Of a stretch of 34,845 nt of DNA, positions 1 through 34,845 are shown in pieces. Made by a program: the position numbers and the translations under genes. Source of the DNA: Akkermansia muciniphila (lineage in GTDB: Bacteria; Verrucomicrobiota; Verrucomicrobiia; Verrucomicrobiales; Akkermansiaceae); contig CAMCUY010000015.1 in assembly GCA_945879075.1 (NCBI GenBank), forward strand, positions 1 to 34,845, in the 5' to 3' direction. A model generated the notes under the pieces. That model saw only the letters and a program-made list of their open reading frames with translations. It did no database searches and had not been told where the DNA came from. Position 1 is the first letter of the stretch; each line of letters opens with the position of its first letter.

Positions 1-828
1 CTGCTCAAGCCGACGACCGGCAGCATTCGTTTTGAAAATCACGACATCAGCCACGCCAGCCCGCGCGCGCTGCGGCCGCTGCGCCGGAACTTCCAGATGA
101 TCTTCCAGGATCCCGCCGAGTCGCTCGATCCGCGGATGAGCGTGCGGGCGATCATCGAGGAGCCCTTCATCATCCACGGCCTCGGCAGCCGCGCGGAACG
201 CATTCAATGGGTCGATGACTTGCTAGACCGCGTCGGCCTGCCGGCGGCGTCCGCCGAGCGTTACTCCTTCGAGTTTTCTGGCGGCCAGCGGCAGCGCATC
301 GGCATCGCGCGGGCGCTGGCGCTGAAGCCGAAACTCATCGTCTGCGACGAACCCGTCTCCGCCCTCGATGTCTCCGTGCAATCCCAGATCCTCAACCTGC
401 TAGTCGAGTTGCAGCGGGATTTCGGCCTGTCGTATCTTTTCATCGCCCACGATCTCTCGGTGGTGAAGCATGTGAGCGACCGGGTGGCGGTGATGTATCT
501 TGGAAAGATCGTCGAACTCGCCACCGCCGAGGCCATCTATCAGGACCCTCGCCACGCCTACACCAAAGCACTGCTCTCCGCGATCCCCTCGCACGATCCC
601 AAGGTGAAACGGAAAAAAATCCTATTGGAGGGCGACGTCCCCTCACCCATCGATCCGCCGCCCGGCAGTGCCTTCGGCCACCGCATGAACCACCCGCGCT
701 ACCCCGAGACCATCGGCGCGGACCTCTCGCTGAAGGAAATTTCCCCCAAACACTGGGTCGCCGCCGATCCCTGCTGCGTGTCAGACGAAGACTGGGAAAA
801 ACTCCGGCCGTCCCCCGCCAACGCTTGA
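1..828 (+). CDS. Oligopeptide/dipeptide ABC transporter ATP-binding protein (5' truncated)
   Basis: This is the 3' part of an ABC ATPase that energises uptake of peptides or similar solutes at the inner membrane. The frame is open from base 1, so the start and the Walker A motif lie outside the window. Visible motifs, in order, are the Q-loop ([13 protein letters not shown]), the signature [16 protein letters not shown], the Walker B/D-loop [14 protein letters not shown] and the H-loop histidine in FIAHDLS. The [13 protein letters not shown] segment and the [12 protein letters not shown] tail are typical of the OppD/DppF subfamily. The tail normally carries cysteines (PPPGC..HPRCP); here it reads [15 protein letters not shown], so those cysteines are missing, which is unusual. 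OppF/DppF-like identity is inferred from the C-terminal domain; the substrate cannot be told. Confidence 0.9.
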
Positions 829-883
829 TTTTCCGCCACTCTCCGCGCTTGCAGTCGATCTGATCCGTCGTGAGACTCCGGCC

Positions 884-2101
884 ATGTTCACGCCGAAGTG
901 GAAAAAGGAAGCGCATCACCTGGTGAAGGGTGCCAAGAAGTTCGTCGATTACAAACGCGACCTGTTGAAGCCCGAGCGTGTCGCTGAGATCGACTCCCGC
1001 CGTGCGGATTTGCTGGCGGCGATCCAATCCAAGGATATCGCGAAAGTGAACGAAGCCTCGAAACAGATCCGCGCGGTCTGTGAGAACGCCCTGCCCCACG
1101 AGAAGCCGCTCGGCTGGTTCGAGGAAAACGTGGAGGTCATGTTCGTCGCCATCGTCATCGCGCTCGGCCTGCGCGCATACTATTTGCAGCCCTTCCGGAT
1201 TCCTACCGGATCGATGCAGCCGACTCTCAACGGCATCATCGGCACGCCGCTCAAAAAGGACCAATGGCCGAGCCTGCCCCAGCGGCTGCTGGAAAAAGTG
1301 CTGCGCGGGAGAACCTACGTCTATCAGGTCAACGACCGGGACCGCCACATCGCCCTCACCCGCCAGGGCGGATTGGACATCAAGGACACCCAGTTCCTGC
1401 ACTTTTTCAGCCGCTCGGAAATCCGCTTTTCCGATTCGCCGCCGCTCCGGCTTCCCGCCCCCACCAATCCGTCCTCCGGGATCGGCCTCAGCGCCGCGAT
1501 CAACCACGCGGTCCGCAACGGCGGTTTGATTCCCAAGGACATGGTGCTTTGCGAAGGCACCATCGACAGCGGCGACTTGGTGTTAGTGGACAAGCTTTCC
1601 TATCATTTCCGCAAGCCCAAGCGCGGCGAAGTTTTCGTGTTCGACACCATCGGCATCGAGGGCATCCAGAAGCGCAGCGGCGAACAAGGCGCGGGTTCGC
1701 ACTACATCAAGCGCTTGTGCGGCGTCCCCGGAGACACGCTTTCCATCCAACCGCCGAACCTGCTCATCGATGGGAAAATCGCCCAGGAGCCCGGCATCCA
1801 GCGGGTCATTCGCGGCGAGGGAGCTTTCAGCATCAACCCCGGCGGTTATGGTCTGGCCAGTTCGAACGAATCCGCCCACAACGGGAGGAAGCTTCCCCAA
1901 CACCTCGCCAAGGAAGGCGCGACGCTGTCGCTGACGGCTAACGGACGCCCCGGAATGCGCGAATACGCCGCCCTCGGCGACAACACCGGAAACTCGCTGG
2001 ACTCGCGCTACTGGGGCCCGGTGAAAGAGTTCAACCTGGTCGGGCCGGCGCTGTTCTCGCTCTGGCCGATCACCACCGGACACTGGGGATTCATCCGCTG
2101 A
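884..2101 (+). CDS. lepB: Signal peptidase I
   Basis: Membrane-bound serine protease that removes signal peptides from exported proteins. A hydrophobic segment at about residues 84-100 precedes the catalytic box IPTGSMQPTL, with nucleophile Ser110. The lysine general base is probably Lys276 in HYIKRLCGVPGD, and the late box GDNTGNSLDSRYWG is at about 365-378. At 405 residues it is longer than most bacterial LepB. There is a charged N-terminal extension of about 80 residues before the membrane segment, and about 165 residues between Ser and Lys. The ATG start follows a 55-bp gap after the ABC gene, and the next gene begins 4 bp after the stop, so the two are probably co-transcribed. The family assignment is secure; the role of the insertions is unknown. 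Confidence 0.93.
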   Translation: MFTPKWKKEAHHLVKGAKKFVDYKRDLLKPERVAEIDSRRADLLAAIQSKDIAKVNEASKQIRAVCENALPHEKPLGWFEENVEVMFVAIVIALGLRAYYLQPFRIPTGSMQPTLNGIIGTPLKKDQWPSLPQRLLEKVLRGRTYVYQVNDRDRHIALTRQGGLDIKDTQFLHFFSRSEIRFSDSPPLRLPAPTNPSSGIGLSAAINHAVRNGGLIPKDMVLCEGTIDSGDLVLVDKLSYHFRKPKRGEVFVFDTIGIEGIQKRSGEQGAGSHYIKRLCGVPGDTLSIQPPNLLIDGKIAQEPGIQRVIRGEGAFSINPGGYGLASSNESAHNGRKLPQHLAKEGATLSLTANGRPGMREYAALGDNTGNSLDSRYWGPVKEFNLVGPALFSLWPITTGHWGFIR

Positions 2102-2105
2102 AGCC

Positions 2106-2936
2106 GTGTCCGCCGCCTCGGAAATCACCCGCAAGGCGAAGTCGAATCTGGCTTTCGCCCTGAACATCCTGCCCCGCGAGCGGCGGGAGGACATGGTGGT
2201 TTTCTATGCGTTCTGCCGGACGATGGATGATCTGGCGGACGATCCGGGCGTAGCGCCCGAAGAGCGCGTCCGCTTGCTGGAAGCTTGGAAACAAGGGATG
2301 ACCGGCGGATTCGAGGCCCCCGATGAATTCCAATGCGAAGTCATTTCCCTGCGCGACCGGCGGCAAATTCCGAACGAGTTGCTCGTCGCCATCATCGACG
2401 GCTGCCGGATGGACCTGCAGCCGCAGCGCTTCGAAACCTGGGAGAAACTATCGGAGTACATCTGGAAGGTCGCCTGCGCGGTCGGGCTGGTTTCGATCCG
2501 GATTTTCGGCTGCACCGATTCCGGATCGGAGCGCTACGCGGTGGCGCTCGGCCACGCCCTGCAACTGACCAATATCCTGCGCGACATCGGGGAGGATCTC
2601 TCGAACGGCGGGCGGATCTATCTGCCGCTGGAAGACATGGCCCGCTTTCGATACACCGAGCAGGACCTCGTTGACCGTGTGCGGGACGACCGCTTCCTGG
2701 CGCTGATGGCCTACGAGGCCGGGCGGGCGGAAGATCTTTTCCACCAGGCCGCCGAATCGCTCCCCGCCGCGGATCGCCGCGCGCTGGTGCCCGCCAGGAT
2801 CATGGGGGAAATCTACCACCTCCTGCTGGAAAAAATGCGGGATGACCGTTTCCATCTTTTTGAAAAGCGCTACCGTGTCTCCAAGGCCCGCAAGCTGGCA
2901 ATTCTTTCCAAGCATCTGATTACGCGATCCTGTTGA
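2106..2936 (+). CDS. Squalene/phytoene synthase family protein
   Basis: Head-to-head prenyl diphosphate condensing enzyme. The first aspartate-rich motif is YAFCRTMDDLADD (residues 34-46) and the second is NILRDIGED (156-164); both bind the Mg-diphosphate of the substrate. The length of 276 aa is normal for the bacterial family. The start is GTG at 2106, four bases after the lepB stop, and no better ATG exists nearby; this suggests coupled translation. Whether it makes presqualene diphosphate or hydroxysqualene for hopanoids (HpnC/HpnD type), or phytoene for carotenoids, cannot be decided. No hpn or crt genes are adjacent. Confidence 0.85.
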   Translation: MSAASEITRKAKSNLAFALNILPRERREDMVVFYAFCRTMDDLADDPGVAPEERVRLLEAWKQGMTGGFEAPDEFQCEVISLRDRRQIPNELLVAIIDGCRMDLQPQRFETWEKLSEYIWKVACAVGLVSIRIFGCTDSGSERYAVALGHALQLTNILRDIGEDLSNGGRIYLPLEDMARFRYTEQDLVDRVRDDRFLALMAYEAGRAEDLFHQAAESLPAADRRALVPARIMGEIYHLLLEKMRDDRFHLFEKRYRVSKARKLAILSKHLITRSC

Positions 2937-2972
2937 TTCGAATAGAGTTACAAAACCCCACGTCCCAAGCCC

Positions 2973-3308
2973 ATGTTCAAACCACTCCTCTCCATCGCCG
3001 CAGCCTGCCTTGCCGGACTGGCCTCCTGCACCCCGCCACCACCGGTGCCGCCGCCGCGCTTCCAGCCAAATCCACCGTTCGCTCCCGAGCAGGTTTCGCC
3101 CTACGGTTCACAAGGCGACTTCGCGCCGCAGCCCGCTCCGGTCCAGCCTCCATCCGCCACGGGCGGCTATCCTACCGCCCAGCCCACCACGAATCCTGAT
3201 CAAGTACTGAGTCCTTACGAGCCTTACAATCTCATCGACGTGGCCGGCTTCAAATCCGGACAGCTGGCGCGCGACCCGTCCAACCAAAAGATTTTCCGGA
3301 TTCCTTGA
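2973..3308 (+). CDS. Small proline-rich lipoprotein, unknown function
   Basis: I do not recognise a domain. The 111-residue protein starts with a lipoprotein signal: MFK, a hydrophobic stretch and the lipobox LASC, with Cys19 as the lipidation site. A Pro/Gln-rich low-complexity region (about residues 20-80) follows, then a short conserved-looking end (YNLIDVAGFKSGQLARDPSN, about 85-104). That end may be the functional part, held away from the membrane by the proline-rich linker. The start is the ATG directly before the signal peptide. It may be the last gene of the lepB group, 36 bp after the preceding stop. The lipoprotein call is strong; the role is unknown. Confidence 0.75.
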   Translation: MFKPLLSIAAACLAGLASCTPPPPVPPPRFQPNPPFAPEQVSPYGSQGDFAPQPAPVQPPSATGGYPTAQPTTNPDQVLSPYEPYNLIDVAGFKSGQLARDPSNQKIFRIP

Positions 3309-3573
3309 GCCGGCTGGAAGGTCATTCCGGGCCAGGCTCCCGCCCTGACGCCAAACCAGGAGGGGCGAAAACCTTCCGCTTGCTCTGGAACAAGGCGGGG
3401 GTCGTCCGATAGAAAATATGGCATTGTCGGCGGAAGTACTGGTCGTCGGTTGTTGGAATTGGAAATAGAGGGCTCCCATGAGTGAGTGTTTCGACTTTCG
3501 GAGGGCGAATGACTCAGGTCCCTGGACTTGGCCAACCATTCGTGAATTAGCGACCGGAAAGCGTCGCTACACG
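3309..3573. other. Non-coding stretch between lipoprotein gene and rpsA terminator
   Basis: No convincing gene is seen. The short frames crossing it on both strands have no recognisable domain and end at random places. The only clear structure is the rpsA terminator at its right edge. Confidence 0.5.
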
Positions 3574-3606
3574 AAAAAGCCGGACGGGGCGAACCCATCC
3601 GGCTTT
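3574..3606 (-). terminator. Intrinsic terminator of rpsA
   Basis: AAAGCCGGA (3576-3584) and TCCGGCTTT (3598-3606) form a perfect 9-bp stem with a 13-nt loop. Read on the minus strand, the stem runs into TTTTT (3574-3578). It lies about 40 bp past the rpsA stop. Confidence 0.85.
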
Positions 3607-3644
3607 CTGGCAAGATGCAGACTGGATGCCTACACCCCCTTGAA

Positions 3645-5354
3645 TCAGTCTTCCTGACCCGGACTCCAGTCTTCGGAGGCGGCGGCGGCGAGGTTGAACG
3701 CTTGCTCAAGGCCAACCATCTCGGAGGACGGACGGAGGCTCTCGAAGCTGGCGCTTTCCTTCTTCAGCTGCTCTTCGGAATAACCGACGGCCTTGATGGA
3801 AAGTCCGATGCGGCGCTCGACCTTGTCGACCTTGATGACGCGGGCTTCGATTTCTTCGCCGACCTTGATGATGTCTTTGACCTTCTCCACGTGGTCTTCG
3901 CTGAGTTGCGAGATGTGGATGAGGCCGTCGATGTCACCGTCGAGGCTGATGAAGGCGCCGAAGGAAGCGATCTTGGCAACCGTGCCCTTGACGATGTCGC
4001 CGACCTTGAAGCGGCCGTCGATAAGGCTCCATGGGTCGCCTTCGGTTTGTTTGATGCCGAGGGAGACGCGTTGATTGCTCTTGTCGATGGCAAGCACGAT
4101 AGCTTCCACTTCGTCGTTCTTTTTGAGAACTTCGGACGGGTGGTTGATCTTGCGGGTCCAGGACATGTCCGAGACGTGGATCATGCCGTCGATGCCTTCC
4201 TCGAGCTCCACGAACGCACCGTAAGCGGTGAGGTTGCGGACCGGGCCCTTGATGGTGGCCCCCACTGGATAGCGGAGTTCGATTTCATCCCATGGGTTGG
4301 AATCGAGCTGACGCACGCCGAGCGAGATTTTCTGCTCTTCGATGCTGATACCGAGGACGACGGCCGCGATTTCCTGGCCGATTTCCAACACGTCGGAAGG
4401 ACGGGTGATGCGCTTGACCCAGCTGAGTTCGGAAACGTGCACGAGGCCTTCGACGCCGCGCTCGATTTCGATGAACGCGCCGTAAGGAAGGAGCTTGGTG
4501 ACGCGACCCTTGACGTTATGGCCGATCGGGTATTTCCGCTCGATGTCTTCCCATGGGTTCTCGGAGGTCTGCTTGAGGCCGAGCGAAACACGCTCTTTCT
4601 CGCGGTCCACGTCGAGGATGACGACATCCACGGATTGGCCGATGTGAAGCAGCTCGGAAGGATGGTTGATGCGGCCCCATGACATGTCGGTGATGTGGAG
4701 GAGTCCGTCCATCCCTGCGAGATCGACGAAGGCGCCGAAGTCGGTGATGTTCTTGATGGCGCCGGTGACTTTGTCGCCGATTTTGACGGATTGAAGGAAG
4801 GTCTGGCGTTGTTCGGAGCGCTCGGCTTCGATGACTTCGCGGCGGGAAATGACGATGTTTTTGCGCTCGTCGTTGATTTTGACGATTTTGAATTCGTAAA
4901 CGTTGCCGACGTATTCGTTGAGGTCCTTCGGTGGAATGATGTCCACTTGCGAGCCGGGAAGGAAGGCTTCGACGCCGACGTTGACGGTGAGTCCGCCTTT
5001 GACGACCGACTTGACCTTGCCGCGGACGAGACCGCCGTCTTGGAAGACTTTGACGATTTTCTCCCAGTTTTGTTTATGGGCGGCCTTTTCCTTTGAGAGG
5101 ACGACCATGCCCTCGTCGTTTTCAAGGCGCTCGAGGAGCACTTCGATTTCGTCGCCGATTTCGATTTCCTCGTCTTCGAATTCATTGGAAGGAATCGCTC
5201 CTTCGGATTTGTAGCCGATATCGACTAGGACGACTTGAGGGCGGATTTCGAGAATCGTGCCTTTGACGATCGATCCTTCGCGGAATTCGCGAAACTTGGA
5301 GTCGATGAGGTCGTTGAGTTCAGTGTTGGTGGGTTCCGCGCATGCGTAAGCCAT
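3645..5354 (-). CDS. rpsA: 30S ribosomal protein S1
   Basis: RNA-binding protein of the small ribosomal subunit that helps recruit mRNA. Six S1/OB-fold repeats are visible, beginning near [45 protein letters not shown] and FKVGDIVKG. The later ones carry the GAF(V/I)-DG(L/M)-H(I/V)S signature. The chosen start is the ATG at 5354 (MAYACAEPT), giving 569 aa, close to the usual length; the frame is open for 26 more codons upstream but that part looks like leader. No Shine-Dalgarno is seen ahead of it. The gene is transcribed divergently from ruvB and ends at a strong intrinsic terminator. Since most genes here lack Shine-Dalgarno sequences, S1 may matter more than usual for initiation (inference). 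Confidence 0.96.
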
Positions 5355-5420
5355 AATTTTGTCTGGTTTGGGGTTGTGTTGTTGGTTCGTTTTCTTCCTG
5401 GAATTGCCCCGAGAAGTAAA

Positions 5421-5455
5421 ACTGACAGACACCGGGGCGCCAACCGTCGGTCAGT
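5421..5455 (-). promoter_or_regulatory. Hairpin in the rpsA upstream region
   Basis: ACTGAC-A-GAC (5421-5430) pairs with GTC-G-GTCAGT (5446-5455), giving nine pairs with one mismatch around a GC-rich loop. It lies about 67 nt upstream of the rpsA ATG. If transcribed it would form a leader hairpin; it could equally be an operator for either divergent gene. Confidence 0.35.
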
Positions 5456-5600
5456 AGAAAGAAAAGCGAACGCCGAAACTAGGCCCGAAAACCCGCATTG
5501 CAAGGCCAAAGGCAGGGAAATTCCCGGTCGGGTTTTCGGCAGGAAAACTCTGCACTTCTCACGGGCGGCGGGCTGGGTTCCAATTCCCGCGCAATCCCCG

Positions 5601-6632
5601 ATGTCCGAGAATTTCTACCAGCAAACCACCGCCGCCCCGGCGACGCCGTTCGACGTCTCACTGCGGCCACCTGCGTTTTCCGAATTCATCGGCCAGGAAA
5701 AGGTCAAGGACCGCATCCTCCTGATGCTCGAGGCGGCGAAACAACGTGGCGATGTGCTCGACCACGTCCTACTTTCCGGCCCACCAGGCTTGGGGAAAAC
5801 CACCCTCGCCAACCTCATCGCCCGCGCCGCCGGCACCCAACTCCACACGACCTCCGGCCCGCAGATCGAAAAAGCCGGCGACCTCGCTGGTATTTTGACG
5901 AACATCCAGAAGGGCGACATTTTGTTCATCGATGAAATCCACCGCCTGCATCCGGCCATCGAGGAGTATCTCTATCCGGCGATGGAGGATTTCAGGCTGG
6001 ATATCATCATCGACTCCGGCCCGTCTGCGCGGTCGATCCAGATCAATTTGCCCAAATTCACCCTCGTCGGCGCGACCACCCGCTCCGGCATGCTCACCGC
6101 GCCGTTGCGCTCGCGCTTCGGGCTTGCCAACCGGCTCGATTACTACACCCACGACGAGCTTGCGCAAATCATCGAGCGCTCGGCGGGCTTGCTGGACGTG
6201 CCGATCGAGCGCGACGGCGCGCTGGAAGTCGCCTCGCGTTCACGCGGTACGCCCCGGGTGGCCAACGCGCTGCTGCGCTGGGTCCGTGACTTTGCCCAAG
6301 TCCGCGGCGAAGGATTCATCGACGGGAAAATCGCCGACGCCGCGCTCGCCATGATCGAGATCGACTCGCAGGGCCTTGACGAAATGGACAAGCGCCTGCT
6401 CGAAGTGCTTATCTACAAATTCAACGGCGGCCCGGTCGGGCTCAACTCGCTCGCCGTCGCCGTGGGTGAGGACGCGGCGACCATCGAGGAGGTCCACGAG
6501 CCGTTTCTCATCATGCAGGGCTTCCTCATGCGGACCCCGCGCGGGCGCACCGCGATGCCCGCCGCTTACGCGAAAATCGGCGCGCCGATACCACCGTCCC
6601 GGCCGGACGATTCGCAGACGAGCTTGTTCTGA
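5601..6632 (+). CDS. ruvB: Holliday junction branch migration DNA helicase RuvB
   Basis: AAA+ motor that drives branch migration of Holliday junctions together with RuvA. Walker A is GPPGLGKT (residues 60-67) and Walker B is ILFIDEIH (107-114). Sensor 1 and the arginine finger region are in [20 protein letters not shown]. The C-terminal winged helix contains the typical [22 protein letters not shown]. The start is the ATG at 5601 (MSENFYQQ), giving 343 aa, the usual size; the frame is open further upstream but that extension is not RuvB-like. ruvA and ruvC are not adjacent, so ruvB stands alone, divergent from rpsA. Confidence 0.97.
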
Positions 6633-6756
6633 ACGCCAAGCTCACCCTGCGCCCCGCGGATCTGAGAGAACCCCGCGAGTGCATTTCGCTGCTTGGCTGA
6701 AATCGGGACGGAGCGGGTAAAAATCCCTCCCAAAACACATAAGTCTCGCTTCCGGT

Positions 6757-6773
6757 TTGGCACGAAGCTTGCT
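6757..6773 (+). promoter_or_regulatory. Sigma-54 (RpoN) -24/-12 promoter
   Basis: TTGGCACG-AAGC-TTGCT matches the sigma-54 consensus (YTGGCACG-N4-TTGCW) at every position. The GG (6759-6760) and GC (6771-6772) dinucleotides are separated by exactly 10 bp. Transcription would start near 6784, which leaves a leader of about 30 nt before the ATG at 6815 and rules out the earlier in-frame ATG at 6773. Confidence 0.75.
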
Positions 6774-6814
6774 TGCCCTCCCACCGAGCTCACGACGCGC
6801 CAACGCCCTTCATC

Positions 6815-9800
6815 ATGCCCAATCTCAAAGATAAAATCGGATTTACTGACAACGGCCCTGCCATCGCTTCTCCCGCCGAGGAAAACCGCCTGCGCGAGTT
6901 CGTCAACCTGAAGCTCGCGGCGCGGGGTTATCCGATCGTGGGCGATGAGGCGGATTACCCGTTTCTCGATCTCGGACGCTCGCTGATCGCCAATTTCCAG
7001 GAAAAATCGCGGCTGCTCTCGGACTACCTTTGCCCGGCGGACGCGTCGATCGACGCCTTCCTGCGGGACTATCTCGGCGGTGAAATCGTGGCGGAGGTTT
7101 TCCCTGACGCGATGCATCTGCTGCCGGCCGCACCGCTGATCATGGAGCGCCACGGGATCGCCCGGATGCTTTCGCTGCCGCCGGATGAGGACGAGTTCAA
7201 GTCGTCGATCCTGAGTTCCTATCGGGTTCATCAGGGGGTTTGCCACAATCCGGCCAGCGACCGACGAACGACGGAGGGGGTTTTCCACGTGGCAGAGGGC
7301 GGCCTGCCGGTGCCTGCGGACAAGAAATCCGTACCGCAGGCGGTATTCGCGCGCTTGCTGAAAAACGCACTCACCCCGCCGCCGGACCTCATGACGCTGC
7401 CGTTCACCGGGACGAGCAGGGAACCGGCCAAGGTCTTCGTCTCGCTGCTGCTGCGGCCGGTCGTGGCGCCGGAAGTGCCGGGAGTCTCGCCGGAGAAATC
7501 CATGGAAACGCGCTTCTTCGCGCCGGGCAATCTGGTCAGCAACCTGGACTTCGTGGAGAGCATTTTCGGCAACGCCGGCGATCCGTTCCTCCCAGACAAC
7601 GACGCCCGCCTCGATGCCGAGCATTGGTCCGGCCACACCGGTTGCGTGATCCTCGCGCCGCATCTCGTCTCGCTGAAGAAAAAGGACCTCGGTCTTCCTA
7701 ACATCGCTGCCGCCACCGAGCGCCAGCAGCGCGAGGGCATGTGCTGGGCCTCGCCGGACGAGCTCTACAACGACGGCGGCGCGTTCAAGATCACCTGCCG
7801 CGACAAGCGCGGGATCATCGTCACCATCATCGCGGACAACTACTACGGCTACTGCAAGAAGGAGGTGAAAACGCAGCTCAGCTACGCCGCGAACCTCTTC
7901 GGCAACGCGGAGGAAGAGCACGCCGGCGGCGCGATCGCGTTCCCGAGCTTCGATCTGGGAGAGGACTTCTCGCTGAGCGACTACACGCGCCCGGTGGACC
8001 ATAAGTTCTCAGGATTCACCAGCCGCTACGGGGAGATTTTCCACCTCCAGCCCGAGGGCTACGGCATCGACAAGCAGTTTTCCGACATCCTCTACGTGCC
8101 TGAGGACGTCCACATCGACCTGCACAGCCAGTCGGTGACATGGACTAACGAAAGCGGCGCGCAGAATATCCCGCTCCAGCCCGGCATCACCTACGTGCTG
8201 CCTTCCGGCTACAAGGTGGAGATGGTCAAGCCGACCGCCGGCCAGCGCTGGCGGCTGATAGGAACCACCGCGGAAGGGACATTCTGCCACAAGCCCTGCA
8301 CCGTTTCTGGCGGCGGGAAATCGGAAATCTCCAAGTCCCTGTCCGATGCGATGATCACCGCCGCGGTGCTGGTCCATGACTTGAAAAAGGATCTCGATAT
8401 CGCCTGGGGCATCATCAACTACGATTTCTCCAACCGTTACCAAAACCCCATCGAGCCCGGCAAACCCGGCCGTCCGCTGCTGAGCCACGAGCGCTCGCTG
8501 GGCTCCGTCATCCGCCTGCTCACGCCTAACCCCGCCTACACGGATGCATACAACCAGTGGCTCGGCACCTTCGGCCGCTCCGTGCGGGACCTCGTTTTCA
8601 TCATCAAGCGCTTCCACAAACCCACCTGGGGCGAGGACTGGCGCAAGCGTTTCACCGTGGACCTGATCAACGGCGCGCCCGGCCGCCAGCTGATCTATCG
8701 GCGCCAGCGGTTGGTCACCCAATACCTCCGCGTCGGCTTCACCGAAGACGGCACCTGGCGCACCTTCAGCATCCGCAAGGACTTCGCCCCGGCGAAAAAG
8801 ATCCAGACAGAGGACGACATCAGCGCCTCGATGGTCGTCCCGCGCGACGCGGTGGAAGGACTCCATCCGGACCTGAAGAACCCGTCCGTCAAGTTTGTCA
8901 AAAACTGCGAATACCGGCTGTTCCAGCGCCCTGACGACGCGATCGTCCGCGGCTACGACAAGCGGACGGAAGCGGATTTTAGCCAGGGCGGCCTGTTTTT
9001 CTCCAACTACGAGCCGATCTCCCGCCCGGACGCCGCGGCAATGGTGGAGGACGCCATCCGCTTCGAGCAGTTCACCTCGCCGCTGCGTAAAACGCTCACC
9101 GCCTTTGTGGACGGGGAGAAACCGTCCTACATCGTCAGTTCTCACTTGCCGCGGATCGTCGATGGCAAGCCGACGAAAAACCCGCGCTATCTCCAGAACC
9201 GCCCGGACCTCGAAGACCCGCGCTCGGTCTATCTGGCCCAGCTCGGCGCCCGCTTCTACCGCCGCCTGCCGCTAGACGCGCCGGTGCTCAAGCCGGTGAA
9301 CTCGGTGCTCGCCGGCCGCCGCAACAATCCGCCGGACGAGGCGGCCGGCATCCGCGCGCTGGCCGTTTACAACCCGATCCACTATCAGGAACTGCCCGAG
9401 TTGTTCATGGATTTCATCGCCTCGCTCACCGGGAAAAGCCCGTCCACCACCGGCGCGGGCAGTGAGGGCGCGCTGACGAAAGGCCCGTTCAATGCGATCC
9501 TGCCTATCCATGACGTCAACGCCGCGCTGGTTTCCTTCCTCCTCACCCACTACCACGGCTTCACCAGCGCCGCCGGCCACATCGGCCGGAAATACCGCGT
9601 CGATCACGACATCAGCCTGCTCGTCCCTGAGGTCTGGTCGCGCATGTTCATTCCCGAGCGCGAACCTGACTATCTGATCAAAAACGGCTATCTGGAGAAA
9701 ATCGAGAACTTCGAGCACGACGGGAAACTCATCGAGGCGAGCCGCCTCGGCTACCGCATCACCGAGAGTTTCGTGACGACCTTCTTCGGCCGGATCTTCT

Positions 9801-10294
9801 CCGCGGCGGACACCGTTTTCACCGGCGACATGCTGCGGCCCGAGCTCCAGTCGATGGATGACTTCATCGACGGGCTCGACAACATCATCGAGACCCAGCG
9901 CCGCGTCGCGCTCAACTACTTCCAAGACGGCAGCATCGACGCCGCCTGCCCGCCGCTCAAGGCGCTGCTCAACATCATGGCTTACGGCAACTACGAAGGG
10001 AAAACCATCACCGATCCTTCGATCCGCGCGCTGTTCACCCGCGAGTCGCTGATTTCCTCGGACTGGTATCAGGCGCGTCTCGACGCCAAGGCCGGCGTGG
10101 ACCAGGCGCTGTGGAAACGCCACCTCGCCTATCTGGAAGGCTTCATCACCAAGCCGAACTATCAGAGCGAGCTCAAGCGCCTGAAGATCGAGGACCGCAT
10201 CGCCAAGGCGGAGGCCACGCTCGCTCACGTGGGCTCGCCGGCTTACCGGGAGAGCCTCCTCGGCATGATCGGCGCGGACCCGGCGCTGGTTTGA
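6815..10294 (+). CDS. Very large conserved protein, candidate PPi-type phosphoenolpyruvate carboxykinase
   Basis: A soluble-looking 1159-residue protein without signal peptide or obvious membrane segments. Blocks that look strongly conserved include [57 protein letters not shown] and [20 protein letters not shown]. The size (about 120-130 kDa) and these blocks fit, from memory, the PPi-type PEPCK family described in Entamoeba and Propionibacterium. That enzyme interconverts oxaloacetate and PEP with diphosphate instead of ATP or GTP. This is recognition without an alignment, so it is a proposal. The start is the ATG at 6815, because the sigma-54 promoter upstream would start transcription after the earlier ATG. 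It is monocistronic, ending 9 bp before a convergent gene. Codon use matches the neighbours. Confidence 0.5.
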
Positions 10295-10303
10295 GAATGG
10301 GAC

Positions 10304-10792
10304 TTATGGCACGTCACCGCTGTGTTCGTCGAAGTCCATCTCGCGGACGCGCTTGCGGTCGCGCTCTAGCTCGACGTGCTTGCGGAGCAGCTCGCGGACC
10401 TGCTCGCCGCCGTGGATGGCTGGGATGACGAGATGGGGCAGGGTGCGGTCGGACGTTTCCATCACGATGGACGCGAGGCCGGTGAGGCGCATCCACCACG
10501 AGCGGACCATCTGCGAGTCCTTGACCCGATAGAGTTCGATTTCGTCGATCTTTTGGTTGATCACGCCGCGTGTGAGGCGCAACCGCTCGCTGGTGAGTTC
10601 GAACACCTGCGTGCGGACGACCAAGTATCGCCAGACAATGTGAGAAACAGGCAGAACAAGAGCGATCGCGGCGGGCGGGAAAAACAAGCTACCGGCAAGG
10701 ATGCCCGCGGCGGCGAGCAGGGCGGCAGCGAATGGCCCGAGATTGAGCCACTGGGAGGAGCTGCCTTTCCAAAGCGTATTTTCGTCAGTCAT
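10304..10792 (-). CDS. Bacterial PH-domain membrane protein (YdbS-like)
   Basis: A 162-residue protein with two hydrophobic segments near the N terminus (about residues 17-55). A bacterial PH-like (bPH2) domain follows, with VFELTSERLRLTRGVINQKIDEIELYR as its core (read in two pieces, about 62-90). This is the pattern of the PF03703 family, small membrane proteins of uncertain function, sometimes paired with YdbT. The ATG at 10792 (MTDENTLWKG) is preferred; an in-frame ATG at 10804 is possible. It may be in one transcript with the HIT gene, 57 bp upstream. It converges on the large protein gene with only 9 bp between stops and no hairpin seen there. Confidence 0.75.
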   Translation of the reverse strand: MTDENTLWKGSSSQWLNLGPFAAALLAAAGILAGSLFFPPAAIALVLPVSHIVWRYLVVRTQVFELTSERLRLTRGVINQKIDEIELYRVKDSQMVRSWWMRLTGLASIVMETSDRTLPHLVIPAIHGGEQVRELLRKHVELERDRKRVREMDFDEHSGDVP

Positions 10793-10849
10793 GGCGCAGA
10801 TCATGGTTCCACTCCCCCGCCCCCGGCAAGGGGAGAATGAAAACGGAAT

Positions 10850-11260
10850 TCAGGCCAGGCCTAGAAACCCGCGGGCGGCCGAGCGGATCTGCGCTGCTTC
10901 CTCTTCGCTGTAATCCCGCTTTCCGTCATAGGCCCAGACGGTGCCGGGCCACGCGGGATCGTCCGATGAGCGGCCGACGATGTGAATGTGCATCTGCCGG
11001 ACCTGGTTGCCGATGCAGGCGACGTTGAGTTTTTCCGGATGGAAATAACTGGCGACGAATTCCGAGACGCGGCGCATGGCGAGCATCACCTCCTCGTATT
11101 GGCCGGGCGGAAGCTGGTGCAGGTCCTCGATGCCCTCGACCTCGGGGACGAGTAGCAGCCAGGGAAAGAGCGCGTTGTTTTTCAAGAGCAGGCGGCAGCC
11201 GCCGAGCCGCCCGATTTCAAAGCCGCCGGAAGCGAGACGCGGATGGATTTCAAATGCCAT
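10850..11260 (-). CDS. HIT-family protein
   Basis: Histidine-triad nucleotide hydrolase/transferase family, 136 residues. The core FPWLLLVPEVEGIEDLHQL (about residues 32-50) and the active-site strand RQMHIHIVGR (88-97) are clear. The canonical triad is HxHxH; here the first histidine is glutamine (QMHIH), leaving His91 and His93. The start is the ATG at 11260 (MAFEIHPRL); the 18 upstream codons in frame are unlike the family. It is divergent from the transporter gene at 11334. The substrate is not predictable. Confidence 0.85.
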   Translation of the reverse strand: MAFEIHPRLASGGFEIGRLGGCRLLLKNNALFPWLLLVPEVEGIEDLHQLPPGQYEEVMLAMRRVSEFVASYFHPEKLNVACIGNQVRQMHIHIVGRSSDDPAWPGTVWAYDGKRDYSEEEAAQIRSAARGFLGLA

Positions 11261-11333
11261 GCCCGAAGGAAGACAGAAGCGCGCGGCTCTGTCACCCTTG
11301 CAGTGACCGGCCAACCCGCTATAACCCGGCGGG

Positions 11334-12653
11334 ATGAATCTCCGCCGCCTTTACCCGTTGAATGGATTTCCGCAGCAGCGACAGTTGTGGTCGTGGATCT
11401 CGTTCGACGTGGCGAACCAGTCGTTCACGCTCATCATCAACACGCTGCTATTCTCGATCTTTTTCTCGCAGGTGGTCGTCCGGAACGACGCCATCGACGA
11501 CCGCGTGTGGGCGCTGACCTACGGCGGCAGCATGTTGCTCACCGCCATCCTGTCACCATTGGCCGGAGCGGCGGCGGACGGGCGCTGTTGGAAAAAGCGC
11601 TTCCTCGTCGGCTCCGGCCTGATGTGCGGGGTTTTCACCTGCGGGCTTGGCTTCATCCAGCCGGGACAAATCTGGCTGGCGGTCCTGCTCTACGTCCCGG
11701 CGAACTTCGCGTTCTCGATCGGTGAGAATTTCCTCGCGAGCTTCCTGCCGGGTCTGGCGAAACAAAGCGAAGTCGGGCGGGTGAGTGGTTTTTCCTGGGC
11801 CTGCGCCTATGCCGCCGCGCTGCTGTTACTGATCCTGACCGCCGGGGCGATGGTCGTGCTCAAGCTGGAGTCCGCCGACACGTGGCGGCCGTTTTTCGTC
11901 TTCGCCGGGCTGTGGTTCCTCGCCTTCACGATTCCGACGATGCTGTGGCTGCACGAGCCGCAAGTGCCGCGCGTCATCCATCCGGGAAGGAATTTACTCA
12001 CCGCCGGATTCGTGCGTCTGGCGGAAACGGTCCGGGAAACCGCGCGCTACCGCGATCTCGCGCTGCTGCTAATCGCGTCTCTATTCTACGGCACGGGCAT
12101 GAGCGTGGTGGTGTTCTTCGCGAGCAAGCTGGCGGTGGAATACGGCTTCCAACAGGTCGATCTGGTGGTCTTCGTGGCGGTGATTACGGTCTCCGGAATC
12201 ATCGGCACGATCATCCCCACGCTCTATCAGGACAAGCTCGGCCACCGGCGCTCGGTGCTGGTCTTTCTCATGATCTGGCTGGCGACGGCGCTGGGCTTCG
12301 CCTTTTACGCCTACCTTTACGACTCCCACGCGCGGAGCGGCGCGGTCGGCGGCTATCCGACCTGGCCGCTGTGGGTGATCGGGAATTTACTCGGCTTCGG
12401 GCTCGGCTCGCTGGGTTCCGCCAACCGCGCGTTCGTCAGCTACCTCGCCCCGCCTAACCGCGAGGCCGAGGTTTTCGGGATCTGGGGACTGATGTGGAAA
12501 TTGTCGGCCATCACCACCTTTCCCTTCGCCTGGGTGAAGGACACCATGGGAACCGCCCCGGCGCTACTGGTGCTCGCCGGCTTCATTTTTGCCGGGCTGG
12601 TCCTGACGCTGATGATCGACGAGCGCCGCGGCTTGGCGGCGCGGGAAAAATAG
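11334..12653 (+). CDS. MFS transporter, UMF1 / Atg22-like family
   Basis: A 439-residue polytopic membrane protein with about 12 hydrophobic segments. The beginning WSWISFDVANQSFTLII fits the UMF1 family (Atg22-like, PF11700), whose members start with a W..(Y/F)D.A...F motif. GGSMLLTAILSPLAGAAAD is the MFS loop-2 region after the second helix, and a second half starting near ALLLIASLFYGTGMS completes the fold. Eukaryotic Atg22 exports amino acids from the vacuole; bacterial substrates are mostly unknown. The gene heads a small plus-strand group with the membrane-protein ORF and ilvA, which would suit amino-acid transport, but that is only contextual. Confidence 0.85.
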   Translation: MNLRRLYPLNGFPQQRQLWSWISFDVANQSFTLIINTLLFSIFFSQVVVRNDAIDDRVWALTYGGSMLLTAILSPLAGAAADGRCWKKRFLVGSGLMCGVFTCGLGFIQPGQIWLAVLLYVPANFAFSIGENFLASFLPGLAKQSEVGRVSGFSWACAYAAALLLLILTAGAMVVLKLESADTWRPFFVFAGLWFLAFTIPTMLWLHEPQVPRVIHPGRNLLTAGFVRLAETVRETARYRDLALLLIASLFYGTGMSVVVFFASKLAVEYGFQQVDLVVFVAVITVSGIIGTIIPTLYQDKLGHRRSVLVFLMIWLATALGFAFYAYLYDSHARSGAVGGYPTWPLWVIGNLLGFGLGSLGSANRAFVSYLAPPNREAEVFGIWGLMWKLSAITTFPFAWVKDTMGTAPALLVLAGFIFAGLVLTLMIDERRGLAAREK

Positions 12654-12659
12654 TTCCGG

Positions 12660-12950
12660 GTGTTTTCCAAGAAACAAGGCGGCGGCTCCTTGTCGATCTA
12701 CCTGATCCTCCACCTCTTCCTGCTCGCCGGCGGCGTGATCTGGGTGTTCCTGGTCATTTCCATTCCCAACGAGGAACCGAAGGTGGATTTCACCACCCGC
12801 TCCGGCGACTCCTCCGCATCCGCGCTGCGGGAGACCTGGCAACGCGCGCAAATGATCCGGCCGAACCTCTCCCGGATCAACGCCCGCGGGCGCGCCGGGC
12901 TCGTGAGTTGCCTTGCAGAAGCGCGGGTTCCGGTCAACGCTGCGGCATGA
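12660..12950 (+). CDS. Small single-pass membrane protein, unknown
   Basis: A 96-residue ORF starting with GTG at 12660, seven bases after the transporter stop. It has a charged N terminus (FSKKQGG), one hydrophobic segment (about residues 12-33, LILHLFLLAGGVIWVFLV) and a polar C-terminal half. No family is recognised. Its stop overlaps the ilvA start as ATGA (12947-12950), the arrangement expected for translational coupling, which supports it being a real gene. It may belong to the transporter or simply bridge the two genes. No Shine-Dalgarno is seen. Confidence 0.5.
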   Translation: MFSKKQGGGSLSIYLILHLFLLAGGVIWVFLVISIPNEEPKVDFTTRSGDSSASALRETWQRAQMIRPNLSRINARGRAGLVSCLAEARVPVNAAA

Positions 12951-14494
12951 ATCGTGACGATCTGCCGCTGGACCGGCAATTGCGCCAGGAAATCCTCTTC
13001 GCTCGCGAACGGGTGTATCGCTTCGGCAAACCGACGCCGCTGGAGCGCCTCGAACTACCCGGGCCCGGACCGGAAATCTGGGTGAAGCGCGAGGATCTAT
13101 CCGCCGTGAAATCCTACAAATGGCGCGGCGCGTGCAACCGGATGGCGATGCTCACTCCGGCGGAAGCCGCGCGCGGAGTGGTGACCGCCTCGGCCGGAAA
13201 CCACGCGCAGGGAGTCGCTCTCGCCGCCCGCACACTCGGCATCCAAGCGCGGATCTACATGCCGCGCTCGACGCCGAAGGTGAAACAAAACGCCGTGCGT
13301 CATCATGGCGGCGGGTTCGTGGAAATTCATCTGGCAGGCGACAGTTACGACGAGGCCGTTTCGGCCGCACGCGCGGATGAAGCTGCCAGCGGCGCGGTTT
13401 ATGTGCACGCCTATGACGACATCAAGGTGATGGCCGGCCAGGGCACGCTGGCGGACGAGGTGGTGCTGTCAGGACATGGCCCGTTCGATGCCGCCTACCT
13501 GCAAATCGGCGGCGGCGGGCTGGCAGCCGGCGTTTCCACCTGGCTGACGACTTACTGGCCGGGCATCGAGATCGTCGGCGTGGAGGGCATGGGGCAGGCG
13601 TCGATGAAGGCCGCGCTCGCCGCGGGCCAGCCGGTGGCGCTCGATGACGTGGATTTGTTCTGCGACGGCACGGCGGTTAGGAAAGCGGGCGAGCTGCCGT
13701 TTCAAATCTGCCAGCACACGCTGTCGCGGATCGAAACGGTGACGAACGCCGAGGTCAGCGACGCCATCCGCACGCTGTGGGAAGGCCTGCGCTGCATTTC
13801 CGAGCCGTCCGGCGCGATGGGGCTGGCGGCGGTTTTAAAAAACCGCGAGGCGCTCGCTGGCAAGCGCGTTCTGGTCGTGCTCTGCGGGGCGAACATCGAT
13901 TTCCTCCAGCTCGGACTCATCGCGCAATCGGTCGGAATGGGCAACAAGACCAGCCGCACCCTGCGCATCCGCATCCCGGAGCGCGCGGGAACGATGCTGG
14001 AGCTGCTAGACACCTGCTTCGAGGGCCTCGACATCGCGGATTTCCAATACGGCAAGACCGACGCGCTCGAAGCATGGCCGGCCTTCACCATCCACGCGGA
14101 CGATCCGGCGGCGCTCGACGCCCTGCCGGCGAAACTCGACGCTAACGGGTTCGCCTGGGAGGACCTCACCGGCGCGGTGGACATCACCTTCCGGGCAATC
14201 CCGCTGCGCGGCGACCTGTTGAAAAACACGGCCTTCCTGCGGCTGGATTTCTACGAGCGGCCGGGCGCACTGCACGATTTCCTCGACCGGCGTATCCGCG
14301 GCAACGCGAGTCTGTGTTATTTCAACTACCGTCAGTCCGGCGAGCGCATCGGCCGCGCCTTGATCGGCCTCGACTTCCCTTCCACTTACGAGCGGGACGC
14401 CTTGCTGATGACCATCCCGCGCCATGGCGAAGGCTACCGGCTCTGCGAGGCAGTCGACGAGGCGACGCGACAAAGGCTCGTGGGACGGCATTGA
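12947..14494 (+). CDS. ilvA: Threonine dehydratase (threonine deaminase), biosynthetic type
   Basis: PLP enzyme converting threonine to 2-oxobutanoate, the first step of isoleucine synthesis. Lys58 in [11 protein letters not shown] is the PLP lysine. SAGNHAQG (82-89) and the glycine-rich phosphate loop IGGGGLAAG are present, and [11 protein letters not shown] is the late active-site block. The C-terminal third (from about 335, with [22 protein letters not shown] and [17 protein letters not shown] as segments) forms two ACT-like regulatory domains, as in the isoleucine-inhibited long form. The length of 515 aa matches E. coli IlvA. The ATG at 12947 overlaps the previous ORF stop. The in-frame extension to 12494 is a shadow of the transporter. 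Confidence 0.93.
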
Positions 14495-14508
14495 TGCACG
14501 CCAATCGC

Positions 14509-14526
14509 TTGTGAAACTTTTCACAA
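14509..14526 (+). promoter_or_regulatory. Rex operator upstream of the nuo operon
   Basis: TTGTGAAACTTTTCACAA is a perfect match to the Rex consensus TTGTGAA-N4-TTCACAA and an 8-bp inverted repeat around a 2-bp centre. Rex is a repressor that leaves DNA when NADH is high. A fair promoter lies just downstream: TTGCCC (14534-14539), 17 bp, CATATT (14557-14562). In that layout the operator would sit upstream of -35. No rex gene is in the window. Confidence 0.75.
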
Positions 14527-14619
14527 AGCACGCTTGCCCGGTCCGCCCCGGATGGACATATTCCCGCCCGAACACCGCCAGGCTCTTCTTGCACAAGCGT
14601 CCGGCGCTCTTATTTAGCC

Positions 14620-16401
14620 ATGAGCGACACACCTTCGGCGACCGCGGAATTGAAATTACCCAAAGACCTGGCCGCTGAAAAAGGCCTGGTCAACGTCCAG
14701 ATTGACGGAGTTTGGCACCAATTTCCCAAAGGCACACGGATGATCGAGGCTTGCCGCCAGGCGCAAGTCATCGTCCCCCACTACTGTTACCACCCGAAGC
14801 TCAGCTCACCGGGAAATTGCCGGATGTGCCTCGTGCAAATGGGCATGCCGCCCCGCCCCGCCCCCGGCCAGGAGCCGCAGCGCGACGAGAACGGCTACGA
14901 GCCGATCGGCTGGATCCCCCGCCCCGTCATTGCCTGCGCCAACACCATCGGCGAAAACATGGGCATCCGCACCACCGGCGAGCTTGTCGAAAAGTGCCGC
15001 GAGGGCGTCATGGAATTCCTCCTCATCAATCACCCGCTCGACTGCCCGATTTGCGACCAAGCCGGCGAATGCCGCCTCCAGGAACAATCCGTCCAGCACG
15101 GCCGCGGCGTCTCGCGCTTCGTCGACATGAAGGTGAAAAAGCCGAAAAACGTCGAGATCGGCCCGCGCATCCGCCTCGACGACGAGCGCTGCATCATGTG
15201 CAGCCGCTGCATCCGCTTCATGGACGAAGTCGCCGGCGACCCGGTGCTCGGCTTCACCCAGCGCGGCACCCACACCACCCTCACCGTCCACCCGGACCGC
15301 CTGCTCGACTCGAACTACTCGCTCAACACCGCCGATATCTGCCCAGTCGGAGCACTGACATCCAACGACTTCCGCTTCCAAATGCGCGTTTGGTTCCTCA
15401 AGGAAACCCCGAGCATCGACGTGAATTGCGGCACCGGCACCAACATCACGATCTGGACCCGGGAAAACAAAATCCACCGCATCACCCCGCGCCTCAACGA
15501 CGAGGTGAACTCCGCCTGGATGCCCGATTCCCACCGCCTGAATTTCCACCATATCAACAGCGAGGCCCGCCTCACCGAGCCGCTCGAAAAGGGCACAGGC
15601 ATCTTGCCTGTTTCTTCTGTTCCATCGTTTTACTCCACCACCTGGCCCTCCGCCATCACCTCCGCCGCCTCAAGAATCAAGTCCATCCCCGCCGCCCAAA
15701 CCGCCATCATCGCCTCCGGCCGCATGACCAACGAGGAACTCTTCCTCGCCCGCGCGCTCGCTGCGGAAATCGGCACCAGCCAGCTCTCGCTCGTGCCCCG
15801 TTTCGGCGAGGCCGACGCCCTGCTCATCGCCGCCGACCGCAACCCGAACACCACCGGCGCCAAGCTCATTCTCGGAAACGAAGACCCCTTCGCCAATCTT
15901 AGCTCCATCCGCGACGGCGTCCGCAACGGCTCGATCAAATCCCTCATCGTCTTCGGCGAAGACCTCATCACCGACGCCGGCTTCACCGCCGAAGACCTCG
16001 GAAAACTCGATTTCCTCCTTCAAACCAGCGTGCTCGCCAACCCCACCGCCGAGCAAGCGCACCTCGTCCTGCCCTCCGCCGCCTTCGCCGAAAAGCGCGG
16101 CTCCATGGTCAATCTCACCGGCCGCCTCCAACGCCTCAACCGCGCCGTCGAGCCCCAAAGCCAAGCGCACGACGATTGGGAAATCCTCCGCGACCTGCTT
16201 CTGGCCATCTCCAGCGACACCAACCAGATCCACCACATCGAGGACGTCTTCAAAGTGCTCGCGGAAAACGTCGCCGCCTTCAACGGCCTCACACTTTCAA
16301 AAATCGGCCATCAAGGCACGCCAATCGCTGACACCGGCTATCAGATCCCGCTCCTCGCCAACGAGCGCGCCCGCAAGGCGGCGGGACTGATTAACGGCTA
16401 A
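14620..16401 (+). CDS. nuoG: NADH-quinone oxidoreductase subunit G
   Basis: Peripheral-arm iron-sulfur subunit of complex I. The N-terminal 2Fe-2S domain has Cys56, Cys67 and Cys70 (SPGNCRMC) plus a later cysteine in VIACAN. The HxxxCxxC cluster block is HPLDCPICDQAGEC, and the ferredoxin-like block is CIMCSRCIRF with CPVGAL. A reduced molybdopterin-oxidoreductase-like domain follows. At 593 aa it is much shorter than E. coli NuoG (about 900), as in many bacteria with a short C-terminal domain. Residues 325-331 read GTGILPV, encoded by a palindromic repeat inserted in frame between the two halves. It is the first gene of the nuo cluster here and lies behind the Rex operator. Confidence 0.95.
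   Translation: MSDTPSATAELKLPKDLAAEKGLVNVQIDGVWHQFPKGTRMIEACRQAQVIVPHYCYHPKLSSPGNCRMCLVQMGMPPRPAPGQEPQRDENGYEPIGWIPRPVIACANTIGENMGIRTTGELVEKCREGVMEFLLINHPLDCPICDQAGECRLQEQSVQHGRGVSRFVDMKVKKPKNVEIGPRIRLDDERCIMCSRCIRFMDEVAGDPVLGFTQRGTHTTLTVHPDRLLDSNYSLNTADICPVGALTSNDFRFQMRVWFLKETPSIDVNCGTGTNITIWTRENKIHRITPRLNDEVNSAWMPDSHRLNFHHINSEARLTEPLEKGTGILPVSSVPSFYSTTWPSAITSAASRIKSIPAAQTAIIASGRMTNEELFLARALAAEIGTSQLSLVPRFGEADALLIAADRNPNTTGAKLILGNEDPFANLSSIRDGVRNGSIKSLIVFGEDLITDAGFTAEDLGKLDFLLQTSVLANPTAEQAHLVLPSAAFAEKRGSMVNLTGRLQRLNRAVEPQSQAHDDWEILRDLLLAISSDTNQIHHIEDVFKVLAENVAAFNGLTLSKIGHQGTPIADTGYQIPLLANERARKAAGLING
15594..15612. repeat. Intragenic palindromic repeat (GTGILPV type) in nuoG
   Basis: ACAGGCA-TCT-TGCCTGT (15595-15611) is a perfect 7-bp inverted repeat. 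It shares the 13-mer CAGGCAAGATGCC, on the opposite strand, with 28016-28028. It is in frame and codes for GTGILPV in a linker of NuoG. The repeat family appears widespread in Verrucomicrobia (recollection, not tested). Confidence 0.6.
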
Positions 16402-16422
16402 TTTAACTTCTAACTTTTAACC
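16402..16422 (+). repeat. Short tandem repeat in the nuoG-nuoH spacer
   Basis: The 29-bp spacer between nuoG and nuoH consists largely of TTAACTTC-TAACTTT-TAACC, a degenerate 7-8 bp tandem repeat. Confidence 0.55.
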
Positions 16423-16430
16423 AGCTCCCC

Positions 16431-17687
16431 ATGCCGGAACTCATTTTTCAAATCGCCATCATCGTCGCGAAGATCGTCTTACTCACCTTCATGGTGGTCC
16501 TGCCGCTGGTGCCACTCTCCGTTTACTTCGAGCGGCGCTTCTCCGCCGTCATCCAGGACCGCGTCGGTCCTAACCGCGTCGGCATCCCGCTGACCTTGTT
16601 CGGATTCAAAAAGGACTTCCACCTCTTCGGCCTGGTCCAACCGATCGCCGACGGTTTGAAACTTTTCCTGAAGGAGGACTTTACTCCCGCCCACGTCCGC
16701 AAGGCGTTCTACTGGATGGCACCAGCGCTCACTGTCGTACCAGCGCTCATCACCGTTTGCGTCGTCCCCTTCGGCTCGCCGATCAGTATCTTCGGCCATA
16801 CCGAAAAACTCGTCATCGCGGACCTCGACATCGGACCTCTGTTCGTCTTTTCCGTCGCTTCCCTGTCTGTCTATGGCATCACCCTCGCCGGTTGGTCTTC
16901 CAATTCAAAATTCCCCTTCATTGGCGGCGTGCGCTCCACCGCACAGATGATCTCCTATGAAATCGCCCTCGGTCTTTCGATCATCCCGGTGCTGATGTAT
17001 TACGGCGACCTCAACCTCAGCACCATCGTCCAACAGCAAGCCGACCACGGCTGGCTGCTGCTCCCGCTCTGGGGGCACGACGCGGACCACACCTTCATCA
17101 GCAAACTGCTCTTCTGGTTCCCCGCCGCCATTGCTTTCCTGATCTTCACCATCTCCATCTTCGCGGAAACCAACCGTATGCCCTTCGATCTTCCCGAGTG
17201 CGAAACCGAACTCGTTGGCGGCTATCACACCGAATATTCGTCGATGAAATTCGCGATGTTCTTCATGGGCGAATATGCCGCGATGGTCATCGGCTCGGCG
17301 CTCATCATCACCCTCTTTCTCGGCGGCTGGTCGATCGGCTTCGGCCTCGACGCAATGGTCGCCAAGCTCCACATCGGCGACTTCTATTTCGGCGGACTCG
17401 TCCACCTCGGTTGCTTCATGACCAAGCTCATCGGCTTCATCCTCTTCTTCATCCTCGTCCGCTGGACCGTGCCGCGGTTCCGTTATGACCAGCTCATGAA
17501 ACTCGGCTGGGTCGTGTTCTTCGAAGCCGCGCTCATCAACGTCTTCCTCGCCGCGCTCATCGTCGCCGCACCCCAGCTCGAAAAAACCATCATCGGCGTC
17601 GGTGCCGTCCTGCTCGTCATTGTCACCGCAGCGGTGATCTGGGTCGCCAAGGTTTCCGAGGAGACCCCGAAAGTTCTCCGTGCCTGA
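16431..17687 (+). CDS. nuoH: NADH-quinone oxidoreductase subunit H
   Basis: Membrane-arm subunit that forms the quinone-binding chamber at the junction with the peripheral arm. It has eight or more hydrophobic segments. Family signatures are RVGPNRVGIP (about residues 43-52) and the acidic loop AETNRMPFDLPE followed by ETELVGGYHTEY and MKFAMFFMGEY. It is 418 aa, longer than E. coli NuoH (325), partly through extra hydrophobic segments at the C-terminal end. The ATG follows nuoG by 29 bp; no Shine-Dalgarno is present. Confidence 0.95.
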   Translation: MPELIFQIAIIVAKIVLLTFMVVLPLVPLSVYFERRFSAVIQDRVGPNRVGIPLTLFGFKKDFHLFGLVQPIADGLKLFLKEDFTPAHVRKAFYWMAPALTVVPALITVCVVPFGSPISIFGHTEKLVIADLDIGPLFVFSVASLSVYGITLAGWSSNSKFPFIGGVRSTAQMISYEIALGLSIIPVLMYYGDLNLSTIVQQQADHGWLLLPLWGHDADHTFISKLLFWFPAAIAFLIFTISIFAETNRMPFDLPECETELVGGYHTEYSSMKFAMFFMGEYAAMVIGSALIITLFLGGWSIGFGLDAMVAKLHIGDFYFGGLVHLGCFMTKLIGFILFFILVRWTVPRFRYDQLMKLGWVVFFEAALINVFLAALIVAAPQLEKTIIGVGAVLLVIVTAAVIWVAKVSEETPKVLRA

Positions 17688-17713
17688 TCCGCAACTTCGC
17701 ACATCTTCTTCTC

Positions 17714-18280
17714 ATGGCCGTCATTAAACTCCAGCGCCCGAAACTCAATTTCGGCGAGAAAATCTACTTCGGAGCCCTCCTCAAGGGGTTCTTCCTCACC
17801 ATGACCCACGCGGTGAAAACACTGCGCGGCAAATCCGTCGGAGCCGCAGAACTCGCTTCCTCCGGCCTCGGCGTGACCATGCAGTTCCCCGAACAACGCT
17901 GGGACGAGCATCTGCCCGAATACTACCGCGGCGCGCCCACCCTCGTCACCGACGAACAAGGCCGCGAACGCTGCGTTTCCTGCCAACTCTGCGAATTCAT
18001 CTGCCCGCCCAAGGCGATCAAGATCAAGCCAAGCGAAATCCCGTCGGACGATCCGTGGGCCAAGGTGGAAAAGCGCCCGCTGGAATTCGACATCGACATG
18101 ATCCGCTGCATCTATTGCGGCATGTGCGAGGAAGTCTGCCCCGAGCAGGCCATCTATCTGCGCAAGGACTACCTCATCACCGGCCTCAAGCGCGCCGACA
18201 TGGTTCACGACAAAAAGAAGCTCTACGAAATCGGCGGCACCCGCGTCGGCCTCGTCAACAAGTGGAACGAACTGAAGTAA
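17714..18280 (+). CDS. nuoI: NADH-quinone oxidoreductase subunit I
   Basis: Ferredoxin-like subunit carrying the two 4Fe-4S clusters (N6a and N6b) that pass electrons towards N2 and quinone. The first cluster motif CVSCQLCEFICP uses Cys87, 90, 93 and 97; the second, CIYCGMCEEVCP, uses Cys132, 135, 138 and 142. At 188 aa it is a normal length. It sits in the conserved H-I-J order, 26 bp after nuoH. Confidence 0.95.
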   Translation: MAVIKLQRPKLNFGEKIYFGALLKGFFLTMTHAVKTLRGKSVGAAELASSGLGVTMQFPEQRWDEHLPEYYRGAPTLVTDEQGRERCVSCQLCEFICPPKAIKIKPSEIPSDDPWAKVEKRPLEFDIDMIRCIYCGMCEEVCPEQAIYLRKDYLITGLKRADMVHDKKKLYEIGGTRVGLVNKWNELK

Positions 18281-18299
18281 CCTTCTCTCTAATCATCCA

Positions 18300-18863
18300 A
18301 TGCCTTCTTATCTTTTCTGGCTCTTTTCCACCGTGATGCTCATCGGCGGGGTCTCCGTGATCGCCTTCCGCAATCCGGTTTCCAGCGCGCTCTCGGTCGT
18401 CACCTGCTTCGTCGGCCTCGCCGGTCTGTTCATCGGCCTCAGCGCCTTCTTTGTCGGCGTCATCCAAATCCTCGTCTATACCGGCGCGGTGATGGTGTTG
18501 TTCCTCTTCATCATCATGCTGCTCGACCTCAAGGATGAGGAAAAAGTCGCCAAGCCCCTGCTCCCCATCGCCGCCGGTATCGGACTTGTCGCAGCCTTCA
18601 CCGTGCAACTCATCGGGGTGCTCTCCCGCACGCCCAACGTGATCGCCCCGGTCATCGACAAGGACCGCCTGGCCGCCGCCGCCAGCGGCTTTCCCGCCAC
18701 CAGCAAGATCGCCATCTCCCTCGGCCAGGGAAAGCTCCCCGACGTCCACCTCATCGGCCAAACGCTTTTCACCGACTTCAATCTCCCGCTCCAGATCCTC
18801 GGCGTCCTGCTGCTCGTCGCCACCATCGGCGTCGTCGTCCTCTCCAAGCGTCAGGCGGACTAA
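18300..18863 (+). CDS. nuoJ: NADH-quinone oxidoreductase subunit J
   Basis: Small membrane-arm subunit (187 aa) with five predicted hydrophobic segments. The segment with GLFIGLSAFFVGVIQILVY and the adjacent TGAVMVLFLFIIMLL is the conserved third helix region of NuoJ, which contains a pi-bulge in known structures. The C-terminal helix (LGVLLLVATIGVVVLSKRQ) is typical. Its position between nuoI and nuoK confirms the assignment. Confidence 0.93.
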   Translation: MPSYLFWLFSTVMLIGGVSVIAFRNPVSSALSVVTCFVGLAGLFIGLSAFFVGVIQILVYTGAVMVLFLFIIMLLDLKDEEKVAKPLLPIAAGIGLVAAFTVQLIGVLSRTPNVIAPVIDKDRLAAAASGFPATSKIAISLGQGKLPDVHLIGQTLFTDFNLPLQILGVLLLVATIGVVVLSKRQAD

Positions 18864-18875
18864 CCATTATTTCTC

Positions 18876-19196
18876 ATGGCTACTTTAAACGACTACCTGC
18901 TCGTCTCCGGACTCCTTTTCGCCATCGGCCTCGCGGGCGTGGTGCTGCGCCGGAACATCATCATCGTCTTCATGTGCCTCGAGCTCATGCTCAGCGCGGC
19001 AAACCTCACGCTGGTCGCGTTTTCCCGCTTCCACGTCTCGTCCAACGGCCTACCCGACTACAACGGCCAGATGCTCGTCTTCTTCGTCATCACCGTCGCC
19101 GCCGCGGAAGTCGCCGTCGGCCTCGCGATTATCGTCGCCCTCTACCGCGCCCGCCAGACCATCCACACGGATGAGCTGACCAGCTTGAAAGGCTGA
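18876..19196 (+). CDS. nuoK: NADH-quinone oxidoreductase subunit K
   Basis: MrpC-like membrane subunit of complex I, 106 aa with three hydrophobic segments. Glu36 in [14 protein letters not shown] corresponds to the essential Glu36 of E. coli NuoK, and Glu78 in [11 protein letters not shown] to the second conserved membrane glutamate. It follows nuoJ by 12 bp. The normal next gene, nuoL, is displaced by about 590 bp because a GxxExxY cassette lies between. Confidence 0.95.
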
Positions 19197-19209
19197 TTCA
19201 GATTTTTTA

Positions 19210-19314
19210 ACCACTGATTACACAGATTTACTGATTGAAGAATCCAAGCTCTTCCCGCCACATCTTTCCAATCCCTCTTCCTCTTAAAATCAGTAAATCA
19301 GTGAAATCAGTGGT
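19210..19314. repeat. Imperfect inverted repeat upstream of the GxxExxY gene
   Basis: The 27-nt arm at 19210-19236 is the reverse complement of 19288-19314 with two mismatches. The loop is 51 nt. The arms consist of variants of the word AATCAGT. The right arm is part of the 32-bp direct repeat that recurs after the GxxExxY gene. Confidence 0.85.
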
Positions 19315-19317
19315 CAA
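19286..19317 (+). repeat. 32-bp direct repeat, copy 1 (left of GxxExxY gene)
   Basis: Identical over 32 bp to 19732-19763. Internally it is built from AATCAGT words. The similarity continues weakly past the repeat (TCTTCTCTT) up to the following ATG in both places. Confidence 0.9.
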
Positions 19318-19340
19318 TTTCTTCTCTTAACCCACATCCC

Positions 19341-19742
19341 ATGTCCTTCGACGCCACCCGATACCCCCACGCAGACCTCACCGAGAAAATCATCGGTGCG
19401 GCAATGGCGGTACATCGCGCACTCGGTCCAGGACTCGATGAGAAGATTTATGAAAACGCACTCGGTATAGAACTCACCGCGCAGTCTCTCTCATTCACCC
19501 AACAGCAACAGTTTCCCGTCTTTTATAGAGAACAGAGTGTGGGAAAACTCATCACCGATTTGATCGTCGGAGACAGAGTCATCATTGAAACCAAAGTCGC
19601 GACCGCCATCTGCGATATCCACATCGCCCAAACCCTGAGCTACCTCAGTATTTCCGGACTTCAGGTCGGCTTGATCCTGAATTTCAAGACCGCCTCTCTC
19701 ACCTTCAAACGGGTCGCCAACATCTATCTTAAAAATCAGTAA
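19341..19742 (+). CDS. GxxExxY family protein
   Basis: A 133-residue protein with the family signature GLDEKIY (residues 31-37, GxxExxY), preceded by AAMAVHRALGPG. A PDDEXK-nuclease-like core follows: Asp in LITDLIVGD and E-x-K in VIIETKV (about 70-85). The family is common in Verrucomicrobia, Planctomycetes and Bacteroidetes; its biochemical function is unproven and a nuclease-like fold is inferred. It interrupts the nuoK-nuoL order in the same orientation. Its last codons and stop (AAT CAG TAA) lie inside the downstream direct repeat, so gene and repeat form one cassette. Base composition is more AT-rich than in the nuo genes, a sign of transfer. Confidence 0.9.
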   Translation: MSFDATRYPHADLTEKIIGAAMAVHRALGPGLDEKIYENALGIELTAQSLSFTQQQQFPVFYREQSVGKLITDLIVGDRVIIETKVATAICDIHIAQTLSYLSISGLQVGLILNFKTASLTFKRVANIYLKNQ

Positions 19743-19763
19743 ATCAGTGAAATCAGTGGTCAA
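19732..19763 (+). repeat. 32-bp direct repeat, copy 2 (right of GxxExxY gene)
   Basis: An exact copy of 19286-19317. It contains the GxxExxY stop codon (19740-19742) and ends 24 bp before the nuoL ATG. Confidence 0.9.
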
Positions 19764-19787
19764 ACTCTTCTCTTCACTTCCCATCTC

Positions 19788-21602
19788 ATGAATCTCGCCT
19801 GGATCCTCCTCTTCCTCCCGCTCGTCGTAGCCGCGGCGAACCAACTCGTCCTGAAAAAAACCGGACTTGCGCCGATCATCTCGGTGGCCTCCGCGCTGGC
19901 CACCTTCGTGATCGCCGTGCTGTTGCTGGGAATAAATGAAACCGCCTATTTCGCCTGGGCGACGATCGGGGACTTCTCCATCAACATCGGCATCAAACTC
20001 GACCAGCTTTCAACCGGCATGATGATCGTCGTCACCGGCGTCGGCCTGCTGGTGCATGTTTTCTCGCTAGCCTACATGAAGGACGACGCCGCCAAGGCCC
20101 GCTACTTCACCGGCTTGTCGCTTTTCATGTTCTCGATGACCGGCATCGTGCTAGCGGACAACTTCATCATGACCTTTATCTTCTGGGAGTTGGTCGGACT
20201 GAGTTCCTATCTGCTCATCGGCCACTGGTATCAAAAGGACTCCGCCGCAGACGCAGCAAAGAAGGCGTTCCTTTGCAACCGCATCGGCGACTTCGGCTTC
20301 ATGGTCGGCATCCTCATGCTGTGGGGCATCACCGGTCACCTCGCGTTCGACCAAATGAAGGACGGCCTCGAACTTTTCCAAAAGGCCAATCCCGCGATCT
20401 TCGGCGGCGTGCTCTCCGCCGCCGTGCTCTGCATCTTCTGCGGTGCTGTTGGAAAATCCGCCCAGCTTCCGCTCCACGTCTGGCTGCCCGACGCGATGGA
20501 AGGCCCGACGCCCGTTTCCGCGCTGATCCACGCCGCCACCATGGTCGCCGCCGGCGTTTACATGCTGTTCCGCCTGCAATTCACGCTCGGCTTCGAAGTC
20601 TTCGAAGGCCTGCAAGCCAGCGCCGTCATCGCGTGGACCGGCGGCATCACCGCCCTCGTCGCCGCGCTAATGGCCACTCAACAGGACGACATCAAGCGCG
20701 TGCTCGCGTACTCCACTCTCTCCCAACTCGGCTACATGGTCATGGCCGTCGGCCTCGTGTCCGGCGAGGCGGGAATGTTCCACCTCTTCACCCACGCCTG
20801 GTTCAAGGCCCTCCTCTTCCTCGGCTCCGGCGCGGTCATCTTCGCCTGCCATCACGAGCAGGACATCTGGAAAATGGGCGGCCTGCTCAAGAAAATGCCG
20901 ATCACCGGATTCACCTTCCTCATCGGATTCGCCGCGCTCATCGCCGTTCCCTTCACCTCGGGATTCTTCTCCAAGGAACAAATCCTTGAAGCCGCCCACG
21001 AAAAGGAACCCATCCTTTTCTGGATCGCTGCCGCCGTCGCGGTGCTCACCCCGTTTTACATGACCCGCCTCTACGTCGTCGCATTCCTCGGAAAAAACCG
21101 TTCCGAAAACGCCTCGCACGCCCATGAGGTCGGCCCGCTGATGTCCGGTCCACTCGTGCTTCTCGCCACCCTCGGCGTGATCGCCGGCTTCCCATTCATC
21201 GCTAGCAAATTCGCCCCAGCCTATCACCAGCCGGAGCATCTCATCCACCTCGGCTTCGTCACCTACGTCTCCATCGGCGCGCTGCTCACCGGGGTCATCG
21301 CCGGATTCGTGCTCTACGCCGGCAAGGAAAAAGACCCGGTCTCCATCCCGCTCCTCCAGAACCGCTTCTACATCGACGGCCTCTACGACAATTTCCTCGT
21401 CCGTTATTTCCAGGACGCCTTCGCCGCGATCATCGCCTTCTTCGACGAGTTCGTCATCAACGGCCTCATTGTCGGCGGCCTCAGCCGCGCCGCCGAATCC
21501 TTCGGCAATATTTTCCGCAAAGTCCAGTCCGGCAGCCTCCAAGGCTACGCATTCGCCTTCGGCCTCGGCGTGATCCTCGTCGTCTATTTCACCGCTTTCT
21601 GA
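19788..21602 (+). CDS. nuoL: NADH-quinone oxidoreductase subunit L
   Basis: Antiporter-like distal membrane subunit that takes part in proton pumping. Glu134 in FIFWELVGLSSYLLIG and Lys223 in GAVGKSAQLPLHVWLPDAM are the key charged residues of the channel. GPTPVSALIHAATMVAAGVY carries the conserved histidine at about 248. At 604 aa it matches the family, including the long C-terminal amphipathic helix region that runs along the membrane arm. The ATG at 19788 has no Shine-Dalgarno. Confidence 0.95.
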   Translation: MNLAWILLFLPLVVAAANQLVLKKTGLAPIISVASALATFVIAVLLLGINETAYFAWATIGDFSINIGIKLDQLSTGMMIVVTGVGLLVHVFSLAYMKDDAAKARYFTGLSLFMFSMTGIVLADNFIMTFIFWELVGLSSYLLIGHWYQKDSAADAAKKAFLCNRIGDFGFMVGILMLWGITGHLAFDQMKDGLELFQKANPAIFGGVLSAAVLCIFCGAVGKSAQLPLHVWLPDAMEGPTPVSALIHAATMVAAGVYMLFRLQFTLGFEVFEGLQASAVIAWTGGITALVAALMATQQDDIKRVLAYSTLSQLGYMVMAVGLVSGEAGMFHLFTHAWFKALLFLGSGAVIFACHHEQDIWKMGGLLKKMPITGFTFLIGFAALIAVPFTSGFFSKEQILEAAHEKEPILFWIAAAVAVLTPFYMTRLYVVAFLGKNRSENASHAHEVGPLMSGPLVLLATLGVIAGFPFIASKFAPAYHQPEHLIHLGFVTYVSIGALLTGVIAGFVLYAGKEKDPVSIPLLQNRFYIDGLYDNFLVRYFQDAFAAIIAFFDEFVINGLIVGGLSRAAESFGNIFRKVQSGSLQGYAFAFGLGVILVVYFTAF

Positions 21603-21626
21603 AAACTGAAAACTAGCACCTAGCAA
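21600..21626 (+). repeat. Tandem repeat in the nuoL-nuoM spacer
   Basis: TGAAAAC-TGAAAAC-TAGCACC-TAGCAAAC fills most of the 33-bp spacer. The first unit includes the nuoL stop codon. Confidence 0.5.
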
Positions 21627-21635
21627 ACTTTCAAA

Positions 21636-23093
21636 ATGCTCGCACTCCTCGTCTTTCTTCCGATCGCCGCCTTCGTCGCGATCCTCTTCGGCGCGCCAGC
21701 CCGGCTCACCGCCATCGCCGCCTCCACGCTCAATCTCGCGCTCGGCATCTACGCCGCGTTCACCTGGCAGAATGACTGCTGGTCATTCTCCGTGCCCGTT
21801 CTTGAAAAGCCCGCGCTCAACCTCGCCTTCGGCTTCATCGACGGCATGAGCGTCATCATGGTGCTGCTTTCCGTGATCGTCACCCTCGCCGCCGTGCTCT
21901 CCGGCAAGGCTCCTGAAGGCAGGGAAAAACTCTACTACGGCTCATCGCTGCTCATCTCCGGTGGTGCGCTCGGTGCCTTCGCCGCGACCGACATGTTCTT
22001 CTTCTTCGCGTTCCACGAACTCGCCCTCATCCCCACTTTCCTGATGATCGGCATCCTGGGCCGGGGCGACCGTCGCGCTGCGGCTTGGAAAATCACCATC
22101 TATCTGGGCCTCGGCTCCATGGTCCTGCTCGCAGGCCTGGTCTGGCTCGCTAATCTCGCCGGCTCTTACGACATGGGCCGGATTCTAGCATGGGCTTCGC
22201 TAGGTGGTAAGCCAATGATCGATCCCGCCTCGCAGAAGGGCATCGCCGCGCTGCTCATCGTCGGCTTCGGCACGCTCGTTTCGCTCTTCCCGTTCCACTC
22301 GTGGGCCGCTCCGGCCTACGCCAGCGCGCCCGCTCCGGTCGCCATGTTGCATGCCGGCGTTTTGAAAAAATTCGGCCTCTATGGACTGCTCCGCCTCGCC
22401 ATCCCGCTCGTCCCCGAGGGCCTGCAATTCTGGCTCACTCCCCTGCTCGTCCTGCTGCTCGGCAACATCCTGTGGGTCGGCTGGGTCACCATCTCCCAGA
22501 AGCGCCTCGACCTGATGTTAGGCAACTCCTCAGTCATGCACATGGGCTACATCTTCCTCGCCATCGCCGCGCTCATCGCCTTCCCGGAAAACCCGCTCGC
22601 CCGTTCCGCCGCCATCGTCCTGATGTTCGCCCACGGCATTTCCATCGCCCTGCTCTTCGGCCTCGCCGACCGCATCGAGCGCAACACCGGCTCACTCGAC
22701 CTCCAGGACCTCGGCGGCCTCGCCAAATCCGCGCCCGGCCTCGCGTTCCTGTTTGGCATCGCCGCCATGGCCTCCATCGGACTTCCCGGCCTCGCCAACT
22801 TCTCCGGTGAAATCCTCGTCTTCCTCGCCGCCTTCAAGAGCTACAACGGCAGCACCGGCCTCGGTCCCGTCCAGATCGCCTGCATCTTCTCGATCTGGGG
22901 CGTGGTCATCTCCGCCGTTTACATGCTCCGCGCCTATCGGAACATCTTCCAGGGCCCGGCCGTGAAAGCCACCGAATCCGCCGCCGATCTCACTCTGGCG
23001 GACCGCATTCCGGCCACGCTGCTGGTTCTCGCGCTCTTCGCCGTCGGTCTCTATCCGAACCTTCTGCTCAATCTTCTGATACAAGTCCCATAG
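21636..23093 (+). CDS. nuoM: NADH-quinone oxidoreductase subunit M
   Basis: Second antiporter-like membrane subunit of complex I (485 aa, about 14 hydrophobic segments). Glu128 in FFFAFHELALIPTFLMIG is the conserved channel glutamate. The mid-membrane block FPFHSWAAPAYASAPAPVAM corresponds to the LP(T/L)H.W..DA region of canonical NuoM, here altered to HSWAAPAYASAP. The distal block GLPGLANFSGEILVFLAAF is typical. Its position between nuoL and nuoN is as expected. Confidence 0.93.
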   Translation: MLALLVFLPIAAFVAILFGAPARLTAIAASTLNLALGIYAAFTWQNDCWSFSVPVLEKPALNLAFGFIDGMSVIMVLLSVIVTLAAVLSGKAPEGREKLYYGSSLLISGGALGAFAATDMFFFFAFHELALIPTFLMIGILGRGDRRAAAWKITIYLGLGSMVLLAGLVWLANLAGSYDMGRILAWASLGGKPMIDPASQKGIAALLIVGFGTLVSLFPFHSWAAPAYASAPAPVAMLHAGVLKKFGLYGLLRLAIPLVPEGLQFWLTPLLVLLLGNILWVGWVTISQKRLDLMLGNSSVMHMGYIFLAIAALIAFPENPLARSAAIVLMFAHGISIALLFGLADRIERNTGSLDLQDLGGLAKSAPGLAFLFGIAAMASIGLPGLANFSGEILVFLAAFKSYNGSTGLGPVQIACIFSIWGVVISAVYMLRAYRNIFQGPAVKATESAADLTLADRIPATLLVLALFAVGLYPNLLLNLLIQVP

Positions 23094-23119
23094 GACCTAT
23101 AAGACCTATAAGACCTATT
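23093..23119 (+). repeat. 9-bp tandem repeat in the nuoM-nuoN spacer
   Basis: Three copies of (G/A)GACCTAT(A/T) follow the nuoM stop directly, filling most of the 37-bp spacer before nuoN. Confidence 0.8.
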
Positions 23120-23130
23120 CTTCCCATCCC

Positions 23131-24600
23131 ATGCCCGCCTACTATTTAGAAGCCCTCACCGTCACCCTCGGCATCGTCCTGCTCATGGCCGAGACCTTTT
23201 GCTCGTGCAAAAGCAAAGCCTGGGTCGGCCTCTCCGCCACCATCGGTCTGGTGGTCATCCTCGGGCTTACCTGCATTACCATCGGACCTGACGCGAAGCC
23301 AGACGCCGCCTGGGCCAAGTGGCCGCTGTGGAACTTCTACAACTTCGATTCCCTCGCGAAATTCTATAAAATCTTCGCTCTCGTCACTACCATCCTCGTC
23401 CTGCTGCTCGCCGTCGATTACCGGAAAATCCTCTCCCGCTTCACCGAAACTCCCGACTCCGAATCCGGCACCGGTGAATTCTACTGCCTCCCCGTCTTCG
23501 CCTGCGCCGGCATGATGTGGCTCGCCTCCGCCAAGGACCTCGCCGGAGCCTTCGTCGCCCTCGAACTCGTTACCGTCACCTTCTACATCCTCGTCGCCTA
23601 CATGCGCCGCAACGTCGGCTCGCTCGAAGCCGGCGTGAAATACCTCATCCTCGGCGCACTCAGCACCGGCTTTCTGGTTTACGGCATCGCCTGGGTTTAC
23701 GGTTCCACCGGCACCATGAGCCTCGCGGAAATGCCCGAGCGCCTGACTCACATCACCAACACCACCCCACTTCTCTTCGGCATCGCCCTCGTCATGGTCG
23801 GCCTCGGTTTCAAGATCGGCGCAGTCCCCATGCAAGTCTGGATTCCCGATGTCTATCAAGGCGCGCCCACTCCCGTCACCGCCTTCCTCTCCGTCGGCTC
23901 GAAAGCCGCCGGCTTCGTCCTCACCATCCGTTTCCTCGAGCCCTTCCTCGCCAGCGAACTCACCCGCGGCCCGGTCCTCACGCTGCTGCTCATCCTCGCC
24001 TGCGCCACCCTGCTGTTCGGAAATCTCGCCGCCATCCCGCAGACCAACTTCAAACGCCTGCTCGCATACTCCTCCATCGCGCACGCCGGATTCCTCCTCC
24101 TCGCCCTCGCCGCCTGGAAGCCGGAAACCGCCGTTTCCGAAGGTTCCGTCAAGGTCGTCTCCTTCTACCTCGCCACCTATCTGCTCATGACGCTCGGCGT
24201 CTTCTTCGCGCTCGCCCAAGTCCGCATTCAGCGCGACGGCGAAATGATCAACGATTTCAACGGCCTCGGAAAATCCAACCCTCAACTCGCCCTCGCTCTA
24301 ACCGTCTTGCTCGCCGCCCTCGCTGGCGTGCCGCTCACCGCCGGATTCCTCGGCAAGTTCCTCGTCTTCTCGCTCGCCGTCGAAGCCAAACTCTGGTGGG
24401 GCGTCGGCATCGCCCTCATCGCCGCAGCCGCCGGGTTCTACTACTACTTCAAGGTCATCCGCGCCATGTGGTGGAGCGACGCCGCCGATGCTAACGCCAT
24501 CGTCCTCCCTTGCATCAGCAAGCTCTGCATCGCCATGCTCACCATCGCCACGCTCGTCCTCGGCTTCTGGCCGCAGCCGATCTGGGCGCTGCTGAAATAA
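23131..24600 (+). CDS. nuoN: NADH-quinone oxidoreductase subunit N
   Basis: Third antiporter-like membrane subunit (489 aa). The channel glutamate is in FVALELVTVTFYILVAYM, and the central block is GFKIGAVPMQVWIPDVYQG followed by APTPVTAFLSVGSKAAGF. The late block AGVPLTAGFLGKFLVFSLAV is characteristic of NuoN. It is the last gene of the cluster. No T-rich terminator is visible on the plus strand directly after the stop, only the structured elements that appear to belong to the other strand. Confidence 0.95.
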   Translation: MPAYYLEALTVTLGIVLLMAETFCSCKSKAWVGLSATIGLVVILGLTCITIGPDAKPDAAWAKWPLWNFYNFDSLAKFYKIFALVTTILVLLLAVDYRKILSRFTETPDSESGTGEFYCLPVFACAGMMWLASAKDLAGAFVALELVTVTFYILVAYMRRNVGSLEAGVKYLILGALSTGFLVYGIAWVYGSTGTMSLAEMPERLTHITNTTPLLFGIALVMVGLGFKIGAVPMQVWIPDVYQGAPTPVTAFLSVGSKAAGFVLTIRFLEPFLASELTRGPVLTLLLILACATLLFGNLAAIPQTNFKRLLAYSSIAHAGFLLLALAAWKPETAVSEGSVKVVSFYLATYLLMTLGVFFALAQVRIQRDGEMINDFNGLGKSNPQLALALTVLLAALAGVPLTAGFLGKFLVFSLAVEAKLWWGVGIALIAAAAGFYYYFKVIRAMWWSDAADANAIVLPCISKLCIAMLTIATLVLGFWPQPIWALLK

Positions 24601-24629
24601 CGGATTTTGGCTGTCTCAGCCTCGCGCCC

Positions 24630-24714
24630 AAAAAAGAAGCGGTCCGACTGATCATCCTCAAGGAAAACCCATTAACCTTGAAGCATCTCAGTCGAACCGC
24701 TTTGTCTTGCGACA
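24630..24714 (-). ncRNA. Structured element A (downstream of xylR), also an intrinsic terminator
   Basis: Read on the minus strand it begins with TGTC-GCAA-GACA (24714-24703), a 4-bp hairpin with a GNRA tetraloop. A 15-bp outer stem follows (24702-24688 with 24651-24637, one G-U wobble). An inner 8-bp stem is closed by the 12-nt loop TTAATGGGTTTT. The helix ends at CTTCTTTTTT, like an intrinsic terminator. On the plus strand the wobble would be an A-C mismatch, so the minus strand is the likely transcript. A similar element lies 87 bp away. No known RNA family is recognised. Confidence 0.5.
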
Positions 24715-24724
24715 ATTTTTTAAG

Positions 24725-24801
24725 AATGGCCCGACTCTGCATCCCTTGGGAAAACCCATTAACCCGTGAGAAGCTGAATCGAACCGCTCTGTCTTGCGAC
24801 A
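24725..24801 (-). ncRNA. Structured element B, diverged copy of element A
   Basis: Same plan as element A: TGTC-GCAA-GACA hairpin (24801-24790), long outer stem, inner stem and an identical 12-nt loop TTAATGGGTTTT. The outer stem sequence differs but keeps pairing on the minus strand through several G-U pairs. The inner stem keeps about six of eight pairs. There is no T-run after it, so it is not itself a terminator. Confidence 0.45.
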
Positions 24802-24886
24802 GTGCGATTATAAGCACCCGCCGTGCCAAGTGTCTTGTCGAAAACTTCAAAAACAGCTGCCGATTTCGTCACATTACCGGTATTGA

Positions 24887-26044
24887 CTAACCGGACTTCG
24901 CCCGCGAGTCGCGGCGGTAGGTGGCGGGTGGCACGCCGACGGATTCGCGGAAATTCACCGTCAGCCGCTCGTTGCTCTGGAAGCCGCAGCGCTCGGCGAT
25001 GAGCCCCACCGAGAGATCGGTGGTGGTCAACAGCGATTTCGCCCGCTCCACCCGCTCGTGCTGGATCATTGCATGTGGCGAACGGCCGAGCGATTCCTGG
25101 AAGCGCCGCTCCAACACCCGCCGCGACACCCCGACCTGCGCCGCCCATTCCTCCACCGAGGCGATCGTGGAAATCTGTGCAACGAGATATTGCATCGCGC
25201 GCCGCACCACCAAATCGCCGACCGCCTCATAAGAACTCGATCCGCGGGCGACAATTTCCAGCGGCTTCACGAGGACCGGCGAATCCGGCGTCTTTCCCTC
25301 CCGGATCGCCTCGATCGTTTGCACGACCTCCGCCGCCAACCGCCGCCACGGTAGACGGATGCTCGACAAGGCCGGCCGCGCCATTTCACAGACGGTCTCG
25401 TCGTCGTTGGCGGAAATCACTCCCACGGCGAAGGGCACCTCCAGCCCCGCCTGCGCCGCCGCTTCCAGCACATGCCGCCCGGTCGGATCGTGCGCCGTGA
25501 AAATCCCCACCGGCATCGCCTGCCCCGCCAGCCAGCCGACCATGTCCTCGTCCGGGTCCCGCCAGTATTCGTCATACTGCCGCCAGTCGCGGAATTCCTC
25601 CCAGTAAACCGGCACCTCGCCGACCACCGAGCGGAAACCCTCCAGCCGCTGCTTGGCGTAGTGCGCGTCCCCCCGCCCGACGAACGCGAAATTCTTGTAA
25701 CCCCGCGCCACCAGATGCTCCGCCGCCAGCCGGCCGATCGCCACATCGTCCACATCCACGCTGAAAACTCCCGCCACCGGCTCATCCGACGGCACGATCA
25801 CCACCGGACAGCTCAACTTCGCCAACGCCTCCGTCAGACCCGGCAGCCACTCCGTCACGATCGCTCGCGGCCGCCATTCCCGCAGGCTGGCCAGCAGCAA
25901 ATCCGGCTGCCTATAGAGGTCGATGATCCAGAAATCATAACCCATCGCGGCAAACGGCGCGAAGCCCGGAGTGAGGCGCCGCACGTTCACGGACGACAAT
26001 ACCACGGCGATCCGCTTGGAGCTTTCTGGATTCAAATGTCGCAT
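24887..26044 (-). CDS. xylR: XylR-type transcriptional regulator (sugar-binding plus AraC HTH)
   Basis: A 385-residue regulator with two parts. Residues about 10-275 form a LacI/periplasmic-binding-like sensor; recognisable pieces are VDVDDVAIGRLAAEHLVARG, YKNFAFVGRGDAHYAKQRLEGF and VGVISANDDETVCE. Residues about 285-380 form an AraC-type double helix-turn-helix (VSRRVLERRFQESLGRSPHAM and the second helix RCGFQSNERLTVNFRESVG). This architecture and the divergent position next to xylA match XylR, the D-xylose activator. The assignment of xylose as ligand rests on the neighbour. Its 3' side carries the structured elements A and B. Confidence 0.88.
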   Translation of the reverse strand: MRHLNPESSKRIAVVLSSVNVRRLTPGFAPFAAMGYDFWIIDLYRQPDLLLASLREWRPRAIVTEWLPGLTEALAKLSCPVVIVPSDEPVAGVFSVDVDDVAIGRLAAEHLVARGYKNFAFVGRGDAHYAKQRLEGFRSVVGEVPVYWEEFRDWRQYDEYWRDPDEDMVGWLAGQAMPVGIFTAHDPTGRHVLEAAAQAGLEVPFAVGVISANDDETVCEMARPALSSIRLPWRRLAAEVVQTIEAIREGKTPDSPVLVKPLEIVARGSSSYEAVGDLVVRRAMQYLVAQISTIASVEEWAAQVGVSRRVLERRFQESLGRSPHAMIQHERVERAKSLLTTTDLSVGLIAERCGFQSNERLTVNFRESVGVPPATYRRDSRAKSG

Positions 26045-26055
26045 TTCATCAAGAA

Positions 26056-26086
26056 GCTACCGGAATTTGCGGTAGCGGCAACCGCA
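26056..26086. promoter_or_regulatory. Overlapping inverted repeats between xylR and xylA, candidate operator
   Basis: GCTACCG-N7-CGGTAGC (26056-26076) is a perfect 7-bp inverted repeat. It overlaps a second one, TGCGGT-N7-ACCGCA (26068-26086). Both lie in the 115-bp divergent intergenic region, 12 and 74 bp from the two start codons. They are the best candidates for XylR binding; binding itself is inferred. Confidence 0.45.
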
Positions 26087-26159
26087 GAGTTTCCCATAGC
26101 TTGGTCCCGATGTCGCCCATCGCGCCATCACTCAAAACAACCCCACACTACCGACTGAC

Positions 26160-27464
26160 ATGACTCAATTTCCCTGCGACGCCGTCACCTACGAAGGCCC
26201 CGGCTCGAAAAACCCGCTCTCTTTCAAACATTACAACGCCTCCCAGGTCGTCGAAGGCAAGACCATGGCCGAGTGGTTCCGCTTCGGCTGCGCCTATTGG
26301 CACACGATGCGCGGCACCGGGGCCGATCCGTTCGGCGCAGGCACCGCCGCCCACCCGTGGGATGACGGCAGCAATTCCGTGACTAACGCCCAGAACCGCG
26401 CCCGCGTGTTCTTCGACTTCATGGAAAAAGTCGGCCTCGACTACTACTGCTTCCATGACCGCGACGTCGCTCCGGAAATGGGCAATCTCGCCGCCTCCAA
26501 CAAGGCGCTCGACGCCGTCGCCGACGTGCTCGAAGAAGAGCAAAAACGCACTGGCAAGAAACTGCTCTGGGGCACCGCCTGCCTTTTCGTCCACCCGCGC
26601 TATCAGCAAGGCGCCGCCACCAGCCCGAACGCCCAGGTTTACGCCTACGCCGCCGCCCAGGTGAAAAAAGCCATGGAAGTCACCCACCGTCTCGGCGGCG
26701 AGGGCTACACCTTCTGGGGTGGCCGCGAGGGCTACACCACCCTGCTCAACACCAACATGAAGCGCGAGCTCGACCACCTCGCCCGCTTCCTCCACATGGC
26801 CGTGGATTATAAAAAGGAAATCGGCTTCACCGGCCAGTTCTACATCGAGCCCAAGCCACAGGAGCCGACCACCCACCAATACGATTCGGACTCCGCCGCC
26901 TGCCTCAACTTCCTCCGCGAATACGACTTGCTGGAGCACTTCAAGCTCAACATCGAGACCAACCACGCCACCCTCGCCGGCCACACGATGGAGCACGAGC
27001 TCACCGTCGCCTACGAAGCTGGCGCGCTCGGCAGCATCGACGCGAACATGGGCACCCCCAACGTCGGCTGGGACACCGACCAGTTCCCGACCGATCTCTA
27101 TCTGACCACCCACACGATGCTCGTCCTCATGAAAATGGGCGGCTTCAGCACCGGCGGACTCAACTTCGACGCCAAGCGCCGCCGCGAATCCTGGGAGCCC
27201 GTCGATCTTATCCACGCCCACATCGTCGGCATGGACGCCTTCGCTCGCGGCCTCAAAACCGCCGCCGCCGTGCGTGCGGATGGCCGTCTCGATCGCTTCA
27301 TCAAGGAGCGTTATAACACCTTCGACAGCGGCATCGGAGCCGACGCCGAAGCAGGCAAGACCACCCTCGCCGATCTGGAGAAATACGCGCTCGCCAATCC
27401 CGAGCCCATGGTCGCCAGCGGCCGCCAGGAAATGCTCGAAGGACTCCTCAACGAATTCATCTAA
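26160..27464 (+). CDS. xylA: Xylose isomerase
   Basis: Converts D-xylose to D-xylulose with two divalent metals in the cytoplasm. The catalytic histidine is His99 in [12 protein letters not shown] with Asp102. FWGGREGY (185-192) is family-specific, and the metal and substrate residues Glu230 and Lys232 lie in [33 protein letters not shown] is the second metal region. At 434 aa with an N-terminal extension it is the class II form. The ATG at 26160 lies right after the operator region, and no Shine-Dalgarno is seen. No xylulokinase gene follows; the gene appears monocistronic. Confidence 0.97.
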
Positions 27465-27506
27465 CCCACCTTCCCCCAATCCCCCCAACGAGCGCGGAGG
27501 CAGCTA

Positions 27507-27554
27507 AAGGCAACGTGGAATCCATTCCGCGAGGCCGGTAGTTGCCTTCGCGTT
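27507..27554 (+). terminator. Probable terminator after xylA
   Basis: AAGGCAAC (27507-27514) pairs with GTTGCCTT (27541-27548), enclosing a smaller hairpin GGAAT-CC-ATTCC. A short TTTT (27551-27556 region, CGCGTTTT) follows. The structure is clear; termination is likely but the T-run is weak. Confidence 0.5.
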
Positions 27555-27584
27555 TTCGCGTCCGGGCCAGCCAGGGGCGCCGGG

Positions 27585-27905
27585 TCACGCCCCACCCCGC
27601 AGCCGCTGCTGGACCGCGTCGTCCTCGGCCTTCGAGACAAACTCCTCGTGCAGCGAGGCGAGCTCGGGCGTCACGGACGGCTCTTCCGCCTCCGTGTAGT
27701 CGATGTCGTCAAGCGCCGCCTGTGGATCGTCGCTGAGGCGGGCCCGCACCTCGTAGGCCTCGGCCACGGCGTCGCGGATTTCATTCTCCGCCGTGTCCAA
27801 GCCGTCTTGGAGCATGGCGAGTTCGGGATCCTCATCCACATACGGCGGAGCCATCGGCGAACGGGGATCGGAGCAAGCGGGACTGACCGGTTTGATCGCA
27901 CTCAT
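27585..27905 (-). CDS. Small acidic protein, unknown
   Basis: I recognise no family. From the ATG at 27905 (MSAIKPVSPACSD) it is 106 residues, strongly acidic, largely helical and without signal or membrane segment. A central region with DGLDTAENEIRDAVAEAYEV could form a coiled coil, and DDPQAALDDIDYTEAEEP is a low-complexity acidic linker. The ORF is open 17 codons further upstream, but that part is not convincing. It converges on xylA. The third-position GC bias fits a real gene, but function is unknown. Confidence 0.5.
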   Translation of the reverse strand: MSAIKPVSPACSDPRSPMAPPYVDEDPELAMLQDGLDTAENEIRDAVAEAYEVRARLSDDPQAALDDIDYTEAEEPSVTPELASLHEEFVSKAEDDAVQQRLRGGA

Positions 27906-28013
27906 AGGTTGGCACCCTACGCGCGTTCCTGCCTTTTTGCAAATTCCGTCCACCACCCGCCTGCCTGCAAAAAAGCCAAATCATCAAATTCATTTCTCGC
28001 ATTTGGAAATTCC

Positions 28014-28028
28014 GGCAGGCAAGATGCC
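28014..28028. repeat. Second copy of the GTGILPV-type repeat word
   Basis: GGCAGGCAAGATGCC shares 13 bp with the reverse complement of the nuoG intragenic repeat (15598-15610). It lies just upstream of the small protein gene at 28036 and contains an in-frame ATG (28024) that is therefore unlikely to be the real start. Confidence 0.5.
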
Positions 28029-28035
28029 CACCAAT

Positions 28036-28215
28036 ATGGCCACACCAAACTACGCATTCGAAAAGCGCCGCCGGGAGTTAGATAAAAAGGCGAAAAAGGA
28101 AGAGAAGCGCAAACACAAGCTGGAAGCCGCCGCCGCTCACGCTCCGGAGCATGACGGAGAGGCCTCCGAGCCCGCCGCCACAGAAGCGCCGTCCCCAGAA
28201 GCGCCGACGGCCTGA
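28036..28215 (+). CDS. Small conserved lysine-rich protein (MATPNYAFEKR type)
   Basis: A 59-residue protein starting MATPNYAFEKRRRELDKK, a beginning shared by a widespread family of very small uncharacterised bacterial proteins. The first half is highly basic (KKAKKEEKRKHK) and helical. The second half is an Ala/Pro/Glu tail without defined structure. The start at 28036 is chosen because the family begins with MATPNYA; the earlier ATG at 28024 lies in a repeat. Nucleic-acid binding is possible from its charge but unproven. Confidence 0.7.
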   Translation: MATPNYAFEKRRRELDKKAKKEEKRKHKLEAAAAHAPEHDGEASEPAATEAPSPEAPTA

Positions 28216-28338
28216 GCAGGCTGCAGCGCTCAGACGCCGGCGAGGCGAAAACCACCCGCCTTTGGATGACCACGATCGGCTGGACGGGCGGATCAAACTC
28301 CTTTCCGCCAGCCCTTGATTCTGCGACCGTGCTTGTCC

Positions 28339-29079
28339 ATGAGCGCGTCCCTTCCATTTGGTTTCTGTCTTTGCCTCACCGCCGCGTTGGCGTCCTGCGG
28401 CCCCGCCGTCATTTCGTCCGGCGGGTCATCCTACGGTCGCGACATTTACGGCCACCGCCCGGGACCGAAGGGATTCAAGACCGTGATCATCGACGCCGGC
28501 CACGGCGGCAAGGACAACGGCGCAACCAGCCCCCACAGCGGCCAGCGGGAAAAAGACCTCGCTCTAGACACCGCCATGCGAATCCGCAAGGAGTTGAGCC
28601 GGGATTTTAAAGTCATCCTCATGCGCTCCGACGACAATTTCATCGACCTCGACGAGCGGGTGCTGCGGGCCAACCGATTTCCCAACGCCATACTGATCAG
28701 CATGCATTATAACAGCGGACCGTCCTCCTGCCGCGGCCCGGAAACCTACTACTGGCGGGTGGACAGCCACGGCCTTGCCAGCCGCCTGCAACAAGCAATG
28801 TGCCAGGCATCTCCCGCCGAAACCGGCAACCGCAGCCTGGTCCGCCGCCGCATGCGCCTCACCCGCAATCCGGAAATCCCCTGCGTCCTGCTGGAAGGCG
28901 GCTACCTGAGCAACACCGCCGAAAGCCGACAGATCAGCGGTGCCGCTTACCGCCAGAAGCTCGCCTCCGGGATTGCGGCCGCCATCCGCACGCAGGCCGC
29001 CATCGGCGACGCCGGCACCGGCCCCCTGCCCCGCCCGATCAACGCTCCGCCAAGCCGGCCGACGGATGCGCCGGAATGA
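28339..29079 (+). CDS. N-acetylmuramoyl-L-alanine amidase, lipoprotein type
   Basis: Zinc amidase (Amidase_3) that cleaves the bond between N-acetylmuramic acid and the peptide of peptidoglycan. The zinc and catalytic residues are visible: His in VIIDAGHGGKDNGA, Glu in QREKDLALDTA, His in ILISMHYNSG and the catalytic Glu in VLLEGGYLSN. The N terminus is hydrophobic and ends in the lipobox LASC, so the enzyme is probably lipid-anchored on the periplasmic side. The ATG at 28339 is chosen; a TTG at 28315 would add eight residues including an arginine, giving a better charged signal n-region, so it remains possible. The C terminus is a short Pro-rich tail. Confidence 0.92.
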   Translation: MSASLPFGFCLCLTAALASCGPAVISSGGSSYGRDIYGHRPGPKGFKTVIIDAGHGGKDNGATSPHSGQREKDLALDTAMRIRKELSRDFKVILMRSDDNFIDLDERVLRANRFPNAILISMHYNSGPSSCRGPETYYWRVDSHGLASRLQQAMCQASPAETGNRSLVRRRMRLTRNPEIPCVLLEGGYLSNTAESRQISGAAYRQKLASGIAAAIRTQAAIGDAGTGPLPRPINAPPSRPTDAPE

Positions 29080-29110
29080 TTTTTTCCGCAAAATTCCCGA
29101 GATTTCCCGG

Positions 29111-29139
29111 TTGACACCCAGAAACCCGCTCCCTAGTTT
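29111..29139 (+). promoter_or_regulatory. Sigma-70 type promoter of rplM-rpsI
   Basis: A perfect -35 box TTGACA (29111-29116) is followed after exactly 17 bp by TAGTTT (29134-29139), a weak -10. It lies about 50 bp before the rplM start codon. Confidence 0.55.
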
Positions 29140-29190
29140 GCCACCCCCTTCGCGCACGCCACGTGTCCGAGGCCATTTTTATACAAGCAC

Positions 29191-29622
29191 ATGAATACGT
29201 TTTCCGCCAAGCCGCATGAAGTCGAGCGCAAGTGGTATGTGATCGACGCCAAGGGCAAGATCCTCGGCCAAGTCGCTGTCGAGGCCGCACGCCTCCTCCG
29301 TGGCAAGCACAAGCCTATTTTCACCTCCCACGTTGACACCGGCGATTTCGTCGTCGTCATCAATGCCGACCAGGTTATCCTCACCGGCACCAAGGAGACT
29401 TCCAAGATCTATACCCGTTTCTCCGGCTACGTCGGCGGCCAGAAGGTAGAGACCCCGCGCATCGTCCGCGAGCGTCGTCCGATCCTGCTCGTCGAGCGCG
29501 CGGTCTGGGGCATGATCCCGAAGACCCGCCTCGGTCGCGCCCAATTCGGCAAGCTCAAGGTGTATGCCGGTGAGACCCACCCGCACGAAGCCCAAGCGCC
29601 CGTTGCCCACGCCGTCAAATAA
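29191..29622 (+). CDS. rplM: 50S ribosomal protein L13
   Basis: Large-subunit ribosomal protein, 143 aa, full length. Typical blocks are [19 protein letters not shown] near the N terminus, LLRGKHKP, and [20 protein letters not shown] towards the C terminus (read as two adjoining pieces). It forms the standard rplM-rpsI pair with the next gene, 18 bp apart, behind its own promoter. The ATG has no Shine-Dalgarno (TATACAAGCAC precedes it). Confidence 0.97.
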
Positions 29623-29640
29623 TCTAATTTTTCTCCCAAA

Positions 29641-30036
29641 ATGACCGCCACCACTACTCAAAGCGCCACCGGCCGCCGCAAAACCGCCGTCGCCCGCGTC
29701 TGGATGACCGAAGGCACCGGCCAGATCATCATCAACGCCCGCAGCTTCGAAGAATATCTTCCGACCATCGAGCTTCAAAACGCCGTGCTTGCGCCATTCC
29801 TGGCCCTCTCGCTCTCCAACAAATTTGACCTCAACGTGGTGGTCAAAGGCGGCGGCAAGCAGTCCCAGGCGATCGCCATCCGCCACGCGGTTTCCCGCTC
29901 GCTGACCCTCGTGGACCCTGAAAACCGCAAGGTCATCAAGCCGCTCGGCTTCCTCACCCGTGACCCACGGATGAAGGAGCGGAAAAAGCCAGGACAACCG
30001 GGTGCCCGCGCGCGCTTCCAGTTCTCCAAGCGTTAA
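29641..30036 (+). CDS. rpsI: 30S ribosomal protein S9
   Basis: Small-subunit ribosomal protein, 131 aa. It has the family start SATGRRKTAVARVWM, the central VVKGGGKQSQAIAIRHAVSR and the conserved basic end KKPGQPGARARFQFSKR, whose last residues reach the ribosomal P site. It is translated from the same transcript as rplM, and a strong intrinsic terminator follows 17 bp after the stop. Confidence 0.97.
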   Translation: MTATTTQSATGRRKTAVARVWMTEGTGQIIINARSFEEYLPTIELQNAVLAPFLALSLSNKFDLNVVVKGGGKQSQAIAIRHAVSRSLTLVDPENRKVIKPLGFLTRDPRMKERKKPGQPGARARFQFSKR

Positions 30037-30052
30037 TCTTTCCGGATTTCTC

Positions 30053-30085
30053 AAAACCGCACTCCTCACCGGGTGCGGTTTTTTT
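30053..30085 (+). terminator. Intrinsic terminator of rplM-rpsI
   Basis: AAAACCGCAC (30053-30062) pairs perfectly with GTGCGGTTTT (30073-30082), followed by a T-run to 30085. It is the clearest terminator in the window. Confidence 0.95.
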
Positions 30086-30092
30086 GTGCAAC

Positions 30093-30156
30093 GTAGTCCA
30101 GGACTTCAGTCCGTTCTTTGGCGTTGATCGAAGAACGGACTGAAGTCCTGGACTAC
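30093..30156. repeat. 26-bp perfect inverted repeat between rpsI and kdsD
   Basis: 30093-30118 is the exact reverse complement of 30131-30156, with a 12-nt loop. Each arm contains its own small palindrome (GGACT-TC-AGTCC). It begins 8 bp after the rpsI terminator and ends 3 bp before the kdsD stop, so it fills the convergent gap. It resembles a REP/MITE-like element and may also stop kdsD transcription. Confidence 0.9.
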
Positions 30157-30159
30157 TTT

Positions 30160-31131
30160 TTAAACAATCTTCAACCTCGCCAAATCCTGCGTATCGATCA
30201 AACCCACCGGCTTCCCGTCCGCATCCAGCACCACGATGTCATCGATCCGGTTTTCCCCGATCGTCCTGAGAACCTCCACGGCGAGCGCGTCCGCGCGGAC
30301 CGTGATCGGCCGGCGCGTCATGAGTCCCGCCACCGCTTTTTCTCCCAGAAGAGGATCGTTGCGAAAACTCCGCGCGAAATCGCCGTGAGTGAAAATCCCG
30401 GCCAACCCGCCGTCCGCGTCGAGAATCAGGCAGGCCCCGGCGCGGGCGCGGTTCATCGAGTCGAGTGCGGCGAAGACATTGCCGTCTTCCGGGATCGTCG
30501 GCAGCTCCGCATCCGCCCGCATGATGTCCGAAACCCTCGTGAGCAAGGCCTTCCCGAGCGACCCGCCGGGATGGAAGCGGGCGAAGTCCTCTTCGGTGAA
30601 GCCGCGCGATTCCAGCAACACCATCGCGAGCGCGTCGCCCATCACCAGCATCGCGGTGGACGAGGATGTCGGTGCTAGATTGAGCGGGCAGGCTTCCCTC
30701 TCGACGGAGGTGTCCAAGGTCGCCTCGCTGAAGTGCGAGAGCGTAGACGCGGAGTTGCCGGTGAGCGCAACGAGCTTGACGTCGAAGCGCTTGATAAAAG
30801 GCAGTAAATCCAACAACTCGCGCGTTTCGCCCGAGTAGGACAGCGCGAGGACGGCATCGCCGTCGGAAAGCAGGCCGAGGTCGCCGTGGAGGGCGTTTTG
30901 GGAATCCAGCACCACCGCGGTGGATCCCGTGGAGTTGAAAGTCGCGGCGATTTTATGCCCGATGTTGCCGGATTTCCCGACGCCGACGACGACGATTTTC
31001 CCGCGGTGCTCGAGCGTGTGCTGAAGAATCTTGACGGCCTCGATCAAGCCTTGGTCCAGACGGATCGACATCCGGCGAAGGCCGTCAATTTCAGTTTCAA
31101 TCACGCTGCGGGCACGCGCCAAGTAGTCCAT
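30160..31131 (-). CDS. kdsD: Arabinose-5-phosphate isomerase (KpsF/GutQ/KdsD family)
   Basis: Interconverts ribulose 5-phosphate and arabinose 5-phosphate, the first step towards Kdo of lipopolysaccharide. A SIS domain occupies about residues 35-175; clear pieces are VVVGVGKSGNIGHKIAATF, ALHGDLGLLSDGDAVLALSYSG (read in two parts) and NLAPTSSSTAMLVMGDAL. Two CBS domains follow (about 205-260 and 270-320). At 323 aa it has the normal length of the family. Its presence implies a Gram-negative envelope with Kdo. No other Kdo or lipid A genes are nearby. Confidence 0.93.
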   Translation of the reverse strand: MDYLARARSVIETEIDGLRRMSIRLDQGLIEAVKILQHTLEHRGKIVVVGVGKSGNIGHKIAATFNSTGSTAVVLDSQNALHGDLGLLSDGDAVLALSYSGETRELLDLLPFIKRFDVKLVALTGNSASTLSHFSEATLDTSVEREACPLNLAPTSSSTAMLVMGDALAMVLLESRGFTEEDFARFHPGGSLGKALLTRVSDIMRADAELPTIPEDGNVFAALDSMNRARAGACLILDADGGLAGIFTHGDFARSFRNDPLLGEKAVAGLMTRRPITVRADALAVEVLRTIGENRIDDIVVLDADGKPVGLIDTQDLARLKIV

Positions 31132-31528
31132 GCGCCATCACAACCCTGGATTCCCTTGCTTGGCAAGCGTTGTGGCGGCTTCACCAGCACACTGGATTGG
31201 TGTTTCATTTTAAGGCGTCGATGTCGCGGCGGAAAAAAGCGCCAGCCATGGTCTCCGGATACAGCCTTCGCACGCCGCTGGAGCGCAATCTGACGCGCCT
31301 GTTCGCCCTCGTCCCGAAGCCGCAGAAGTCCCCTCTCGCAGCTGAGCGGCAGAGTCGGCATTTGTCCGGGTGGCGTTCCATCCGGCGGGCGGCCACTCGC
31401 GGAATTGTTCGCCCCAATGGTGATGTGTCGTGAGATCCGGGCCGGAGAGTGAGGCGGACCCGAAAGTTCGACCATGGAGAGGCTAAACTAAGCTGGTGTG
31501 GCGGGGCGCAGAAAAGGAATAGGAGATC

Positions 31529-31666
31529 ATGGATCAGGTAACTCAGTGGACCCCCGTTGCTGAATTATCCGAGGGGCTGGTAAGGGTTCCCGCTTCACCT
31601 GAGCTGCGAGAAGGGCAACCGCCCCCCGGCGGCGTCGACTCACTAAACGCAAAATTAATGCGATAA
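31529..31666 (+). CDS. Possible very small protein (45 aa)
   Basis: A short ORF beginning MDQVTQWTPVAELSEG and ending SLNAKLMR. It is preceded by AGGAG three bases before the ATG, one of the few Shine-Dalgarno-like sequences in the window. No family is recognised. The close spacing and short length make it weak; it may be a remnant of a mobile gene. Confidence 0.2.
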   Translation: MDQVTQWTPVAELSEGLVRVPASPELREGQPPPGGVDSLNAKLMR

Positions 31667-31805
31667 GTCAGCACGACGAATCCGGCCCCGCTCCTACCGA
31701 CATCTTACAGAATCCTAACGAGCTTGAACTCATTGCCCTTTTATTGCGCGTTTTTGCCGCAATCGGGTGAAGTTCCACGCATAAGGGGCCAGCTTTCTAA
31801 CTTTC

Positions 31806-31826
31806 AGCTATCTTTCTAAGATAGCT
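31806..31826 (-). terminator. Hairpin downstream of tRNA-Cys
   Basis: AGCTATCTT-TCT-AAGATAGCT is a perfect 9-bp stem with a 3-nt loop, 18 bp past the tRNA 3' end in the direction of transcription. No T-run follows, so terminator function is only suggested by its place. Confidence 0.4.
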
Positions 31827-31844
31827 TATGTCAAGAGATTTAGA

Positions 31845-31919
31845 TGGAGGCGGAGGAGGGAATCGAACCCTCGAATGACGGTTTTGCAAACCATTGCCTT
31901 ACCACTTGGCTACTCCGCC
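31845..31919 (-). tRNA. tRNA-Cys (anticodon GCA)
   Basis: On the minus strand the acceptor GGCGGAG pairs with CTCCGCC. The D arm is GCC...GGC, the anticodon loop is TTGCAAA (anticodon GCA) on a 5-bp stem, and the T arm is GAGGG-TTCGATT-CCCTC. The discriminator is U, as usual for tRNA-Cys, and the 3' CCA is encoded. The total length is 75 nt. Confidence 0.96.
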
Positions 31920-32008
31920 ATTCGCATGGCGCGGGGCGAGTGATTAGGGCCGATGGAACGGGGTGTCAATACTTGGATGTGAATTTGTCGGTAGGGCTGA
32001 CAGAGCGA

Positions 32009-32911
32009 TCAATGTCCGGAAAAATGGTCCCAGCCGCCGGTCAAGGATTCCCCCGCCCCGCTGGCGACGAGCTCGCCGATGCGGGTGAGCGGGAGCTCCG
32101 GGAAATCAGCCTGCCATCCGGCGAGCAACCCGGCGACGCGGACGGGTTCGATGGCGAGGAGCATTTCGAAATCCTCGCCGTCGCCCAAGGCCTGCGCTCG
32201 CGTGCTGCCCGGAGTGCGCGGGATTGCGGAATGATCGATCACAAATCCACAACCGGAAGCGGCCGCGAGGCGCGGGAGGTCTTGCGCCAGGCCATCGGAA
32301 ATATCCATCATGGCCGTCGGCTTGTATTTGGATACCAACCAGTTTGTTTCAGAGAGGCGCGGGGTGAAATTGAGGTGCTTGCCTTGAAGCGAGCCGCCGA
32401 GCCTGCCGGTGACGAGGAGGGCGTCGCCGGGTTTCGCGGTGGAGCGGAGGACGACTTGCTCGCGGCGGACGCTGCCGGTGGCGGCGATGGAAATGACAGC
32501 GGCGGAACCCGACGGAATGCTGGAACTTTCCCCGCCGGCGAGGAAGCCGCCGAATTTTAGCAGGCAGTCGCCGATGCCGCGGTAAAGGTCTTCCGCCCAC
32601 GCGACGTCGGTTTCCGGCGGGAGCGCGAGGGTGACGAGGAAGTATTCAGGACGCCCGCCCATGGCGGCGAAATCCGAGACCACGCGGGCGGCGGCTTTCC
32701 AACCGACGGCACGAGGCGGCGTGTCTGGCAGGAAATGAATGCGCTCGACGAGGGCGTCGGTTTTGAGAAGCAGCAGAGTGGGCGATTGCGGGTCGCGGTC
32801 GATCACCGCGCAATCGTCGCCCGGCCCGGCGGCGGGATTTGGGTCCCGCGGGACCAGCGCGACGAGACGCTCGATGAGGGCGTCCTCGCCGATGTCACGG
32901 AGCGTTTTCAA
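32009..32911 (-). CDS. thiL: Thiamine-monophosphate kinase
   Basis: Phosphorylates thiamine monophosphate to the active cofactor thiamine diphosphate. Conserved blocks are the start LRDIGEDALIERL, GPGDDCAVI (metal/ATP site), LLLKTDALVERIHF, the VSDFAAMGGRPEYFLVTLAL region (in two pieces), MMDISDGLAQDL and GDGEDFEMLL. The start is inferred to be the TTG at 32911 (MKTLRDIGED), which overlaps the stop of the upstream CPBP gene by three bases (TTGA) and gives 300 aa, the usual size. The frame remains open further upstream, but that part is a shadow of the CPBP gene. Translation is probably coupled. Confidence 0.92.
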   Translation of the reverse strand: MKTLRDIGEDALIERLVALVPRDPNPAAGPGDDCAVIDRDPQSPTLLLLKTDALVERIHFLPDTPPRAVGWKAAARVVSDFAAMGGRPEYFLVTLALPPETDVAWAEDLYRGIGDCLLKFGGFLAGGESSSIPSGSAAVISIAATGSVRREQVVLRSTAKPGDALLVTGRLGGSLQGKHLNFTPRLSETNWLVSKYKPTAMMDISDGLAQDLPRLAAASGCGFVIDHSAIPRTPGSTRAQALGDGEDFEMLLAIEPVRVAGLLAGWQADFPELPLTRIGELVASGAGESLTGGWDHFSGH

Positions 32912-33822
32912 AGCGGAGCATCCAGCGGGAGGTTGTAGTAGCGGGCGATCATTTGGATGAGCACGGTCGCGCCGTTGAAGCAGAAATGCACGGCGACGGA
33001 AGCCCACAGCGAGCCGGTTTTTTCGTAAATGAAGACGAGCAGGCAGCCGAAAACGAACAGCGGTAGCAGCGCGGCGAGGCTCCCGTGAGCGGCGGCGAAG
33101 ACGAGAGCCGAGCAAACACCGGCGGCCCACGGGCCTGCGAATTTTTTCGCGGCGGGGTAGAGATACCCGCGGAAAACGATTTCCTCACAAAGCGGGGCGG
33201 CGATGACGGCGGCGAACACCATCAGCCCGATGATGGTCGGATCGGTGGATGTTTGCAGAAGTTTGACGCTGTCCTGCACGGCTTCGACGCCGAGGGATTC
33301 GATCCATTCCATGAAGCCGGAGACTTGGAGTCCGCCGAAAAACATCCACATGGTGACCACGGCGCAGGGCGCGATCAGGAAGACCCAGCGCCATGCAGGC
33401 CATCGCAAGCCCAGCCATTCCACCGGCCGGACGCGGGGGATCACAAAAAACGTGACGATGCCAGCGCTGATGAACTGAAAGGCGATGGAGGCGGCCATCC
33501 CGCCGACATCCAGCGTCAACTTGGCCTCCTCGGAAGCTCTGACGGAAGCCATCACGAGGCCGAAAAACAGCACGAAAATGAAGCCGATTCCGAGCAAATC
33601 CAGCGGTTGGTAAAACCAGACGGGCACCCGTCCGCACGGGAGTTCGGGCGGCGATGCGGGAGGCTGATGCGGCGATCCCTCATCCGTTGGAAATGACTCG
33701 ACCGGCGCGGCGGCGGGCAGGTTTGAATTTCCAAGCAGCTTACGCGCGGCGGCGGTGAGCGAAAAAATGCCGAGAGCCGTCATGAAAGTGGCGGTGATGG
33801 CGAATTCGGTGGGGTCGGGCAT
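32908..33822 (-). CDS. CPBP family intramembrane metalloprotease
   Basis: Polytopic membrane protein of the CAAX-protease/bacteriocin-processing (Abi) family. The diagnostic motifs are present in order: EEIVFRG (EExxxR, about residues 225-231), the histidine in FAAAHGSLAALLPLF, and the third motif HFCFNG. About eight hydrophobic segments are visible. The start is the ATG at 33822 (MPDPTEFAIT), giving 304 aa. A Pro-rich linker (about 40-65) precedes the main membrane region. It overlaps thiL by three bases, so the two are one transcription unit. The substrate is unknown. Confidence 0.88.
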   Translation of the reverse strand: MPDPTEFAITATFMTALGIFSLTAAARKLLGNSNLPAAAPVESFPTDEGSPHQPPASPPELPCGRVPVWFYQPLDLLGIGFIFVLFFGLVMASVRASEEAKLTLDVGGMAASIAFQFISAGIVTFFVIPRVRPVEWLGLRWPAWRWVFLIAPCAVVTMWMFFGGLQVSGFMEWIESLGVEAVQDSVKLLQTSTDPTIIGLMVFAAVIAAPLCEEIVFRGYLYPAAKKFAGPWAAGVCSALVFAAAHGSLAALLPLFVFGCLLVFIYEKTGSLWASVAVHFCFNGATVLIQMIARYYNLPLDAPL

Positions 33823-34035
33823 GTTGGAATGGCTTCGCTCGAACCCTGCGCCGGCGGACACAAACCCGCCAATGGAAAAATTCGAGGTTTTCCCCGGCCC
33901 TGACGGTTTGCAGATAATGAAGGTCAGCCAACACTTGCTAATTTCATGGTTTTGAAAGAGCTCGCGGGTCATTCAAAAATCCGCACCAGACACGATTCCG
34001 CCGGGAAATCCTTAGCGGGCCATTTTGCGGCAGGA

Positions 34036-34230
34036 TACCAAGAGCCGTTCATTGCGCTACTGGCGTTCCACGACGGCTACGGCTTGGCGAGCGTGGCGGT
34101 TTTCGGATTTTCCTGCGCGCTGCTCCATGCCGGATCCGGCTCGCTGACCACGGTCATCGCCCTGCACGTACTTTATAATTCAGCCATCAAAATCCCCGAG
34201 TGGATCGTCTATCACGCACCGCTGGGCTGA
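34036..34230 (+). pseudogene. C-terminal remnant of a CPBP-type protease
   Basis: The reading frame open from 33946 encodes a peptide whose end (ALLAFHDGYGLAS, then GSGSLTTVIALHVLYNSA) resembles the last two motifs of CPBP proteases: a histidine after the core helix and the H.xxN motif. The catalytic EExxxR motif and all earlier helices are missing, and the residues before about 34036 show no resemblance. It therefore looks like a decayed fragment, lying beside an intact CPBP gene on the other strand. A short real protein cannot be ruled out. Confidence 0.45.
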
Positions 34231-34247
34231 TCGGGCGACATTTCGTT

Positions 34248-34628
34248 TTAGCGATCCGCCTGGTTTCTCATGAAGTCCGCCACTTGAGCGAAAAACGGGT
34301 CGAGAAATCCGCGGGCTTCCGCAGGCACGCCGGTTTCCACCATCGCCGATGTCATGAGCGCCAACCAGCGGTCGCGCTCCGCGATGCCGATTTTGAAGGT
34401 GATGTGGCGCATCCGCAGCTTCGGATGGCCGCGGGTTTCCAGATAGCGGGTCGAGGCGCCGAGGCGAAACAGCAGGAATTCCGCCAGACGTTCTTCCGAG
34501 CCCTGCCAATCCGCCTCAGGATACATCGGCCCGATGAGCTCGTCCGTCCGCACCCGCTGATAGAATGCCGCCACCATCCGGCGGATGCCATTCTCACCAC
34601 AAATTCCCATCACTTCGGCTTCGTTCAT
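34248..34628 (-). CDS. Group II truncated haemoglobin-like protein
   Basis: A 127-residue 2-on-2 globin that binds haem and probably O2 or NO. Key residues of group II are visible: Tyr23 in AAFYQRVR (B10), the proximal His75 in GHPKLRMRHITF (F8) and Trp88 (G8) in DRWLALM. The YPEADWQGSEERLAEFL segment is typical. The start is the ATG at 34628 (MNEAEVMGICGENG), which gives the usual family length; 49 upstream in-frame codons look non-coding. It is divergent from the gene that starts at 34765. The physiological role is not predictable. Confidence 0.9.
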   Translation of the reverse strand: MNEAEVMGICGENGIRRMVAAFYQRVRTDELIGPMYPEADWQGSEERLAEFLLFRLGASTRYLETRGHPKLRMRHITFKIGIAERDRWLALMTSAMVETGVPAEARGFLDPFFAQVADFMRNQADR

Positions 34629-34764
34629 GCTGTAGACTGATCCCGGTTTATCGCCAGACGGGCAAGCTTCGTTTCGCCGAAAGGCGCAATCATTGTACTT
34701 GAAATCAAACCATTGCGAAGCATAAATTCCAGCGCGAAGCTTGCAAATTGCCACTTCTCCGCTC

Positions 34765-34845
34765 ATGTCCGACACTCACGAACCTGCCGGCTTCATCGCT
34801 CCGGAACCCTCCGACCTTGCGCCGCTTTTTCCGGGGTATGAGATC
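34765..34845 (+). CDS. Start of a probable serine/threonine protein kinase (3' truncated)
   Basis: Only 27 codons lie in the window. They begin MSDTHEPAGFIAPEP and end DLAPLFPGYEI. An N-terminal linker ending in LFPxYEI is typical just before the glycine-rich loop of Hanks-type kinases in Verrucomicrobia and Planctomycetes. The kinase call is thus an inference from a short peptide; the frame itself runs open off the edge. Confidence 0.45.
   Translation, partial: MSDTHEPAGFIAPEPSDLAPLFPGYEI

Follow-up and report, generated by a model that had tools for sequence, protein, structure and literature searches.

The window, by which we mean the whole stretch of 34,845 nucleotides analyzed here, carries a complex I operon, nuoG-N, on its forward strand. 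An intergenic gap of 125 bp separates nuoG from the preceding threonine ammonia-lyase open reading frame (ORF; 12494 to 14494). This gap contains a palindrome that begins 15 bp past the stop codon of that ORF and lies 93 bp 5' of the nuoG ATG at 14620. The features of the locus are as follows:

14509 to 14526, no strand assigned: predicted Rex operator TTGTGAAACTTTTCACAA, with its center near -51.5 relative to the predicted transcription start
14534 to 14539, forward strand: predicted -35 hexamer TTGCCC, 7 bp after the operator, at a position conserved also in Rex-negative genomes
14557 to 14562, forward strand: predicted -10 hexamer CATATT after a 17-bp spacer, transcription start predicted near 14569
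14620 to 16401, forward strand: nuoG, complex I 75 kDa-type subunit, 593 aa (TIGR01973 NuoG, E=3e-133, narrowly missing the curated cut-off)
16431 to 17687, forward strand: nuoH, 418 aa (NF004743 NuoH, E=8e-108, not reaching the curated cut-off)
17714 to 18280, forward strand: putative nuoI, from ORF position, length, and gene order
18300 to 18863, forward strand: putative nuoJ, from sequence and order
18876 to 19196, forward strand: putative nuoK, from sequence and order
19341 to 19742, forward strand: PDDEXK_3 (GxxExxY-type) gene within the nuo operon, not a complex I component (PF13366, E=1.5e-36)
19788 to 21602, forward strand: putative nuoL, from sequence and order
21636 to 23093, forward strand: putative nuoM, from sequence and order
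23131 to 24600, forward strand: putative nuoN, from sequence and order

The palindrome is an 18-bp inverted repeat with no mismatch to TTGTGAAN4TTCACAA. All 14 fixed positions are paired, and the N4 core has one matching and one nonmatching pair. It is the sole match to this motif in the window, where the runner-up has three mismatches. The sequence-only reading of this DNA, which had described a palindrome fitting the Rex consensus at every fixed position directly upstream of the nuo operon, was thus accurate on each count. We regard it as all but certain that Rex, the sensor of the NADH/NAD+ ratio, binds this palindrome.

Two further observations concern the neighboring genes. Matches of the threonine ammonia-lyase ORF to its family profiles do not begin until about residue 162, so the true start of the ORF probably lies well downstream of the listed GTG. 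PDDEXK_3 genes recur in or next to complex I operons (also at L072 4414 to 4815, L099, L101, L124, L222, L225, L226, and L227), occupying the nuoK/nuoL gap in the window and the nuoD/nuoE gap on contig C57. They adjoin nuo genes in further families and orders as well, among compared loci that were mostly nuo loci.

Rex and its predicted sites in the genome

Profile and protein searches of the 2.39-Mb assembly found a single rex gene, the homologue that the sequence-only reading had proposed to look for. Its product clears the cut-off of the NCBIfam Rex equivalog (NF003992, 234.8 versus 226 bits) and combines an N-terminal winged helix (PF06971, E=3.3e-19) with a Rossmann domain (PF02629, E=9.4e-18). 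Alignment with solved Rex structures (PDB 2vt2, 5zz5, 3ikv, and 3ikt; E values down to 8.5e-44) matched this domain pair over its full length, with the GxGxxG nucleotide fold and the recognition segment of the winged helix both aligned. Compared with these structures, the ORF is about 36 residues longer at the N terminus, possibly owing to a wrongly assigned start. In Rex proteins, an Arg-Tyr-Asp triad couples NADH to the DNA-binding state; R16, Y98, and D188 of Thermus Rex, which we take to be the triad positions, align with R, Y, and D here. The gene is the last in a pyruvate-dehydrogenase-like E1-E2 cluster (L001 1036 to 1755; L292), so that an NADH sensor is encoded alongside an NADH-producing enzyme. 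Autoregulation was rejected, as none of the Rex loci examined has a perfect site 1.5 kb or less from rex.

In the assembly, TTGTGAA-N4-TTCACAA has exactly five perfect matches, and no site differs from it at a single position. The looser pattern TTGTGN8CACAA returned the same five and none besides, while a tolerance of up to two mismatches gave 10 sites, versus one for a backward-read control. The perfect sites precede nuoG-N (in the window), nuoBC (C12), nuoDE (C57), the alternative complex III (act) operon from actA (C59), and the ATP synthase operon from atpB (C6), each 34 to 94 bp 5' of a respiratory start codon. The search for further sites suggested by the sequence-only reading thus led, for every perfect site, to a respiratory operon. 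A chance origin was rejected, since five sites, all preceding respiratory genes, were found where about 0.0015 exact sites were expected (2.39 Mb; sampled GC content of about 61%). As judged from the sequence, the sites form a small, clean set over most of the respiratory chain, which we regard as the predicted Rex regulon.

Sites in relatives and in genomes without rex

Among 39 genomes of the order, 29 were Rex positive, and all 29 had 2 to 10 sites when one mismatch was allowed. The genes identified about 10 to 150 bp downstream of these sites were nuoG, nuoB, nuoD, nuoE, nuoF, nuoH, nuoJ, and nuoM, together with actA, an actE-like cytochrome gene, atpB, a type II ndh, and, in families f3 and f5, a polyprenyl synthase gene. 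Conservation before nuoG, on which the sequence-only reading had made its proposal depend, holds in Rex-positive relatives wherever nuoG begins its own transcription unit. If nuoG comes immediately after nuoF, it is nuoD that has the box in front of it; control therefore goes with the transcription unit and not with one gene. In genomes with a broken-up nuo operon, nuoF, nuoE, nuoH, nuoJ, or nuoM can carry a box of its own. The named nuoG loci bearing the site belong to Verrucomicrobiales-type metagenome-assembled genomes (MAGs).

The Rex boxes before polyprenyl synthase genes (L119, L141, and L157) come from three genera belonging to the two families f3 and f5, and possibly tie Rex to quinone tail synthesis. 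Two perfect boxes lack an obvious respiratory gene. One, at position 3001 of L166, is near an rpsL-like gene and shares its N4 core with a site of the relative G038; the other, at position 2713 of L148, has pgk on one side and a metH-like gene on the other. L136 and L132 look like a single site split across two contig ends.

Seven genus-mates that are 88 to 97% complete (G006, G007, G013, G015, G017, G018, and G022) have neither a site nor a rex gene detectable by profile or protein search. All seven retain nuoG and the pyruvate-dehydrogenase-type E2 gene, which adjoins rex in relatives and is now followed by other sequence. In their nuoG promoters, the -35 and -10 hexamers and the 7-bp gap are still in place. 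Decay has reduced the far operator arm to 0 to 4 of 7 letters, while the promoter-proximal arm retains 4 to 7 of 7 and the T tract is largely kept. Site and regulator were thus lost together from genomes that still have nuoG and the same promoter. The NuoG tree is compatible with a single rex loss (support 77/84; bootstrap range of 1 to 3 changes), and the losses may therefore be one event, so that the association between rex and its sites rests on few independent changes, not seven. Two exceptions, G005 and G028, each have five sites, and rex was not found in them. G005 also lacks the neighboring E2 gene, which suggests an assembly gap; G028, a fragmented MAG that is 83% complete, has E2 with no rex beside it. 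G019 (59% complete) has one imperfect site.

A survey of 145 genomes of the phylum gave 0 or 1 exact sites per genome outside the order, also in genomes with a Rex domain. A second genus from the family of the present organism, sampled with 15 genomes, has neither rex nor sites. A phylum-wide regulon was rejected on these grounds.

Predicted promoter architecture and probable mode of action

The sequence-only reading had placed the promoter downstream of the operator, and the comparison of sites agrees: -35-like TTG[AC]NN and -10-like hexamers follow the operator at a nearly fixed distance. Among 90 distinct nuo, atp, and ndh sites, TTGC begins 5 to 8 bases past the operator in 74, compared with a mean of 3.8 and a maximum of 11 in shuffled sequences. 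The offset is exactly 7 in 57 of these 74 and 5, 6, or 8 in the others. TTG[AC] occurs within 16 bases past the operator in 84 of the 90 sites, and a -10-like hexamer (at least 4 of 6 letters) peaks at a spacing of 16 to 18 bp (47/84, versus 0 to 11 at other spacings). Given the spacing conserved at 74 of 90 sites, the operators of nuo, atp, and ndh abut the predicted -35 and do not cover it. In the window, we infer a transcription start near 14569, which would place the operator center at about -51.5.

None of the 23 act sites has TTGC at that distance, and their operator lies 19 to 49 bp from the ATG. A weak -10-like profile suggests that here the operator overlaps the promoter, its own TTGTGA serving as the -35. 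The palindrome at act loci (L006 and others) is also extended, to GC-TTGTGAAN4TTCACAA-GC (87% each for the G and the C past the operator), in which these loci differ from nuo and atp. The earlier suggestion that the mode of action may differ from simple promoter blocking consequently stands for nuo, atp, and ndh, where the operator ends 5 to 8 bp before the predicted -35; at act, operator and promoter apparently overlap.

The palindrome is, with a probability of about 0.9 in our estimate, the operator of the cell's Rex repressor, through which nuoG-N would be held down at a low NADH/NAD+ ratio. Under these conditions, NADH-free Rex would bind the operator and limit nuoG-N transcription; as NADH accumulates, Rex would bind it and leave the DNA, allowing complex I to be made. 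Since nuoBC, nuoDE, act, and atp have this operator in front of them as well, NADH dehydrogenase, quinol oxidation, and ATP synthesis would be adjusted together. Repression at low NADH with release as NADH rises is most likely the sense of control, in view of the homology and of the Rex protein of Streptomyces avermitilis, whose binding to the same motif, TTGTGAANNNNTTCACAA, represses nuo, atp, ndh2, and cyd (PMC5355995). Simple blocking does not follow at nuo, since the operator leaves the core promoter uncovered. At nuo and atp, with the operator at about -60 to -43, Rex probably masks the upstream promoter region contacted by the alpha subunit, and its edge would also crowd sigma at the -35. 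At act, with the operator seemingly over the -35 and spacer, Rex would block polymerase directly.

A tentative extension, to which we give somewhat less than even odds, is that the box serves two uses: its proximal arm and T-rich core may act as an upstream promoter element for the alpha subunit, and Rex would mask this element without covering the -35 or -10. As complex I was split into separate transcription units in the order, its pieces would then have come to carry a ready-made operator-promoter module. The proximal arm kept by the rex-less relatives, beside their decayed far arm, is the observation that speaks for this idea.

That Rex binds and instead activates nuo and atp is unlikely, although a position near -51.5, upstream of the -35 and with constrained spacing, is one that a polymerase-touching protein might occupy. 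An activator bound at low NADH would turn on an NADH dehydrogenase when there is least to oxidize, the same boxes seem to overlap the promoter at act, and for these operons the effect of Rex in S. avermitilis is repression (PMC5355995).

A protein of the CRP/FNR family is a still poorer candidate for the reader of the site, and we consider it very improbable. The CRP site has the core TGTGA-N6-TCACA, which the palindrome contains as an exact match. However, the presence and absence of the site track rex and not merely the target genes, and every TTGTGN8CACAA match in the genome carries the Rex-type A7 and T12. Finally, that the palindrome arose by chance, or that it ends the threonine ammonia-lyase gene as an RNA hairpin, was rejected as having a negligible probability: a 7-bp stem is possible 15 bp after the stop codon, but no T run follows it, the upstream sequence varies freely among relatives while the operator and downstream promoter are kept, and a distribution of five perfect copies before respiratory genes contradicts both.

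Relation to known Rex regulons

The predicted regulon is closest to that of S. avermitilis, with which it shares the motif and the direct targets nuo, atp, and type II ndh (PMC5355995). The S. avermitilis nuoA1 and atpI operators, however, lie between the -35 and -10 and encompass the -35 (PMC5355995), whereas those at nuo and atp here stand just upstream of it. S. avermitilis nuo is named as one run, nuoA1-N1 (PMC5355995), while here the genes are in several pieces with a box on each. The S. avermitilis targets include rex-hem and cyd (PMC5355995); here they include alternative complex III, and rex itself has no nearby perfect site. Staphylococcus aureus Rex recognizes TTGTGAAW4TTCACAA (PMC2883068), and the sites described here also often have an A/T core, but its regulon concerns anaerobic gene expression (PMC2883068), while the targets here are respiratory-chain operons. 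In the open-licence literature, which offers partial coverage and does not prove priority, we found no description of a verrucomicrobial Rex regulon, in keeping with the sequence-only reading, and none of Rex control of alternative complex III. The kind of system is thus known; new are its occurrence in this lineage, alternative complex III as a target, the placement of the operator, and the boxes that broken nuo units have of their own.

For the Verrucomicrobiales, these results provide a predicted, testable redox regulon in which complex I, alternative complex III, and ATP synthase would respond jointly to NADH. The lineages without rex are natural knock-outs in which to study how such a regulon dissolves, and the nearly fixed operator position upstream of the -35 poses the question of how Rex represses. 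One control appears to have been maintained over complex I genes that are scattered round the genome.
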